A stretch of 64,000 nt of DNA from Terriglobia bacterium (GTDB taxonomy: Bacteria > Acidobacteriota > Terriglobia > JAIQFV01). Every line of letters starts with the position of its first letter. The first letter of the stretch is position 1. Where the stretch lies: assembly GCA_020073085.1 (NCBI GenBank), contig JAIQFV010000017.1, positions 1 to 64,000 of the forward strand, written 5' to 3'. This document shows, one piece after another, positions 1 through 64,000 of this stretch. The notes below the pieces were generated by a model. It was not told where the DNA came from, searched no databases, and worked only from the letters and a program-made list of their open reading frames with translations. Position numbers and translations under genes: made by a program.

Positions 1-417
1 TCACCCGTCCCGCTTTGTTATAATCCGTCATGGCCAATCTCCTCTCTCTGGGCTTTTAAGCCCGGGTTGATTTTTTTCCTTGGAGACCATTGTACCGGTA
101 CTCCGCGGAGATTGGCCTTCTCATCCTATCTACACTCTGCCAGCCCTTCGGGCCTGGGTAGTTTTGTTTGGATTTTGGGCTTTGGATTTTGGGTTTTGCT
201 TGGAATTTGGATTTTGGACTTTGGAATTTATCTGGATTTTGGACTTTGGAATTTGGATTTTGCTTTATTCACCCGCCTGGCCGTTCACCTTCCAAAATGG
301 CCCGATGGAAGGCTTAAACGTTCAGTTCTCTGGCGGAAAGTTCAAATCCTCCCTCCTGTGAAGTATCCTTCCCGCGCTGTCATCCCAAACTCTTAAGAAG
401 CTGCTGCCATCAATCCC
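1..417. other. Non-coding leader region with inverted and low-complexity repeats
   Basis: I see no convincing gene here. An 11-bp inverted repeat, GGCCAATCTCC at 32-42 and GGAGATTGGCC at 107-117, brackets a short GGGCT/AGCCC hairpin (50-63) and a T run at 71-77. A TATAAT-like hexamer lies at 19-24. From about 170 to 262 there is a low-complexity run of TTTGGA/TTTTGG units. Open frames through this stretch encode Trp/Phe/Leu/Gly-rich sequence that simply mirrors the repeat. Confidence 0.5.
170..262. repeat. Imperfect low-complexity tandem repeat (TTTGGATTTTGG-type)
   Basis: The stretch is built almost only from TTTGGAATTTGG, GGATTTTGGACTTTGG and close variants. It is strongly G+T on this strand, with almost no C. 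The unit length drifts between about 12 and 30 bases, so this is a degenerate tandem array. Confidence 0.6.
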
Positions 418-1449
418 ATGAGGATTCGGAAAAAGCTGAAGCAAGCGTTGCGTCATTTTCATGTCACCCGGGTCCTCTTGAGCCGCCTTTTCTTCACTCC
501 GTATCCGCTTCTGGCTCATCTCATCCCGATGCGAAGGTGCAATCTTTCCTGCGCGTACTGCAATGAGTACGACAACTTCTCGCAACCGGTCGTGCTCGAG
601 GAAATGTTCAAGCGCGTCGACAAATTGGCTGCGCTGGGCACGAAGATTATCACCATCAGCGGCGGCGAGCCGTTGCTCCATCCCAACCTGGAGGACATCA
701 TCCGGCGCATCCGGAGTCACGGCATGATTGCCGGATTGATCAGCAACTGTTATCTGATGACGCCTGAGCGGATTCGGTCCTTGAACAAGGCCGGATTGGA
801 ATTCTTGCAGGTCTCGATCGACAATGTGAACCCGGACCAGGTGTCGAAGAAGAGCCTGAAGGTTCTGGATTCCAAACTCGTCAACCTGCAACGGCACGCC
901 GAGTTTGGCGTCAACATCAATTCGGTCATCGGAGGAGGGATTGCCAATCCGGAAGATGCCCTCGTCGTCGCACGGCGCGCCGTCGAGCTCGGGTTCACGA
1001 CCTCCCTGGGTGTGATTCATGACGGAAATGGCACTTTGAAACCGCTCAACGGGCTGGAGCAGAGAATTCAGCACGCCATGAGGCTCCTCGGCAAGAAAAG
1101 CTATGCCCGGATCCACAAGTTCCAGGACAACCTCTCGCGGGGAAAGCCGAACGAGTGGCGCTGCCGCGCCGGCGCGCGTTACCTTTACGTCTGCGAAGAG
1201 GGGCTGGTGCATTATTGTTCTCAACAGCGCGGCTATCCGGCCATTCCACTGGAGCAATACAGCCTTGAGGACGTTCGACGCGAATATTATACGAAGAAGG
1301 CCTGCGCCCCGTTTTGTACCGTGGCCTGTGTCCATCAGGTCGCCACGCTTGATAACTGGCGCGATCCGCAACACATCGATCCCGTCGCCGTCCCAACTCC
1401 TCAGCCCAGCCTGCAACCCGGCCGGATGGGGGAACCGGCCCGCGCCTGA
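418..1449 (+). CDS. Radical SAM/SPASM-like protein
   Basis: This is a 343-residue cytosolic radical SAM enzyme. The CNLSCAYC motif (C41, C45, C48) is the CxxxCxxC loop that binds the 4Fe-4S/SAM cluster, and SGGEP at 81-85 is the SAM-contacting motif. A C-terminal set of cysteines (249, 259, 267, 296, 300, 304) is spaced like a SPASM or twitch auxiliary-cluster region. The Pro-rich tail after about residue 320 looks unstructured. No substrate peptide or partner gene is adjacent, so the reaction is unknown; the family includes peptide-maturation enzymes and HpnH-like proteins. The start has no clear ribosome site but gives a normal N-terminus. Confidence 0.85.
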
Positions 1450-1972
1450 ACCGGGCGTGGCGTCCACCCCGTCTTTCGCCTCCTCCTGTTCCATACCCAT
1501 GGCGCTCGCTGATCTCCGGATGTCCTTTTGAACTATTCTATGATTTGAGTTCTCTTGCCGGGGTGCCGCATGGCGAGGGCGGCCGACTTGCCCGGGAATG
1601 CCGTATCATCGGACGCCGGGTGCGCGGATATGTCCGCCTCGGCGGACATGTCTGCGCATCAATACCCTTCGGGTCTCAACGCTGAATTATCAAGAATTTC
1701 TCCTCGAACGTCCAGGGAGCGGCCCTCGAGTATCTTGCAGCGCAGCCGTGCCAACAACGCATGCCTACGGCACCCGAGGTCATTCTTTCCTCCTGCCGCG
1801 TAAGGCTTGTCAAGACATAGAACTCGTACTAAGCTCTGACTCTTGGTGAACATTTCAAGGTAAGATCTGGGCAAGGTCGCGGCCGCCAGCACTCGACCGA
1901 GGCAATCTTCATCGAATATCAATTCGCACCACAAGGTAGACTCCATCGCAGAGAGCGGGGGAGAGCGAGTCC
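1450..1972. other. Intergenic region with a degenerate hairpin repeat
   Basis: No supported gene. The centre (1621-1790) is an inverted, diverged copy of the repeat found at 3747-4122. The remainder shows no promoter or RNA that I recognise. Confidence 0.5.
1621..1790 (-). repeat. Dispersed repeat, inverted copy of the 3.7-4.1 kb element
   Basis: Read on the minus strand, this stretch follows the unit at 3941-4122: the left end with GGGTGCCGTAGGCATGCG, then the internal TTCTTGATAATTC segment, then GCAGACATGTCCGCC. It has many substitutions but few length changes. Both ends carry versions of GGGTGCCGCAG in opposite orientation, as expected for a small element with terminal inverted repeats. 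Confidence 0.7.
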
Positions 1973-2488
1973 ATGACCGAACCTCAGAAAACACCAACAT
2001 CGATGGTCCACATCTTTGGAGTCCTTCTGATTGTCGGGGTGGGGTTCGTTGTTCGCTACATCTACCAGGCCTATATGCTCAGCGGATCGCCTTCTTCCAG
2101 CCAATGGCAGTTGGGGTTGGGATTGGTTGGCGGGGCTGGGGTGGTCCTGCTTCTTGTATTTCCCTTGCGACGGCGTCTTCGTCAGGGGCCCGCCACAGGC
2201 TTCGAGTCGTGGATGATCACTCACGCGTATTGTGGCGTTGCGGCGGGGATTGTCCTCCTGCACCACGGCCTCTTTAATTTTGCGATGGATCTCCGCGGGA
2301 TCCTGCTGTTACTTCTGACCCTCTCGCTTCTCCTTGGAATTCTCCTTTTGATCTTGAGAAAGCGGGAAGGTGCAGCCGGACCTTCCGCCATGACACGCCG
2401 ATTGTCCTCGCTTCACTTGCTGGTATCGATCTTCACCGGAATTCTTCTGGTGGTGCACGTGTTGTTCGATGCGGTGGTAAGGCAGTAG
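1973..2488 (+). CDS. Four-helix membrane protein with probable bis-haem histidines
   Basis: The 171-residue protein has four predicted membrane segments (about 12-32, 46-64, 86-106 and 108-127) and a fifth hydrophobic stretch at 147-168. Histidines H84 with H97/H98, and H148 with H162, sit 13-14 residues apart inside hydrophobic helices. This is the spacing used for axial haem ligands in cytochrome b561 and ferric-reductase-like proteins. A transmembrane b-type cytochrome is therefore inferred. A purine-rich stretch precedes the ATG. There is no neighbouring redox partner, so the role is open. Confidence 0.6.
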   Translation: MTEPQKTPTSMVHIFGVLLIVGVGFVVRYIYQAYMLSGSPSSSQWQLGLGLVGGAGVVLLLVFPLRRRLRQGPATGFESWMITHAYCGVAAGIVLLHHGLFNFAMDLRGILLLLLTLSLLLGILLLILRKREGAAGPSAMTRRLSSLHLLVSIFTGILLVVHVLFDAVVRQ

Positions 2489-2491
2489 AAG

Positions 2492-2634
2492 AAGTGGGCA
2501 GTGGGCAGTGATCAGCGGGATGCTCATCCAACTGGGTTGACTGAGTCAATTTCATTTCGACTTCGAAACACTAGTGAAGTGATTCGATTGACCTCGCTCT
2601 TAACTGACCACTGGCCACTGCTCACTGCCCACTT
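2492..2634. repeat. Long imperfect inverted repeat with terminal T run
   Basis: AAGTGGGCAGTG at 2492-2503 pairs perfectly with CACTGCCCACTT at 2623-2634, and a looser GGCAGTGATCAG / CTGACCACTG pairing extends inward. The right arm runs into TTTTTT. It lies between the stop of the membrane protein and the EVE gene and could end transcription from the left. Confidence 0.6.
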
Positions 2635-2655
2635 TTTTCAACCCGGGAGCTTACC

Positions 2656-3162
2656 ATGTCACGATGGCTTTTCAAGACAGAACCCACGCATTATTCATTT
2701 GATGACCTGGTCGAGAGCAAGAAAGCGGTCTGGGATGGCATCACGAACAACCTGGCGTTGAAGCATCTGCGTGGCGTCAGGAAGGGAGACGAAGCCCTCG
2801 TGTATCACACCGGCGACGAGAAACAAATCGTGGGAGTTGCGATTGTTACATCGAATCCTTATCCGGATCCGAAGCAGAAAGATCCCAAGCTGGTGGTCGT
2901 TGATATCAAACCGGGGCGGAGGTTGAATCGGGAAGTGACACTGGCTGAAATCAAAGCCGACAAGGCGCTTAAAGATTTTGATCTGGTACGAAATTCGCGC
3001 CTTTCCGTTATGCCCGTGTCTGACGCCCAGTGGAAGCGCCTGCTCGAGCTCGCTGGGGGAATAACCTATTTCTCCCGCTCCCACATCGTCTCTGCTTCGC
3101 CTTCGCTGAGCGAAATCCATCGTGCCAGCACGAAGAGGGCGTCCCCCAGCCGGTTGAGATAG
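2656..3162 (+). CDS. EVE domain-containing protein
   Basis: The 168-residue protein starts with WLFKTEPTHYSFDDL and contains VWDGITNNLALKHLR and a GDEALVYHTG segment, all characteristic of EVE domains (PUA/YTH-like fold). These bind modified bases in nucleic acid. The domain ends near residue 138; the remaining roughly 30 residues are Ser/Arg-rich and lie entirely over the 3' end of the convergent adenosyltransferase gene. The tail therefore looks like read-through after loss of an earlier stop. GGGAG sits upstream of the ATG. The biological target is unknown. Confidence 0.85.
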   Translation: MSRWLFKTEPTHYSFDDLVESKKAVWDGITNNLALKHLRGVRKGDEALVYHTGDEKQIVGVAIVTSNPYPDPKQKDPKLVVVDIKPGRRLNREVTLAEIKADKALKDFDLVRNSRLSVMPVSDAQWKRLLELAGGITYFSRSHIVSASPSLSEIHRASTKRASPSRLR

Positions 3163-3647
3163 GGGATCAGATAATCCCCGAGGGGTTCCTCGCGACCGAG
3201 TGCCACACAAGCGCGCTCGGCCCGCCGGCAGACGGTCCGGGCCTGGTGCAATGTGGCGGCCACCAGGCCTCCTCCCGGGAGAATAAACTCTTCGAGCGGC
3301 TTCAATTCTTTTTCCAACTCATCCATCAGCGCCTCCAGCGCGTCGATGTGGCGCTGCCCGACCAGGGGCATATTCTCCCACCGGTCTTCCACGCGCGTCG
3401 CCAGATCGCTGCCGACGACAAAGAGTTCATTTTGAATTTTCTTGAGTTCCGTCTCCAGCCGTTGTTGGGACGCATTGGGCGGGGAAAACTTCTGGTTGAA
3501 GGCGCGTGCCACGCCGAGGACGGAGTTTAATTCATCGACGATCCCGTAGCTTTCGATCCGGCGGGAGTCCTTGGGGACCCTTCGATTGCCGACCAGTCCG
3601 GTTTCTCCCTTGTCGCCTGTCCGCGTGTACACCCTGGTGATTCGCAT
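3066..3647 (-). CDS. ATP:cob(I)alamin adenosyltransferase, PduO type
   Basis: The 193-residue enzyme adenosylates cob(I)alamin to coenzyme B12 in the cytosol. It has the N-terminal YTRTGDKGETGL ATP-binding motif, RIESYGIVDELNS, and the C-terminal RRAER and LNRLGDALFVLARW motifs of the family. I place the start at 3647 because the motif begins seven residues later and upstream codons run into a repeat. The gene overlaps the 3' end of the EVE gene by about 97 bp, tail to tail. A B12-linked role fits the corrinoid methyl-transfer genes at 20-23 kb. Confidence 0.92.
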   Translation of the reverse strand: MRITRVYTRTGDKGETGLVGNRRVPKDSRRIESYGIVDELNSVLGVARAFNQKFSPPNASQQRLETELKKIQNELFVVGSDLATRVEDRWENMPLVGQRHIDALEALMDELEKELKPLEEFILPGGGLVAATLHQARTVCRRAERACVALGREEPLGDYLIPYLNRLGDALFVLARWISLSEGEAETMWEREK

Positions 3648-3746
3648 GATGACGAGATTGTGCCACAGGCGATTCCGAGGGGACAAATGAAATTGATTGT
3701 AGGATGGATTGTAGAAAAGATCCACGGTAACCGCCGAGGCGCCCGG

Positions 3747-3940
3747 GGAATGACTGAATCGGGGTGCCGCAGGCATGCGTTGTGGGCATGCCTGCGCTGC
3801 AAGACAGTCGAGGGCTGCTCTCCAGACGTTCGGGGTGAGGGGAAATTCTTGATAATTCGGAGTAGAGACCTGAAGAGTAATGGTTCGCAGACATGCAAAG
3901 AGCGCATATCTGCGGCACCCGGGGGGGCAGCGTCACCCGA
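3747..3940 (+). repeat. Hairpin-ended repeat, unit A of a direct pair
   Basis: The 194-bp unit begins GGAATGACTGAATCGGGG and carries the CGCAGGCATGCG / GCATGCCTGCG palindromic core. It shares more than 100 nearly identical positions with unit B immediately downstream. Its right end is GCATATCTGCGGCACCCGG, which complements the GGGTGCCGCAG at the left end. Confidence 0.8.
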
Positions 3941-4201
3941 GGAATGACTGAATCGGGGTGCCGCAGGCATGCGTTGTGGGCATGCCTGCGCCTGCAAGAC
4001 AGTCGAGGGCTGCTCTCCAGACGTTCGGGGTGAGGGGAAATTCTTGATAATTCGGAGTAGAGACCTGAGGAGTATTGATTCGCAGACATGTCCGCCGAGG
4101 CGGACATATCTGCGGCACCCGGGCAAAGAGCGCATATCTGCGGTACCCGGGCAAAGAGCGCATATCTGCGGCGCCCACATCGGGCGGTCTGCGGCGCCGC
4201 A
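3941..4201 (+). repeat. Hairpin-ended repeat, unit B plus 28-bp tandem copies
   Basis: Unit B (3941-4120) repeats unit A almost base for base, then diverges at a GACATGTCCGCC / GGCGGACATATC hairpin. It is followed by 28-bp tandem copies beginning GGGCAAAGAGCGCATATC at 4121 and 4149. The array ends just before the stop codon of the NrfD-type gene and may serve as its transcription end. Confidence 0.8.
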
Positions 4202-4206
4202 GCGAC

Positions 4207-5166
4207 TTATCTGAACGAGCTGAGCTGTCCCGCATAGACGAAGATGTAGCGCAGGAGGTAACCGCCCATCAGGACCAGCAGGGCCGCAAACGCGGCGAGG
4301 GGCTTGTTGTGGTGGAGGGAAGCCTTCGAGAGCAGGACGGGCGCCATCTCCCACACCTCGATCGCGAGAGGCAGCAGTAATCCCAGTCCCATAAAAAACA
4401 CCCAAAAGACCAGCGTGTAGGGACCCCCCAGGATGAGCCCCAATGAATCCTGTACGGCGCGAACCGATAGCTCTCCGTGAATAATATAGGGCAGCACGAT
4501 GAAGAATTCGAGGGTGATGAAACAGATATCGAGGGTGTAGAGGAAACGCGCCTGACGCGGGTCGAGGTTCTTACGGTTCCAGGAAAGCGCAAAGATCAGG
4601 GTGGCACAGCCGGTCGAGAGTGCGGAGAACAAGAACATCTGGGCCACAAGATTCGTGTTCCAGAAAGGCCGTGACTGGACCGCCCCCAGGAGGACTCCAG
4701 TGTAAATCCCCACGGCAATGCTGACGGGAAACCCAATCATCGCCAGCCACCGGCGCCAGGCGGAGAGGTCACGATTGAGCTTCTTTAGAAATGCAAGCTT
4801 CCGGGGAAGCCTGGCGAAGAGCATTTCGCGCCGGTCCGAAGGGAACCAGGCGTAGAAGTAGAGCAGGGTGACCGCCGTAAAAAAGAGGAGCAACCAGGAG
4901 CCGATCGACATCGGGCTTTCCCACCTCAGGTGGGTAAACAGCTTGTAAAACCGGTACCAGTTCCCCAAGTCAAAAATCAGCAGGAGCGATCCGAGGGCGA
5001 CGGGCCACGGCGCCATCATGGCGCCGTATTTCGCGATCCGGGAATGAATGAATTCGTCTTTCTCCTGGAGGTAAGTGGCAAGGGCGGAGACGAAGAAGAT
5101 CCCTGCGGACAGCCCGCCTAGAAAGAGGTAGTTGACGATCAGCCATCCCCACTCGACATGTTTCAT
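4207..5166 (-). CDS. NrfD/PsrC-type membrane subunit of a molybdoenzyme complex
   Basis: The 319-residue polytopic protein has about eight to nine hydrophobic segments, starting with WGWLIVNYLFLGGLSAGIFF, the typical opening of NrfD/PsrC proteins. These subunits exchange electrons between the quinone pool and a periplasmic iron-sulfur subunit. It is the last gene of the operon that also encodes the ferredoxin and catalytic subunit, separated from the ferredoxin by 12 bp. Substrate specificity cannot be read from this subunit. Confidence 0.9.
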   Translation of the reverse strand: MKHVEWGWLIVNYLFLGGLSAGIFFVSALATYLQEKDEFIHSRIAKYGAMMAPWPVALGSLLLIFDLGNWYRFYKLFTHLRWESPMSIGSWLLLFFTAVTLLYFYAWFPSDRREMLFARLPRKLAFLKKLNRDLSAWRRWLAMIGFPVSIAVGIYTGVLLGAVQSRPFWNTNLVAQMFLFSALSTGCATLIFALSWNRKNLDPRQARFLYTLDICFITLEFFIVLPYIIHGELSVRAVQDSLGLILGGPYTLVFWVFFMGLGLLLPLAIEVWEMAPVLLSKASLHHNKPLAAFAALLVLMGGYLLRYIFVYAGQLSSFR

Positions 5167-5178
5167 AGCCCTCTCCCC

Positions 5179-5730
5179 CTACAACAGATAATAGATTTGC
5201 GGGCCATTGCCCGTTTCCGGTTTCTTCAGCCGGTATTGACGGGTGTTGAGAATTTCCCGAAGCCTTCCGTCGGCGTCATTGATGTCACCAAAGACGCGCA
5301 CCTTGGACGGGCAGGTCTCCACGCAGGCCGGAATTTCTCCACGGTCCACACGCTGGACACAGAAGGTACATTTTTCCACCACGCCGCGATCCTCGCGGAA
5401 GAAGCGGGCATCATACGGGCAGGCAATCATGCAGTAGCGGCAACCCACACACTCCGTGTCGTTGACGAGCACGACGCCGTCTTTCCGCTGCCATGAGGCC
5501 CCGGTCGGACACACCCGCACACAGGCCGGGCTGGCACAGTGATGACACTGTTCCGGTTCGAAGGCGGCCAGCATCTTCGGCCACGTCCCGTGATGTTCTT
5601 CTCCAATCCAGTCCCGGCTCTTGCCCAAGGGGACCTGGTTTTCGGCACGGCAGGCGACAACGCAGGCCTTGCAGTTCAGGCATTTTTTTGAATCGACGAT
5701 CAGGGCATAGCGTTTGGGTTGCGGGGCCAT
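5179..5730 (-). CDS. Four-cluster 4Fe-4S ferredoxin subunit (PsrB/NrfC/TtrB type)
   Basis: The 183-residue protein has four cysteine clusters: CLNCKACVVAC near the N-terminus, CHHCASPACVRVCP, CVGCRYCMIACP, and CTFCVQRVDRGEIPACVETCP. It would carry electrons between the membrane NrfD subunit and the molybdenum subunit. It has no signal peptide of its own, and such subunits usually cross the membrane with the Tat-exported catalytic partner. It lies 10 bp after the catalytic gene. Confidence 0.93.
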   Translation of the reverse strand: MAPQPKRYALIVDSKKCLNCKACVVACRAENQVPLGKSRDWIGEEHHGTWPKMLAAFEPEQCHHCASPACVRVCPTGASWQRKDGVVLVNDTECVGCRYCMIACPYDARFFREDRGVVEKCTFCVQRVDRGEIPACVETCPSKVRVFGDINDADGRLREILNTRQYRLKKPETGNGPQIYYLL

Positions 5731-5740
5731 AAGGATTCGC

Positions 5741-7930
5741 CTAAACCTTTCTCACTTTCACGAAGGTCTCGTGAAGGGCGGCGTTCCCCGAGACCTTGTC
5801 CCACGCCGTCTCCAGAAGCTGGGCATCGGACGCGCCCACCTCACAGGCGAGTCGCTGCCATTTCGTTCGTTTTCCAAAACCGTGCAACATGAATACGCAG
5901 TCCGGACGGATCTCCTCGGTCACCCGCGTCTTGATGCGGACCGTCCCGACCGCGCTGGCAACCTCGACCCGGTCGCCCTCCTTCACTCCAATGGCTTCTG
6001 CGGAGGTCGGGTGGATCCAGAGGTCGTTTTCGGGGGAGAATTCATTTAACCAGGGGTTGTTCGTGTTGTTGGCGTGCGTGAAGAAGGCCTTCCGGCCCAG
6101 GACCAGGCGAAACTTTCCGGCAGGAGGTTCCGTCGGGGATTGATAGACCGGCAGGGGATCATAGCCTGACTCCTGCAGCCGCTCGGAGTAGATTTCAATC
6201 TTGCCGGACTTGGTGACAAACCGGTGGTCCGGACTGAGGGTGGTTCCGTATTTCGGGACATCGGGCGCCGCCCAGACTCCGTGCTTCTTCAAGTATTCCA
6301 GGGGCATTTGGAACGGGAGCTCCTTGACCTGGGCGTCGATCCACTGCTCGATGGTGTAGTCGAAGTAATCCGAGAGCTTCAGCCGCTTGGCCAGGCCCTG
6401 AACGATCTCGAGCGTGGTCCGGGTGTCGTGGAGCGGTTTGATCACAGGTTGTCGCAGGACGACCACGGGCCAGATCCCGGACAGCACCTCCACCGGATCG
6501 AGGCGTTCCAGGTAGGTCGATTCCGGAAAAATCACATCGGCATACCATGCCGTGTCGCTCATTTGAATGTCGACCACCCCGACAAATTCCATTTGCTCGA
6601 TCATGCGGAGGGTCCGCGCCTGGTCGGGCAGGGCGTTCATGGGATCCTGCTTGTGGATCATCCACCCTTTGACCGGATAGGGGGAAGCCGCCAGCACGTT
6701 CTCGCGCAGTTTGAGGTACGCCCCATCTCCTTTGGCGGCGAGAGGGAAGTTCTTATCGAGCTCGTCGATGCGGGGCGCCTTGGGATCGTCCCAGGGCAGG
6801 AAGAGATATTCCCCCAGTTCAATCTTGTTATTCGGTACCATGCCGCCCTGCCGGTCCCAGTTGCCGACCACGGCATTGAGGATGGCCTGGGCGCGGCGCA
6901 TCTGGAAATCGTTCTGATACCAGGAGGACCTTCTCCCGGCGTAGTAGACCGCCCGCGGGGCGGCGTCAGAAAACTCGCGCGCGATCCGGAGAATTTCTTT
7001 CGCGGGGATCTCGGTCTCTTTTTCGGCCCACTCCGGCGTGTAGGGTTTGACGTGTTCGATGAGTTTGTCGAAACCGGTACAATAGGAATTGACGAATTCC
7101 TTGTCGTAGCGATTTTCGCCGACAATCACATTCAGCATGGCAAGGATGAAGGCCATGTCGGTTCCCGGCTTGATGGGAAACCAGGCGTCCGCCTTGGCCG
7201 CCGTCACCGTGAAGCGCGGGTCCAGACAAATCAGGCGGGCCTTCCGGTTCATGGTGGCGTCGATCAGGTCCATCGTGTCCGGTGTGATGAAGGCCTCGAA
7301 GCGGTTGGCGCCGGACATGATGACGTAATTGCAGTTGAGGAGATCGAAGGAGGGAACCGTTCCGAAGGTGGCGGAGTAGGCCAGGTTCACCGAGGCCAGA
7401 CACAAGGTGGGATGCCGGACGATATTGGGAGAGCCGAAGGCCAGTCCCAGGTTCTTGAAGAAGATTTCCTGAAAGCTTTCCGTCGAGGACCACAGCGTTC
7501 CCTGGGGACCGTATTTTTCTTTGATCGCCGAAAGCTTTCCCGCCGCGAAGTCAAAGGCTTCCTCCCAGCTGGCTGGCCGCCATTTGCCTTCCCCCCGCTC
7601 GCCGGCGCGAATCAGCGGGCGCTTGATGCGGGCCGGATCGTACACCTGTTGAATGCCCGCATTTCCCCGCGCGCAGAGCATGCCGCGGGACTTGGGATTC
7701 TCGGGGTTCGGATTCAGTTTCTGAATGACCCCTTCATGGACGACGGCGATGACAGAGCACTTATTCGGACAGAGTTCGCAGGTCGTGGGGACTTCGAGGC
7801 GCTGGGGGACGGGTGCGGTCTCCTTGATGAACGGCTTCAAGCACCCCGCCTGAGTGGCCAGGGCCGCCCCGAGCGCGCCTCCCGTGGTCATCCGGAAGAA
7901 ACTCCGCCGGTCAAGCTGATTCTTTCCCAT
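5741..7930 (-). CDS. Tat-exported molybdopterin oxidoreductase (PsrA/PhsA-like)
   Basis: The 729-residue catalytic subunit begins with a Tat signal (DRRSFFRM at 7-14, hydrophobic stretch to about 29). It has a 4Fe-4S set CELCPNKC (C51, C54, C58) plus C86, and then the bis-MGD oxidoreductase domains with the dinucleotide-binding region at the C-terminus. HPTLC places C177 where polysulfide and thiosulfate reductases have the Mo-ligating cysteine. AGC at 28-30 after the Tat stretch could even be a lipobox. A sulfur-compound reductase is the best guess; tetrathionate or arsenate cannot be excluded. Confidence 0.9.
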   Translation of the reverse strand: MGKNQLDRRSFFRMTTGGALGAALATQAGCLKPFIKETAPVPQRLEVPTTCELCPNKCSVIAVVHEGVIQKLNPNPENPKSRGMLCARGNAGIQQVYDPARIKRPLIRAGERGEGKWRPASWEEAFDFAAGKLSAIKEKYGPQGTLWSSTESFQEIFFKNLGLAFGSPNIVRHPTLCLASVNLAYSATFGTVPSFDLLNCNYVIMSGANRFEAFITPDTMDLIDATMNRKARLICLDPRFTVTAAKADAWFPIKPGTDMAFILAMLNVIVGENRYDKEFVNSYCTGFDKLIEHVKPYTPEWAEKETEIPAKEILRIAREFSDAAPRAVYYAGRRSSWYQNDFQMRRAQAILNAVVGNWDRQGGMVPNNKIELGEYLFLPWDDPKAPRIDELDKNFPLAAKGDGAYLKLRENVLAASPYPVKGWMIHKQDPMNALPDQARTLRMIEQMEFVGVVDIQMSDTAWYADVIFPESTYLERLDPVEVLSGIWPVVVLRQPVIKPLHDTRTTLEIVQGLAKRLKLSDYFDYTIEQWIDAQVKELPFQMPLEYLKKHGVWAAPDVPKYGTTLSPDHRFVTKSGKIEIYSERLQESGYDPLPVYQSPTEPPAGKFRLVLGRKAFFTHANNTNNPWLNEFSPENDLWIHPTSAEAIGVKEGDRVEVASAVGTVRIKTRVTEEIRPDCVFMLHGFGKRTKWQRLACEVGASDAQLLETAWDKVSGNAALHETFVKVRKV

Positions 7931-7984
7931 TCCACCCTCCCTCGAAGGCGGGACCGGAGATGAGTATCCCCGGTCCCACGCGCG

Positions 7985-9568
7985 CTAGAACCTTGTTTCG
8001 AACATCATGTAGATATTGCTGACCTTCTTCGGGAAGGGATAGAAATTCACAACATTGGGATTGTCGAGACTGAAGAATTCCAGGGGCCCGGGGGCGATGT
8101 GCCAGCCGCTGAAGGCGGTGGAGTAGTTGTAATGGATGTAGCCGGCTTTGAGCACAAGGTTCTTGACCATCGTCCAGTGCAGGTAGGTTTCCCACACGTT
8201 GCCGCGGGCGGACAGCTTGTCGCTCGGTTCGCCGGCCGTCGGGGTGTAAGTAAACCAGTTGGGCGAGCCATGGTTAAACTCCAGTCCCACCGAGAGATTC
8301 TTCGCCGGAGAGTATTTCATCCCGGTATAAACCCCCGTTCCACTGCGGGAATGGAGCGGGTCGCCCAGGAGTCCGCCAAAGCCGTACTGGCTGACTTTTC
8401 CATTTGGATGGGACTTGATATAGCCTCCGCTGAGGAAGTACGTGAAGTTATCTCCAATGGTGTGCATCCACGTCGCTCCCAACTGGTCCATGTTGCCCAG
8501 GTTGTTGGTGGCGGTCACATACTGCGTAGTGGGAAACGCAAAGGCAGCGGGGACGGGAAAGTTGTTCAAGGCGCCGTACGGGATGTCGGTCATGTTGGTG
8601 AAGCGGTTGTAGCCCACCAGAAGCCGGGTGCTGCTGACCGTTTTTCCGGTCTGGAAAAGCAGGGGCATGTCATAAGTGAATCCCACCACGCGGCTGTCCT
8701 TCATGCCATTGATGTGTCCGAGGCCGAAGGGGGTGATGGTGTAATTTTCGGAGACCTGGCCGCCGCCCCCGAACCCGGATTCGTAGCCGATGCCGCCGCA
8801 CACGCCGATGTTGGTCCCCTCGGGAAAGCCGATCTTGTCGAGATGGTAGTCGATATGCATGCCGTCGACTTCGGCGTTCACCATGATGGCCTGAGGGGTG
8901 GCCTGACGCTCGGTGCCCTCACGCAACTCCAGGGGCGGGCCGTCACTGCTGTTCATGCGGCCGAAGGAGAAGGTGAAGGGCGCATTGGGGATGTCCCATT
9001 TCAACAGTGCGCGCTCCACACGGATGACTTCGTTGCTGGGGATGCGGCTGGAATTGAACGAATTTAGAACCGTGCCCGGGAGGCCGTTGAAGAGAGGAAC
9101 GTCGGATCCCCCGTAGAGTTTGTACATGCTCAGCCGTCCCATGAACTTGAGGTTCTCATTGATGTCGGCACTCATCTTGAGGCGCAGCCGCAGGGAGTAC
9201 TGCCCGGAATTATTGAGGTTCTGCTCGGGGACCGCGACCGGGGCGCTGGTGGTTCCCGTGAACTGCTGGTAGGGGTTGATCTTCCAATTCAGATTGTCAA
9301 AGCGCACCCGCATGTCGCCGCCCCACTTGATGTTGTTTCCGGCGGTTTTGGATTCCACTTTTTCCAGGCGATCGTTGAGGTCGGCGATGTCGGCGACCGG
9401 GGCGGCGGCCGCGGCGGGCTGCGCCGCGTTGACCTTTTCTTCCAGGGCCAGGAGCTGTTGCTTCAACTGTTCAATCTGTTTCTTGAGTTCGTCGTTGGTC
9501 TGAGCCTGGATCAATAAAGGGGAAACGAGGATGGCGATGAAAGCGATGATGAGGATTAATTTACGCAT
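7985..9568 (-). CDS. Outer-membrane beta-barrel protein with N-terminal coiled coil
   Basis: The protein of about 527 residues has a signal peptide ending near AQA, then a heptad-rich coiled coil (DELKKQIEQLKQQLLALEEKV). The rest is a long Gly/aromatic-rich barrel region ending in FETRF, a typical outer-membrane C-terminus. It resembles porin-like proteins of the DUF3373 kind, but I cannot confirm the family. AAGGAG precedes the start at 9568. It sits inside the molybdoenzyme operon between cytochrome and catalytic genes, which suggests a role in substrate passage or envelope anchoring of the complex. Confidence 0.8.
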   Translation of the reverse strand: MRKLILIIAFIAILVSPLLIQAQTNDELKKQIEQLKQQLLALEEKVNAAQPAAAAAPVADIADLNDRLEKVESKTAGNNIKWGGDMRVRFDNLNWKINPYQQFTGTTSAPVAVPEQNLNNSGQYSLRLRLKMSADINENLKFMGRLSMYKLYGGSDVPLFNGLPGTVLNSFNSSRIPSNEVIRVERALLKWDIPNAPFTFSFGRMNSSDGPPLELREGTERQATPQAIMVNAEVDGMHIDYHLDKIGFPEGTNIGVCGGIGYESGFGGGGQVSENYTITPFGLGHINGMKDSRVVGFTYDMPLLFQTGKTVSSTRLLVGYNRFTNMTDIPYGALNNFPVPAAFAFPTTQYVTATNNLGNMDQLGATWMHTIGDNFTYFLSGGYIKSHPNGKVSQYGFGGLLGDPLHSRSGTGVYTGMKYSPAKNLSVGLEFNHGSPNWFTYTPTAGEPSDKLSARGNVWETYLHWTMVKNLVLKAGYIHYNYSTAFSGWHIAPGPLEFFSLDNPNVVNFYPFPKKVSNIYMMFETRF

Positions 9569-9714
9569 AAAGTCTCCTTGTTCCGAGAGATGAGGAGCGG
9601 GATTGGTCATGGAACCGTGAGGCCCGCGGGGACAGGGCCGTCCGGCGGTGAAGGGGTCAGGCCGGCGTGGAGAGACCTGGGTCCGTTCATCCCGGATCCA
9701 ACGGGACCGGTTTG

Positions 9715-10056
9715 CTATTTGCCGCAGGTTTCAGGCTGAGGAGAGTCCGAAGCGTGCGCCTGCAAGTAGGTGGCGACGTCCACGAGCTCCTCGGCGCTCA
9801 TCAGTTTAATGAGCTGTTCTTTTCCCTTGGCATGTTTGGCTGCGGTGAAGTAGGCTTTCCACTGGGTCTGGGTCTTGCTGAGCGGCGTGATCTCGGATCC
9901 CGCGGCTCCCTTGGTATGGCAGGTCTTGCAGGTTTTTCTGAAGAAGAAGCGGCCTTTGGTCTCGCTGCCGGAGGAGGCGGACGAGACGGCGAAGGCGAGG
10001 GTCATCCAGAGTCCGAGGCTGATGAGGGCGACGAGCAGTTTGAGTCCTTTTCGCAT
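9715..10056 (-). CDS. Small class I c-type cytochrome
   Basis: The 113-residue exported protein has an N-terminal signal peptide (MRKGLKLLVALISLGLW...AFA), one haem site CKTCH, and a C-terminal region with M-S-A-E-E-L-V-D-V-A-T-Y-L, the usual last helix of monohaem cytochromes. A methionine just before this helix may be the sixth ligand. It is the first gene of the operon and probably carries electrons in the periplasm to or from the molybdoenzyme. Confidence 0.88.
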   Translation of the reverse strand: MRKGLKLLVALISLGLWMTLAFAVSSASSGSETKGRFFFRKTCKTCHTKGAAGSEITPLSKTQTQWKAYFTAAKHAKGKEQLIKLMSAEELVDVATYLQAHASDSPQPETCGK

Positions 10057-10365
10057 GGTCTGTCTCCGATGAATAAGCGTTATTCCGGTTATGAATGAAG
10101 TTCAGTTCAAAAGGCGAGGGGGTGGGAGCGCAGCCGAGGGATCGTGTGTTCGTGAACCTTTTCACAAGACAGGGCAAAGCAAAAATCGCCCGCCCTTCCT
10201 CTGCTCCCCCCGCCGTGGACCCCGCCCGGCGTCCCGGGCGGACAGGGCGCCGGCGTGTTCCGTTCCGAACCATTGAAACATTCCACTATAGCAATCATCA
10301 CTTGATAATTGAATAGTAATATAGTAATATTGTCAAGTGTTTTTTTTCACAAAGGAGGGGCACCC
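10057..10365. other. Regulatory region between the respiratory operon and its ArsR-type gene
   Basis: The 5' untranslated region of the cytochrome gene is GC-rich without a recognisable motif. The AT-rich part (10281-10350) contains the overlapping promoters and inverted repeat listed separately. No further gene is supported. Confidence 0.6.
10299..10339. promoter_or_regulatory. Overlapping opposed promoters framed by a CACTTGA/TCAAGTG palindrome
   Basis: Plus-strand promoter: -35 TTGATA at 10302-10307, a 17-bp spacer, -10 TAATAT at 10325-10330. Minus-strand promoter: -35 TTGACA at 10336-10331, a 17-bp spacer, -10 TTCAAT at 10313-10308. Perfect 7-bp arms CACTTGA (10299-10305) and TCAAGTG (10333-10339) contain parts of both -35 boxes. 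The arms are probably the ArsR-type operator, inferred from their symmetry and position. Confidence 0.7.
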
Positions 10366-10728
10366 GTGGTGATTGATCCATCCATGCTCACGGACGAGGC
10401 GCTGGAAATGGTGGCGGCGCGGTTCCGCTGCCTGGCGGAGCCGATGCGCCTGAAGATCCTGCGCGCGCTGCAGGAGCGGGAGCTGACCGTGGGTCAGCTG
10501 GTGCGGCAGCTCGAAGCCAACCAGGCCAATATCAGCAAGCACCTCAAGGTGCTGATGGAGGCGGGGGTGGTCGCGCGGCGGTCGCAGGGGACATCGGCGC
10601 ACTTTTCGATTTCCGATCCGATGATCCTCACGCTGTGCCACACCATCTGCAACGGGCTGGCGGAGAAATTGAAGACCCAGGCGAAAGGCTTCGGCCTCAC
10701 CCTCGCGAAGCGACGGGCCGCCCGATGA
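10366..10728 (+). CDS. ArsR-family winged-helix transcription regulator
   Basis: The protein of about 120 residues has the ArsR-type helix-turn-helix RLKILRALQERELTVGQLVRQL followed by QANISKHLKVLMEAGVVARR. AAAGGAGG at 10351-10358 places the start at the GTG at 10366 (a second GTG follows at 10369) rather than at the upstream ATG, which would fall inside the promoter. No CxC metal motif lies in the recognition helix; cysteines are limited to one near the N-terminus and two near the C-terminus (LCHTIC). It is divergent from the molybdoenzyme operon and very likely controls it and itself. Confidence 0.88.
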   Translation: MVIDPSMLTDEALEMVAARFRCLAEPMRLKILRALQERELTVGQLVRQLEANQANISKHLKVLMEAGVVARRSQGTSAHFSISDPMILTLCHTICNGLAEKLKTQAKGFGLTLAKRRAAR

Positions 10729-11036
10729 CGGTTTGATCCGCATGAGGAAACGGGAACCTCCCCGGTGCACGGGTCGAGGTTTTCCCGCGCGCTGAACCCC
10801 CTATCGCCCCCGTTCCCCGCACTGTTCCCGGAATGCGGCAGACGACATTCTCGGACCCTGCGCGGATCCGGCGCCGATCCGCTTCCAGCGGCGACCCGCG
10901 GGGAGCGAGGGGCTGCAAGAATTGTTCTCCTCTCGAACGAGCTGCCGTCTCCTTCATGGTCTCCCCCTCGAGCGGTCTCCCCTGCAGTCCGCCGCCCGGC
11001 GAGACCCCCGGTCCCCGGGGAGCCGAATCCCTCCTC
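10729..11036. other. GC-rich intergenic stretch
   Basis: No gene supported. The open frames are GC-driven and have no recognisable content. A weak CGGGAACCTC...GAGGTTTTCCCG pairing after the ArsR stop (about 10750-10787) lacks a T run. Confidence 0.4.
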
Positions 11037-11065
11037 TTGACAAATGTCGTTATAACGACTATTAT
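11037..11065 (+). promoter_or_regulatory. Promoter with perfect palindromic operator in the spacer
   Basis: -35 TTGACA (11037-11042), 17-bp spacer and -10 TATTAT (11060-11065). The spacer ends with the perfect 14-bp palindrome GTCGTTATAACGAC (11046-11059), which is MarR-like in form. The ATG of the MarR gene lies seven bases after the -10 box, so the transcript would be leaderless or nearly so. Confidence 0.75.
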
Positions 11066-11071
11066 GCCGTG

Positions 11072-11539
11072 ATGCCGGCGCCGACACCGCGGAGAAAGGG
11101 ACGGGAACAGTTCCCGGGGCCACTCGGGGAAGAGCTGTATCTCCAGCTCCAGCGGTCGGCCGAGGCGCTCCGGCAACGGCTGGAAGCGGCCTTGAAACCG
11201 GCCGGGCTGTCGCCGACCCAGTACAACGTGCTCAGAATCCTGCGGGGCGCCGGGCCGGGAGGCCTGCCCTGCCGCCGGATTGCGGAGCGCATGGTGACGC
11301 GCGACCCCGACATCACGAGGCTGCTCGACCGGCTGGAGGCCCGCGGGTGGGTCGCCCGGACCCGCGAAAAGAAGGATCGCCGGGTCATCACCACACGCAT
11401 CACGGAGGCCGGCTTGAGGCGGCTGAAGACACTGGATGAGCCGGTGGCCGGCATGCACCGCCAGCAGGTCGGCCAGGTGCCGGAGCGGACCCTGCGGGCA
11501 CTGATCGGGCTGCTGAAGCAGGTGCGGAGTCCGCGATGA
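11072..11539 (+). CDS. MarR-family transcription regulator
   Basis: The 155-residue protein has the MarR winged-helix core: PTQYNVLRILRGAGPGGLPC, then RIAERMVTRDPDITRLLDRLEARGWVART, and the wing REKKDRRVITTRITEAG. I start at the ATG at 11072; upstream codons lie in the promoter, although an in-frame GTG directly precedes it. The palindrome inside its own promoter indicates autorepression. The next gene, a dehydrogenase, begins 100 bp downstream and may be co-transcribed. Confidence 0.88.
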   Translation: MPAPTPRRKGREQFPGPLGEELYLQLQRSAEALRQRLEAALKPAGLSPTQYNVLRILRGAGPGGLPCRRIAERMVTRDPDITRLLDRLEARGWVARTREKKDRRVITTRITEAGLRRLKTLDEPVAGMHRQQVGQVPERTLRALIGLLKQVRSPR

Positions 11540-11639
11540 ATCATCCCGCGGGCCTGCGGCCGGCGGAGAGCGGGGGATGAGGCTTGAAAGCGAGGAGAGA
11601 CTTTTTCTCAAGGTGGGTCCTGATGAGGAGGGACGGGGC

Positions 11640-12527
11640 ATGAAGGAAATCATTGGTTTCATCGGTCTTGGGAATATGGGGTCGTTCATGGCGGGCAACC
11701 TGGCGGAGGCCGGTTACGCGGTCCGCATTTGGAATCGGACCCGCGAGAAGGCGGACCCGCTGATTGCCCGCGGCGCCCAGTGGAGGGCCCGGCCGTCGGA
11801 GGTGGCGGAGCCCGGCTCCATTGCCATCACCATGCTTTCCGACGATGAGGTGGTCGAGGAGATTGCAGGCGAAGGAAGTGAGATGGCGGCGCGCCTTGGG
11901 AAGGGAGGGATTCACCTATCGATGAGCACGATTTCGCCCGCGACCTCCCGAAAATTGTCGGAGCATCATCAAGGCCAAGGCGCGAGCTATGTCGCCGCCC
12001 CGGTCTTCGGAAGACCCGAAGCGGCGGCGGCGCGCAAGCTGTGGATTTGTGTGTCCGGTCCGGCGGCCGCCAAAGGACGTGTCCAACCGGTCCTCAAGGC
12101 CCTGGGTCAGGGCGTTTTTGACTTTGGGGAGGATCCGGGGGCCGCCAACGTGGTGAAGCTCGCGGGCAACTTTCTGATCGCCTCGGCCATGGAGGCGATG
12201 GCGGAGGCCTTTGCACTGGCCCAAAAGAACGGGATCGACCGTGCCACCGTTGCCGATCTGTTCGGACAAACCTTGTTTGCATGTCCGGTCTATCAGAACT
12301 ATGGGAAGGCCATTGCCCAGGAGCGTTACACGCCCGCGGGATTCCGGATGCCGCTGGGGCTCAAAGATATCGACCTGGTGCTTCAGACCGCTGCGTCGTC
12401 GCGCGTCCCCATGCCGCTGGCCAGCCTGCTGCACGACCGGTATATCACGGCGCTCGCCAAGGGCCGTGAATCAATGGACTGGTCGGCGCTGGCTCTGGGA
12501 GCTTCAGAAGATGCCGGATTGAAGTAG
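11640..12527 (+). CDS. NAD(P)-dependent beta-hydroxyacid dehydrogenase
   Basis: The 295-residue protein belongs to the 3-hydroxyisobutyrate/6-phosphogluconate dehydrogenase superfamily. IGFIGLGNMGSFMAGNLAEAG is the Rossmann nucleotide loop, HLSMSTISPATSRKL the substrate-loop region, and NVVKLAGNFLIASAMEAMAEA the helix with the catalytic lysine. GAGGAGG before the ATG at 11640 selects this start over the upstream ATG at 11577. The substrate (hydroxyisobutyrate, tartronate semialdehyde, glyoxylate or similar) is not resolved. Confidence 0.85.
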   Translation: MKEIIGFIGLGNMGSFMAGNLAEAGYAVRIWNRTREKADPLIARGAQWRARPSEVAEPGSIAITMLSDDEVVEEIAGEGSEMAARLGKGGIHLSMSTISPATSRKLSEHHQGQGASYVAAPVFGRPEAAAARKLWICVSGPAAAKGRVQPVLKALGQGVFDFGEDPGAANVVKLAGNFLIASAMEAMAEAFALAQKNGIDRATVADLFGQTLFACPVYQNYGKAIAQERYTPAGFRMPLGLKDIDLVLQTAASSRVPMPLASLLHDRYITALAKGRESMDWSALALGASEDAGLK

Positions 12528-12675
12528 AAGCGCGATCCTTTGCAAGAAGATCATGAAGCCGGAGGCCGGAAGGCAGAAGCCGGAAGCCTGAAGCAGGATG
12601 TCGGAAGGCCGGATACTCTGACGACCCAAAATTGATCCATGAAAGAATCCTGCAAATCCGAAGAAGGAGTCTCAA

Positions 12676-13374
12676 ATGATTGTCGTAAGACCTGGAAATG
12701 AACGGGGGCATAACAATTTAGGGTGGCTTGACACCTATCACACTTTTTCGTTCGATACCTACTTCGACCCTGACCACATGGGCTTCCGGCAACTGCGGGT
12801 GATCAACGAAGATCGCGTCGAGCCCGGCGGCGGTTTTGGGACGCACCCTCACCGCGACATGGAAATCATAACGTATATTCTGGACGGGGCCCTCGAACAC
12901 CGTGACAGCATGGGCAACGGATCAGTGATCCGGCCGGGCGAAGTCCAGCGGATGAGCGCCGGCACCGGCATCACGCACAGCGAATTCAATCCGTCCAAAT
13001 CGGAACGGGTGCACCTGCTGCAGATCTGGATACTGCCGGAGAAAAAGGGGCTGACCCCGAGTTATGAACAGCGTGAATTTAAGGCGGAGGAAAGGCGCGG
13101 CCGGTTGCGTCTGATTGCCGCAAAAAGCGGCCGCGACGGCGCGGTTGCGATCCACCAGGATGTTGAACTGTACGCCGGGTTGTTCGATGCAGGAGAACGG
13201 GCGACCTTTTCGATTCGGCCCAATCGACATGCCTGGGTGCAGGTGGCCCGCGGCGCCATGAGGCTGAATCAAGTTGCCCTGAAAGCCGGAGATGGCGCCG
13301 CAGTCAGCAACGAAACGCAGTTGAAGTTGACGGGGACGGAGACTGCTGAAGTGCTGGTTTTCGATTTGGCGTGA
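12676..13374 (+). CDS. Pirin family protein (YhhW-type bicupin)
   Basis: The 232-residue bicupin starts with IVVRPGNERGHNNLGWLDTYHTFSF. FGTHPHRDMEIITYILDGALEHRDSMGN and RMSAGTGITHSEFN supply the three His and one Glu metal ligands in the N-terminal cupin. YhhW-type pirins include quercetin 2,3-dioxygenases, but the physiological substrate is usually unknown. The C-terminal cupin shows no second obvious metal site. GAAGGAG is 12-6 bases before the ATG. Confidence 0.88.
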   Translation: MIVVRPGNERGHNNLGWLDTYHTFSFDTYFDPDHMGFRQLRVINEDRVEPGGGFGTHPHRDMEIITYILDGALEHRDSMGNGSVIRPGEVQRMSAGTGITHSEFNPSKSERVHLLQIWILPEKKGLTPSYEQREFKAEERRGRLRLIAAKSGRDGAVAIHQDVELYAGLFDAGERATFSIRPNRHAWVQVARGAMRLNQVALKAGDGAAVSNETQLKLTGTETAEVLVFDLA

Positions 13375-13435
13375 ATGGGGAATGCGGGTTTCGGATTGCA
13401 GAGTGCGGAATAGAAGCGCAGATCGCCGCGGCGGG

Positions 13436-13480
13436 GTGCCGCAGGCATGCGCTTTTTGCATGCCTGCGCCTGCAGAAATT
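13436..13480. repeat. Hairpin repeat with GGGTGCCGCAGGCATGCG core
   Basis: GGGGTGCCGCAGGCATGCG is followed by a T-rich loop and GCATGCCTGCGCCTGCAG, so the two arms pair perfectly over about 10 bp. This matches the left end of the units at 3747 and 3941. Confidence 0.7.
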
Positions 13481-13557
13481 CCGAAGGCCATCCATGGGCT
13501 CTGCAGGAAGGAGTGGCGATGTCATCATCTTCAGGAGGGATGGTGACGGGAGGGGTT

Positions 13558-13760
13558 GGCATTCGCAGGCATGTTGGGAAGCACATGCCTGCGGCACCCG
13601 GATTCCACGAAGTTTCCGGCAAATCAGCGGGGCGGGCATTCGCAGGCATGTTGAGAAGCACATGCCTGCGGCACCCGGATTCCACGAAGTTTCCGACAAA
13701 TCAGCGGGGCTGGCATTCGCAGGCATGTTGAGAAGCGCATGCCTGCGGCACCCGGCACCC
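13558..13760. repeat. 77-bp tandem repeat, nearly three copies, with internal hairpin
   Basis: Copies begin at 13558, 13635 and 13712, exactly 77 bp apart. Each holds GGCATTCGCAGGCATGTTG, a short spacer, CATGCCTGCGGCACCCGG and then ATTCCACGAAGTTTCC. The third copy is cut after the hairpin and followed by three short CACCCGG-type units. The hairpin is the same as the dispersed element at 1.6 and 3.7-4.2 kb. Confidence 0.85.
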
Positions 13761-13793
13761 GGCACCCTGCACCCGGCTTCAAACAGAAAGCGC

Positions 13794-14183
13794 TTATTCC
13801 CCGAGATAGGCGTCCGCTTCGATTTCCACCAGCATATCCGGATCGACCAATCGGCTGACCTCGACCATTGTGGTGGCGGGTCGAATGCTGCCAAAGAATT
13901 CCCCATGAGCTCTTCCGATGATCTCCCAGTCCTCGATGTCGGTCACGAACATTCTTGTCCGAACCACGTCCTTCAGTCCGGCCCGGGCATTCCGCAGGGC
14001 GCGTTCAATATTTTGCAGAGCCTGGATGGTTTGCGCGTAAGGATCGCCGACCCCGACGATCTCGCCCGTCTCTCCGGTGGCGGTGGTGCCCGATACATGG
14101 ATATGAGGACCCGTTCGGACTGCACGCGAGTAACCCACGATGGGTTCCCATGTCGTTCCGCTCGAAATATTTTCTCTCGGCAT
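13794..14183 (-). CDS. RidA/YjgF-family protein
   Basis: The 129-residue protein has the RidA pattern: [19 protein letters not shown] near the N-terminus, [32 protein letters not shown] in the centre, and [23 protein letters not shown] at the C-terminus. RidA proteins hydrolyse reactive enamine/imine intermediates. The usual catalytic arginine falls in VRTRMFV; the later IRPATT segment also matches. AAAGGAA supports the start at 14183 rather than the longer frame. Confidence 0.88.
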
Positions 14184-14483
14184 GAAGCGTTCCTTTCTGA
14201 GACTGCGGGGATGGAAGCCGTCAAACAGATTCATCTTTCAGGAATCAGTGAAATCCCATGTGCAAACCGAAACTTGATTTTGGTGCGCCAGGTGAAGCAT
14301 TATACCGGACTTGAATCAAGACACGGCGGATCCGTGATGGGTCCCCGGGATTTGGTTGGATCACTACAACGGAAGTCCTGCCCCGCCCGGCCCCCCCGGA
14401 GTTTTTGGGAGAGCTTAATGTCACCATGACAGTCTGACGGACCACGCGCGGCATCCTCTGCACCTCTGTGATGAAGAATCAGT
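14184..14483. other. Divergent intergenic region, RidA and MFS genes
   Basis: A TATAAT-like hexamer is present on the minus strand at 14304-14299, but no well-placed -35 element was found. No gene or RNA is supported. Confidence 0.4.
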
Positions 14484-15674
14484 ATGGCCAGGATCCAGAC
14501 AGAACCTTTCGTTCGGAAGAACTGGTTAATCATCGGCTCGAATGCCGCCATGTTCGTGTACGGCGTCGTCCTGGCCCTGCTCGGATCGATCCTTCCTTTG
14601 ATGGGCGAGCGGATTCACCTGGATCTAGCCCAGGCGGGCAATCTCTTTCTCGGCATGAACTTCGCAATGCTTGTCAGCATGGTCGGTCTTGGCGTGCTCA
14701 TGGACTGGATGGGGAAGAAGCCGATCCTGATCGCGGGATCGCTGGTTGTCGCCCTATCGCTCTTGTTGATCAACCGCGCTTCGAGTTATACGGCTGTGCT
14801 GGTGGGGGTAGTCCTGCTCGGAATCGGTGGAGGAGCTCTCAATGGAGCGGCCAATACGCTGGTGGCTGACTTGGAGAGAGACCCGCGGGGGAAAGCATCG
14901 GCTCTCAATCTGCTGGGGGTCTACTTCGGGTTTGGCGCGCTGTCCCTTCCCTTCATCATGGGAGCTGGGATCAAAGGGCTGGGCCTGGCTCCCATTCTCT
15001 ACCTTGCCCTCGTCCTTGCACTTGTTCCCAATTTCGTATTCATTGGTCTCACCTTTCCACCGCTTCCCACGCGTCGGACTTCACTCTGGGCAGAGTCCGT
15101 TCAATTGGTTCGCAATCCAGTGGTGCTCCTGCTGGGTTCTCTCCTTTTCTTCGAATCGGGAAACGAATTCATTGTCGGCGGGTACGCTTCGACTTACTTC
15201 AAAAGCAATATGGGCAGTTCCATCTCTGTGGCCTCTTATATTCTTTCCGGTTATTGGGCGGCCATGATGGCAGGCCGAGTCATCTCGAGCCGGCTGCTTT
15301 TGCGCATGAACAGCTTGACGCTTGTAAAGGTGAGTGCCCTGGGCTCCGCCATCGCAGGGTTGGTGTTGCTCCTGGCCACATCCACTCTTGCCGCCATCGC
15401 CGGAGTTGTTTTGCTGGGGTTGAGCTTTGCGAGTATTTTTCCAACTTCACTGGGCATGGCGAGTAGCCGCTTCGAGGCGTATTCAGGAACAGTCTTCGGA
15501 ATTCTCTTTGGGATTGCTTTGAGTGGAGGCATGACGTTGCCTTGGGCCGTCGGACAGTTTTCCGCAAGACACGGATTGCATGCCGGTTTAGGCGTGGTAA
15601 TTGTGAACGCCCTCCTGATCTTGATTCTTCAGCATTTCATCCAGCCCCCAAAAAACGGGATTCCGAAAATGTGA
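14484..15674 (+). CDS. MFS transporter (sugar-permease-like)
   Basis: The 396-residue inner-membrane protein has about twelve hydrophobic segments. GVLMDWMGKKP is the loop 2-3 motif of the major facilitator superfamily, and GGGALNGAANTLVADL follows in helix 4-5. The overall form resembles the fucose/glucose permease branch (FucP-like), but the substrate cannot be inferred. The C-terminus is short and polar. The ATG at 14484 has only a weak purine stretch upstream. Confidence 0.82.
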   Translation: MARIQTEPFVRKNWLIIGSNAAMFVYGVVLALLGSILPLMGERIHLDLAQAGNLFLGMNFAMLVSMVGLGVLMDWMGKKPILIAGSLVVALSLLLINRASSYTAVLVGVVLLGIGGGALNGAANTLVADLERDPRGKASALNLLGVYFGFGALSLPFIMGAGIKGLGLAPILYLALVLALVPNFVFIGLTFPPLPTRRTSLWAESVQLVRNPVVLLLGSLLFFESGNEFIVGGYASTYFKSNMGSSISVASYILSGYWAAMMAGRVISSRLLLRMNSLTLVKVSALGSAIAGLVLLLATSTLAAIAGVVLLGLSFASIFPTSLGMASSRFEAYSGTVFGILFGIALSGGMTLPWAVGQFSARHGLHAGLGVVIVNALLILILQHFIQPPKNGIPKM

Positions 15675-16097
15675 TAAGCAAGGGGGGGAAGACTTCTGGT
15701 CAAGTATTACGAAAACGAATCATCGTATCATATTGAATTGGAAGCATTTAAGTGGGCATTCGATGGAGGAAGTGGAAATCGGACCGTAGGAGACAATTCT
15801 GAAGACTCTCGCCGGCTGTTCCAGGCGGCGTGGGCTCGAATTCCGATTGCAAACAGGAGCGAAGTTGTCTAAAATTCTCATGGATGTGTCGGAAAAGCTG
15901 TAGCGTATGGACGCATCGATCCGTTCGAAATATGGGATGGGCGCATCTCAGAAAGGCTTAATGTTGAATATTGTTCGAGGCAGTTGAGGAAGGTCTCATC
16001 GGTCGACTGGTTTTTCATTGAAGTGGGGCGGGCTTTAGTTGAATGGCTGAAGAATTTATATCCTGGTGGTGAATGGCCAGGGCATGCTCTAATTTAG
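15675..16097 (+). pseudogene. Possible interrupted open frame, unrecognised
   Basis: Directly behind the MFS stop the same frame stays open from about 15678 to a TAA at 15870-15872, then continues open to the TAG ending near 16097. The two halves (for example EAFKWAFDGGSGN and DWFFIEVGRALVEWLKN) read like ordinary protein, yet there is no start codon or ribosome site for the first half. I treat it as a remnant with an internal stop. Base use is more AT-rich than the neighbours. No family recognised. Confidence 0.3.
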
Positions 16098-16106
16098 AAA
16101 TTCGCT

Positions 16107-16156
16107 GATAACCATTTTAGAGTTCAAAGCATTTTTTATATAATTTAAAGGTTATC
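16107..16156 (+). promoter_or_regulatory. Promoter framed by GATAACC/GGTTATC inverted repeat
   Basis: A perfect 7-bp inverted repeat (16107-16113 and 16150-16156) encloses a candidate promoter: -35 TTTAGA (16116-16121), 17-bp spacer, -10 TATAAT (16139-16144). The predicted transcript would start at the right arm and read into the acyl-CoA synthetase gene. The symmetry suggests a repressor operator. Confidence 0.6.
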
Positions 16157-16349
16157 GCAATAAGACCCCTTGCCCCCCTCCTGCAGCACGCCGTGACCTT
16201 CGCGAGCCCGACAATCCATTCCAATACATTAAGCCTCCTCATCGGAGCAGAATCCTGAGCAGTTCGAGAGAACTGGATTGAACATTCAGGAGCGAGTGCG
16301 CCGGTGCTGCGAATGGGTATCGAAGCATGATCCGGCCGGAGGCGCGGGG

Positions 16350-18623
16350 ATGACCCTCAATTTGAAACAAATTTCACAAATACTTCAAAGCTCCAAAGAC
16401 CGTGGCGAAATCGCTCTCCTGGAAACCGAAGGCATGGCGATCCTGGAAGCCATGGGAATCGAGGTGCCGTTCCACCTCTTCGTGAAGGATACCCTGGAGG
16501 TGGCGAAGGCTGATCTCTCCCTGTTCACCGGGAACAGGATCGTGATCAAAGTGATCTCGCCGCTGATCCTGCATAAGAGCGACGTCGGGGGAATCGCCAT
16601 TGTTCCCAACCAACTGGATGCCATTGTCCTCACGGTAGGTGCCATGGAGAGAAAGTTCCGCGGGGAAGCCCTCGTGGGATTCACTCTGAACCAATTTGTC
16701 CCCTACGATTCCTTGCTGGGGAATGAGCTCTTGTTGGGAGCCCGATGGACGGACGATTTCGGGCCGGTCATTACCTTCGGGCCGGGCGGAATCTATGCGG
16801 AATTTCTTGCGAATCATTTTAAGCCAGGATCCGATGTTTCGATTCATTCACCGGGGATAACGGCACAAGACGACCTTGCCCTGGTTCTCCAGCAACCTGC
16901 TGTGACGCAATTGATTACCGGAAGCTTGAGGGGCCAGCGGCCCCGTGTCAAGTTGGACCAAGTCACGGACGTGGTGCGGAGATTTGGAGAACTGGCGGCC
17001 ACCTTCATGCCCGAATTGATTTCCGAGTGTGAAATCAATCCGCTCGTGATCACACCCCGGGGATTGATGGCATTGGATATCCTGATCAAATTGGGGAGGG
17101 AGCCTGAGGAGAAGACGGTCGACCGACCCATCCGCAAGCTCAAAAATCTTTTACAGCCCCGGTCGGCGGCGATCATCGGCGTCTCCGAGAAGCTCAATCC
17201 CGGCCACATCATTCTCAACAACCTGATTCGCGAGGGTTTTGACAAAGAGCAAATTGCCGTCATTAAGCCCGGCGTTCAAACCATCGAAGGATGCCGGTGT
17301 TATGCGGACGTCGCCTCGATGCCGCAGACCGTGGATGTCTTTATCCTGAGCATTGAGGCGGCCCAAGCGCCTGCCGTGATCACCGAGATCATCAAGAGAA
17401 AAAGGGCGGAGAGCATCATCCTTATTCCCGGCGGGCTGGAGGAAAAGCACGGAACCGTGGCGATTGTTTCGCGCATGCAGGAAGCCCTGAAGGAGGCCCG
17501 GAGCAGTGACTGGGGAGGACCGGTCATCAACGGCGGAAACTGCCTGGGCATTACCTCGCGTCCGGGGCGGTACGACACGATGTTCATCCCGGAATATAAG
17601 CTCCCTGTGTCGAAAGGCCCGGTCTCACCCGTGGCGATCCTGTCTCAGAGCGGCGCATTTGCGGTGGCCGAGGCCAGCAAGCTCCAGGACATCAATCCCA
17701 AGTATTCCATCACGGTCGGCAATCAGATGGACCTGACGTTGGGCGATTACCTGACCTACTTGAAGGACGATCCCGAGATTGAAATCTTCGCGGTCTATGT
17801 TGAAGGTTTTCGACCATTGGACGGATTGAGGTTCCTCCGGGCCGCCGCGGAAATCACGGCCAGCGGAAGAACGATCATTTTTTACCGGGCAGGGCGGACC
17901 ACGGCGGGCGCTCATGCCGCGGCAAGCCATACGGCCTCGATCGCGGGTGACTACGCCGTGACCCGCCAGTTGGCGGAGTGCGGGGGAGTGATTGTCGCCG
18001 AAACCATTTCGGACTTCGAGGACCTGACGAGGTTGTTCGGCTATTTCAGGAAAAAGGAAGTGAAAGGCTGGCGGCTGGGAGCCCTCTCCAATGCGGGGTT
18101 CGAATGTGTGGCGATAGCCGACAATTTAGGGAATTTCCGGCTGGCCTCTTTCGAAGCCGCCACGGTGGTTCGACTCCAGGAGATTTTCAAGGAAGCACGA
18201 ATTGATCAGGTGGTCGACCTTCACAATCCCATTGACCTGACTCCCATGACGGGGGATCTCGCCTACGAACGGGCCATCCGGACGGTCATGGAGGATGCCC
18301 ACGTGGATGCCGGAATTATGGGCTGCGTGCCTCTGACCGCGGCCCTCAATACCCTGCCATCGGGCCCCGGGCATCGCGAGGATTTACTTCGCGAGGACTC
18401 GATTGTCATGCGGATGGTTCGGCTCAATGAGGAGCTTTCCAAACCGTGGCTCGTGGTGATTGACAGCGGCCCGCTCTACGATCCCATGGCACAGTTGCTC
18501 GTAGAGCAAGGCATTCCGACGTTTCGAACCGCCGACCGGGCACTGAGCTTGTTCAACATAGTTTGTCGGGAAAAAATGAGGACTGTGGCCAGGCGGCATG
18601 CGCCGCTCGCAGCGGTCAAATAG
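16350..18623 (+). CDS. ADP-forming acyl-CoA (acetate-CoA type) synthetase, fused subunits
   Basis: The protein of about 757 residues interconverts acyl-CoA, ADP and phosphate with acid, ATP and CoA. The ATP-grasp (beta-type) part comes first (VIKVISPLILHKSDVGGI), followed by the CoA-binding domain (SAAIIGVSEKLNPGHIILNNL) and the two ligase domains. AASHTASIAGD contains the His phosphorylated during catalysis. GGAGG seven bases before the ATG at 16350 favours this start over 16278. It stands alone after a probable regulated promoter. Acetate versus branched or aryl acids cannot be told from sequence. Confidence 0.88.
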   Translation: MTLNLKQISQILQSSKDRGEIALLETEGMAILEAMGIEVPFHLFVKDTLEVAKADLSLFTGNRIVIKVISPLILHKSDVGGIAIVPNQLDAIVLTVGAMERKFRGEALVGFTLNQFVPYDSLLGNELLLGARWTDDFGPVITFGPGGIYAEFLANHFKPGSDVSIHSPGITAQDDLALVLQQPAVTQLITGSLRGQRPRVKLDQVTDVVRRFGELAATFMPELISECEINPLVITPRGLMALDILIKLGREPEEKTVDRPIRKLKNLLQPRSAAIIGVSEKLNPGHIILNNLIREGFDKEQIAVIKPGVQTIEGCRCYADVASMPQTVDVFILSIEAAQAPAVITEIIKRKRAESIILIPGGLEEKHGTVAIVSRMQEALKEARSSDWGGPVINGGNCLGITSRPGRYDTMFIPEYKLPVSKGPVSPVAILSQSGAFAVAEASKLQDINPKYSITVGNQMDLTLGDYLTYLKDDPEIEIFAVYVEGFRPLDGLRFLRAAAEITASGRTIIFYRAGRTTAGAHAAASHTASIAGDYAVTRQLAECGGVIVAETISDFEDLTRLFGYFRKKEVKGWRLGALSNAGFECVAIADNLGNFRLASFEAATVVRLQEIFKEARIDQVVDLHNPIDLTPMTGDLAYERAIRTVMEDAHVDAGIMGCVPLTAALNTLPSGPGHREDLLREDSIVMRMVRLNEELSKPWLVVIDSGPLYDPMAQLLVEQGIPTFRTADRALSLFNIVCREKMRTVARRHAPLAAVK

Positions 18624-18988
18624 GGAAGCCAGGCCGCCCCTATCGGCTGATTCATGGTTTTCGAGGGCATGCGCCCCAGAGGTGTCCCGGGGTGAAGAAT
18701 GAAATTTGAGGCTTGACGGCAACGCTTTGCGGTAGAATAAGGATCGCAAGCCTGAGGGTTGATTTCATGGATATTTCATGTCCCCCGGGGGAGGCTGCAG
18801 GGCACCTTTAGCCATCGAGAGGTGTTTCATTCCGGGGAAACAGTCCCCACGGTTGTTCCGGCCCTCACACGGTTCCTAGAAGAGCCGGTGACCTGATCTT
18901 CCCAACAAACCCGAATTTCATTTTCTCATCGAGTGGAAACTCCTCAAACGGGTTCATCATGGAGGCGCTCCATCAAGGAGGTTCGAGC
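18624..18988. other. Intergenic region before the di-haem peroxidase
   Basis: It holds GC-rich hairpin potential around 18790-18830 (CACCT...AGGTG) and a TTGACG hexamer near 18714 without a well-spaced -10. No gene, tRNA or known riboswitch core was recognised. Confidence 0.4.
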
Positions 18989-20080
18989 ATGAAGAAATTC
19001 ATCTTACTTGTAGTAGTCATTTTGTTTTTCATTGCGTTCGCAGGCATATCAGGCAATGAAAGTGTGGGGCCGTTGCTCTTAGTCGCCCAGCACAAATCCG
19101 CCAATTTTTCCGGCGTCGAAATTAACCCCGAAGACCTGAAGCTGTTTCAACCCTTGCCTGAAGTAATCATCTCTTCGAAGAACCCTCTCAGCGAGGAAAA
19201 GATAGCGCTGGGGCGAATGCTGTATTTTGACAAACGGTTATCCCGGGGCAAGGATATCTCCTGCAATGACTGTCACCAACTGGATAAGTATGGAGTGGAT
19301 AACGAATCGCGGTCGAAGGGATTCAAGGGGCAGTTGGGAGGACGCAATTCCCCGACCGTCTACAATGCCGCCGCTCACGTCGCCCAATTTTGGGATGGGC
19401 GCGCGCCTGACGTCGAAGAACAGGCCAAGGGGCCGGTGTTGAATCCGGTAGAAATGGCGATGCCCGATGACAAGGCCGTTGTGGTAGTTCTCAAATCCAT
19501 TCCGGGATATATGGCCGCCTTCATGAAAGCCTTTCCTGAAGACAAGGACCCTATGACGTATGACAACGTGGGAAAGGCCATCGGCGCCTTTGAACGAAAG
19601 CTGGTGACCGCCTCCCGCTGGGATGATTTTCTCAAGGGGGACAAGGCTGCCTTGACCAATGCGGAAAAGATCGGATTCAACAAGTTCATGGAGGCCGGTT
19701 GTCAGAAGTGCCACTCCGGCTCTCTCGTCGGTGCGGGCATCTTTGCGAAGCTGGGAACGATGAAAGAGTGGCCTGATAAATCCGATCCGGGACGCTATCA
19801 GGTGACCCGGAACAACTCGGACAGGATGCGGTTTAAGGTGTCTTCGCTGCGCAATGTCGAGAAGACGGCCCCTTACTATCACGATGGTTCCGTCGCAACT
19901 CTGGACAAGGCAGTGGACCTGATGGCGGAGTTTCAGTTGGGCAAATCATTGAGCCATGATGACGTCAGGTTCATCAGCGCGTGGCTCAAGACGCTGACCG
20001 GCAGGATTCCCGTCGATTACGTGAAACCTCCCGAGCTGCCGCCGGACGAAACCCGCAATTCTCCCGTGGGGGCCTATTGA
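18989..20080 (+). CDS. Di-haem cytochrome c peroxidase (MauG/CcpA family)
   Basis: The 363-residue periplasmic protein has a signal peptide (MKKFILLVVVILFFIAFAG) and two haem c sites, CNDCH in the N-terminal domain and CQKCH in the C-terminal domain. LGRMLYFDKRLS, NSPTVYNAA and FWDGRAPDVEEQAKGPVLNP are hallmarks of bacterial di-haem peroxidases, which reduce hydrogen peroxide with electrons from a small cytochrome or copper protein. AAGGAGG fixes the start at 18989. A strong terminator follows. Confidence 0.93.
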   Translation: MKKFILLVVVILFFIAFAGISGNESVGPLLLVAQHKSANFSGVEINPEDLKLFQPLPEVIISSKNPLSEEKIALGRMLYFDKRLSRGKDISCNDCHQLDKYGVDNESRSKGFKGQLGGRNSPTVYNAAAHVAQFWDGRAPDVEEQAKGPVLNPVEMAMPDDKAVVVVLKSIPGYMAAFMKAFPEDKDPMTYDNVGKAIGAFERKLVTASRWDDFLKGDKAALTNAEKIGFNKFMEAGCQKCHSGSLVGAGIFAKLGTMKEWPDKSDPGRYQVTRNNSDRMRFKVSSLRNVEKTAPYYHDGSVATLDKAVDLMAEFQLGKSLSHDDVRFISAWLKTLTGRIPVDYVKPPELPPDETRNSPVGAY

Positions 20081-20109
20081 GCCTGGGTTCATGAACTGTC
20101 ATTGTGGGC

Positions 20110-20139
20110 AATCCGCCCGGATCGAGGGGCGGATTTTTG
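20110..20139 (+). terminator. Rho-independent terminator after the di-haem peroxidase
   Basis: AATCCGCCC (20110-20118) pairs perfectly with GGGCGGATT (20127-20135) across an 8-base loop, and the stem is followed by TTTTG. Confidence 0.85.
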
Positions 20140-20217
20140 TTTCAGCGTGTTGGGGAGAATTAGGGTCAATGGACGGTGATTCAAGGATCCCCCGAGTCCC
20201 TGCAGGAGTGTCTTTCA

Positions 20218-20865
20218 ATGGAGCTTGAAGAAATTTCCGGGAGCCTGGTCCGCGGCGACTCCGGCGCGGTAGAGAGCTTGACCCGGCGGGCTCTGGAAGA
20301 AGGATTTTCACCCCGGGTCATCCTGGAGGAGGGTTTGATTGCCGGGATGAATGTTGTCGGGATGAAATTCAGGAACAACGAGATTTTTTTCCCCGAAGTC
20401 CTTGTCTCAGCCCGCGCCATGAAAGCCGGGATGGCTCCCCTGGAACCCATTCTGAAAGCGTGTGGAATTGAACCCGTTGGAAAATGTGTTTTGGGAACGG
20501 TCAAAGGGGACATCCACGACATTGGCAAGAACCTGGTTGGCATCATGTGCAAAGGGGCCGGGTTCGACGTCATCGACCTCGGGGTGAATGTCACGCTTGA
20601 CAAGTTCATCGCCGCGATACGCGCGCATCGGCCGGACATCCTGGGCATGTCTGCGCTGCTGACCACCACCATGGTTCAAATGAAGATCAACATCGAAGGC
20701 CTCCGGGCCGCCGGTCTTCTGGAGGGTATGAAGGTCATGGTGGGCGGAGCCCCGGTGACCCTGAGATTTGCGAATGAGATTGGGGCCCACGCCTATGGGA
20801 AAGATGCCGCTGAGGCGGCCGGAAAGGCCGCCGATCTGATGAAGAAATTGAAGACCGCCCCCTGA
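20218..20865 (+). CDS. Corrinoid (B12-binding) methyltransferase protein
   Basis: The 215-residue cytosolic carrier has an N-terminal helical cap (to about residue 85) and a cobalamin-binding domain. GDIHDIGKNLV contains the DxHxxG motif whose His coordinates cobalt, and MSALLTTTMVQMK and VMVGGAPVT supply the rest of the B12 fold. It is of the MtbC/MtaC/MtgC kind and holds the methyl group between enzymes. AGGAG eight bases before the ATG at 20218 sets the start. The next two genes encode possible methyl donors and acceptors. Confidence 0.92.
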   Translation: MELEEISGSLVRGDSGAVESLTRRALEEGFSPRVILEEGLIAGMNVVGMKFRNNEIFFPEVLVSARAMKAGMAPLEPILKACGIEPVGKCVLGTVKGDIHDIGKNLVGIMCKGAGFDVIDLGVNVTLDKFIAAIRAHRPDILGMSALLTTTMVQMKINIEGLRAAGLLEGMKVMVGGAPVTLRFANEIGAHAYGKDAAEAAGKAADLMKKLKTAP

Positions 20866-20949
20866 GGGAGTGACTATGAGTATCCCGGGAGCAGAGCGGT
20901 TCGGTATGCCTTCAGGCCCCGGCTTTCATCCGGGTAAAGGAGAGCGGAT

Positions 20950-22128
20950 TTGAACAGCAAGGAGCGAGTCGCAGCGGCGATGCGTCACGAATTACCGGAC
21001 CGAGTCCCGGTGATGTGCCAGTTGACGCTGGGCCACTATTTCCTCCACTGTGGTCTCCCGGAGATTGAGGTCTGGCATTCTACGGAGGCATTCGGAGAAG
21101 CTTTGATCACCATGCAGCGCCGGTACCATTTCGACGGCATTCTGGTCAATCTTCCCGGGCGCGATCCCCATTGGAGCTCCTACATCCGCCGCGTTGAAGA
21201 GTGCGCCGGAGAAAAGAAAATCCATTGGGCGAACGGATGTACGACGGTGTGCCCCCGCGACGACAACCCCCATGTTTATCGCGAGGATGGGGCCCAGTAC
21301 TCTGTTCCCTTTGAAACAATCGAACCGGAGAAACTTTTCTATATCGAACCGCACGCAATGAACGGAATTACCTATCCCTCCTATTGGGGATTTCTCGACG
21401 AACCCGCCCGGGAGGAGGATTTTTTTCCACCCTGGCAGTTTGACACCATCGAATACATCCTGCAGCGTACGGGAGAGGAAGTTTCAATCCACAGCGAGAT
21501 TTTTTCCCCATTCACCCAGTTCCTGGAATTGTTGAATTACACTCACGGCCTGATGGCCCTCGTGGATGATCCCGGGAAGGTCAAGGCTTGTCTGGAAGCG
21601 CTCACGCGGGGGACCATCGCCCTGGGGCGCGGGCAAGCGGCACGAGGGGTCGATGCTGTTTTGATATCGTCCGCTTTTGCAGGGGCCGGCTTCATCTCCC
21701 CCGATCATTATCGCGAATTTGTCCTGCCCTACGAGAAGAAAGTGATTGAAGGAATTCGTTCAGAGTTTGACGTGCCGGTCTACACGCACACCTGCGGACA
21801 GATCGGGGATCGACTGGAACTCATCCAGGCGACTGGCACCCTGGGCATTGACACCCTGGATCCGCCGCCTCTGGGCAATGTCGAACTGGCTGACGCCAAG
21901 GAGCGGATCGGCAGCCAACTTTTCATCAAGGGGAATCTGGATCCGGTCAACGTGGTGCTGAACGGCACACCTGAGACGGTTCTGGATGAGGCCAAGCACT
22001 GCCTCGAGGTGGCAGCTTCAGGCGGTGGTTACATTCTGAGCTCTGCTTGCTCCATCGCCCCGCATTCCCCGCCGGACAATATCCTGAAGCTGCATGAAGC
22101 AGTGGAGCGGTTCGGAAGGTACGATTGA
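20950..22128 (+). CDS. UroD-family methyltransferase (MtaA/CmuA-like)
   Basis: The 392-residue protein belongs to the uroporphyrinogen decarboxylase superfamily. VYTHTCGQIGDR and the later SSACSIAPHSPPDN provide the His-x-Cys and Cys zinc ligands seen in methyltransferases such as MtaA, MtbA and CmuA, so a methyl transfer to or from the adjacent corrinoid protein is more likely than haem synthesis. The start is TTG at 20950, with AAAGGAGA upstream. It sits 84 bp after the corrinoid gene and 9 bp before the homocysteine methyltransferase. Confidence 0.85.
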   Translation: MNSKERVAAAMRHELPDRVPVMCQLTLGHYFLHCGLPEIEVWHSTEAFGEALITMQRRYHFDGILVNLPGRDPHWSSYIRRVEECAGEKKIHWANGCTTVCPRDDNPHVYREDGAQYSVPFETIEPEKLFYIEPHAMNGITYPSYWGFLDEPAREEDFFPPWQFDTIEYILQRTGEEVSIHSEIFSPFTQFLELLNYTHGLMALVDDPGKVKACLEALTRGTIALGRGQAARGVDAVLISSAFAGAGFISPDHYREFVLPYEKKVIEGIRSEFDVPVYTHTCGQIGDRLELIQATGTLGIDTLDPPPLGNVELADAKERIGSQLFIKGNLDPVNVVLNGTPETVLDEAKHCLEVAASGGGYILSSACSIAPHSPPDNILKLHEAVERFGRYD

Positions 22129-22137
22129 TTTGTTTCC

Positions 22138-23082
22138 ATGCTCGACACAGATTATGTGGACAAGCCGCTCATGAAAACTGACATCCTGGAATCACTTCAG
22201 ACTCAAATTCTACTTTCCGACGGCTCCATCGGCACGGAGTTGCAGAAGATGGGACTCGAACCGGGTGCCCTCGGAGAGTTATGGAACGTTGACCATCCTG
22301 AGAGGATCCAATCCCTCCACCGGGCTTATCTCGAAGCGGGCTCCCGCCTTCTGACCACCAACAGTTTCCGCGGAAATCGCCTGGCCTTGTCTCAATATGG
22401 TTTGGAGGCGCGGATCGACGAGCTCAATCGAGCGGCAGCCACCCTTGCCCGGGAAGCGGCCGCCGGCAGGGCTTGGGTCATGGGCAGCCTTGGGCCGTTC
22501 GGAGGTTTTCTCGAACCGCTCGGAGACACTCGCGCCGAGGAGGTCTTCGATGTATTCAGGGAGCAGGCCCGAGCCTTGCTCGGGGGGGGATCGGACCTCA
22601 TTCTCATTGAGACCATGAGCTCGGCAGAAGAAATGGACCTGGCCATTCGCGCGGCCCGGGAAGCCGGGGCCGCAGTCGTTTTCGCGACGATGACATTCGC
22701 CAAGGTCCGGGATGGCTTTCGCACAATGATGGGGGTCTCCCCTCAACAGGCAGCGGAGGTGATGGACCATGCGGGCGCGGATGTGATTGGCTGTAACTGT
22801 GGGACGGCGCTCGAAATGGAAGATCATGAGCAGATTGTGCGCGCCTTGAGTGGCTTCACGTCGAAGCCAATCATTGTGCAGCCCAATGCGGGTCAGCCCG
22901 AGTTAGTGGGGACGGAGATTGTTTATCGACGGACTCCCGAAGGCATGGCCGTCAAAGTACCGGCTCTTATTCGAGCGGGCGCCAGGGTCGTGGGAGGATG
23001 CTGCGGGACCACGCCGGAACATATTCGATTATTCGATGAAGAGTTGAAGAAGTTGGGGGACAGCAGCACCGTTGGCCGGTAG
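22138..23082 (+). CDS. Homocysteine S-methyltransferase family protein
   Basis: The 314-residue protein is like the N-terminal barrel of MetH. LLSDGSIGTELQ opens the domain, TTNSFRGNRL follows, and the zinc ligands are in IGCNCGTALEM and VVGGCCGTTPEHI. It would move a methyl group onto homocysteine or a related thiol. An internal ATG at 22171 is an alternative start; neither start has a strong ribosome site. Clustering with a corrinoid protein and a UroD-type enzyme suggests that methyl groups pass through the corrinoid to methionine. Confidence 0.88.
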   Translation: MLDTDYVDKPLMKTDILESLQTQILLSDGSIGTELQKMGLEPGALGELWNVDHPERIQSLHRAYLEAGSRLLTTNSFRGNRLALSQYGLEARIDELNRAAATLAREAAAGRAWVMGSLGPFGGFLEPLGDTRAEEVFDVFREQARALLGGGSDLILIETMSSAEEMDLAIRAAREAGAAVVFATMTFAKVRDGFRTMMGVSPQQAAEVMDHAGADVIGCNCGTALEMEDHEQIVRALSGFTSKPIIVQPNAGQPELVGTEIVYRRTPEGMAVKVPALIRAGARVVGGCCGTTPEHIRLFDEELKKLGDSSTVGR

Positions 23083-23151
23083 CGGATTGGCCCCGGGCGT
23101 TAACACGAGGGCGCCAAATTCCTTTTCCTCGTTCTGCCACCCGCAGGCTGT

Positions 23152-24288
23152 CTAGTTCACCTCGACTGCTTTAACGAGCTCCTGACGCCCCCCGTGCATT
23201 GCGACGATGAAGAGCGAGCGCCGGGCGTCGTGGTCGGCGGCAAGCCGATAGGTCCCCGTGACGCCCTTCATCAGTTTGTGCTCCCGGATGATGCGATCCA
23301 AATAGGATTTCACGCCCTCGCGACTGTACCCGCCGAATTGAATGGCATCCCGAATCAGGTAGACCGCGTCGAAGGCAAAGGCATGCCCGTAATCCGGATC
23401 CTCGTGGGCGAATTCCTGCAAATCGTGGATGAATTTCATGGTCTGCTTATCTTCGGGGCGAGGGTAGAAAAACTCGGACATGCGGACCCCTTCAATCTCC
23501 GGGGGGGGCTCCTTGAGGGATGCGAGCGTGCTGAGCGCATCTCCTCCCAGGATCTCGGCTGGGATTTGTACCTCATGAATCTGACGGATGGTGTAAAGGG
23601 CAGCTTCCGCCCTTTGAAAGAGAACGAAGAGCTCCGGACCGTGATTCTTGAGTTGGAACAGCACGGATCGAATGAGCTCTTTGTCATCGGCTTGCAAGAC
23701 ATTTCGATGAGGAATACTCGAAACGATCTCGCCACCCAGTTCACGGACCCGCTTTTCAAAAAGCTGAGCAATGCCTCTTCCATAATCATCGCTCACATAG
23801 AAGACCACGATCCGCTTTTTCCCCCAGTCTTTGACGGCGTACTCCGCCAGGGCGGGGGCTTGTGCCGTGTCGGACAGACAGAGGCGGTATGTCCAGGATC
23901 CGACGTTCGTGATCGCCGGGTTCGACGCGATGGTCACAATCTGCGGGATTCCCTGGTGATTGTAGAAGGCGGCGGAGGAGAGAGTGGCCGCGCTGTCGCT
24001 GTGACCGATGACCGCGACGAGATCCTTGGTATCTGCAAAGATTTTTCCCAGGCGTAAGACACTCTGTGCGTCATAGGGACTGAGCGTTTTCCCTTTTTCG
24101 CCGACGAGCACAAGCGGGACGCCATTGATTCCTCCGGCGGCGTTAATCTGTTTCACGGCAAGCTCGAGGGCCGGATACTGTGTGTTGTTGACGACCGCAC
24201 CGACCACCACCTGTCGGGGTCGGGAGGGACAGGAGACCGAACCTGCCGTCAGCGCCACCAGAAAGAAAACAATCAAGAATCGCTTCAT
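23152..24288 (-). CDS. LivJ-like periplasmic ligand-binding lipoprotein
   Basis: The 378-residue protein has a short signal ending in GSVSC (lipobox-like, C20) and the branched-chain amino-acid binding-protein fold: VVVGAVVNNTQYPALELAVKQINAAGGI, VAVIGHSDSAATLSSAAFYN, and KRIVVFYVSDDYGRG. No ABC permease or ATPase lies nearby. The start at 24288 is 12 bp after the stop of the sensor-kinase gene, so the two are one operon. It may present ligands to that kinase rather than feed a transporter. Confidence 0.85.
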   Translation of the reverse strand: MKRFLIVFFLVALTAGSVSCPSRPRQVVVGAVVNNTQYPALELAVKQINAAGGINGVPLVLVGEKGKTLSPYDAQSVLRLGKIFADTKDLVAVIGHSDSAATLSSAAFYNHQGIPQIVTIASNPAITNVGSWTYRLCLSDTAQAPALAEYAVKDWGKKRIVVFYVSDDYGRGIAQLFEKRVRELGGEIVSSIPHRNVLQADDKELIRSVLFQLKNHGPELFVLFQRAEAALYTIRQIHEVQIPAEILGGDALSTLASLKEPPPEIEGVRMSEFFYPRPEDKQTMKFIHDLQEFAHEDPDYGHAFAFDAVYLIRDAIQFGGYSREGVKSYLDRIIREHKLMKGVTGTYRLAADHDARRSLFIVAMHGGRQELVKAVEVN

Positions 24289-24299
24289 AGGAATTGCCT

Positions 24300-26243
24300 T
24301 CAAGCCTCCAGCAGTTGGTGAATCACCCGGGAGTAGTTTCCCAGTTGAAATGGTTTGAGGATTTGAGGGACCTCCGAAAGGGACGAGAGTTCCCCTGTGG
24401 TGATGGCCACCACATCGCCCGACACAAAGGCAAACCGCTTTCGCAATTCCGGCCGATGCTGGCAAACCCACGTGTACAGTTGTACCCCGTCTATCTTCCC
24501 GGGCATCCGTACATCGGAAACAATGAGGTCCACCTGCTGGTTCTCCAGAACCTGAACGGCTTCTTCTCCCGTTTTGACTCCATGGGTCTTGAACCCCGCG
24601 CTCGTGAGAAACGAGGCCTGCAATTTAAGCAGCGCTTCCTCATCGTCCACGATCAGGACGGTCCCCTTGTCCTTCCCCCCTTTCGCGGGATAAGGGAGGG
24701 CTGGGGTCTCCACCTTTTGCACTTCAGGAGCACTGCCCACCGGCAAGGTGAGAAGAAAGCGAGCCCCCTGTTCCCAGTTTTCCGCGCGAATGGCCCCGCC
24801 GTGCTCCTTAACGATGCTATAGCACACACTGAGTCCCAGACCCGTCCCTTTGCCTACTTCCTTGGTGGTGTAGAACGGATCGAAGATGCGGCGGGGTTCA
24901 CGGATTCCGGTCCCGTTATCGAGAAACTCCAGGCTGATGGTCCCGCCCAGGGCGCGGGTGCGGACCCAGATCTTCCCCTCCTGGCTCTTATCCTGGATGG
25001 CGTCGATCGCATTGTTCAGGATGTTGAAGACCACCTGTTGGATCTTCTGCGGATCGGCGTGGAGGATGGGGTCGGTGGGATCGAACTCTCGCACCAATTG
25101 AATATTCCTGCTTTGCAATTCGTAGTCGCGCAACTGAAGAACCTCTTCCACGACCTTGTTAATCCGGGTGGGAACCCGTTGAGGTTCCTGGCGACGGGCG
25201 ACCTGAAGAAGGTTAGCAACAATCCGTCGGCACCGGTCCGCCTGGGAATAGATGTCCTCCATCACCTTGATCGTGCTGGGATCGGCCCCTCGGCTGGTCA
25301 ACCTCATTTTTTCAAGTTCGGCGAAGCCGAGGATCACGGTGAGAGGGTTGTTCAGCTCGTGGGCCACTCCGCCCACCAGTTGACCCATGGCCGACATTTT
25401 TTCGGACTGAACAAACTGTGCCTGTAGATCGTTGAGCTGCCGCGTGCGCTCCTCGACCTTACGTTCCAATTCGGCATAATTCTCCGCCAGCGATTCGGCC
25501 ATGAAATTGAACCCCAGGGCCAACTGTCCGATTTCATCGTCCCGGGCCCGTGGAGCGCGGGCCGTGAGGTCTCCCTTCCGTATATGGTCGGCCGCATCGA
25601 GGACCTGCTTTAAGGGGTGCAGGATGCGGTGTCGTAAAACCAGGGTGAACCCCACCAGCATCAGGAAGAACAGGGCGGCAAAAACGTAAAGGCTGACCAC
25701 GCCCCCGCGGGCGGTCCGGTCCATCTGATCCGACATGGCCTGCAACTTCTGTACCTGGAGCGCATCCAGCGTTCCAAATTCCTTCGCGATATTGTCACCC
25801 AACGCCTCCACCTGCTGGATTCGAGCAATGGCTTCTGCTCGCTCGCCTCGATGTAACTGGGCATAAATCTGGGAGGAACACACCGCCAGCTCGGAATGCA
25901 GGTTCCGGATCCGCTCCACGGTCAAACGCTCCTCCTCTCCGAGGTCCAGCTTCACATATTGCATGATCATTTCGCCCAGCTGAAAATTGGTTTCATTGAT
26001 GGCTTCGTTAAATCGGGGATCTAACTGACCCAACTGGTGATTGAGGAGATGGATTTCGCGTTCAATTCCCTGATGAAGGCGCAGGTTCAATGCAAAGGTT
26101 TCCTGGAGATTATGGGTTAATCGTGTCCTCTCTACAGAGAGTCTCGAGAAATGTTGGGTCAGACGGAAGGCAAAGACAATCGCCACCACGATGCTCAAGG
26201 AGAGCAGGATGACGAGCTGTCTGGTGACCTTCATCTTGAACAT
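24300..26243 (-). CDS. Hybrid sensor histidine kinase with C-terminal receiver
   Basis: The 647-residue membrane kinase has TM1 at about 4-26, a mostly helical periplasmic domain to about 185 and TM2 near 187-208. HAMP and coiled coil follow, then HisKA with GGVAHELNNPLTVI (phosphorylated His). The HATPase domain carries NNAIDAI, DNGTGI and GTGLGLSV, and a receiver holds VSDVRMPG (phospho-Asp). Either M1 or M4 can be the start. It lacks its own Venus-flytrap domain, while the downstream gene encodes one. No partner regulator with an output domain is adjacent. Confidence 0.9.
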   Translation of the reverse strand: MFKMKVTRQLVILLSLSIVVAIVFAFRLTQHFSRLSVERTRLTHNLQETFALNLRLHQGIEREIHLLNHQLGQLDPRFNEAINETNFQLGEMIMQYVKLDLGEEERLTVERIRNLHSELAVCSSQIYAQLHRGERAEAIARIQQVEALGDNIAKEFGTLDALQVQKLQAMSDQMDRTARGGVVSLYVFAALFFLMLVGFTLVLRHRILHPLKQVLDAADHIRKGDLTARAPRARDDEIGQLALGFNFMAESLAENYAELERKVEERTRQLNDLQAQFVQSEKMSAMGQLVGGVAHELNNPLTVILGFAELEKMRLTSRGADPSTIKVMEDIYSQADRCRRIVANLLQVARRQEPQRVPTRINKVVEEVLQLRDYELQSRNIQLVREFDPTDPILHADPQKIQQVVFNILNNAIDAIQDKSQEGKIWVRTRALGGTISLEFLDNGTGIREPRRIFDPFYTTKEVGKGTGLGLSVCYSIVKEHGGAIRAENWEQGARFLLTLPVGSAPEVQKVETPALPYPAKGGKDKGTVLIVDDEEALLKLQASFLTSAGFKTHGVKTGEEAVQVLENQQVDLIVSDVRMPGKIDGVQLYTWVCQHRPELRKRFAFVSGDVVAITTGELSSLSEVPQILKPFQLGNYSRVIHQLLEA

Positions 26244-26508
26244 AGGCGGAAATCTCTGTCAAAACGATCCGGTCGAACCCGGATTATCCCGATACCATAT
26301 TGATCGGTTTGTTTCTCAAAATCTTCACGGATTTCTAAATGAGAGAGGGGTTGGTGTGCGGATTTCGCTATCGTATTGCAACGGAAGGGCGCAACGCTGC
26401 GACACAGCGGGCCTGGACAGAAGTGCGGATCGCTCCGTGGTCTGAGTTCAGGAAGGAGGGCGGGTTCCTCGCTCCCTCAGGAGGAGAGCACCTCGATGTT
26501 GCTCGCGT

Positions 26509-28293
26509 TTATTTCACTTTGAGCTTCTCGCGCAGCCAGTCGTTCAACACCTTGAGCACGTCATCGTCTATCGAGGTGGTGGCCAGAGAAGTGTACTCGC
26601 TAAAGGACCCGGTTTTTGCGGGGAGGAACAAGTGATTAAGGCTTGGAAAGACGTGAACTGAGACATCCTTGTTGCCTGCTTCGCGTGCCGCTTTTTCCAG
26701 GGCCGCGGCCTGATCGGCGGTGACCTGCCGGTCGAGGGCCCCCTGTAGAATCAACACCGGCTGGCGCACCTTGCGAATCGTCGGCAAGGGATCATAAGTA
26801 AGGAAATTCTTGTACCAGGCATTCTTGACCGTGTCCGGCAGTTTCGAAATATCGCCGCCTTCGGCGATCGTCCGGAGCATCGCCTGTTGTTCTGCCAGAC
26901 GCCTGGCCTTTTCCTCCTTCGTAAGCGTCGGATCGCGATCGAGCAGGTCTGCCGATTGATCGATGATAACTGCATCCCCGCGTTTGGCCGTGCCGGCCAT
27001 GAGGACGATGGCTGCGAGGGCGGGATCGGTCGAGGCCACGAGCGGCGCGATAATGCCTCCCTCACTATGGCCGACGAGCGCGATTCGTTTGGGATCGATG
27101 TCGGGCCGGTTGCGGAGGTAGGCGACCTGGGCCCGCGTGTCGTCCGCGAAATCAAAGGTCGTCACAGTCAGAAGCGTCTCACGCCCCGAAGACTTTCCAA
27201 TCCCCCTGTCGTCCACGCGCAGCACCGCAATGCCCTGGCTGGCGAGAGACTCGGCGATTTGACGGAAGGGACGGTACTTTTCAAGCCCCGGAATTGGGAT
27301 GGGTTCGTCCCGCGTCTGCTGGCCCGATCCAGTAATGGTGACCACGGCTGGGAAGGGCGCCTTGCCATTCTTGGGCAACAGGAGTGTGCCGGCAAGGGTG
27401 ATATCTCTCGACTTCACCGTTACGTCTTCCGCCGAAAAAGAAGCGTCGGGAGGAGCGGAATAATCGGGCTCAACAGCTCTAGCCGCCGCGGCCATGGCGG
27501 TCCGCAGCGGTTCGACAAAACCCAGATACTCTTCGCGGACCGCCACAAAGTTCTGCATCGGGACCGACATCACCGCGACGCGTCCTTTGGAATCGGTCCA
27601 GAAGAGTGTGCTGATTACACCGAATTGGAGATTGTACCGGTCAAAGGTTTCCGGCTTTGCCTGGGCCGTGATCCCCGTCGATTGGACCTCATCCTGGGCC
27701 AGTCGCTCCATCCTCATTTTCATGCTTGGGAAGATCGGAAGCTCCTGCGGTCCTCCTTGGCGCGTGTCATACCGTGCAGCGACGAACGGGAGTAAATAGA
27801 AAATGTTCGGTGCGATGAACGATGAGCCGGGAGTGTAGGGCACTTCCCGTTCGGAGCCACTGACTGAGAACTTGGCCGTCCCATTTCTCAGAATGAGAAC
27901 CTGATCGGTGGGGGTCCCCGCTATGGTTCCTTTTGCAGTGAATTTCGAAGGGATCGCCGATTTGTCCAGCTCCAGTGTCGATTCGAGATCAACGGTGGCT
28001 CCTGGCACTCTCAGGTCCGTGTGCCCTTTGACGGAAAAACCTCCCTCCGCAGCGCAGGCGACCTCGAACGCCTCACGCCCCACCGGTTGCCCGTTCATGG
28101 TGAAGAGATAAACTCCTTTGCCGCACAGGGCAGAGGAGAGCAGGGAGGGTGCCGGGGGGAGCGCGGAGGTTTCCGGCTTGGCCGCCGCTTCTTTCGGAGT
28201 GGAAGACTTGCCGGGAGCGGCCGCTTGCTTTGAAAACAATAATTCGGGAATGAACAGGAGGATGACAAGGAAAATGGATACCGTTGATTTCAT
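26509..28293 (-). CDS. Exported alpha/beta hydrolase
   Basis: The 594-residue protein has a signal peptide (MKSTVSIFLVILLFIPELLFS), a Pro/Ala-rich linker and an N-terminal domain of unknown role (about 60-250). The C-terminal alpha/beta hydrolase has the nucleophile elbow GHSEGG, the acid in LILQGALDRQ and the His in FPSLNHLFLP. GAGGAG supports the start at 28293. It is probably a periplasmic esterase or peptidase of the S9/BD-FAE type; the substrate is unknown. Confidence 0.8.
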   Translation of the reverse strand: MKSTVSIFLVILLFIPELLFSKQAAAPGKSSTPKEAAAKPETSALPPAPSLLSSALCGKGVYLFTMNGQPVGREAFEVACAAEGGFSVKGHTDLRVPGATVDLESTLELDKSAIPSKFTAKGTIAGTPTDQVLILRNGTAKFSVSGSEREVPYTPGSSFIAPNIFYLLPFVAARYDTRQGGPQELPIFPSMKMRMERLAQDEVQSTGITAQAKPETFDRYNLQFGVISTLFWTDSKGRVAVMSVPMQNFVAVREEYLGFVEPLRTAMAAAARAVEPDYSAPPDASFSAEDVTVKSRDITLAGTLLLPKNGKAPFPAVVTITGSGQQTRDEPIPIPGLEKYRPFRQIAESLASQGIAVLRVDDRGIGKSSGRETLLTVTTFDFADDTRAQVAYLRNRPDIDPKRIALVGHSEGGIIAPLVASTDPALAAIVLMAGTAKRGDAVIIDQSADLLDRDPTLTKEEKARRLAEQQAMLRTIAEGGDISKLPDTVKNAWYKNFLTYDPLPTIRKVRQPVLILQGALDRQVTADQAAALEKAAREAGNKDVSVHVFPSLNHLFLPAKTGSFSEYTSLATTSIDDDVLKVLNDWLREKLKVK

Positions 28294-28631
28294 CTGACTC
28301 CTCACAATGGGATTATTTGCAGCTGGAAGATTGTCCGCGCAGGCGCTGTCTCCGGCGTGATGATGTGCTCTACACCGGGCACGAGGGTCGATCCATCGTA
28401 TCTTACCACTGATGCGGTGTGCCGGAGTAAGCCAAACTCATGGGGGATCCGGAAATCGCGTGACGATCTCCTTCGGATGAGGTTTCATTCCGGAAGCGGA
28501 GATCTCTCTGAATCTGATACAATATCTGGTTTGACTGCGCCTTCTTCGTGCCCCATCGAGATCTTTGTTGCACGATCTCGCAGACAGATAGCCCAAAAGC
28601 GGTTTCTTGACGTGTGAAGTGGACTGAGTTC
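28294..28631. other. Divergent intergenic region
   Basis: This separates the hydrolase and SRPBCC genes. I see no clear promoter pair, RNA gene or conserved open frame. Confidence 0.35.
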
Positions 28632-29249
28632 ATGATGCGAAAGATTCTATTCACTTTAATCGCGCTCATACTTTTGGGAACAGTGGTCTTTGTCATCGAT
28701 CTCTACTTTACCAATGGCAACATGCAGATGTTGGCCAGTAGCAATCCGGATGTCCGGATGGCCCTCGAGCAGATCGGAGTCACCGCTCCCCGCTGGGACA
28801 CCTTGATTCTATCGGCCGAAAAGGAGGCGGCGATTCCAGCCCCAGTCCTGTGGGCGACTTGGAGCCGACTGGAGGAGTGGCCGGTATGGTCGCATCCGCT
28901 GCATGTCTCCGCGCGCTGGGTCGGTGACGCCGAATGGAAGCCCGGCTCGAAATTCGAGCAGAAGCTCAGTTTGGGGTTTCCCGTGGGGGAGGTGATTTCC
29001 CGGGAAGAAGTTGGATCGGTCAATAAGGGCCGGAGGGTTGTGTGGTCAAAGAACGAGGGTGGTATTAAATCCTGCCATATTTGGTCATTCGAGAGACAGC
29101 CCGATGGAACGACACGGGTCACCAACACCGAAGTGTTCCAGGGCAGGAAGATGGGTTGGATCCGCCCGCTGGTGGCGAGGCGGTGGCAGCGTATGTTTGC
29201 GGCAAGTGTGGAAGGTTTGGTTCAAACAGCCCAAAATCGAACTCGATAG
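28632..29249 (+). CDS. SRPBCC (START/polyketide-cyclase) domain protein with N-terminal anchor
   Basis: The protein of about 205 residues begins with one hydrophobic helix (MRKILFTLIALILLGTVVFV), then a SRPBCC-like domain (AAIPAPVLWATWSRLEEWPVWSHPL, WKPGSKFEQKLSLGFP, TRVTNTEVFQG). Such domains bind hydrophobic ligands. It is membrane-anchored, with the domain probably outside the cytoplasm. The start at 28632 or 28635 is uncertain, as no strong ribosome site is present. A cupin gene follows 36 bp later. Confidence 0.7.
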   Translation: MMRKILFTLIALILLGTVVFVIDLYFTNGNMQMLASSNPDVRMALEQIGVTAPRWDTLILSAEKEAAIPAPVLWATWSRLEEWPVWSHPLHVSARWVGDAEWKPGSKFEQKLSLGFPVGEVISREEVGSVNKGRRVVWSKNEGGIKSCHIWSFERQPDGTTRVTNTEVFQGRKMGWIRPLVARRWQRMFAASVEGLVQTAQNRTR

Positions 29250-29285
29250 AAACCGGTCAGTCATCGTTTCTCTTGGAAGGGAGCT

Positions 29286-29612
29286 ATGGAAGAAAACGCC
29301 ATGCAATCAGCGCCGGTCAGCTTGATGACCCTGGTGAGTTATCAGCCGGGCTCCATCGTGAGCCGGCAAATCGTCAAAAAAGATAAAGGGAATGTCACTC
29401 TGTTCGCCTTTGATGAAGGTCAAGCCTTGAGCGAGCACACGGCGCCCTTTGACGCCCTGGTGTACGTGCTCGAAGGGGAATCAGAAGTCACAATATCCGG
29501 AAAGCCTCACGTCTTGAAGTCCGGGGAAATTATTCTTATGCCGGCCGGTCAGCCCCATGCCGTGAGGGCTTTAAAACAATTCAAGATGGTGCTGACGATG
29601 ATCCGTTCATAG
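29286..29612 (+). CDS. Small cupin-domain protein
   Basis: The 108-residue single cupin has EHTAPFDALVYVLEGESEVTISGKPHVLKSGEIILMPAGQPHAV, covering cupin motifs 1 and 2. The usual two histidines of motif 1 are reduced to one (EHTAPF), while QPHAV keeps the last His. GGAAGGGAG precedes the ATG. It probably belongs to the same transcript as the SRPBCC gene; function unassigned. Confidence 0.82.
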   Translation: MEENAMQSAPVSLMTLVSYQPGSIVSRQIVKKDKGNVTLFAFDEGQALSEHTAPFDALVYVLEGESEVTISGKPHVLKSGEIILMPAGQPHAVRALKQFKMVLTMIRS

Positions 29613-29747
29613 GGGACACGGACGAACGCGGACGACACGGAGAGGGCAGGGTAAAAACCTTGCTTTCATCGTAAGCAGTGGCCAGACTGCTCTCGGCATG
29701 GTCAAGGACCTTTGTACAATCCTATGCCAGGGCCAAGGAAGGAGCTT

Positions 29748-30542
29748 ATGGGGATTAGAATTGTTCAAGTGGACGCATTTACCGACAAACCATTTGCTGG
29801 AAACCCTGCGGCCGTATGTGTGCTTTCCCAACGGCGGGACGACCGCTGGTTGCAGGATGTGGCCCGGGAGATGAACCTCTCCGAAACCTCATTCTTATGG
29901 AAGAGGGAAGACGGGTATGATCTGCGATGGTTTACTCCGGCGGCCGAAGTGGATCTGTGCGGTCATGCCACTGTGGCGGGCGCTCATGTGTTGTGGGAGG
30001 ATGGACATCTGCCCCAAGGAGTCCAAGCGCGCTTTCATACGCGGAGCGGATTGTTGACGGCTGATCGCGTTGGGGAGTGGATTGAGCTTGATTTTCCTGC
30101 AAAAGCGGAAGAGCCGGCAGAGACGCCCCCTGGGCTCCAGGAAGCCCTGGGTGTCGTCCCGAAGTACGTGGGGAGAAACCAGTTTGACTACCTCGTGGAA
30201 CTGGGTTCAGAGGCGGCGGTCCGGGGCCTGAAGCCGAATTTTACACAACTCGGAACCCTTCCTGTCCGGGGAGTCATTGTGACGACTCGATCCGAATCAC
30301 ATCAGTTCGATTTTGTGTCCCGGTTTTTTGCTCCGGCCGTCGGCATCAATGAAGACCCGGTCACCGGTTCAGCCCACTGCTGTCTCGGACCCTTCTGGTC
30401 GAATCGACTAAAGAAGAAAGAAATGCTGGCCTATCAAGCCTCCGCCCGCGGCGGGGTGATTCGAGTCCGCGTCGATGGAGACCGGGTTCATCTGGGCGGT
30501 CAGGCGGTGACGGTTTTGCGCGGAGAGCTGGCTGTATCCTAG
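29748..30542 (+). CDS. PhzF-family isomerase/epimerase
   Basis: The 264-residue protein matches PhzF-like proteins: QVDAFTDKPFAGNPAAVC at the start, EMNLSETSFL with the family's catalytic Glu, FTPAAEVDLCGHATVAGAHVLW, and INEDPVTGSAHCCLGPFW. PhzF enzymes isomerise small cyclic or amino substrates; the natural substrate here is unknown. AAGGAGC before the ATG at 29748 selects this start. Its stop overlaps the stop of the convergent GltB-like gene by 4 bp. Confidence 0.9.
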   Translation: MGIRIVQVDAFTDKPFAGNPAAVCVLSQRRDDRWLQDVAREMNLSETSFLWKREDGYDLRWFTPAAEVDLCGHATVAGAHVLWEDGHLPQGVQARFHTRSGLLTADRVGEWIELDFPAKAEEPAETPPGLQEALGVVPKYVGRNQFDYLVELGSEAAVRGLKPNFTQLGTLPVRGVIVTTRSESHQFDFVSRFFAPAVGINEDPVTGSAHCCLGPFWSNRLKKKEMLAYQASARGGVIRVRVDGDRVHLGGQAVTVLRGELAVS

Positions 30543-32122
30543 CCTTTGAAAAGTTCCTCGACCTGCTCCTTGTCCACGTCCATCACATAACGGATCCCGC
30601 TGATGGTAGCGGCTTCCGGGGTCAGGGCGGCAAGATCATCGCGCGTTAGATATTCCGTGGAAAACTTCCGGCTTCCCGCCATCAGTTGCCGCAACCCCTG
30701 GGCCAACCGCTCGTAGTAGGTATACAGCCCGAGAGCGCCGGTGGGCAGAGTTTCGAACACTTCATCCCCCAGCTCCTGCCTGAGGGCTGTGGCGGTGACA
30801 AAGATTTCATCCCGCGTGTCGCCAAAGCGCTCCACGTAGACGGGCAACTGATTCTCTTCGATGGCCCGTCCGATGGTCTTTCCGACCATGGCGGCCGCGA
30901 TGGGGGCCCGAGCCATCCCCACAAGCTTGACAAAGGGTGCGCCCAGCGCGAGTCCCTTGAAGATCTGATCTTCGAACGTGAATCCTCCGGCAACGGCAAG
31001 CGCGGGAACATATCGCCCCTCCCCGGCCAGCCGTTTGGCGTACTGGTACAGCAGGGAATGCAACTCTACGGGAGGTACGCCCCATTCGTTCATCATTCGC
31101 CAGGGGCTCATCCCTGTGCCGCCGCCGGCGCCATCGACGGTGAGGAGGTCAATCTTGTACTTGGAGGCATACACGATGGCGCGAGCCAGGTCGACAGGAC
31201 GGTAAGCTCCGGTCTTCAGGAAAACATACTTGGCACCCGCCCGGCGAAGCTCTTCAACTCTCCGAGCAAAAGACTCTTCGGTGACCATGCCCACACGGGA
31301 GTGGCGCTCGAATTCCTTGAAGGCACCGCGTTCAAAAGCCTTGATAACGAGGGGGTCGGTGGGGTCGGGCAGGACAATGTACCCGCGGTCGAAAAGCACC
31401 TGGGCCTTCTTCAGATTATTGATTTTGACCTCGCCCCCGATGTCCTTCGCCCCCTGTCCCCACTTCATCTCGACGCATTCCACGCCCAGCTGTTCGATGG
31501 CGTATTCATGCACCCCCAGGCGGGTGTCTTCAATGTTGGATTGGACGATGATGGCGCCGTACCCCTTGCGCTGGTAATCTTTGTAGAGTCTCACACGGCG
31601 CTTCAGGTCGACCGTGTCGACGACCTTCCCATCCTTAAACTGTGCTTCCGGGTCCATCCCCGCCACGTTTTCACCAATCGTCAGCCCGGTCCCGGCCAGC
31701 GCCGAGCCGATGGCAAGCCCCTCCCAGTTATTCTTGGCGATGTTGGTTGAGCCGATCCCGGGGATGATCCAGGGTAGATGGAATTTTATTCCCTGATCGT
31801 GGCCGATGGCCACGTCCAGGTTCACCTTGGGAAAGATCGCCTTGTCGCTATCGGCCTCGATGCCGTGTGCGCCGGCGGCGGTGCCCATGATGTTGAAGTG
31901 GGAATAGTCCACCGGGTAAGATTTCTCGCCCGCCGTGGTGATCACCCCAAACGGCTGTGGATAACTCACCTCGTGGCCGCGATAGGCCGACTTGCCAATC
32001 TCGCACATTCCAATGCAGCCGTCCACGCAGGTCACGCACATTCCGGAGGCGGGAACAATGGAGCCCTCGGTCCGGTTCTTGGTCAAGGTTGCCGCTGAGG
32101 CGTTGATTTTTGAAAGTGACAT
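30539..32122 (-). CDS. FMN-binding glutamate synthase-like protein (GltB-type barrel)
   Basis: The 527-residue protein has the glutamate-synthase FMN domain: MKWGQGAKDIGGEVKINNL, VDGAGGGTGMSPWRMMNEWGVP, ALAVAGGFTFEDQIFKGLALGAPFVKLVGMARAP. It lacks the glutamine amidotransferase and GXGXG domains of full GltB. The N-terminus carries CVTCVDGCIGMC (C29, C32, C36, C40), which could hold a 4Fe-4S cluster. AAAGGAG supports the start at 32122. It is the last gene of the NuoEF-like operon and may receive electrons from it. Confidence 0.88.
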   Translation of the reverse strand: MSLSKINASAATLTKNRTEGSIVPASGMCVTCVDGCIGMCEIGKSAYRGHEVSYPQPFGVITTAGEKSYPVDYSHFNIMGTAAGAHGIEADSDKAIFPKVNLDVAIGHDQGIKFHLPWIIPGIGSTNIAKNNWEGLAIGSALAGTGLTIGENVAGMDPEAQFKDGKVVDTVDLKRRVRLYKDYQRKGYGAIIVQSNIEDTRLGVHEYAIEQLGVECVEMKWGQGAKDIGGEVKINNLKKAQVLFDRGYIVLPDPTDPLVIKAFERGAFKEFERHSRVGMVTEESFARRVEELRRAGAKYVFLKTGAYRPVDLARAIVYASKYKIDLLTVDGAGGGTGMSPWRMMNEWGVPPVELHSLLYQYAKRLAGEGRYVPALAVAGGFTFEDQIFKGLALGAPFVKLVGMARAPIAAAMVGKTIGRAIEENQLPVYVERFGDTRDEIFVTATALRQELGDEVFETLPTGALGLYTYYERLAQGLRQLMAGSRKFSTEYLTRDDLAALTPEAATISGIRYVMDVDKEQVEELFKG

Positions 32123-32145
32123 AGTGCTGCTCTCCTTTGGTCTTC

Positions 32146-32823
32146 TTAATCTTTTCCGATTTCGCATGCCACACAAGGCTTCATGTAGCACATCATGTCG
32201 TCATAGGGTTCCTTCTCGAGGCAGGGCGGACTGAGATTGGCACAGCCGCCACAGATGGCTTTTTCCGGCTCCGTGTAAGTGCACCGGAGCTGGCAGGCGG
32301 GGCAGACATACATGCAGCCGCCGCAGAGGCGGCACACGTCCGATTGGACATCGAAGGGTGTTCCGATGCTTCGATGTTCCCCTCGTCCACGGAAACCGAT
32401 GGCCTTGGCCATCATCTGTTCCTCGCACATGCGGACACACAGACCGCACAGGATGCAGGTGTCGTACTCTTGCTTGAACCTTTGCTGGCGGACTTCGTAA
32501 GCGGAGGCCAGGTCCTGGATCGTCTTGGACTGCGGGCAGGAGGCCAGCAGGAGCTCCAGGATCATCTTGCGTGCTCTCATGACCCGCGAGGAGGCGGTGC
32601 GGACTTTGAGCCCTTCCTCGGCGGGATAAGTGCACGAGGACACCAGCCTTGCTTTGGGGTTCTCCCCAATCTCAACCACGCAAAGGCGGCACGCGCCGTA
32701 TGGCGTCAGCCCGTCCATGTGGCACAGAGTCGGGATAGGAAAGCCCAGGAACCGGGCCGCTTCGAGGAGCGTCGTGCCTTTCTCGACGGACAGCTTCAGT
32801 CCATTGATGGTCAACTCAATCAT
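32146..32823 (-). CDS. 2Fe-2S / 4Fe-4S ferredoxin-like subunit (HoxU/NuoG N-terminal type)
   Basis: The 225-residue protein begins with a plant-type 2Fe-2S domain (CHMDGLTPYGACRLC plus a later SSC), followed by the NuoG-like linker and two 4Fe-4S motifs, CILCGLCVRMC and CRLCGGCMYVCP. A further C-rich stretch CGGCANLSPPC precedes the end. Such subunits link the NADH-oxidising flavoprotein to other cofactors. Its ATG overlaps the stop of the 1057-residue fusion gene by 4 bp, so the two are translationally coupled. Confidence 0.9.
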   Translation of the reverse strand: MIELTINGLKLSVEKGTTLLEAARFLGFPIPTLCHMDGLTPYGACRLCVVEIGENPKARLVSSCTYPAEEGLKVRTASSRVMRARKMILELLLASCPQSKTIQDLASAYEVRQQRFKQEYDTCILCGLCVRMCEEQMMAKAIGFRGRGEHRSIGTPFDVQSDVCRLCGGCMYVCPACQLRCTYTEPEKAICGGCANLSPPCLEKEPYDDMMCYMKPCVACEIGKD

Positions 32824-35800
32824 ACGGTTTTCACTCCTGCCGTTGCCAACTCGGGCTCACTCGCGCCGGGCCCGGTGAACTCCAGATCACATCGAAGGCA
32901 GCGTTTGGCCTCGCGCCGGGCGTCTTCTTCCAGCAGAGGCAACTCCACTTCGGAGAAGCTTTGCGTGCGGAGTTCGATGGGAAGGGTGGGGGGCTCGGCG
33001 CGACGAAGTTCGCCCGCTTCCTCCTCCGAGATTCCGCAAGGCTCCACATAAACCTGAGGCACCCGAACTGGCTCGGAGGGTTTCATTTCATCGCCCCGGA
33101 GATAGCGGCCGATCCTCACGGCAGCCTTTTTTCCCGCGGCGATCGCATCGACGACCGTGTTCGGTCCGGTCACCACGTCGCCGCCGGCAAACACACCCGC
33201 CCGGGAGGTTGCCAGGGTATCCGGATCGGTTCGCAAGGTTCCTCGCTCGTTGATCTCGATACCCATGGAGGTGATGTACTCGATGTCGGGCTCATCGCCG
33301 ATGGTGATGATCAATGTATCCAGGAGACGCAAGAACTCGGTCCCGTGAATCGGATTGGGCTGACGGCGGCCGCTCGAATCCCTTGTCCCCAGCTCGTTCC
33401 GAACACATTGAATGCCGGTCAGGTGGCCGTCCCTGGACTCGATCTTGACGGGGGTGACCAGGGTTTCCAGTTGGATGCCCTCTTCGATCGCCAGGTCGAC
33501 TTCTTCTATCAAAGCAGGCATATCGTGCCGCTGACGGCGATAGAAGAGGGTGACGCTCGCGACCCCTTCCTGTCGCAAAGCCACGCGGGCCGCATCGACT
33601 GCCGAGTTGCCGCCTCCAATAATTCCCACGTGTCCCTTGGCCAGTTTCTTCCCTTGCAGGTTAAACTCCTTGAGGAATTGGATGGCGGGATAGACCCCTT
33701 CGAGATCCTCACCCTCGATATTCAGCCGCCGGCTCCTATGGGCGCCCAAGGCCAGGAAGACCGCCTTGTACCCTTGCTCAAACAGGGTGTCGACCGTGAA
33801 GTCGCGACCCAGGGCCGTGTTGCACTTGAGGGTTATTTTTTCGTCGAGCAAAGACTCAATCTCACGCTGCAGCACATCCCGGCGCAGACGATAGGCCGGA
33901 ATTCCACTCGTGAGCATTCCGCCCGGTTCCTTATCCGCTTCAAACACGGTCACCCTGAAACCGTCGAGGGAAAGGTAGTGGGCGGCAGTCAATCCAGCCG
34001 GGCCGGAGCCCACCACCGCCACAGGAGGACTGTCCGGCGAAACCGGGACGTGCGGCTGAGCCTTGAAAACGGAGGGATCCATATGGTCGGTGATAAACCG
34101 TTTGAGCGCGCGGATGGCCACCGGACGATTCCCGCTGGTCCCAAGCCGGCATCTCGATTCGCACTTGTGATCGCACACCCTCGCGCACACCGAGGGGAAT
34201 GGATTGGTCTCTCGAATGACCCGATAGGCTTCTTCATATTCCCCGCGAGCCAGATGGGCCACGTATCGCCACGCCTCGGTACCCAGGGGACAGGCCGACT
34301 GGCATGGTGCGCCGACCAGATCTTTACAGACAAAGGCGCTGCATCGTTTCTCCCGGATATGGTGCTCGTATTCTTGCCGGAAATACCGCAGGGTGCTCAA
34401 GACCGGATTGGCAGCGGTCTGTCCGAGGCCGCACATCGTGGTGTCCTTCACCACCGTCGCCAATTCTTCGAGCAGCTCGAGCTGTGAAGCCGTTCCTTTC
34501 CCCCGGGTGATATCGTCGAGGATCTCCCACATCCTCTGTGTGCCCTTTCGGCACGTAAAACACTTGCCGCAGGACTCGTCCTTGAGAAAATTCATGAAAT
34601 ACTTGGCGACATCCACCATACAGGTGTTCTCATCCATCACGATCATCCCGCCGGATCCCATGATCGACCCGGCGCGGGCCAGGCTCTGGTAGTCGATGGG
34701 GAGGTCAAACATTTTGGCGGGAATGCAACCGCCGGATGGGCCGCCGGTTTGAACGGCCTTGATCCGGCTCGGGCCCGCGGGTCCACCCCCAATGGTATTG
34801 ACGATTTCATTGATGGTGATTCCCATCGGGACTTCGACCAGGCCGGTATTTCGAACTTTTCCGACCAGGCTGAAGATCTTTGTCCCGGTGTTCTGAAGGG
34901 TGCCAATCTTTGCGAACTCGTCCGCCCCCTGGATGAAGATGGCGGGGACATTCGCCCACGTCTCAACGTTGTTGATAGCGGTCGGTTTGCCGTCGATCCC
35001 TTTTTGCACGGGATAGGGAGGCCGCTGGCGAGGTTCTCCCATCTTTCCCTCGACGGACCGGATGAGGGCGGTCTCCTCGCCGCACACAAAAGCTCCAGCC
35101 CCCTTGACCATCTGGATGTCAAACGAGAATCCAGTTCCCAGGATATCGCGGCCGAGCAACCCGAGTTCGTTCGCCTGTCGGAGCGCAATAACAAGGTGTT
35201 TGACTGCGAGCGGGTACTCATTGCGTACGTAAATGACGCCTGAAGTGGCTCCGGTGCCGTAGGCGCCAATCAGCATTCCTTCGATGATACTGTGGGGATT
35301 GCCTTCCAGCACGCTGCGGTCCATATAGGCGCCGGGATCGCCCTCGTCGCCGTTGCACACCAGGAATTTTCCACGGCCGTTCCGCTGCTCTGCCAGCATC
35401 TCCCATTTCTGCCCGGTGAGAAAGCCGGCGCCCCCACGGCCGCGCAGGCCGGACGCCTTGACTTGCTCGATGACCCAGATAGGATTTTGCCGGGCCAGCA
35501 CATCCATCAGTGCGGAATAGCCGCCGTTTTCGATGTAGTCATGGATGCGAATCGGATCGACCTTCTCATTCCCGCGAAGGATGGTCCGCGTCTGCCGGGC
35601 GAAGAACGGGATGTCATCCTGCTTTTCAAGGATCGCCCCGGTTTCGGGATCCACGTAGAGCAGGTCCCGAAGCACCTGTCCCCGAGCGACAGCCTCGACG
35701 ATTTGGCTCATCTCCTTCACGCCGACACGGGGATAAAAGGTGCCGTGCGGCTGAATGACGACGAGCGGCTCCATCTGACAGAATCCCTGGCAGCCCGTGA

Positions 35801-35993
35801 TGCGCAGGCGGATCTTGTCGGTCAGTCTTCGGGACAGTAATTCCCGCTTGGAAACGCGAATCAAATCATTCGCGCCGCTGGCCTGCCCGCATGTGCCCGC
35901 TGAAATCACGATGATGGGAATATCGGGATTGACATCGGACAGGATACGACGCTGCAGCGCCCTGAATTCATCAATCGATTTTAATCTTTCCAT
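32820..35993 (-). CDS. NuoF-GltD fusion flavoprotein
   Basis: The 1057-residue protein joins two oxidoreductases. Residues 1-125 are a thioredoxin-like 2Fe-2S domain (C35, then CQGFC). Residues 140-560 are the NuoF/HydB FMN and NADH domain (GLRGRGGAGFLTG, NGDEGDPGAYMD), with an SLBB region and the 4Fe-4S motif ESCGKCFTCRKG. Residues 570-1040 are GltD-like: Cys-rich Fer4_20 region, FAD motif VVGSGPAGLTAAHYL, NAD(P) motif IIGGGNSAVDAARV, and the FAD-binding end AGVFAGGDVVTGPN. It may exchange electrons between NADH, NADPH and ferredoxin in the cytosol. Confidence 0.92.
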   Translation of the reverse strand: MERLKSIDEFRALQRRILSDVNPDIPIIVISAGTCGQASGANDLIRVSKRELLSRRLTDKIRLRITGCQGFCQMEPLVVIQPHGTFYPRVGVKEMSQIVEAVARGQVLRDLLYVDPETGAILEKQDDIPFFARQTRTILRGNEKVDPIRIHDYIENGGYSALMDVLARQNPIWVIEQVKASGLRGRGGAGFLTGQKWEMLAEQRNGRGKFLVCNGDEGDPGAYMDRSVLEGNPHSIIEGMLIGAYGTGATSGVIYVRNEYPLAVKHLVIALRQANELGLLGRDILGTGFSFDIQMVKGAGAFVCGEETALIRSVEGKMGEPRQRPPYPVQKGIDGKPTAINNVETWANVPAIFIQGADEFAKIGTLQNTGTKIFSLVGKVRNTGLVEVPMGITINEIVNTIGGGPAGPSRIKAVQTGGPSGGCIPAKMFDLPIDYQSLARAGSIMGSGGMIVMDENTCMVDVAKYFMNFLKDESCGKCFTCRKGTQRMWEILDDITRGKGTASQLELLEELATVVKDTTMCGLGQTAANPVLSTLRYFRQEYEHHIREKRCSAFVCKDLVGAPCQSACPLGTEAWRYVAHLARGEYEEAYRVIRETNPFPSVCARVCDHKCESRCRLGTSGNRPVAIRALKRFITDHMDPSVFKAQPHVPVSPDSPPVAVVGSGPAGLTAAHYLSLDGFRVTVFEADKEPGGMLTSGIPAYRLRRDVLQREIESLLDEKITLKCNTALGRDFTVDTLFEQGYKAVFLALGAHRSRRLNIEGEDLEGVYPAIQFLKEFNLQGKKLAKGHVGIIGGGNSAVDAARVALRQEGVASVTLFYRRQRHDMPALIEEVDLAIEEGIQLETLVTPVKIESRDGHLTGIQCVRNELGTRDSSGRRQPNPIHGTEFLRLLDTLIITIGDEPDIEYITSMGIEINERGTLRTDPDTLATSRAGVFAGGDVVTGPNTVVDAIAAGKKAAVRIGRYLRGDEMKPSEPVRVPQVYVEPCGISEEEAGELRRAEPPTLPIELRTQSFSEVELPLLEEDARREAKRCLRCDLEFTGPGASEPELATAGVKTV

Positions 35994-36056
35994 GAAGGTT
36001 TCCTGTTTTCCTGCCGTCTCGCCTTGCGCGCCCTCGTGCCCGGATTTTCACGGGCT

Positions 36057-36932
36057 TCAAAATGGGAGGCTGCCGCCCATGTCGAGAATATGACCCTTAC
36101 AACCGCGCCGCGAGCAGATCTGGACAACGCCGCCCCCGCGAACGATCATCGGGACCATGGGAGCCTCACACTCGGGGCAACTGGAAGCCCCGATCAGCTC
36201 AGTGTGACAATGGGGACAGAAGAAATTCACCACAATGTCCGGCGGAATCTTGAATTCCGATTCGACGGTGTAACTTCCATACAGGCAGGACAGGCGCAGC
36301 CAGCCATGTTCGTTTCCGAAAGAGACCGTCACGCGGATTGAAGAATAGCCATCCACGGGATGATCTGAGTCCATCAAACTGTGATTGCAGCGGGGACAGC
36401 TCACCTCAACGGCAAAGATCCGCTGGTCGCGGAAAATCTCCACGTTGTCCAGGCCGGCTTTGGCTTTCTCCACAATCTCTTTGACCTTGACCGGGCTCAC
36501 ATTAGAAAAATAGTGCCCGTCCACCACAACAATAGGCCCCAGGGCACAGGCCCCCAGGCAGTTGACCGTTTCCAGCGTGAACTCGCGATCCGCTGTGGTT
36601 TCCCCCACCGCGATCCCGAGTTCCTTTTTGAACTTGTCTCCAACCGCGGCGCCCCCTCGAACGTGACACGCTGTCCCGAGGCAGACCGACGTCACGTGTT
36701 TCCCGCGCGGCTTCAGGCTGAAGGAACGGAAGAAGGTGGCGACGCCGTAAATATCCACGAGAGAGCGGCCGGTCTGTACCGCGACGGTCTTCAACGCTTC
36801 GGCGGGAAGATAGCCGTACCGGGATTGGATCTCCTGGAGAATGGAGATCAGTCCGCCCCGGTCGCCTGCATGTTTCTCGATGATGCCCGAGACGCTTATT
36901 CCAATGACACCTGGGATGGTTTCCGTGGTCAT
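36057..36932 (-). CDS. NuoE-like 2Fe-2S protein with C-terminal zinc fingers
   Basis: The 291-residue protein has a NuoE/HydC N-terminal half (about 1-165) with the 2Fe-2S cysteines in CLGTACHVRG and CLGACALGP. The C-terminal half is unusual: CPRCNHSLMD, then CPHCHTELIGASSCPEC and CSRRGCKG look like zinc ribbons surrounding a small beta-rich segment. It lies 63 bp upstream of the NuoF-GltD gene and should deliver or take electrons from its FMN. The role of the zinc region is unknown. Confidence 0.88.
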   Translation of the reverse strand: MTTETIPGVIGISVSGIIEKHAGDRGGLISILQEIQSRYGYLPAEALKTVAVQTGRSLVDIYGVATFFRSFSLKPRGKHVTSVCLGTACHVRGGAAVGDKFKKELGIAVGETTADREFTLETVNCLGACALGPIVVVDGHYFSNVSPVKVKEIVEKAKAGLDNVEIFRDQRIFAVEVSCPRCNHSLMDSDHPVDGYSSIRVTVSFGNEHGWLRLSCLYGSYTVESEFKIPPDIVVNFFCPHCHTELIGASSCPECEAPMVPMIVRGGGVVQICSRRGCKGHILDMGGSLPF

Positions 36933-36989
36933 AGCCGCCTTAGTCCGGAAGTGTTTTGCGAACGTCTCCGGAAAGATGCACCACCGCGC

Positions 36990-37361
36990 TTATCGGTATT
37001 CCACACAGTGCCAAACCCCTCCTTCGGGCTTTGGAAAAGTGCACCCTGTTTGCTTGTCACAACTGGCGCAGAGTCCGGGAGACTTGCTGGAGTCGGCCGT
37101 TCCCGTCACAGTGCGATTCGCCCGGAAACGATCGGCCCTGGAGAGATCAACAGCGACTTTCGGCTGAATGGGTGGAAACGACACATACTCTCCACATTCT
37201 ACGGGAGGGTGGTCGAGGTCCCTTGGAAAGGTACAACTGGGCCCTTCCACACAGGATGCGCAGATACCTCCGTAGACCTCAACGACTTCTTCCTGGGCTG
37301 CAGTCTTACCCTTTGGTTCCTGATCAATCTCTGGAATGACTTTTCTCAGCGTGGATGACAT
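36990..37361 (-). CDS. Small protein with two copies of a Cys-rich CxxC...CTFP...C motif
   Basis: The 123-residue cytosolic protein has two repeats: GICASCVEGPSCTFP followed by VECGEY, and GLCASCDKQTGCTFP followed by WHCVEY. Each gives four cysteines in a C-x2-C-x5/6-C-TFP-x8/10-C pattern, suited to zinc or iron. AGGAG selects the ATG at 37361. It is the first gene downstream of the sigma-54 promoter and precedes the NuoE-like gene by 57 bp. No known family name comes to mind; a metal-binding assembly or regulatory role is an inference. Confidence 0.72.
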   Translation of the reverse strand: MSSTLRKVIPEIDQEPKGKTAAQEEVVEVYGGICASCVEGPSCTFPRDLDHPPVECGEYVSFPPIQPKVAVDLSRADRFRANRTVTGTADSSKSPGLCASCDKQTGCTFPKPEGGVWHCVEYR

Positions 37362-37507
37362 ATTCTCCTGCCTGCCTCCCCTTGTGGTTAATCCATCTGA
37401 AAAATCTGGAGGCATTCATCAGCGTTCGTGACCGCAAGGGAGGAGTCTGGTTGTCGGCTGATGCATGCCCCCTCATGAACAGGTCCTCTCCAGTCCATGA
37501 TTTGCTG

Positions 37508-37522
37508 TGGGTGTCACACCCA
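37508..37522. promoter_or_regulatory. Inverted repeat downstream of the sigma-54 start site
   Basis: TGGGTGT and ACACCCA form perfect 7-bp arms around one C. The element lies roughly 11-25 bases after the predicted transcription start, in the untranslated leader, where a repressor or RNA hairpin could act. Confidence 0.45.
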
Positions 37523-37543
37523 ATGGCACCCACAGAGATATAT

Positions 37544-37560
37544 GGCAACTGTTCGGCCAA
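37544..37560 (-). promoter_or_regulatory. Sigma-54 (-24/-12) promoter
   Basis: On the minus strand TTGGC, seven bases, TTGCC gives the GG-N10-GC arrangement required by RpoN. It is upstream of the small Cys-motif gene and next to the gene for an NtrC-type activator. The CA after TTGGC in the consensus is not kept. Confidence 0.65.
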
Positions 37561-37730
37561 ACTTTACGCGATGAGTGATGAAGGAGAGGATTGCGAAGAA
37601 GGAGCAATAAGGATGACTTAACTTCATGCAGGGAGAAGGGTTGCTGAAAGAGGTTTCACCCCACTGCCTCGCCTCTCGAGAAAAGCGCCTCAGAGTTTTG
37701 ACGTTGAGATGCGGAGAGGATTCGACCACC

Positions 37731-37745
37731 GGAGAGAATCTCTCC
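37731..37745. promoter_or_regulatory. Candidate upstream activator site
   Basis: GGAGAGA and TCTCTCC are perfect 7-bp arms around a single A, about 180 bp upstream of the sigma-54 promoter, a usual position for binding of an NtrC-type dimer. Confidence 0.45.
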
Positions 37746-37832
37746 AGTGGAGTAGCCGAAGCGGGCATTTAACGCGAGGGTGCGATTCGGCGTTCTCTTG
37801 GGGATGTGCGTGAGATGAGGTCAGATGGGTGT

Positions 37833-39185
37833 TCAGTCACCAGAGATTGGGAGGTCCTTGAGTTTATCCCTAAGGGTTTTGCGATCGATTCCGAGGATTT
37901 CGGCAGCGCGGGTTTTGTTGCCTCCGACGCTTTCCAGCACATTGCGAATATACTCCGTCTCGACCTGGGCCAGGGTTCGATCCAATCCGCTGCCTCTGAG
38001 TGCCGAGAACCGCATGAGCGAGGGCAGATCGGGCACCTCGATCAGTTCGCCTTCGGTCATGACCACGAGTCGCTGAATCACATTCTCTAACTCGCGCACG
38101 TTTCCCGGCCAGTGGTAGTTGCGGAGCACCTCCAGGGCATTCGCAGAAAAACGGGGAGCGGTTTTGCCGAGCTCCTTTGCAAATTTGGTGGCGAAATGCT
38201 TGGTGAGGTGAAGAATGTCGTCCCCCCGCTCGCGCAAGGGGGGAATGTCGATGGTGATGACATTGAGTCGAAAGTACAAATCCTGCCGAAAGACGCCTTT
38301 CTTCACCAGGGCCTGCAAATCCTTATTGGTCGCTGCGAGGATTCTGACATCCACTTTTCGAGTCCGGCTGGAACCCACCATGCAGACCTCTTTGTCCTGG
38401 AGGACTCGCAGCAGTTTCACCTGCATGCCCAGGCTGGTTTCACTGACCTCGTCGAGGAAGATCGTTCCTCCGTCGGCGGTCTGAAAAAAGCCGGCACGGG
38501 TCTCGGTGGCGCCAGTGAAGGCCCCTTTGAGATGACCGAAGAGCTCGCTTTCGAGCAGTTCCTCCGGAATCCCGCCGCAGTTGACCGGGACGAATGAGGC
38601 CGACGCGCGCGGACTGTTATAGTGGATGGCTCGTGCGGCCAGTTCTTTACCCGTGCCGCTCTCTCCGGTTATCAGCACGGTGGCTAGAGTGGTGGCGGCC
38701 TTCGTGATGGCGACCGAAACCTTCTTCATGGCTTCGGACTCGCCGATCAGCCCGAGATGTGTTGGCAGAGGAGGGGGAAGCGGATGGTAGCCTGATCTCC
38801 GCACGCGCAGTTTGTCGAGGGCCCGGGAGACGGCGGCAAACAGCTCGTCGTCAGTAAAGGGTTTGACGAGATAGTCTTCGGCGCCCGACCGGACCGCTTC
38901 GACCGCCCCTCCGATCGAAGGGTATCCGGTGATCATCATGACTTCGGTGTCTTTGAAGTTTTCCCGGACATGACGGATCAAATCCAGACCGCTGATCTTG
39001 GGCATTTTGAGGTCGGTGATGACCAGGTCGACGGCGGTGGCATCCAGAACGTGAATCGCCTGGGTCACACCGGGAGCGGTGAAGACCCGATACCCCTTGG
39101 AGGCCAGGTTTCGCTGGAGGACCTCGAGGGTTTCCGGCGCATCATCGACTACCAGAATCTGTTCCTTGTCATTCGAAGATACCAT
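37833..39185 (-). CDS. NtrC-family sigma-54-dependent response regulator
   Basis: The 450-residue regulator has a receiver (QILVVDD, phospho-Asp in VITDLKMPK), an AAA+ domain with Walker A GESGTGKE and the sigma-54 contact loop GAFTGA, and a Fis-type C-terminal HTH (NKTRAAEILGIDRKTLRDKL). The start at 39185 (MVSSNDKEQILVVDD) overlaps the end of the kinase gene by 17 bp, so the pair is co-translated. The adjacent -24/-12 promoter makes the NuoEF/GltB-like operon its likely target. Confidence 0.93.
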   Translation of the reverse strand: MVSSNDKEQILVVDDAPETLEVLQRNLASKGYRVFTAPGVTQAIHVLDATAVDLVITDLKMPKISGLDLIRHVRENFKDTEVMMITGYPSIGGAVEAVRSGAEDYLVKPFTDDELFAAVSRALDKLRVRRSGYHPLPPPLPTHLGLIGESEAMKKVSVAITKAATTLATVLITGESGTGKELAARAIHYNSPRASASFVPVNCGGIPEELLESELFGHLKGAFTGATETRAGFFQTADGGTIFLDEVSETSLGMQVKLLRVLQDKEVCMVGSSRTRKVDVRILAATNKDLQALVKKGVFRQDLYFRLNVITIDIPPLRERGDDILHLTKHFATKFAKELGKTAPRFSANALEVLRNYHWPGNVRELENVIQRLVVMTEGELIEVPDLPSLMRFSALRGSGLDRTLAQVETEYIRNVLESVGGNKTRAAEILGIDRKTLRDKLKDLPISGD

Positions 39186-40944
39186 TAGATTCAACCCCTT
39201 CTTTGTGGAACCCATAGGAGACCGGAAGGAGAATTTCAAATCGCGAGCCGTGACCGACCTCACTGTCCACCTTGATCGATCCCCCGTGGGCAGTCACAAT
39301 CCCATGTACCACCGGCAAGCCCAGGCCGGTTCCCTCCCCGATTTCCTTGGTGGTAAAAAAAGGGATGAAAATCTGCTGCAAGACTTCCTTGGTCATTCCC
39401 GTCCCGGTGTCTTCCACGATGAGAGAGACGTGGCTGTTCGAGGCCATCGTCCTGATGGTCAACCGGCCGCCCTCCGGCATGGCTTGCAGGGCATTGACCA
39501 CCAGATTGACCAACACCTGGTGGAGCTGCGAGGGATCGGCGGTCACCTTGGGCAAATCGGGGTGCAGGTCACGCACGAGCTCGATCCCCGCTTTAATGCA
39601 GCGGGTCTCAAGAAAGTAAAGGCCATCTTCGACCATCTGGTTCAAATCGACTTTATCGGTCCGGGGAGGCAATTGTCGTGAAAACAGCATGAGTTTCTTG
39701 ACCACCTCACGGGCGTGGAGGGTGGCCGCAACGATTTTCTCAAGATCCTGAACAGTCTGCTGGGGCAGCTCCGCCGACTTCATGGCCAACTGGGCAAACC
39801 CCAGAATACTGCCCAGGGGTTCGTTCAACTCATGGGCCACTCCTGCAGACAGCTGGCCAATCGTCGCCAACCGGTCGGCATGACGGAGCTGGTCTTGCAG
39901 CTTGATCTTTTCCTCTTCAGCCTGGAGGCGCTCGATGAGAAGGGCCACCTCCTTGGCCACGGTGTCGATCAAGCTTCGCTCCTCCTTGAGAAAAGGCCCT
40001 TCATCGATCTCCGGCCTCTGCTCCGAGTACGTCACCTCGACAACGCCGCGATGGTCTCCGTTGGCAATGATCTCAGCCTTCTGCTGATGACATCCTTCCT
40101 GGAAGTTGGTTGAGGCATAGGTGCGGTCATCGAGAAGGATTCGGGCCGAGGCGATCTCCGGATACAACCAGGCGGGAGGAAGCAGGGCCACAATGCCATG
40201 AAGGATTTCATCCTGGGAAACGCCGGGACGTTCCACCCACTGAGAAATCCCATACAGACAGGTCAATTCTTTGACTCGTTCCCGCAGTTTCACCTGGGTG
40301 ATCCGGTGGACGAGGGCGACGCCTAATATTTGTGCGATCCCTTCATACAGCTCGATTTGATCCTTTGAGAAGAAATTTGGACGAGCGCTCCTCATTTCAA
40401 TCAAGCCGATCTTTTTTCGATCATCCATAATCGGGATCATGGCCAGGGAACGAAAATCTCCCGGGGCGCGCGGGGGGCGTCCGGAGACCTTCTTCCGGAC
40501 CGGCGAACGATCGTTTGAGAGCTTTTGCACATCACCTATCCAGAGGCTTCCTTTCTCTGTCAGGGGCGGAAGGGTCAAAGCTCGGATGCGCCCAAGGAGC
40601 GCCGAGCGCCACGCCTTCAGAGGCAAATCCTGTCTGAGGTCTCCGTTCCGGACGCTGCCAATCCCCTGCCGGTCCGGAATCACTTCGTAATGGAACGGGG
40701 GCTTGCGACGACGCTGCAGTTCGGTCCAGTAGCAGTTGTCGTGCTCCTCTAATTGGATCGCAACAGAGTCACACTTGGAAGAAATCAATAAGATCTCTGA
40801 GACTTCCCGCAGGAAATCAATTCGCAGGAGACCTCGTGTTGCCAACTGAAGAATTCGACTCGACATGTCCCGGAAGTCGTGGACACGATGGGAGACAGGC
40901 GCCTGTGGGTGAGTCTTTCGTGATTTGGTTTTTCCTGGCGGCAT
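39169..40944 (-). CDS. Cytosolic GAF-domain sensor histidine kinase
   Basis: The kinase of about 590 residues has no membrane segment. The N-terminal part contains GAF-like sensory regions (about 30-330), then a coiled coil, HisKA with AGVAHELNEPLGSIL, and HATPase motifs NALQAM, DTGTGM and GTGLGLPV. The start is uncertain: 40944 is used here, but a longer frame to 41103 would add a CLNCG motif and a shorter start lies at 40866. It pairs with the NtrC-type regulator that follows. Confidence 0.85.
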   Translation of the reverse strand: MPPGKTKSRKTHPQAPVSHRVHDFRDMSSRILQLATRGLLRIDFLREVSEILLISSKCDSVAIQLEEHDNCYWTELQRRRKPPFHYEVIPDRQGIGSVRNGDLRQDLPLKAWRSALLGRIRALTLPPLTEKGSLWIGDVQKLSNDRSPVRKKVSGRPPRAPGDFRSLAMIPIMDDRKKIGLIEMRSARPNFFSKDQIELYEGIAQILGVALVHRITQVKLRERVKELTCLYGISQWVERPGVSQDEILHGIVALLPPAWLYPEIASARILLDDRTYASTNFQEGCHQQKAEIIANGDHRGVVEVTYSEQRPEIDEGPFLKEERSLIDTVAKEVALLIERLQAEEEKIKLQDQLRHADRLATIGQLSAGVAHELNEPLGSILGFAQLAMKSAELPQQTVQDLEKIVAATLHAREVVKKLMLFSRQLPPRTDKVDLNQMVEDGLYFLETRCIKAGIELVRDLHPDLPKVTADPSQLHQVLVNLVVNALQAMPEGGRLTIRTMASNSHVSLIVEDTGTGMTKEVLQQIFIPFFTTKEIGEGTGLGLPVVHGIVTAHGGSIKVDSEVGHGSRFEILLPVSYGFHKEGVESNGIFE

Positions 40945-41118
40945 TGCAGTCGGTGGGAGAAGGCCTTCCCCGCAGTTCAGACACCTGTTCACGGCGACCT
41001 TAGTCTCCGTGGAACTCCAGTGTATCACGGTTGGGGAAGTGACCGATATGGCGCGTCGCCTTTTCCGGTCCCTCGGCCGGGGAGACGGCAACACTATGCG
41101 CAATCCGCAGCCATCGAA

Positions 41119-41520
41119 TCACGCCATGATTCTCCGGATCCCGTCTCTCAGCTGGGGAACATTGAAGTTGATCAACAAACCCTGACGTCTTCTGCTCAGT
41201 CTGAGAGAGGTGAGGAGCTGGGCTTCGTAGAGTGGGATGATAGCTTCCGTCGCTTTGATTTTAACGACGAGTTGATCATCCACGAGCATATCGATCCTTA
41301 AGCCTCCCTCCAGCCGGACTCCGTTATAGGTAATCGGGATGATGACTTGATTCTGCACCTTCGCCCCGCGCCTTTTCAGTTCATACGAGAGGCAAAGCTC
41401 ATAAACTGATTTGAGCAAGCCGGGCCCAAGAATTCTGTGGACGTTGAACGCGGCGTCAAGCGTGAGGGTTGCAGCACATTCCGTTCCGAGCGATAGGGTT
41501 TCGAGTGTTGACATGGTCAT
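41119..41520 (-). CDS. GxxExxY-family protein, variant motifs
   Basis: The 133-residue protein follows the GxxExxY family: FNVHRILGPGLLKSVYELCLSYEL, IDMLVDDQLVVKIKA and PLYEAQLLTSLRLSRRRQGLLINFNVP. In the defining motif the Glu is Lys (GLLKSVY), and the usual ELK of the PD-(D/E)xK-like core is KIK. The family's function is not established; loss of both acids suggests an inactive copy. The ATG at 41520 or 41514 begins the conserved part. The flanks hold repeats and debris. Confidence 0.78.
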   Translation of the reverse strand: MTMSTLETLSLGTECAATLTLDAAFNVHRILGPGLLKSVYELCLSYELKRRGAKVQNQVIIPITYNGVRLEGGLRIDMLVDDQLVVKIKATEAIIPLYEAQLLTSLRLSRRRQGLLINFNVPQLRDGIRRIMA

Positions 41521-41694
41521 GTCTTCATGAGGGGGTAGTTGAGATCGAGGGGGAAAAATTAAGCGGGGGAAACAGGCCTTCCAACACAAACCTTATCGAC
41601 TTCTTTGAGGCGCGTCAAGGCTAAATGCACCATTCCACATTTATAGTGCGCAAGCTTGCTCGTGCTTCGGTTCGGCGAGGCAAGCGGCAACGTC

Positions 41695-41895
41695 CTAATT
41701 TGAATTTCTTGATTTTTGTTTTGCAATTGACATGATCGAATAAAACAGTGCAAATGTGAGAACTGCGACGATGAAAGTCCCAAGGTAAAAGCCGAAGATT
41801 ATCTTCATGATGACATGAAGGAAAAGCAAGATACAGAGAAGGAGGGCAGAAAACAATGCCAGCAAAATGGACCATTTCAGTCGATTCATATCCAT
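41695..41895 (-). CDS. Possible small two-helix membrane protein
   Basis: The 66-residue frame encodes two long hydrophobic helices (about 8-31 and 34-58) with a basic tail KQKSRNSN. Local base composition is more AT-rich than the neighbourhood. There is no strong ribosome site and no recognised family, so it may be a remnant or a horizontally acquired gene. Confidence 0.4.
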   Translation of the reverse strand: MDMNRLKWSILLALFSALLLCILLFLHVIMKIIFGFYLGTFIVAVLTFALFYSIMSIAKQKSRNSN

Positions 41896-41942
41896 TCAAG
41901 CGCTCCCACTAAAGCTCGCCCCGACGATTGCGCTTCAATCTC

Positions 41943-42015
41943 AGGGGACAGTCCCTAGGGACAGGCACTAGGGACAGTCCCTTTTTATGAGGGACAGTCC
42001 CTTTTTATGCGGGAC
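41943..42015. repeat. Tandem palindromic GGGACAGTCCC units
   Basis: The self-complementary-type unit GGGACAGTCCC recurs three times. The last two copies form an exact 20-bp direct repeat that ends CTTTTTATG, and a looser CTAGGGACAGGCACTAGGGACAG lies between. The arms GGGAC/GTCCC can form short hairpins. Confidence 0.75.
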
Positions 42016-42180
42016 CATAAATTAGCGGACGCAGCAGGAGTGCGCGAGCTTGCTGGTTCCTTGGTTCGGCGCAGCTTGCCATGCGGAGCGAATGAGCGCA
42101 AAGCGAGATTCACGGCAGGAAAGCGGCCCGCCGCGGCGGGCCGCACTCCAAACTACGGGCCCTGACTTTGGAATTCAGGG

Positions 42181-43230
42181 TTAGTTCATACCCGGGCGCA
42201 GCTTGGCGATCTCTTTTCGGATGGCCAGCAGGGTCATTCCGCTTTGGCTCAAGGCCACAAATCCAAGAATCCAGAGCGGGAAGGTCAGCAGGACAAACAC
42301 TACGACGGAGAAACCGGTCGCAAGCGTTTTGTCCACACCAAAGAGGGTCAAACCGACCACCGTGAAGAACTGGTAGGTGCCCACATTGGCGGGCGCATTG
42401 GGCAGAGCTGTCCCGAGATGCACAATCAGAAAAACGACCGCACCCACCCACAACGAGAGCGGCAATCCGTAAGCCCACATGACCAGCCAGAATGACACCG
42501 CTTGGAGTCCCAGCATGACCAGGGAGACGATCGTGGCCAGGTAAAACGGACGCGACAGGCCGATCGCCTTCAATCCGCCAGCAAGACCAGTCACTACCGA
42601 GCCCGCGCGACGCCACAGTCCCAAGCCTTCTGACTTCTCATCTTTCGGTCCGGGATCGGCCCTTTGCCTGCGGAGGACGACAAACACAAACAAGGCGGTA
42701 GCCACCAAAACGAGGACCCCCAGGACATCTCCGGCTTCGAGGAGGTCTTTCGGCAAGGGGACGAGGATGGCGGTGAGCCCGATGGCGAGGGCCATCCAGA
42801 TACCATCAAGCCATCGCTCCACCATCATGGAGGGGACGACCGCCCTCAAGGGGACAGGAATCCATCGCGATACAAGGTAGGCGCGGACCAATTCGCCGAA
42901 ACGCATCGGCAGCACTTCATTCGTAAAGAGACCCACGTAAATCGCCTGCGTCGAGCGCCAGACGGTCGTGTGTCCCACGGGGACGAGCAACAGTTTCCAC
43001 CGCCACCCTTGGGCGACGTAGTTCAGAACATCCAAGAGGATGGCTAAGGCGACCCATTCCCAGCGGATGCTCTTCATGTTCCGGAACAGGTATTCGGCGC
43101 GAATATCATGGAAGACCCAAATCAAGCAGGCGAGGGCGATGGCGTATCCGGCTGCCGGTTGGATCCACCGCCGAACACCTCCCGGCCGGGAGAGAGCTGC
43201 GTCCTTCACTGTGTCGCCGACTGGATCCAT
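42181..43230 (-). CDS. LPG_synthase_TM-type membrane protein (flippase domain, UPF0104-like)
   Basis: The 349-residue polytopic protein has about eight membrane segments and the conserved WRWKLLL, NEVLPMRFGELVRAYLVSR, ERWLDGI and ALPNAPANVGTYQFF motifs of the MprF N-terminal flippase family. It is the third gene of an operon with a lysyl-PG-type synthase and a VirJ-type hydrolase, overlapping the hydrolase by 25 bp. Presumably it moves the aminoacylated lipid across the inner membrane; this is an inference from MprF architecture. Confidence 0.85.
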   Translation of the reverse strand: MDPVGDTVKDAALSRPGGVRRWIQPAAGYAIALACLIWVFHDIRAEYLFRNMKSIRWEWVALAILLDVLNYVAQGWRWKLLLVPVGHTTVWRSTQAIYVGLFTNEVLPMRFGELVRAYLVSRWIPVPLRAVVPSMMVERWLDGIWMALAIGLTAILVPLPKDLLEAGDVLGVLVLVATALFVFVVLRRQRADPGPKDEKSEGLGLWRRAGSVVTGLAGGLKAIGLSRPFYLATIVSLVMLGLQAVSFWLVMWAYGLPLSLWVGAVVFLIVHLGTALPNAPANVGTYQFFTVVGLTLFGVDKTLATGFSVVVFVLLTFPLWILGFVALSQSGMTLLAIRKEIAKLRPGMN

Positions 43231-43994
43231 TCAATGCCTTTTCGAAGAGCTCTAAAGAAGTCCGTTGTGTTTCCATCGAAACGGTGATCGTTGGCCTCAA
43301 TCAGTTCAAACCGTTTGGGTTCCTTTGCGGCTGAAAACAAGTCCCGGGCCGTTGAGACAGGCACGTAGTCGTCGTGGCTTGATTGGATCATCCAGAGGGG
43401 AAGGGGAGTCACTTGCGGGAGATATTCGGCGCTTTGAAAGCGGGGTTCCTGGGGGATTTTCTTGGTCACATAAGTGAGGTAATCCGCCAACCGCCAGCCC
43501 AGAATATTAACAGGGCCCAGGCCGATGGTAACCAGTCCATTAAAGCTCTTCTTGTTCTCTGGAGCTGCCGCCGTGAGCAGGCATAACCCTGCCCCTTCCG
43601 ACCATCCCACCAGGGTCAGACTTTCTTTCTTGTCCTTCACAATCAATTCTGCCATTGACTTGAAGTCTTTCATGACATCCGGAACCGTCAGGCTGGTCTT
43701 CCCGCTGAAACCTTCAAGATAACGTTTTGTGTCGAGCGCATACACATCGTTTCCCCAGGAAGCCATCGTCTCTGCGATCGTGATAGCGAAGCCTCGCCAA
43801 CCCCCGTCTCCCGGAACAAAAAGGATCTTCGGACGAGGGGTCGCTGTGGAAGGGCTTCCATCGATCAAGTAGACATCTTGTTTCTGGCCACGAATGATCC
43901 ACGTGTAATGGACGGGCGCGGGTCCCCCGGCGAAGCAGGCTGTCTCCGCCGCCAGGAAGCACAGAAGGGTGGTCGCGATGAGACGTCTAGGCAT
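43206..43994 (-). CDS. AcvB/VirJ-type alpha/beta hydrolase
   Basis: The 262-residue periplasmic protein has a signal peptide ending near CFAGG. ILFVPGDGGWRGFAITIAETMA opens the VirJ-like core, GWSEGAG is the serine nucleophile elbow, and SHDDYVP and EANDHRFDG supply the acid and His. In Agrobacterium the related AcvB hydrolyses lysyl-phosphatidylglycerol and is encoded beside the synthase LpiA, as here. It overlaps both neighbours, which indicates one transcript. Confidence 0.88.
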   Translation of the reverse strand: MPRRLIATTLLCFLAAETACFAGGPAPVHYTWIIRGQKQDVYLIDGSPSTATPRPKILFVPGDGGWRGFAITIAETMASWGNDVYALDTKRYLEGFSGKTSLTVPDVMKDFKSMAELIVKDKKESLTLVGWSEGAGLCLLTAAAPENKKSFNGLVTIGLGPVNILGWRLADYLTYVTKKIPQEPRFQSAEYLPQVTPLPLWMIQSSHDDYVPVSTARDLFSAAKEPKRFELIEANDHRFDGNTTDFFRALRKGIEWIQSATQ

Positions 43995-45642
43995 ACAGGA
44001 TTTCCTCTTCCACGGAGGCGCTGACCTTGCTCAAAGCGATGGCCAGTCGAGGCAAGTCAAGGGGGTTGCGGTAGATGGCGTATCGGGGCTCCCAGGAAGT
44101 TGCAAACTTGGCCTTGTATTGCCGCAGACCGCGGTAGCTGAAGAGAAAATTCAGATACTGGAAGAAAAAATGGACAGCTCTCTCTTCCGGTGAAGCCGCT
44201 TCCTTTTCCGCAAAACCCGACATCGGGGCCATGCCCAAATCAAATCTCTCGAATCCCTGCTCCCGTTGATGGGAAAACAGATTCAAAAAAAGGTAATCCA
44301 TGATTCCATTTGGGGCGTCGGTCCTATGCCGCATGAGATCGCTGGTGGATTCCCCTTTTCGGTACGAAGGGATGATATTCACAAAGCCCAGGACCCGTTC
44401 ATCTCTTCCGGCGGCGACAAACAAGGGGGTCTTGCGGATGTAATCGGGATCGAACTGGCCCAGCGTGAATCCGCGCTCGCGACGGCCGGGGATCTGCAAC
44501 CATTGATTGGAGACTTCCCTGGCCTGAGCGAGCACCCCATCGGGAAGGGGAGGGTCGTATCGACGGGTGTGGATTCCGGCTTTTTCCAGCCGGTTGATGG
44601 TATGACGAAATTTCTTCATGGATTTCCCTTCCAGGCTGAATTGCGCCAGATCCACCACGGCGTCATCCCCGATCTTAAGCTTCTTAAATCCAAAGCGATA
44701 ATACACGGACAAAAAATCAGGCAGGGTCTGATGAAAGCCAATCCCCCAATCGTTTTCCCTGCACATGTCGGTAAACTCGTGGATGGCTGGTCCAATTTCT
44801 TCATCCGGACCCACCGGGTCCCCCAGCACAATTGCGAAATTCCCTGCAACACGGTAAGCCAGGAAGCAGTTTTGCGACCGGGAGAAGAAAATCGATTTAT
44901 CGGGCCAGATCTTGAAATAGTCTAAGGACGAGCGGCCATGTTCTTCGAGCAGATGGACCGCGTGGGCCCGTTCGTGGGGGAGCATCGCATACTGATAGAT
45001 CACGGGTCGAAACAGGGAAAAGCCGGCATAGCTGAAGGCGGTGATGCCCATGACATAGAGCGAGTCGACGAACCAGTGAGCATACCTCGTGTGTGGAGTG
45101 ATGGCTGGATCGCCGAGCAATGAAAAAAACAACAGGGTTCGATGGATGGATTCCCAAATGTTGAAATTAATGCCGAAATGTCTTGGATCGAGGGCCCAAA
45201 ACCCAGCCACGCCGTATGCCAGGGCGATCAGTGCCGCAGTCCCGAAGCGAAGGAGTCCCCCCGGGAGATCGGGGATACTGCTCTTGACTGTGAAGCTCTT
45301 ACGGTTCAACAGCAGCACGATCACAAGAACCAGTGAAAGAAGGGCATGCTCGTAGTCGCGTCCCTTCAGGAGGTGGACAATGACGGAGAGGCATCCCAGT
45401 GCCAGCACCCCTTGAAAGGCCCGCTTCTTCCGCTTGTAAATGTTGAGGGAGGAGACGGCGAGTGCAAATCCAATGAACAAGGTCAAAAATCGGCGAAGGC
45501 GGAGAAACTCCAATGGGACGACGAGTCCCCAAATCTCGCGGTGGTGGGGCAAGGCGGGATCCATCACCGAGACAATGTTAAAGAGCCCGCTTCCCAGGGT
45601 TACCAGGGCGACGATCCAGATCCATGCGGTTCGCTTCTTCAT
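43987..45642 (-). CDS. Lysyl-phosphatidylglycerol synthase-type protein (MprF C-terminal, DUF2156)
   Basis: The 551-residue protein has an N-terminal membrane part of about six segments (1-225) and a DUF2156 acyltransferase-like domain (about 240-540) with NCFLAYRVAGNFAIVLGDPVGP, RHTINRLEKAG, SNQWL, GFVNIIPSYRKGESTSDLMRH and ERFDLGMAPMSGF. Such domains transfer lysine or alanine from tRNA onto phosphatidylglycerol. It is the first gene of the operon and lacks the MprF flippase half, which is a separate gene here. Confidence 0.9.
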   Translation of the reverse strand: MKKRTAWIWIVALVTLGSGLFNIVSVMDPALPHHREIWGLVVPLEFLRLRRFLTLFIGFALAVSSLNIYKRKKRAFQGVLALGCLSVIVHLLKGRDYEHALLSLVLVIVLLLNRKSFTVKSSIPDLPGGLLRFGTAALIALAYGVAGFWALDPRHFGINFNIWESIHRTLLFFSLLGDPAITPHTRYAHWFVDSLYVMGITAFSYAGFSLFRPVIYQYAMLPHERAHAVHLLEEHGRSSLDYFKIWPDKSIFFSRSQNCFLAYRVAGNFAIVLGDPVGPDEEIGPAIHEFTDMCRENDWGIGFHQTLPDFLSVYYRFGFKKLKIGDDAVVDLAQFSLEGKSMKKFRHTINRLEKAGIHTRRYDPPLPDGVLAQAREVSNQWLQIPGRRERGFTLGQFDPDYIRKTPLFVAAGRDERVLGFVNIIPSYRKGESTSDLMRHRTDAPNGIMDYLFLNLFSHQREQGFERFDLGMAPMSGFAEKEAASPEERAVHFFFQYLNFLFSYRGLRQYKAKFATSWEPRYAIYRNPLDLPRLAIALSKVSASVEEEILYA

Positions 45643-46237
45643 AGGTCATCGGGACAAAGGGGCGCACGAAGACCCTCTATGCTGTCTTTTGCCCATATGT
45701 CTTCTGATGCGCCGGGTAATTTCACCCGTTTATTGAGATGCCCTGTCAGGCCCATAAAGGTGCTGCACAATCCGGCAACCTCCCGGCCTGTGGCGGTCAG
45801 GGCGAAAGTTCGAAGGCCTCCTCTTTCGTTTCGGCGGTAGCACCACCGAATTCCTGCCCAAAGGCTATAACAAAAAAGGTTTCAAGGGTAGGGGCTTTTT
45901 CAGCCGGAGGACTAGCGAGGGGAGTCAATCCCGCAAGGAGGGGACCATTCCCCCCGGGTTCAGCCAGGGGGATACGGGGTCTTTCCCCGCCTGTATTGAA
46001 GGGGCTGTGGATTACGTCTACGTTAGTCGGCGAGGAGGTCGAGTTCACCCTGATCGTGCCATTCGCCTCTGCCCCGAAAATCAGTCGACCTCAGTGATGA
46101 TGACTGCACGACCTTCCGGATCGCGAAGGACAGCAAAGGCTCCTCGTTCTCCCGAAACCGTTCCGTTCCCTGAAACGAATAACGGTCGAACAGCATGCCG
46201 CGCCCCCAGCTGATGAGTATCAGAAGAAACTACGTCA
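45643..46237. other. Gene debris between the lysyl-PG module and a broken sigma factor
   Basis: On the minus strand two short open frames (45797-46048 and 46081-46251) read like parts of proteins in different frames. The upper one ends GAFAVLRDPEGRAVIITEVD, reminiscent of the last strands of a VOC/glyoxalase domain. The lower one is Pro/Gly-rich and unrecognised. No intact gene is supported. Confidence 0.4.
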
Positions 46238-46519
46238 TTATCCCCGATCATAACGGTCGAGGTGCTCCATCGTCTTCAGCCACGTTTCCTGGAGGATGTC
46301 CTCCGCCAGCGAGGGGTCCCCCGTCAGATGGACCAGGGAGCGGTAGAGTGAAGGGGAGTACCGGTTTATCAGAATGCTGATCGCCTCGCGATTTCCACCG
46401 CGAACCTGCAGTGCAATCTCCTGGTCGGTAGCTGTGGGCGATACTGGCATCGGAATATTGGCTTGTGGCCGTGGCCAATAGAAGGGCGGTCTTTCCACAA
46501 TATTGATTGCGCTCATCAT
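46238..46519 (-). pseudogene. Truncated ECF sigma factor (region 2 only)
   Basis: The frame contains TDQEIALQVRGGNREAISILINRYSPSLYRSLVHLTGDPSLAEDILQETWLKTMEHLDRYD, which is sigma region 2 of the ECF type. It stops right after, before the linker and DNA-binding region 4. Downstream bases show no region 4 in any frame. I regard it as a broken gene; a regulatory short sigma is less likely. Confidence 0.7.
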
Positions 46520-46687
46520 ACCCCTGCTACGGACACCTCGAGCTGGAAGTCGCAAAATATTTCCAGTTCAAAGACTATGGGGGTGGCACGGGGAGTTTAA
46601 GTGGTTAGGCCTCTGTGGATTCAGGGAGACGACGTCCCCAGAGGGCAGTTCGCCAAGGAGAAACAACCGCTTGCAAGGTTTCCTGTC

Positions 46688-47098
46688 TCATCGAACGCCT
46701 TCCCCGGGCCTCAACCACCACGCCTGGGGATGGTGCGTAAATCCAATGTGGGGATAATACTCTTCGGCGGCGGGCGCAGCGAGCAGAACCAGGGTCGCTG
46801 CGAGACCCGCTTCCTGCTGTGTTCTTACAATCAGCTCCTTGCCGATCCCCTGTTTCTGGTGGGACTGCCGGACGGCCAGATCGGACAAATAAGTCACATA
46901 ACTATAATCTGAGAGCGACCGGGAAATACCGACCAGAAGATCGTGGTCCCATGCCGTGATGACAAGGTTGGCGTTTTTCACCATCCGGAGCATGCGATCC
47001 TTGTCGTCGATGGGCCGGCGTTCACCCAGCGTGGATGCCCGGTACAGGTCAATCACTTCGTCGATGTTCAGGTCGTTACCAACCCTGTATTCGATCAT
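46688..47098 (-). CDS. GNAT-family N-acetyltransferase
   Basis: The 136-residue protein has the GNAT core: LVGISRSLSDYSYVTYLSDLAV (strand 4) and the acetyl-CoA loop QKQGIGKELIVRTQQEAG, with EEYYPHIGFTHHPQAWW at the end. The substrate is unknown. The start lies 19 bp after the stop of the YmdB-like gene, so they probably share a transcript. Confidence 0.85.
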   Translation of the reverse strand: MIEYRVGNDLNIDEVIDLYRASTLGERRPIDDKDRMLRMVKNANLVITAWDHDLLVGISRSLSDYSYVTYLSDLAVRQSHQKQGIGKELIVRTQQEAGLAATLVLLAAPAAEEYYPHIGFTHHPQAWWLRPGEGVR

Positions 47099-47116
47099 GA
47101 TTCGCGGTCCTGTTAG

Positions 47117-47896
47117 CTATCCTCGGATGACCACACGCTCAATGGAGCGGGCGCGGCCCATCAGTTCATCCACCTCGATCAGCACAGCGCTCAACCGCGG
47201 ATCTCCTGTTGCGGTTTCGAAGCGGCGGGGCATTTGATCGAAGAATTTTTGAATGATCTGGTTCTTGTCGACGCCGATGACGGAATCGTAGGGGCCGGTC
47301 ATGCCGATATCGCACAGGAAGGCGGTTCCGCGGGGAAGGATGTGTTCATCGGCGGTCGGGACGTGCGTGTGGGTCCCGACGACGGCCGAAACCCTCCCGT
47401 CAAGATACCATCCCATGGCTTGTTTCTCAGAGGTGGCCTCGCCGTGCATATCAACCAGGCGAACCTTCACGTCATCGGGGATCTTCTCAAGGGTGTTCTG
47501 GGCGGTCTGGAAGGGGCAGTCACTCGGGGGCATGAAGATGCGGCCCTGGAGGTTGATGACCGCATAGGGAATACCCTTCGAGGTCTTCCCGATAAAGAGG
47601 CCCGAGCCAGGGGATTGGGGCGGATAATTGGCTGGGCGCAGGAGGCGCGCGGTCCGCGCGATGTACTCAATGATTTCCTTCTTGTCATAAATGTGGTTTC
47701 CCGAGGTCAGCACATCGACCCCCCAGGAGAAGAAATCCTCTGCAATAAGGGGTGTCAGACCAAACCCCGCAGCGGCGTTTTCCACATTGGCGATGATGAG
47801 ATCGATCTTGCGATCGCGCCGCAGGAGATCCACATGGTCGCGGACCATATCACGTCCCGGCCGGCCCACTACATCGCCGATGACCAGAATATTCAT
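47117..47896 (-). CDS. TIGR00282-family metallophosphoesterase (YmdB-like)
   Basis: The 259-residue enzyme begins NILVIGDVVGRPGRDMV, with IIANVENAAAGFG, LTSGNHIYDKKE, VDMHGEATSEKQAMGWYLDG and VVGTHTHVPTADE, the metal-binding motifs of the YmdB family. Members are 2',3'-cyclic nucleotide phosphodiesterases linked to RNA turnover. In many genomes the gene follows rny and zapA; here 6S RNA and zapA lie upstream and no rny is present between them. Confidence 0.92.
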   Translation of the reverse strand: MNILVIGDVVGRPGRDMVRDHVDLLRRDRKIDLIIANVENAAAGFGLTPLIAEDFFSWGVDVLTSGNHIYDKKEIIEYIARTARLLRPANYPPQSPGSGLFIGKTSKGIPYAVINLQGRIFMPPSDCPFQTAQNTLEKIPDDVKVRLVDMHGEATSEKQAMGWYLDGRVSAVVGTHTHVPTADEHILPRGTAFLCDIGMTGPYDSVIGVDKNQIIQKFFDQMPRRFETATGDPRLSAVLIEVDELMGRARSIERVVIRG

Positions 47897-48103
47897 TCGA
47901 TCAACCTTTCAAACGGCGTCCCAGGAAGACGCGCTGTTTCAAAACGGCAATCCGTGAGTTTACGCAAATCTCGTCGAAAAGCAAACGGAGAAAAACGACT
48001 GCAAAACGCGAATGGCCACAAAAGAGCAATAGAAACACACGGATACCTCGCCTCCAGGCAATCCAGTGTTTTTATGACTCTCTGCGGCTAACGGCGGGAA
48101 AAA

Positions 48104-48299
48104 CCTTAGGAGTAATCCACGTGGGCCGTTGGGGTCGTCTATTTGAACCCTGCTTCAAAGGTGGGTGCCCTACTCAGCGCATTAGGCAGTCTCGCTTGGC
48201 GGGACTGAGCACACAGCGATGAGACGCGGACTCCCGTTCAAATAGTTAGGCTCAAAAATTAACGTACCACCTGACGCACCCTGCAGACTACTCCTAACC
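48104..48299 (-). ncRNA. ssrS: 6S RNA
   Basis: On the minus strand the ends form a 12-bp stem (TTAGGAGTAGTC at 48297-48286 with GATTACTCCTAA at 48117-48106, one G-U pair), and TATTTGAAC (48244-48236) pairs perfectly with GTTCAAATA (48148-48140) inside. A long unpaired middle with CTCAGTCCCGCCAAGCGAG matches the open-bubble design that mimics promoter DNA and sequesters sigma-70 RNA polymerase. Length is about 192 nt, a T run follows the 3' end, and the position just behind zapA is the common one for ssrS. Confidence 0.85.
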
Positions 48300-48323
48300 T
48301 GTGGAAACGCTGTCTCGATCTTA

Positions 48324-48620
48324 CTACGAATCGTGCATTACGGAATCGAGTAATTTGATGCAAGCCTCGGTTTTCTCAGTGAGCATGGCGGAAAGCTCCA
48401 CATTCTCCTGTTTCAACCGCTCCACCTCGTCCGCCATGGTGAGTGCGGCGAGTACCGCCACCTTCAAGGAATCGATCGTTCGCGTGGCGTCCGCAATCTC
48501 GCGCATTTTTTCGTCGAGGGATTCGGCCAGCCGCTTCACATATCCCGGATCAGGCCCCCCGCGCAGGTAGTAGGTCTGGTCGTAGATTTCAACCGGGATA
48601 CTGTCGTCGGGATTATTCAT
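48324..48620 (-). CDS. zapA: Cell division protein ZapA
   Basis: The 98-residue protein has IPVEIYDQTYYLRGGPDPGYVKRLAESLDEKMREIADA in the head and a C-terminal coiled coil (ALTMADEVERLKQENVELSAMLTEKTEA). ZapA crosslinks FtsZ filaments at the division ring. It overlaps the preceding coiled-coil gene by 4 bp and is followed by 6S RNA. Confidence 0.9.
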   Translation of the reverse strand: MNNPDDSIPVEIYDQTYYLRGGPDPGYVKRLAESLDEKMREIADATRTIDSLKVAVLAALTMADEVERLKQENVELSAMLTEKTEACIKLLDSVMHDS

Positions 48621-48847
48621 TCACCGCTCACGCGATTGATGGCGCTGAGGATCTGTTCCACCTTATTCTTAACCAGTTCCCGTTCCTTTTTCAAGCCCTT
48701 AATTTCCTGCTCCAGCGCCAGCAGCTCGGAACGCAGGCGCTCCATATCACCTGTTTGATCGGCGTGCTTCTGGCGGGCGGACCTCAGCCTTTCTCCGGCC
48801 TGCTGAATCTTGCGCTCGAGCTCTGCGAACTGGTCTTTGGGGTTCAC
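48617..48847 (-). CDS. Small coiled-coil protein between pheT and zapA
   Basis: The 76-residue protein is almost entirely one heptad-repeat coiled coil (LRSELLALEQEIKGLKKERELVKNKVEQIL). It overlaps the pheT stop and the zapA start by 4 bp each. Its size and form recall ZapB, a ZapA partner, but coiled coils are not diagnostic. A division role is suggested by position only. Confidence 0.75.
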   Translation of the reverse strand: MNPKDQFAELERKIQQAGERLRSARQKHADQTGDMERLRSELLALEQEIKGLKKERELVKNKVEQILSAINRVSGE

Positions 48848-50901
48848 GTTTCTTTCCTTATTCTGGCACCTAGCTCTGTTTCGAGGGCACGCATCACCTT
48901 TTCGACCTGAGGTGTGACCTCCTGCTCGACGAGCGTCCGATCGGGAGATTGGAAAACGAAGCGGAGAGACAGGCTGTAGTTTCCATCACCCAGTGATGAA
49001 TGATGATAACTATCGGCCGGCTTGATTTCGAAAAGGTTTTCAACCCGGAGCCGTGAAAGGGTCGTCAGTACCTTCTCAAATGAAATTTCGCTTGAAAGAA
49101 CAAACGAAAGGTCCCGTTCCACTGCCGGGAAAGGGGACAAGGGGCTGAACGCGATCTGACGCAGGCCTTTCTTCAGCAACCATTCCAAATCAATTTCTGC
49201 CGCAAACACGTCCTGTTTGATTTTATAGCGTTCGAGGAGTGATGCGTCCAGCATTCCGAAGGTGGCAATGAAGTTTCCTTCGACAAAAACATCACTGGAA
49301 TGGCCCTGGCGGTAAGTGTGAAACGGGTTCTCGGGTATGCGGAACTTCAAATCCGGTGTTTCAAACAGGCCCAGGGTCTGTTCGACGTCCCCCTTGAAGT
49401 ACTGGAATTTGTAAGGTTCGGGGCGGACCTCATGCAGAACCTTGGGGCGGTAATCTCCCGCGGCCCCGAGCACGAGAACAGACCGTTCCACCATTTTGTT
49501 CATTTCCGATCGAAAGTAGATTTTTCCGACTTCGTACACGCGGACGTCACGCTGGCCCCGGTTCAGATTCCGGCGCACCATCTCCAGCAGTGACGGGAGG
49601 GCCGTGGGCCGCAAAGCGCCCGCGACTTCGGAAAGCGGGTTCGCCAGTTCAACCGGTATGCGCCGCGTAAATCGGGCAGCTTCTTCCACGTCAAGAAACG
49701 GGAAGGCAATGACTTCGAAATAACCCAAAGCTGCCAGACGCTCCTTCAATCGGGAGACGGCGGCGGCGGACGGAAGGTTCTGGCCGCGGGTCGAGGTCCG
49801 GAGCAGTCGGGGAGGAAACTTGTCATATCCGTAATGTCGGGCAACCTCTTCAATGAGATCAATCTCGCGGGTGACGTCATTGCGCCAGGTGGGCGTGCGC
49901 CACGTCTTGCCTTCGGGTTGTCTCGAGACGACCGTAAAGTGCAGTGAGCTCAGGATTCGATCCACTTGCTCGGACTCGACATCAATGCCGAGATGCCGTC
50001 TTAGCTCGGCCTGCCGCAAGACGAGGTCTGGAGGCGTCACCACAGTGGGATGACAATCGATGAATCCCTTTTGGATGGAACCTCCGGAAACATCCTGGAT
50101 CAGCTGGGCGCATCGATTCATGGCCGTGACGGCATTTTCGATGTCGGTCCCGCGTTCAAAGCGGTGAGACGCCTCGGTGTGCATCCCAAAGGTCCGTGCG
50201 GTCTTGCGGATCGAGGTCGGCAGGAACCAGGCACTCTCAATCAGCACGTTCCGGGTCAACGTTGAAATCTCGCTCTCTGCTCCACCCATGACGCCAGCCA
50301 GGGCGACAGGCTTCACGGCATCCGCAATTACAAGATTTTCGGTGGACAGGGTTCGATCCACCCCATCGAGGGTAGTGAGATGCTCACCGTTTTTTGCGCG
50401 CCGCACGATGATCTTTCGTCCGGTGAGGCGGTACAGATCAAACGCATGCAGCGGGTGACCCATCTCGAAGAGCACGTAATTAGTGATGTCCGCGATGTTG
50501 TTGATGGAACGCTGGCCTACCGCCTCCAATTGCCGGACCAGCCAGGGAGGGGAAGGAGCCACCGTTACCCCGGTCACAACCCGGGCGCAGTACCGGTAGC
50601 AAAGTTCGGGATCGGAGATTTCGACCGTGGCGGACTCGCTCACCACACGGTCGGTCTCCTGAAAAGCGATTTGGGGAGGCTTCATAGGGAGATGGTAAAT
50701 TGTGGCCACCTCTCGTGCCACTCCCCAGTGACTCAAGCAGTCACCTCGATTGGCGGTCAGCTCCAGCTCGATGACGAAGTCGTCGTCGTGAGCCTCGATC
50801 GACTCCACCGGAAGGCCGGCCATCGAGAGGTCATCGGCGAGCCTCCGGGCTTCGACGGGGACATCGACGAATTGCCTGAGCCACTGATAAGAAATCTTCA
50901 T
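48844..50901 (-). CDS. pheT: Phenylalanine-tRNA ligase beta subunit lacking the EMAP domain
   Basis: The 685-residue protein has MKISYQWLRQFVDV, the B3/B4 editing region, the B5 domain, the catalytic-like core and a C-terminal anticodon-binding (FDX-ACB) domain (FSPLSPFPAVERDLSFVL). The usual OB-fold tRNA-binding insert of about 110 residues after residue 40 is missing: IEAHDDDFVIELELTANRGD joins B1 directly. Normal bacterial PheT is near 800 residues. With PheS it forms the alpha2-beta2 synthetase. It is followed without a gap by the coiled-coil gene. Confidence 0.93.
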   Translation of the reverse strand: MKISYQWLRQFVDVPVEARRLADDLSMAGLPVESIEAHDDDFVIELELTANRGDCLSHWGVAREVATIYHLPMKPPQIAFQETDRVVSESATVEISDPELCYRYCARVVTGVTVAPSPPWLVRQLEAVGQRSINNIADITNYVLFEMGHPLHAFDLYRLTGRKIIVRRAKNGEHLTTLDGVDRTLSTENLVIADAVKPVALAGVMGGAESEISTLTRNVLIESAWFLPTSIRKTARTFGMHTEASHRFERGTDIENAVTAMNRCAQLIQDVSGGSIQKGFIDCHPTVVTPPDLVLRQAELRRHLGIDVESEQVDRILSSLHFTVVSRQPEGKTWRTPTWRNDVTREIDLIEEVARHYGYDKFPPRLLRTSTRGQNLPSAAAVSRLKERLAALGYFEVIAFPFLDVEEAARFTRRIPVELANPLSEVAGALRPTALPSLLEMVRRNLNRGQRDVRVYEVGKIYFRSEMNKMVERSVLVLGAAGDYRPKVLHEVRPEPYKFQYFKGDVEQTLGLFETPDLKFRIPENPFHTYRQGHSSDVFVEGNFIATFGMLDASLLERYKIKQDVFAAEIDLEWLLKKGLRQIAFSPLSPFPAVERDLSFVLSSEISFEKVLTTLSRLRVENLFEIKPADSYHHSSLGDGNYSLSLRFVFQSPDRTLVEQEVTPQVEKVMRALETELGARIRKET

Positions 50902-51027
50902 GGTACATCAGTCCGCGGATAGCACAGATTCCAAAGGAAGCCGAAGAAACCCCGATGGCGAGTCAATTCTGCGGCAGTCCGATCTTTTCTTCGATTCCCA
51001 GGTGCAATCTACGTAATCGGTGGATGC

Positions 51028-52236
51028 TTATCGGAACTGCTCCAGGAACCGGATGTCGTTGTTGAAAAAATAATCGAGGCTGGGCATATTGAACTTCAGC
51101 ATCGTGTAGCGATCCAGTCCCAGGCCAAACGCGAATCCCGAATATTTTCCCGGATCGTAGCCGACATATTGGAAGACGGCCGGATGAATCATTCCCGCAC
51201 CCATCACTTCCACCCAGCCGCTCTGTTTGCAGACCCGGCAGGAAACTCCCTGATTGGTGCGGCCCGTCCCGCCGCAGATGCCGCACGAAATATCCACTTC
51301 CGCGCTGGGCTCCGTAAACGGGAAATAGCTCGGGCGGAAGCGCACCCGCTTCTCAGGGCCGAAGAAGGCCTTCAGAAAATACTCCAGCGTGCCTTTGAAT
51401 TCGCAGAAAGAGATGTCGACATCGACGGCGAACCCTTCGATCTGATGGAACATCGGGGTATGCGTGGCGTCGGGGTTGTCGCGCCGGTAGACCTTGCCGG
51501 GAACAATTGCCCGGACGGGCGGCTTCAGACGCTCCATGGTGTGGATCTGGACGGGCGAAGTGTGCGTCCGCAGGAGCAACTCGTCGCGTCCCGCCCCGCC
51601 ATCCTTGATGAAAAATGTATCCTGCTCACTGCGCGCGGGATGGTTGTCGGGCGTGTTGAGGGCCTCGAAATTGTAATAAGCGGTTTCGATCTCCGGCCCC
51701 TCCTCGACGGTGTAGCCCATGGAGATGAAGATCTCCTCGATCTGCTCACGCACCAGGGTGAGGGGATGCTTGGCGCCGAATTGACGCGACAGGCCGGGGA
51801 GGGTGATGTCCGGGTTCCTTTGCGACGCCTCAATGTTCCCAGTGACAGAGCTGCTGACACGGACTTCCGTTTCGACCCCGGCCTTCCAATTCTTGAGGTC
51901 ATCACTTAATGGCAGGTCAATTCTGCCGGAGTTCTTGGCCCTGAGTTCATTAAAAATCCTTTCCACATCGCCTTTCAGGGTATTTAGCAGCTTGCCAAGA
52001 AAAGGTTTCAAAGGAGACGGCGCCGTCTTCAACCAGTTATCGCTCAAGAAAGACAGGCGGCCGTTCTTACGTCCTAGCCAGGCGATCCTGAACTCCTCGA
52101 CTTTTGCAGACGAATCGGCAGCCGCCGAGTCTCTTTGAAGCCTTTGGTTCAACTCTTCGAACAGAGACTGACACTGCCCGGGCGACGTCACGCCGATTTC
52201 CGAAAGCGGTTTTTGGAGCTTTTCATCCAGGGTCAT
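51028..52236 (-). CDS. pheS: Phenylalanine-tRNA ligase alpha subunit
   Basis: The 402-residue catalytic subunit has the N-terminal helical hairpin, motif 2 region RTHTSPVQIHTMERLKPP, and motif 3 FAFGLGLDRYTMLKF. Between SYFPFTEPSAEVD and GWVEVMGAGMIHP there is an insert CGICGGTGRTNQGVSCRVC, four cysteines suited to zinc, absent from E. coli PheS. It charges tRNA-Phe together with PheT downstream. Confidence 0.95.
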   Translation of the reverse strand: MTLDEKLQKPLSEIGVTSPGQCQSLFEELNQRLQRDSAAADSSAKVEEFRIAWLGRKNGRLSFLSDNWLKTAPSPLKPFLGKLLNTLKGDVERIFNELRAKNSGRIDLPLSDDLKNWKAGVETEVRVSSSVTGNIEASQRNPDITLPGLSRQFGAKHPLTLVREQIEEIFISMGYTVEEGPEIETAYYNFEALNTPDNHPARSEQDTFFIKDGGAGRDELLLRTHTSPVQIHTMERLKPPVRAIVPGKVYRRDNPDATHTPMFHQIEGFAVDVDISFCEFKGTLEYFLKAFFGPEKRVRFRPSYFPFTEPSAEVDISCGICGGTGRTNQGVSCRVCKQSGWVEVMGAGMIHPAVFQYVGYDPGKYSGFAFGLGLDRYTMLKFNMPSLDYFFNNDIRFLEQFR

Positions 52237-52334
52237 AGATAATTCGATCCCGATGGAGTCTTTGATCGACGCCCGGGGAACTCCAGGGGGTTCCCCTGTC
52301 AGAGCCAGAGCCCGTGCAGGGAGAAGACGCTGAC

Positions 52335-52706
52335 TTATGCGGACGCCGGACCTGAACTCGCTTGTTTGGCGGTTTCCGCAAGTTTGGCAAACGCTGCGGC
52401 GTCATTCAGGGCCAGGTCGGCGAGGATCTTGCGATCGAGCGCGACTCCGGCTTTTTTCAACCCGGCAATAAACCGGCTGTAAGAAAGGCCGTTCTCGCGC
52501 GACGCAGCGCCGATGCGAATAATCCACAACTGACGGAAGTCCCGTTTACGGACACGGCGGTCACGGTAGGAATACTTCAGGGCTTTTTGAACGGATTCTT
52601 TGGCGGAGCGGTAGAGTTTGCTCTTGGTGAGGACGTATCCGGAAGCCAGTTTTAAAATCTTCTTGCGCTTTCGGGCGCGCTTGGGACCTCGTTTAACTCG
52701 GGGCAC
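52335..52706 (-). CDS. rplT: Ribosomal protein L20 (bL20)
   Basis: The 123-residue protein opens [20 protein letters not shown] and carries [18 protein letters not shown] and [27 protein letters not shown], all typical of L20. The start is the GTG at 52706, preceded by GAAAGGAG at good spacing; the longer frame is leader sequence. L20 is a 50S assembly protein and in many bacteria represses its own operon. The C-terminal tail is Ala/Ser-rich. Confidence 0.95.
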
Positions 52707-52880
52707 GGTTTTCTCCTTTCGATGTGGAATCGGCTTGCAGGCACCGTGTGTTCCATTCGACGTAGCGAAGGAAGCCGCCTGCTCGCACGAAATGAAATGA
52801 ATCAAAGATCAAAATCGATGAAACGGGCCGTTCGCGATCGATGGCAATTCTGACGGGCAGCCGGAAGGCCGGTTCTCAGC

Positions 52881-53084
52881 CTAGCCGTAAACCAGCATGC
52901 GCTTGACCGATTTTTCATCCGCCTTGCTGACCAGGGTGTCCTTGTCGAGCTTGCGTTTCACTTTCGTGGTTTTTGAGGCCAGGAGGTGACGCGCGTAGGC
53001 ATGACCCCTCTTGACCTTTCCCGTCGCGGTCAACCTGAATCGTTTGGCGGCCCCGCGATGGCTTTTCAACTTTAGTTTCGGCAT
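52881..53084 (-). CDS. rpmI: Ribosomal protein L35 (bL35)
   Basis: The 67-residue protein [19 protein letters not shown], then [14 protein letters not shown] and KTKVKRKL-type basic residues, is a standard L35. It lies between infC and rplT, the classic order. Confidence 0.95.
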
Positions 53085-53227
53085 GAAAACTCCCTTTGAA
53101 AATACAAATCAGGCAAGCCTGCTTCCGGGCGGGGACACCCGAGTCACTCCGTGATTCGAGCAACAACCGGGAACCCGCAGCTTGGACGCTCCTGATCCCC
53201 GGAGTCGGTTTGAAGCTGTTCCCCGGC

Positions 53228-53743
53228 TTAGTTCTTTTTCGGCGCCAGGACCATGAACAGGTTGGGTCCCTCGAACTTGGGGAAGAACTCCACGATCCCC
53301 GCCTCGCCGACATCGGTGACGAGTCGATCCAGCAGCTTCCGCCCGATCTCCTTGTGGGCCATCTCGCGCCCGCGAAACCGCACGCTCGCCTTGACCTTGT
53401 CCCCATCCTTCAAAAAATCGAGGATGTGGTTTTTCTTGAACTCATAATCGTGTTCATCGGTCTGAGGCCGGAACTTGACTTCTTTGAGCTGGATTTGTTT
53501 CTGGTGTTTCTTCGCCTCGTGCGCTTTTTTGTTGAGCTGGTAGATGTACTTGCCGTAGTCCATAATCTTGCAAACCGGCGGTTGGGCTTGCGGCGAGATT
53601 TCAACCAGGTCGAGCGAGCGTTCACGCGCAATCTTGAGCGCCTCATACGGCGGCATGATTCCGAGTTGACTCCCCTGATCATCAATCACCCGAATCTGCG
53701 GGACACGAATGCGCTCATTCGTGCGAATCGACTTGTCGTAAAT
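53228..53743 (-). CDS. infC: Translation initiation factor IF-3, AUU start
   Basis: The 171-residue factor has [18 protein letters not shown], the linker helix, and the C-terminal domain ([30 protein letters not shown]). AAGGAGGAG lies just ahead of an ATT codon at 53743 that fits the normal N-terminus ([10 protein letters not shown]), while the in-frame ATG is 31 codons upstream in non-conserved sequence. The rare AUU start is the basis of IF-3 autoregulation in E. coli. Confidence 0.92.
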
Positions 53744-53934
53744 AAAACTCCTCCTTGCCGTCTCCTCCCCGGCGGGGACCGAGCGGCTTGATGGTTTAAC
53801 GTTTAGGGCTGCAAGTGTAAGCGGAAGCGGCCACACACCCTCGAGAGATGGATCTCTGCCCTGAAAGAGCAGGACCTCTCAAGCGACGCAATTTTCACCT
53901 GTTCCCCGGCGATTGTCAAATCAAAAGGGGCGGG

Positions 53935-55875
53935 TCAGGGAGCCGGCGCTTTGCTCGCGATGACTTGCTCCAGCGAGGTCAGAAATTCATCAATGGATTT
54001 AGGTCCGAGGTCACCTTCACTCCGGCTGCGGACGCCCACGGTCCCGGAAGATTGTTCGCGGTCCCCGACGACGAGCATGTAAGGGATCTTTTGCAGTTGC
54101 GCTTCCCGGATTTTGAAGTTGACCTTTTCGTTCCGCTCATCCACCTCGGCGCGAACCCTCGCTGACTGAAGCCGCCCGAGCACCTCCCTGGCGTAACCCA
54201 GGTGGCGTTCGCTGATGGGCAGCAGGCGTACCTGAACGGGTGCCAGCCAGGTGGGGAAGGCCCCGGCGTAATGTTCAATGAGCACGCCAAAGAACCGTTC
54301 CACCGATCCCCAGAGTGCCCGATGGACCATGACCGGTTGGTGTCGGCTGCCGTCTTCGCCGATGTACCCCAGTTCAAACCGCCGGGGGAGATTGAAATCG
54401 AACTGGACTGTCGAAAGCTGCCACGGTCTGCCGATGGCGTCGACGAGCTTCATGTCGATCTTGGGGCCGTAAAACACCGCCTCGCCGGGCATGTATTTGA
54501 ACGGAACGTCCATCCGCTTCAGCGAGTTGCGGAGCGCCCCCTCAGCGCGTTCCCATTCCTCGGCCGTGCCGGCGTAATGCTCCGGGTGGGCCGGATCCCG
54601 CGCCGACAGTTCAACCTCGAATCGGTCGAACCCAAAAGTTCGGAGCACGGCAAAGGCGAAGTCCACACAACCCTCGATTTCTTTTTCGAGTTGGTCCATC
54701 GTGCAAAAGATATGAGCGTCGTCCTGGGTGAACCCGCGAACGCGCAACAACCCGTGCAGCACGCCGGAGCGCTCGTACCGATAAACCGTGCCGAGCTCGG
54801 CGAGACGGAGCGGGAGATCGCGGTAGCTGCGCAGACGCGATTTGTAAATCAGGATGTGCCCGGGACAATTCATTGGTTTGAGCTGGTATTCGGCTTTTTC
54901 GACCTCCATCGCGCCAAACATGTTTTCACGATAGAAGCCGGTATGGCCGCTGCGGTTCCAAAGATCCAGTCGCATGACATGCGGGGTAAAGACCAGGTTG
55001 TATCCACGCTGCAGGTGTTCTTCACGCGACCAATCTTCCATGAGCTTCCGCACTAGGCCGCCTTTGGGGTGCCAGAAAATGAGCCCGGGTCCGGCTTCTT
55101 CTTCAATACTAAAGAGGTCGAGTTCAGTGCCCAACCGGCGGTGGTCGCGGCGCTTGGCCTCCTCCAGCTTTTTCAGATACTCGTCCAGCTCCTTCTGGCT
55201 GAACCACGACGTGCCGTAAATCCGCTGCATCTGTTCCTTGTGTTCATCGCCCTTCCAGTAAGCGCCTGCCAGTGACAACAACTTAAACGCCTTGATCTTC
55301 TTGGAGGACGGTACATGGGGCCCCAGGCAGAAATCGATGAAGTGATCGCCCAGGGTGTAACAGGAGAAGACCTGATCCGCCTTCTCGTCGATCAATTCGC
55401 ACTTCATCCCCTCGCCCATCTCCCGGAACATCTTGAGCCCTTCTTCTTTAGGAAACTCTTTCCGGCCGTAAGGCAGATCCCGGTCGGCCAACTCCTTCAT
55501 TTTCTTCTCGATCTTCTCGAGATCCTCGGGGGTGAACGGCTCGTCACGGTGGAAATCATAGAAGAAGCCGTTTTCAATGGCGGGGCCAATGCCCAGCTTG
55601 GTTCCGGGGAAGAGTTCAAGAACCGCGGCCGCCAGCAGATGTGCGGTGCTGTGACGATACACCTCCAAAGCATCAGGGTCTTTGGAGCGCGGGGTCAAGA
55701 TTTCCACGCGCTCGTTGCCTTTGAGCTGGTAGGTAAGGTCGCGCGGGACACCGTCCACCTTGGCCACCAAAGCCTCTTCGCGCAGGCGCGGACTCACCGT
55801 TCGTGCCACATCACCGGTCGTGGCCCCGTCGGGCATCTGGATCTGACTGTTATCAGGCAGAGTGATTTGGATCAT
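53935..55875 (-). CDS. thrS: Threonine-tRNA ligase
   Basis: The 646-residue class II synthetase has an N-terminal TGS domain (1-62), the editing domain with [17 protein letters not shown] and a [12 protein letters not shown] zinc-type site, the catalytic core ([45 protein letters not shown]) and the C-terminal anticodon-binding domain. It is the first gene of the thrS-infC-rpmI-rplT-pheST block. Confidence 0.96.
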
Positions 55876-56341
55876 AGAATCTCACTGTTCCAATCTGTGC
55901 AGAACGATTCTCACAACGACATGCGGCGGCCGATTTCATTTCGGAATGCGGATTTTGGATTTCGGAAAAAAACGAGTGCTTCCGTTCAATACGTCCTGCT
56001 TCCGTATGAATCCGCATGAACCTGGGCTAAACCCGGATACAGGGATGAAGAGTCTCGAAAACCTGTGATCAGGTGCAGCAAACAACTGCCGACTGAATCC
56101 CTGCATCCACACCAGGAGAATGACAAAAACTTCTCAAGAAAGAACAGTTAAAATAACAGAATTTCATCTGAGGGTCAACGCGGGGAGAACACGCGGGGAG
56201 ATCAGTCAGCCGAACATTCCGGGGCAGGGAGAATGGAGGTCCACCGGGGAATCCAATATACCCAAGCGCCTTCCTATTGTATAGTGGCGCTCCCGAGCAA
56301 GTCATCTCCAGGACGTTATCGCGCGTAGTGAGCGGATTGAA
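55876..56341. other. Divergent intergenic region, thrS and VanZ genes
   Basis: No gene is supported. I looked for a T-box leader upstream of thrS and saw neither its antiterminator core nor a terminator. Promoters are not clear. Confidence 0.4.
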
Positions 56342-56800
56342 ATGATTTCCAACCTATATCTGAAATCTTGGATTCCGGTCATTGTTGTCATGGCCTTCAT
56401 CTTTCTGATGTCCACCGGGACATTCTCTTCGGAGAACACGGCGTTGTTTTTTGGACCGTTGCTCCGGTTCCTGGTTCCCGACATTTCCCCGCAAATGGTG
56501 GATTTGGTCCACAGGGCTATACGCAAGAGCGGGCATGTGGCAGAATATTTTATCCTCGGGGTGGCGCTGTTCCGTGCTTTTCGCGGAGGATCCCGGGACA
56601 CCCGGGCCTGGCATTGGGCGTTGTGTTCGTTGCTTGTGGGTGTTCTCTACGCCGCATCCGACGAGTTGCATCAGTCCTTTGTCGCGACGCGGATGGCCTC
56701 TCCCATCGATGTGGCGATTGATTCCGCGGGTGCCGTGCTCGCCCAGATCGTGTGCGTTCTGGCATACCTTCGGGGCCTGAAGCAGGCGGTTTCGAGTTGA
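56342..56800 (+). CDS. VanZ-family membrane protein
   Basis: The 152-residue protein has four hydrophobic segments, and KSGHVAEYFILGVALFRAF and YAASDELHQSFVATRMASPIDVAIDSAGAVLA are the conserved VanZ motifs. VanZ is associated with low-level teicoplanin resistance in enterococci, but most homologues have no known function. Confidence 0.88.
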   Translation: MISNLYLKSWIPVIVVMAFIFLMSTGTFSSENTALFFGPLLRFLVPDISPQMVDLVHRAIRKSGHVAEYFILGVALFRAFRGGSRDTRAWHWALCSLLVGVLYAASDELHQSFVATRMASPIDVAIDSAGAVLAQIVCVLAYLRGLKQAVSS

Positions 56801-56919
56801 GCCCTAAAAGCTGGAATCGATGGAGACGAGGGAACCGGCGAGGTGCAACTGCCGTTTGAGAGAGACCCTGTCTCCCAAGCAGCCGTCGGGTAGAAATTGA
56901 GAGTGGAAATCAGCGACGG

Positions 56920-56948
56920 TTGGCGGGCGTGTGTAGGCGTTGTATACT
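56920..56948 (+). promoter_or_regulatory. Candidate sigma-70 promoter of ffh
   Basis: -35 TTGGCG (56920-56925), 17-bp spacer, -10 TATACT (56943-56948). The predicted transcript would have a leader of about 80 nt before the ffh ATG at 57038, containing a GC-rich hairpin. Confidence 0.65.
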
Positions 56949-57037
56949 GAAACGATGTCAGGGCCGGTCCCGGGACGGAAGCCGGGAGGCACCAGCCGAT
57001 TCATCGGGCAGAGACAAGGAGAGGACCAAGAAATTCA

Positions 57038-58384
57038 ATGTTTGATATCTTGACTGAAAAACTTCAGCGGACCTTCAAGACCCTGAAAGGGGAAGCGAAG
57101 CTGACGGAAAACAATGTCGATTTTGCCATGCGTGAGATTCGCCTGGCTTTGCTCGAAGCAGACGTCAACTTCAAGGTCGTCAAGGACTTCATAGACCGGG
57201 TTCGAGCCAAGTGTCTCGGAACGGAGGTGATGACGGCGCTGTCTCCGGCGCAGCAGGTCATCTCCTTTGTCCGGGACGAACTGATCGCCACGCTGGGGGA
57301 TGCTGAAGCGCGGCTTCTTTTCTCAAAGAACCCGCCGTCCGTTTTTCTGGTGGTCGGGCTTCAAGGGTCCGGGAAGACCACCTCCGTCGGCAAGATCGCC
57401 AAGTGGATGATGAAGAACGGCCACCGGCCGCTCCTTCTTTCGGTTGACGTCTACCGACCGGCCGCGCGGGAACAACTCAACGTCATCGCGCGCGATGTGG
57501 AAGCCAAGATATTTCCCGGTGAAGGGATCGATGAGCCCCTGGCCCTGGCGAAAGCGGCGCTGCGGGAGGCGAGCCTCTCGGGCTACGACGTGCTTCTGAT
57601 CGACACCGCGGGCCGGCTTCACCTTGACGACGAGTTGATGCAGGAGCTGGCCACTCTGAAGCAGCAGCTCAAGCCCAGCGAAATTCTGTTCGTGGCGGAT
57701 GCCATGACGGGTCAGGACGCGGTGAAGAGTGCCCACGAATTTCATCAGCGCCTGGGCATCAGCGGAGTGATTCTCACCAAGCTCGACGGCGACGCACGCG
57801 GGGGTGCCGCGCTTTCGATCCGGGCCGTGACGGGACAGCCCATCAAATTCGTCGGCGTGGGGGAAAAACCCGACGCCTTGGAACTGTTCTACCCTGATCG
57901 CATGGTCTCGCGTCTGCTGGGGATGGGCGACGTGCTCTCCCTGATCGAGAAGGCCCAGGAAACCTTTGATTTGAAGCAGGCCCAAAGGCTGGAAGAGAAG
58001 CTCCGCAAAGATGAATTTACGCTTGAAGATTTTCGAGACCAGTTGCGACAGATGCGGAAGCTCGGGCCCTTGGACAAGATTCTCGGCATGCTTCCTCAGA
58101 TCGGCCCTATGAAAGACCTCCAAAAAGCCAACATTGACGAGAAGCAACTGATTCACACCGAAGCCATGATCAACTCGATGACGCCCCGTGAACGGCGAAA
58201 CCATCAAATCATCAATGGCCAGAGGAGGAAACGGATCGCGCGCGGAAGCGGGACCACTGTGAATCAGGTGAACCAGTTGCTCAAGCAGTATGCGCAGATG
58301 CGGAAGATGATGAAATCCATGACCGGGGGCTTGGCGGGAGGACGTTTGCCCCGAAACCTGGAGCGGTTTCTTCCCCGGCAGTGA
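57038..58384 (+). CDS. ffh: Signal recognition particle GTPase Ffh
   Basis: The 448-residue protein has the NG GTPase (GLQGSGKTTSVGKIA P-loop, DVYRPAAREQL, LLIDTAGRLH, TKLDGDARGGAA) and the Met-rich M domain (MTPRERRNH, RKRIARGSGTTVNQVNQLLKQYAQMRKMMKSM) that binds SRP RNA and signal peptides. AGGAGAGG precedes the ATG. It begins the plus-strand translation block. Confidence 0.97.
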   Translation: MFDILTEKLQRTFKTLKGEAKLTENNVDFAMREIRLALLEADVNFKVVKDFIDRVRAKCLGTEVMTALSPAQQVISFVRDELIATLGDAEARLLFSKNPPSVFLVVGLQGSGKTTSVGKIAKWMMKNGHRPLLLSVDVYRPAAREQLNVIARDVEAKIFPGEGIDEPLALAKAALREASLSGYDVLLIDTAGRLHLDDELMQELATLKQQLKPSEILFVADAMTGQDAVKSAHEFHQRLGISGVILTKLDGDARGGAALSIRAVTGQPIKFVGVGEKPDALELFYPDRMVSRLLGMGDVLSLIEKAQETFDLKQAQRLEEKLRKDEFTLEDFRDQLRQMRKLGPLDKILGMLPQIGPMKDLQKANIDEKQLIHTEAMINSMTPRERRNHQIINGQRRKRIARGSGTTVNQVNQLLKQYAQMRKMMKSMTGGLAGGRLPRNLERFLPRQ

Positions 58385-58477
58385 ACTTTTTTTTGATTAT
58401 CGTCCTGCCCCGCCGCTCGTGGAGATCAGGAAAAGCGACGGTTGATTCTGAAGCGGGAGGGAGAATCGTCAAAAAAG

Positions 58478-58506
58478 TTGCGGGAACTGCATGTTTCCGA
58501 TAGAAT
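58478..58506 (+). promoter_or_regulatory. Candidate sigma-70 promoter of the rpsP operon
   Basis: -35 TTGCGG (58478-58483), exactly 17 bp, -10 TAGAAT (58501-58506), giving a leader of about 65 nt before the rpsP start. Confidence 0.6.
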
Positions 58507-58579
58507 TAAGCTTCATGATTGTCACCGGAATTCGGTGATGTTTCACCGGGCACTTACACCAAAGGTGGAGGGTAGAAAT

Positions 58580-58819
58580 TTGTTGACCATTCGATTGAGC
58601 CGAGTCGGCGCTAAGAAGCGCCCTCACTATCGCATTGTCGTGGTCGAAAAAGATGAGGCACGCGATGGAAGATATCTGGAGGTTCTTGGAACTTATTACC
58701 CGCTGGTCAATCCGGCGGAGATCAAGTTGAATCGTGAGCGTTACGACCATTGGCTGCGTCGGGGCGCACAGCCATCGGAGACGGTGAAAAGTTTTCTCAA
58801 GCGTCAGGCCGCGGCCTGA
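58580..58819 (+). CDS. rpsP: Ribosomal protein S16 (bS16)
   Basis: The 79-residue protein LTIRLSRVGAKKRPHYRIVV, RDGRYLEVLGTYYPLVNP and ERYDHWLRRGAQPSETV is a full S16. The first codon of the family alignment is a TTG at 58580, preceded by GGAGG; the upstream ATG would add 46 residues unlike any S16 and would place the -10 box inside the gene. Confidence 0.93.
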   Translation: MLTIRLSRVGAKKRPHYRIVVVEKDEARDGRYLEVLGTYYPLVNPAEIKLNRERYDHWLRRGAQPSETVKSFLKRQAAA

Positions 58820-58979
58820 CAGCTACGGCTGCGGAGGCGATTGAGATTTCTCGTTAGTGAGGGTCATGACCCGGAACTTGAAACATTGAACGCCTACTCT
58901 GGTTGTCACTTCAGGTTGACATTCTTCGTCTCCGAGAGACTCGGAGCAGGTTCGTGCGAGGCGGCAAGGAGAAGAAGGT

Positions 58980-59210
58980 ATGAAGGAACTCATCGAGCAA
59001 ATCGCCAAGGCCCTGGTGGATAACCCCGATCAAGTGTTTGTTCGCCCCATCGAAGGAGAGCAGACGACGGTCCTGGAATTGAAAGTCGCTCCCAGTGATC
59101 TTGGGAAAGTGATTGGAAAACAGGGACGCACGGCTCGTTCTATTCGGACGATTTTGGGCGCTGCGGGAATGAAGCTGAAGAAACGATTTACCCTGGAGAT
59201 CCTTGAATAG
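58980..59210 (+). CDS. khpA: KH-domain RNA-binding protein KhpA
   Basis: The 76-residue protein has one KH domain with the GxxG-type loop [18 protein letters not shown]. KhpA proteins bind RNA broadly and often pair with KhpB. It sits between rpsP and rimM, its usual place. Confidence 0.92.
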
Positions 59211-59760
59211 CGACGTCAAGCCGCTCCTCCGAGAGATGGAAGAAGGGGAGATTACTCTGGCCCTGGTAAGAAAGACCCAGGGCCGGCAAGGCGAGGTTGC
59301 GGCAGAAATTCTGACTGACTTTCCGGAGCGGTTCCACCAGATGAAGCGCGTCCGACTGGTGAAGACGGGTGAAGCCGGAAGTTGGAAGGAGTTGGAGAAG
59401 GTCTGGTTCCACAAGCAGGCGGTGATCCTGAAATTTTCCGGGATCGAGACGATTACGGACGCAGAAGCCCTGGTGGGATCAGAGGTCCGTATTCCTCAGA
59501 GTGAGGCGTTGCCGCTTCCGAGGAATCACCATTACATCTTTGAACTGGTGGGCTGCCGGGTGGTGGAGGACCACAGCAGCCGGGAGATCGGCCGGGTAAA
59601 GGAGTTCTTGGAAGCGGGTGGAAACAACCTCCTGGCCTTGGAAACCAGTCACGGCGAATTGCTGGTCCCTTTCGCCGAAGAAATCTGTTTCTCCGTCGAC
59701 GTACAACGACGCGAGATTCGGGTGCGATTGCCCGAGGGGTTGTTTGAGTTGAATCGCTGA
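59203..59760 (+). CDS. rimM: Ribosome maturation factor RimM
   Basis: The 185-residue 30S maturation factor has the N-terminal beta-barrel ([26 protein letters not shown]) and a PRC-type C-terminal domain ([40 protein letters not shown]). The start is TTG at 59203, eight bases before the khpA stop and preceded by GGAG; ATG at 59236 is an alternative. Confidence 0.93.
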
Positions 59761-59861
59761 AAGGGACGCACAACCGGCGGGGCCTTGGGCACCGAGCCGT
59801 GAAGAGAGAGGAAGAGAACTCCGCGAGGTGTTCCTTGCGGATTTTTTTTTGCACCGAAAAC

Positions 59862-60632
59862 ATGGTCCGGTTTGAAATCATCACCATTTTCCCCAGGTTT
59901 TTTGAGGGCCCGTTCTCGCATGGAATCGTGCGGCGCGCTTGCGAGGCGGAGCTGGCAAACATCGAAGTGGTTGATCTGCGGACGTTCACCGAAGACAAGC
60001 ATCGCACGGTGGACGATCGGCCTTTCGGCGGCGGGGACGGGATGGTCTTGAAACCTGAGCCCATCTTCAAAGCGGTGGATTACCTGGACATCCTCCGGGA
60101 GGATGCGCAATCCCGATCAAAGGCGGTCATTCTTCTTTCCCCCCAGGGGAAGCGGTTTGCCCAGGCCGACGCATTCCGGTTGGCGTCTTTAGATCGCATC
60201 GTCCTGATCTGCGGCCGCTACGAGGGCGTGGACGAACGCGTCGCAGAACACCTCGCCACGGAGGAGCTTTCCATTGGCGATTACATCCTGACCGGCGGAG
60301 AACTGGCCGCTGCAGTCGTCGTGGATGCGGTGACACGTCTCCTGCCGGGAGCACTGGGTAACGAGATGTCCTCCCAACTCGATTCTTTTTCTGGTCCGGC
60401 AGACCCTCAAGCGGTCCGTGGGGGTTCGAGCGCAGGAACCGGGACCTTGAGTTGGCCCCAGTATACCCGGCCGGAGAGCTTTCGTGCCTGGAAGGTTCCC
60501 GAGGTTCTGCTTTCGGGAAATCATCAGGAGATTGAGAAGTGGCGTCGACAGCAGGCAATCGAGAAGACGGCGCGAATGCGGCCGGATTTGCTGGGGTTGA
60601 CGCCGTCCGGATCACCCGTCAAGGCGATGTGA
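59862..60632 (+). CDS. trmD: tRNA (guanine-37-N1)-methyltransferase TrmD
   Basis: The 256-residue SPOUT enzyme has [66 protein letters not shown] and [13 protein letters not shown], the knot and SAM site. Its flexible linker is longer than usual: [18 protein letters not shown] is inserted between LDSF and the YTRPESF motif. The ATG at 59862 fits the family start; the longer frame upstream does not. Confidence 0.95.
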
Positions 60633-60717
60633 TTCCGGGACAGCGCGAGATTGGAAGGAATCCCCCGATCATGGGGCAAATAACAGGAGCAGAGATAGAT
60701 TTCAAGGAGAAACGATT

Positions 60718-61101
60718 ATGGGGTCCCAAGCGATTTTGGAAAGATTGAAAAGAGAGCAGCTGCGCACTGATCTTCCCTCATTCAAGCCCGGCGATACGGT
60801 CCGCGTGCATGTAAAGATCAAGGAAGGGGACAAGGAGCGCGTCCAGGTGTTCGAGGGGACAGTGATTGCTGAAAACCGCCGGCTGAACCAGTCTACTTTC
60901 ACCGTCCGAAAGATGTCCTTTGGCACGGGCGTCGAGCGCATCTTTCCTCTGCACTCTCCGGTGATCGACAAGATTGAAGTCGTCAAGAGCACTCAGGTGC
61001 GCCGGGCCAAACTATATTATCTGCGCCGGTTGCGTGGAAAGGCGGCGCGGTTGAAAGAAGAACGGTACACCGAACCCGAACCCATTGTGGCTGCGAACTA
61101 G
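60718..61101 (+). CDS. rplS: Ribosomal protein L19 (bL19)
   Basis: The 127-residue protein has the L19 signature [51 protein letters not shown] and [31 protein letters not shown] precedes the ATG. It closes the rpsP-trmD-rplS unit before a strong terminator. Confidence 0.96.
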
Positions 61102-61405
61102 AATCCACCTTGGCTCCCGGTCAGCGGCTGAACCCCGATGAATCAGGAGGCCACCCCAGGTTTGTGTTGTAGTCAGATCCCATGTGCGACTGGGACAGCG
61201 GGGGAACTGGACGAGGAACCTGTCCCCCGGAGGAGGTCAGATCCGTCGATCGATCTGGATTTCTCGATCGACGGCCTTTTGTGAACGATGGGTGTCGCCC
61301 TTTGACCTGATCCTCCACCAATAATTTTCTCATCCTCGTATTCTTTCCAGCTGAAAAGTGCTTTTTCCCATCCATCGTCCCCTCGATTGAGCGACAGGAG
61401 CAAGC
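61102..61405. other. Intergenic region between rplS and rnhB
   Basis: Contains the terminator at 61243-61280 and a weak GGGGGAAC...GTCCCCC pairing upstream of it. Nothing else recognised. Confidence 0.5.
61243..61280 (+). terminator. Rho-independent terminator after rplS
   Basis: CCGTCGATCGA (61243-61253) pairs perfectly with TCGATCGACGG (61264-61274) over 11 bp with a 10-base loop, followed by CCTTTT. Confidence 0.85.
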
Positions 61406-62062
61406 GTGCGCCAAAAGAAGCACAGTTCCTGCTCCACTTGTACCAGCCGCTATGAAGAAGAGGTCTATCGCATGGGATATTCCCGTGTCGCCGGCCTCGA
61501 TGAAGTAGGACGGGGGGCCTTGTCAGGGCCAGTCCTGGCAGCGGCTGTGATCCTGGATCCAGCGCACATTCCTGAAGGAATTGATGATTCCAAGAAGCTT
61601 TCACCCGATCGGCGGGAGGTGCTTTTCAGGGAAATCGTGGACTCTGCCTTGAGCTGGGGGGTCGGACAGATTGACCCTGAAGCCATCGATCAGGAAGACA
61701 TCCTCAAGGCCACACTCCGCGCGATGGCTCTGGCGGTTTCAAAACTCTCCCCCTGCGCCGATTTTCTACTGATTGATGCGGTCCGGTTGCACGCCGTCGA
61801 CCTGCCCCAGAAATCGATTATCAAGGGCGACACTCTTTCGGTTTCCATCGCGGCGGCTTCGATTGTCGCCAAGGTGACGCGCGACGCGATCATGATGGAA
61901 TTTGACCGCCTTTATCCACAATATTACTTCCGACAGAATAAGGGCTACGGAACACGCGAACATTTGGAATCATTGCGCCGATTTGGCCCCTCACCGATTC
62001 ATCGGAGAACCTTTCGGCCGGTCTTCCAAAGGGACATTCCGTTTTCCCATGCCGGAGAGTGA
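61406..62062 (+). CDS. rnhB: Ribonuclease HII
   Basis: The 218-residue enzyme has GLDEVGRGALSGPVLAAAVIL (first acidic pair), the later LLIDAVRL acid, and SIAAASIVAKVTRDAIM with the family's conserved motif. It removes ribonucleotides from DNA. The start is GTG at 61406 after an AGGAG. A short Cys-containing N-terminal extension (SSCSTCTSRYEEE) precedes the conserved region. Confidence 0.93.
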   Translation: MRQKKHSSCSTCTSRYEEEVYRMGYSRVAGLDEVGRGALSGPVLAAAVILDPAHIPEGIDDSKKLSPDRREVLFREIVDSALSWGVGQIDPEAIDQEDILKATLRAMALAVSKLSPCADFLLIDAVRLHAVDLPQKSIIKGDTLSVSIAAASIVAKVTRDAIMMEFDRLYPQYYFRQNKGYGTREHLESLRRFGPSPIHRRTFRPVFQRDIPFSHAGE

Positions 62063-62237
62063 CGTCCTCGATTCGAGCCAGCCCCTGGGGACTGCACAAA
62101 GAAATTGCGACCCCGCCCCCTTTCAGCTATAGTCTTGGGAACTGGGGTTGTTGGCCTATGGCCCGTGTTGTCTGAAGTCTCAGAGCCGGAAAGGGTTGGA
62201 TCGAACTCCGGCGTCAGGTAAGGGAGCCCAAACTGCC

Positions 62238-64000
62238 TTGAATAAAGCCAAAATACTCAAGAACGCAGAAAAACACGTGATGCAAGGCAGGCTTCACTCG
62301 GCGATTTCAGAATATAAGAAGATCATCGAAGCCGATCCCAACGACCTCCCGATCCTCAACACCATTGGTGACCTCTACGTCCGTCTCGGCAAGACGGATG
62401 AAGGGCTTAAATTCTTCAACCAACTGGCGGACGCGTATCTCGAAAGCGGCTTCAAAGTAAAAGCGATCGCAATTTACAAGAAGATCACCAAGCTCGATCC
62501 GGGGGGGATTGAACCAAGACGCCATTTGGCTGAGCTCTATGCCCTGCAGGGACTGATGAGCGATGCCAGGGGACAGTATCTCCAATTGGTAGATGCTTAT
62601 CTGGCGGAATCACGGTCGGATCTGGCTGCCGACGCGCTTCGTAAACTCCTGATTGGCGATCCCGACAACACGGCGATCCTCACGCGGTTGGTCGCGGTGG
62701 AAGTGCGCCGGGGAAACAAGGACAGCGCCCTCAATTTGCTCCTGGCCTCGACAGAACGATTACGCAAGAGCGGGCAGTTGGTTGAAGCGAAGGAAATGCT
62801 CTCCCGAGCGGAAGAAATCGATCCCGAAAGCCTTAGCCTGAAGACGGTTCTCGCGAAAATCAGGTTTGCCGAAGGGCAGCATGACGAAGCGATTGCGATG
62901 CTCTGGAAGATGGACCCGGAGCGGACCTCGACGGAGGTTCAAATCTCCCTGTGGGAATGCTTGCTTGAAGCTGACCACTTGGAGGAAGCCGGCGACGTGG
63001 CCCAGCATCTCTTCGAGATCGATTCGGTGCACTATCCATTGCTGTTTACGCTGACGGATCGCTACATCGCCTCTTCCAATTTCGAGCGTGTCGTCCAGAT
63101 TCTGAATCCGCTGATTGAGTCTCCCTTGATTGACACCTTCGGGGCCCGGATCGCAGAGACTCTTCAGAAGATCCTCTCCGAACAACCGGATTATTTTCCC
63201 GCCATTGAACGCACCGTTAAGGTCAATCACAAGTTAGGTCAATCGCATCTGCTTTCGCTCTCGCTGGAACACTTAGCGAGCTACCACCTCAAGCAGGAAA
63301 ATTTTGCGGCTGCCATGTCTGCTTACCAGGAGTTGCTGGATATTGATCCCACGAATGCGATTGTCCGGCAGGGTATTGCGCGGCTTCAAAGGCAGATGGA
63401 TTCCCACGGAGGAGCAGAATCTGTCCCGGTGAGCGAGGAGACCGCAGAAGGGACCCTTCAAGAGTTTATGGAGCATTCGCTCGAGAAGCGTGAAGAGCTG
63501 GATACTAAGGAATTCACGCTTTCAGAACCCCCCCCCGTGACTTCGGAGGAAGAGGCCCCCGAAGAGAAAGAGGAGCAACCCGTTTCTGTCGAAGAAGTCT
63601 CGGTAGAACCGACTCCTTCTCAGAAGCCCCGGGCAGCAAGTACGCTTACATCGGAAGAGACCAATGAGTTAGTGAACGGCTTGATTCTGGAAGGCGAATT
63701 GTTGATGGGATACGGCCTTTTGAAGCGGGCCGGACAGCTGTTTGAGGAACTGCTTCGAATCTCTCCAGATCACCCGGTGGCATTGAGACAGTTGGTCGAG
63801 ATTTACTCCTCGATGGGGAAGATGAATGAAGCTGCAGCCTGTTGTACGAAGCTCTCGGACGCGGCGATCCAGAATGGACACCGCGAGGAGGCCCGTCAGT
63901 GGGCCGAGAAGGCAGCTGAGTTCACCACGGTCCCTGCCTCCAAGGCAGTGGAAGAGGAAACCCCACCCCCCCCAGTGCCTGAGACCGTGAAGAGCGAAGA
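62238..64000 (+). CDS. Large tetratricopeptide-repeat protein, cut by the window end
   Basis: A frame open from the TTG at 62238 (ATG at 62280 possible) to the last base encodes at least 587 residues. Many TPR helices are visible (AISEYKKIIEADPNDLPILNTIGDLY, AIAIYKKITKLDPGG, AAMSAYQELLDIDPTN, RAGQLFEELLRISPDHPVAL). An acidic, Pro-rich linker (about residues 410-470) separates two TPR blocks. No signal peptide is evident. It follows rnhB by 175 bp; the function is unknown and the C-terminus lies outside the window. Confidence 0.85.
   Translation, partial: MNKAKILKNAEKHVMQGRLHSAISEYKKIIEADPNDLPILNTIGDLYVRLGKTDEGLKFFNQLADAYLESGFKVKAIAIYKKITKLDPGGIEPRRHLAELYALQGLMSDARGQYLQLVDAYLAESRSDLAADALRKLLIGDPDNTAILTRLVAVEVRRGNKDSALNLLLASTERLRKSGQLVEAKEMLSRAEEIDPESLSLKTVLAKIRFAEGQHDEAIAMLWKMDPERTSTEVQISLWECLLEADHLEEAGDVAQHLFEIDSVHYPLLFTLTDRYIASSNFERVVQILNPLIESPLIDTFGARIAETLQKILSEQPDYFPAIERTVKVNHKLGQSHLLSLSLEHLASYHLKQENFAAAMSAYQELLDIDPTNAIVRQGIARLQRQMDSHGGAESVPVSEETAEGTLQEFMEHSLEKREELDTKEFTLSEPPPVTSEEEAPEEKEEQPVSVEEVSVEPTPSQKPRAASTLTSEETNELVNGLILEGELLMGYGLLKRAGQLFEELLRISPDHPVALRQLVEIYSSMGKMNEAAACCTKLSDAAIQNGHREEARQWAEKAAEFTTVPASKAVEEETPPPPVPETVKSE

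Follow-up and report, generated by a model that had tools for sequence, protein, structure and literature searches.

The locus and its divergent operon

The intergenic region considered here separates an arsR-family gene from a divergent molybdoenzyme operon, and raises the question of whether one short segment could drive transcription in both directions and place both under a single regulator. In the window (the whole 64-kb stretch of DNA that was analysed), the arsR-family repressor gene lies on the plus strand at 10366-10728. It has a GTG start, encodes a protein of 120 aa with a C-x3-C motif close to the C-terminus, and is preceded by the ribosome-binding site GGAGGGG (10354-10360, plus strand). 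The operon on the minus strand is comprised of genes for a small c-type cytochrome (gene 1, 9715-10056), a DUF3373 protein inferred to be outer-membrane porin-like (7985-9568), a PsrA/PhsA-like molybdopterin oxidoreductase (5741-7930), a 4Fe-4S electron-transfer subunit (5179-5730) and an NrfD/PsrC-like membrane subunit (4207-5166). No Rfam family was identified in 9700-10800.

The closest solved relative of the molybdoenzyme is PDB 2vpw, deposited as a thiosulfate reductase and known as the Thermus PsrA. The combination of a molybdoenzyme, a 4Fe-4S protein and an NrfD-like membrane subunit is that of the PsrABC/PhsABC polysulfide or thiosulfate reductases; the window operon differs in its additional cytochrome c and DUF3373 protein, and its molybdoenzyme scored under the cut-off of the PhsA thiosulfate reductase model (NF012032; 606.7 against 694 bits). 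An arsenate reductase operon was rejected, as the ArrA score was far under the cut-off (197.2 against 1600 bits). Close relatives of the operon (L120-L129) were found without this arsR gene adjacent, and control of the operon by ArsR would therefore be a local arrangement.

Two predicted opposed promoters in a 41-bp element

The 41-bp element at 10299-10339 holds two predicted opposed promoters and a predicted ArsR operator, and has a GC content of 23%, compared with 55-61% in the window. Its left arm, CACTTGATAAT (10299-10309, plus strand), includes the -35 box of the arsR promoter, TTGATA (10302-10307), which is paired with the -10 box TAATAT (10325-10330); the start is predicted at ~10337. 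The right arm (ATTGTCAAGTG on the plus strand; 10329-10339) includes the minus-strand -35 box TTGACA (10331-10336), a 6/6 match, paired with the weak -10 box TTCAAT (10308-10313), and the divergent start would fall at ~10301. The first-pass annotation had placed a -35 hexamer in each arm with a 17-bp spacer on each strand, and the sequence agrees with it on both points.

The plus promoter (TTGATA-17-TAATAT) matches the consensus at 9 of 12 positions and the minus promoter (TTGACA-17-TTCAAT) at 10 of 12. These divergent sigma-70-type promoters, with spacers near 17 bp, occupy the same DNA; their overlap (10308-10330) is almost complete, and the -10 box of each strand adjoins the -35 box of the opposite promoter. 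An opposed overlapping pair of equal quality was seen in none of 1000 dinucleotide shuffles of 10057-10365; for the AT-rich part alone (10261-10365) the frequency was 0.5% (p ≤0.005 in either case). A single further pair as good is present in the 64-kb window, at ~19467, within a coding region. No single -10 element serving both directions was found, the best boxes being the separate ones at 10308-10313 and 10325-10330. The inverted arms match at 10 of 11 positions, which on its own is marginal, as such arms were found in 2 to 6% of shuffles.

The description of the promoters as fully overlapping and opposed thus stands for the overlap itself, which exceeds that of shuffled sequence, and is weakened on the minus strand, where TTCAAT lacks the key A at the second position. 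Because of this a strict promoter scan gives the plus promoter only, and no opposed pair with a second-position A in both -10 boxes occurs in the 10057-10365 region. By sequence, the minus promoter is weaker than had been implied. Given this poor -10 box, transcription of the molybdoenzyme operon may begin at another site, one candidate being TGCTATAGT (10293-10285, minus strand), an extended -10 with a poor -35. The promoter on the molybdoenzyme side may accordingly be weak, or the extended -10 may be used instead.

Conservation of the element

In L102, a genome of the same phylum, an orthologous locus shows this divergent order of arsR, cytochrome, porin-like and molybdoenzyme genes; it was the sole ortholog found with the complete arrangement. 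The identities are 58% for arsR, 67% for the porin-like gene and 61% for the start of the molybdoenzyme, where the contig ends. Compared without gaps, the two intergenic regions agree best over the 37-mer that is exactly 10301-10337, with 30 of 37 bases identical; the best 37-mer match of the shuffles was 24/37, and none of 1000 reached 30. Outside this footprint, no alignment between the L102 and window intergenic regions was obtained. A 37-bp match without alignable sequence around it makes it very likely that the segment at 10299-10339 is a real functional unit.

Within the footprint, the CTTGA and TCAAG arms are both kept, their outer bases show a single matched change, from A/T to G/C, and the minus-strand TTGACA box is conserved. 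L102 has TTAAAT where the window has the minus -10 box TTCAAT. The extended -10 TGCTATAGT is absent at the same place in L102.

A predicted ArsR operator between the arms

The regions upstream of arsR homologs in Acidobacteria, Proteobacteria, Chlorobi and other groups yielded a palindromic 20-bp matrix (consensus ATATAACTATATAGTTATAT), which was trained with the window and L102 excluded and then scanned over the 64-kb window. The palindrome ATATnACTATATAGTnATAT was common to the upstream regions of 60 of 70 homologous ArsR genes. Four different starting motifs led to the same palindrome, at 19.3 bits against ~11 in shuffled upstream regions.

The top two matches in the window were GAATAGTAATATAGTAATAT (10311-10330) and, shifted by 8 bp, TGATAATTGAATAGTAATAT (10303-10322), at 9.8 bits each; the next match elsewhere scored 5.8 bits, and shuffles of the region reached the operator score in 0.2 to 0.9% of cases (p 0.002 to 0.009). 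As the best sites lie at 10303-10330, the predicted operator covers the two -10 boxes and is flanked by the -35 boxes. A palindromic operator overlapping the core promoter, as in the ArsR/SmtB family, is thus predicted here, in degenerate copies (9.8 bits, compared with 15-29 bits in most homologs). In the site at 10311-10330 the right half-site fits the family and the left half is degenerate, and together the two sites amount to a tandem repeat of one good half-site pattern, offset by 8 bp (ATAGTAAT ATAGTAATAT). The palindrome is better in L102 (19.7 bits).

A different 20-bp palindrome, CAATnATCAnnTGATnATTG (10292-10311), was rejected as an operator, since it is missing from the homologs and from L102. 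It overlaps the plus -35 box, the genome is otherwise without a match to it at ≤2 mismatches, and it may have arisen by chance.

The ArsR paralog L050 of the same genome had no such operator upstream, and when the whole genome was searched with the degenerate operator for other members of a regulon, the 30 matches did not exceed the 47 of the reversed control. In the same-phylum genomes L126 (7009), L127 (7607) and L128 (3900), which carry the cytochrome, porin and molybdoenzyme operon with no adjacent arsR of this type, the ArsR matrix still gave sites of 11-17 bits upstream of the operon. In L006 (2326-3140), the single intergenic region between two divergent arsR paralogs holds a strong operator of this family (23.7 bits), and rhodanese and metallo-beta-lactamase-fold genes apparently follow the left paralog.

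The arms as -35 boxes

TTGACA-like hexamers (5 or 6 positions) flanked the operator on the left in 20 and on the right in 26 of 74 homologs; shuffled flanks gave 5.4 and 5.5, respectively, with a maximum of 13. Boxes were present on both sides in 8 of the 74, including L008, L010, L075, L082 and L084, and many homologs had a TTGAC box on one side only. The gap between box and operator was 0, 3, 8, 9 or 10 bp in the relatives. The minus-strand TTGACA of the window abuts the operator, an arrangement seen also in L009, L010, L017, L018, L082 and L083. Furthermore, -10 boxes with at least 5 of 6 matches lay 16-18 bp from the -35 box in 17 of 41 cases, compared with 4.5 (maximum 10) at displaced positions, and L008 carries two near-consensus promoters, TTGACT-17-TATAAA and TTGACA-17-TATAGT.

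Since the gaps to the palindrome vary and the boxes pair with a -10 box of their own, the arms are best read as the -35 boxes of opposed promoters and not as operator half-sites. The layout is a habit of this group of ArsR regulators. The earlier term "operator arms" does not hold, as the family operator falls between the arms. A core promoter common to arsR and the molybdoenzyme operon gains support from the footprint kept in L102 and from the recurrence of the layout in the family.

The ArsR family and its likely signal

The window protein contains the winged-helix ArsR domain (PF01022, E 6e-16; NF033788, 79.1 bits with a cut-off of 55). It was under the cut-off of the BigR model (44.8 against 155 bits) and of the CmtR and TsoR NCBIfam equivalogs (43.7/150 and 41.7/115 bits). 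The C-x3-C motif close to the C-terminus is present in 32 of 37 aligned family members. The window protein also has an extra cysteine (FRCLAEP), at a position where every aligned homolog lacks one.

The divergent neighbours of 38 homologs included YeeE-type sulfur transporters (11), outer-membrane efflux proteins (8), rhodaneses (5), TauE sulfite exporters (3) and metallo-beta-lactamase-fold proteins (3). These neighbours point to control of sulfur, or efflux, genes rather than to arsenic. A reactive sulfur species is the most likely signal, because sulfur genes neighbour the homologs and the C-x3-C cysteines are common. A thiophilic metal is less likely; the outer-membrane efflux genes common beside the homologs are compatible with it.

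The sulfane-sulfur-responsive ArsR repressors, namely SoxR and sHdrR of Hyphomicrobium, BigR, SqrR and YgaV, have the ArsR fold, as here (PMC10451225, PMC12423496), and the YeeE-like transporter, rhodanese and metallo-beta-lactamase-fold neighbours of the homologs add to the likeness. YgaV/HlyU-type proteins belong among the two-cysteine sulfur sensors (PMC12423496) and have their first cysteine in RLxILC, whereas the window family has C-x3-C instead. As the RLxILC cysteine was absent (0 of 37 homologs), assignment of the window ArsR to BigR/SqrR was withheld. Speculatively, the arsR gene could belong to an undescribed ArsR subfamily, defined by C-x3-C and the operator ATATnACTATATAGTnATAT, acting as a reactive-sulfur sensor with a cysteine pair other than that of BigR/SqrR; it would have been placed in this lineage over a polysulfide-reductase-like respiratory operon, its operator having decayed to overlapping half-sites such that the two directions are repressed unequally.

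Proposed mechanism and alternatives

We consider it probable that the 41 bp serve as a core promoter and operator common to both directions, through which one ArsR protein represses its own gene and the molybdoenzyme operon. Two sigma-70-type promoters would face each other head-on, with the outer arms as -35 boxes and each -10 box against the opposite -35. We infer that an ArsR dimer binds the AT-rich sites between the -35 boxes (10303-10330), over both -10 boxes, and would there bar polymerase from both directions, such that arsR and the cytochrome, porin and PsrA-like molybdoenzyme operon are repressed. A signal at the C-x3-C cysteines, more likely reactive sulfur than a thiophilic metal, would release ArsR and allow transcription both ways. 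The earlier proposal that a regulator on the arms would block both promoters keeps its first part, in that one regulator could block both; its site moves from the arms to the predicted ArsR sites.

That the regulator binds the inverted arms themselves (CACTTGA...TCAAGTG), with the -35 boxes part of the operator, was the reading of the first-pass annotation and now appears improbable. The retention of CTTGA/TCAAG in L102 with its one matched outer change would suit it, as would arms marginally beyond chance; however, the TTGAC boxes of the homologs stand at variable distances from the palindrome, often on one side, and pair with -10 boxes, and the arm centres are 30 bp apart, too far for one dimer given the 20-bp family palindrome. 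The likeness to promoters and operator could also be a product of chance in an AT-rich intergenic stretch, as an element of 23% GC in a window of 55-61% GC easily gives -10-like boxes. This is very improbable, as it is contradicted by the results of dinucleotide shuffling, by conservation of the footprint and by the independently derived family matrix.

A less likely alternative than common control, though a more serious one than either of these, is that the plus promoter alone is real and autoregulated, and that the operon starts from another promoter in its long leader or at TGCTATAGT, possibly with an activator. The minus -10 box lacking its critical A, the good extended -10 at TGCTATAGT and the leader of ~245 nt that a start at 10301 would entail all favour it. 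However, the minus TTGACA is a 6/6 match that L102 retains, and it adjoins the operator in the manner of six homologs, whereas TGCTATAGT is missing from L102, and ArsR at 10303-10330 would still cover the -35 region of the TGCTATAGT promoter.

Comparison with known overlapping promoters

Two documented systems resemble the common promoter and operator proposed here. In the Pc/Pr pair of pLS20, controlled by RcoLS20, the opposed -10 and -35 boxes likewise swap places, the regulator gene lies at one side and the operator lies over the core promoters (PMC4207663). RcoLS20 is not ArsR-type, and the second operator, DNA looping and self-activation of pLS20 (PMC4207663) were not seen here. In E. coli acrA/acrR, as here, a repressor gene and a divergent operon are expressed from one core promoter region and the repressor acts on both (PMC12825309). 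AcrR belongs to the TetR family, unlike the ArsR protein of the window, and bidirectional promoters of the acrA/acrR type have one common -10 element, whereas here each strand has its own (PMC12825309).

Judged against these precedents of overlapping divergent promoters with an autorepressor, the switch architecture is not new. To call it unusually compact was an overstatement, as the -10 and -35 boxes of pLS20 Pc/Pr exactly swap places (PMC4207663). Nor need the two directions compete for polymerase: at five of five tested bidirectional promoters of E. coli, basal activity did not suffice for competition, and polymerases competed only with one direction strongly activated (PMC12825309). For a widespread ArsR-type group whose genes neighbour those of sulfur transporters, rhodaneses and sulfite exporters, the locus offers a testable operator, and it connects one member of the group with a respiratory molybdoenzyme operon.

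A neighbouring MarR-family gene

A MarR-family gene in the neighbourhood has a near-consensus promoter, TTGACA-17-TATTAT, at 11037-11065 of the window, with a perfect 14-bp palindrome, GTCGTTATAACGAC (11046-11059), within the spacer. The ATG of this gene lies at 11072, and the transcript may therefore be almost leaderless.
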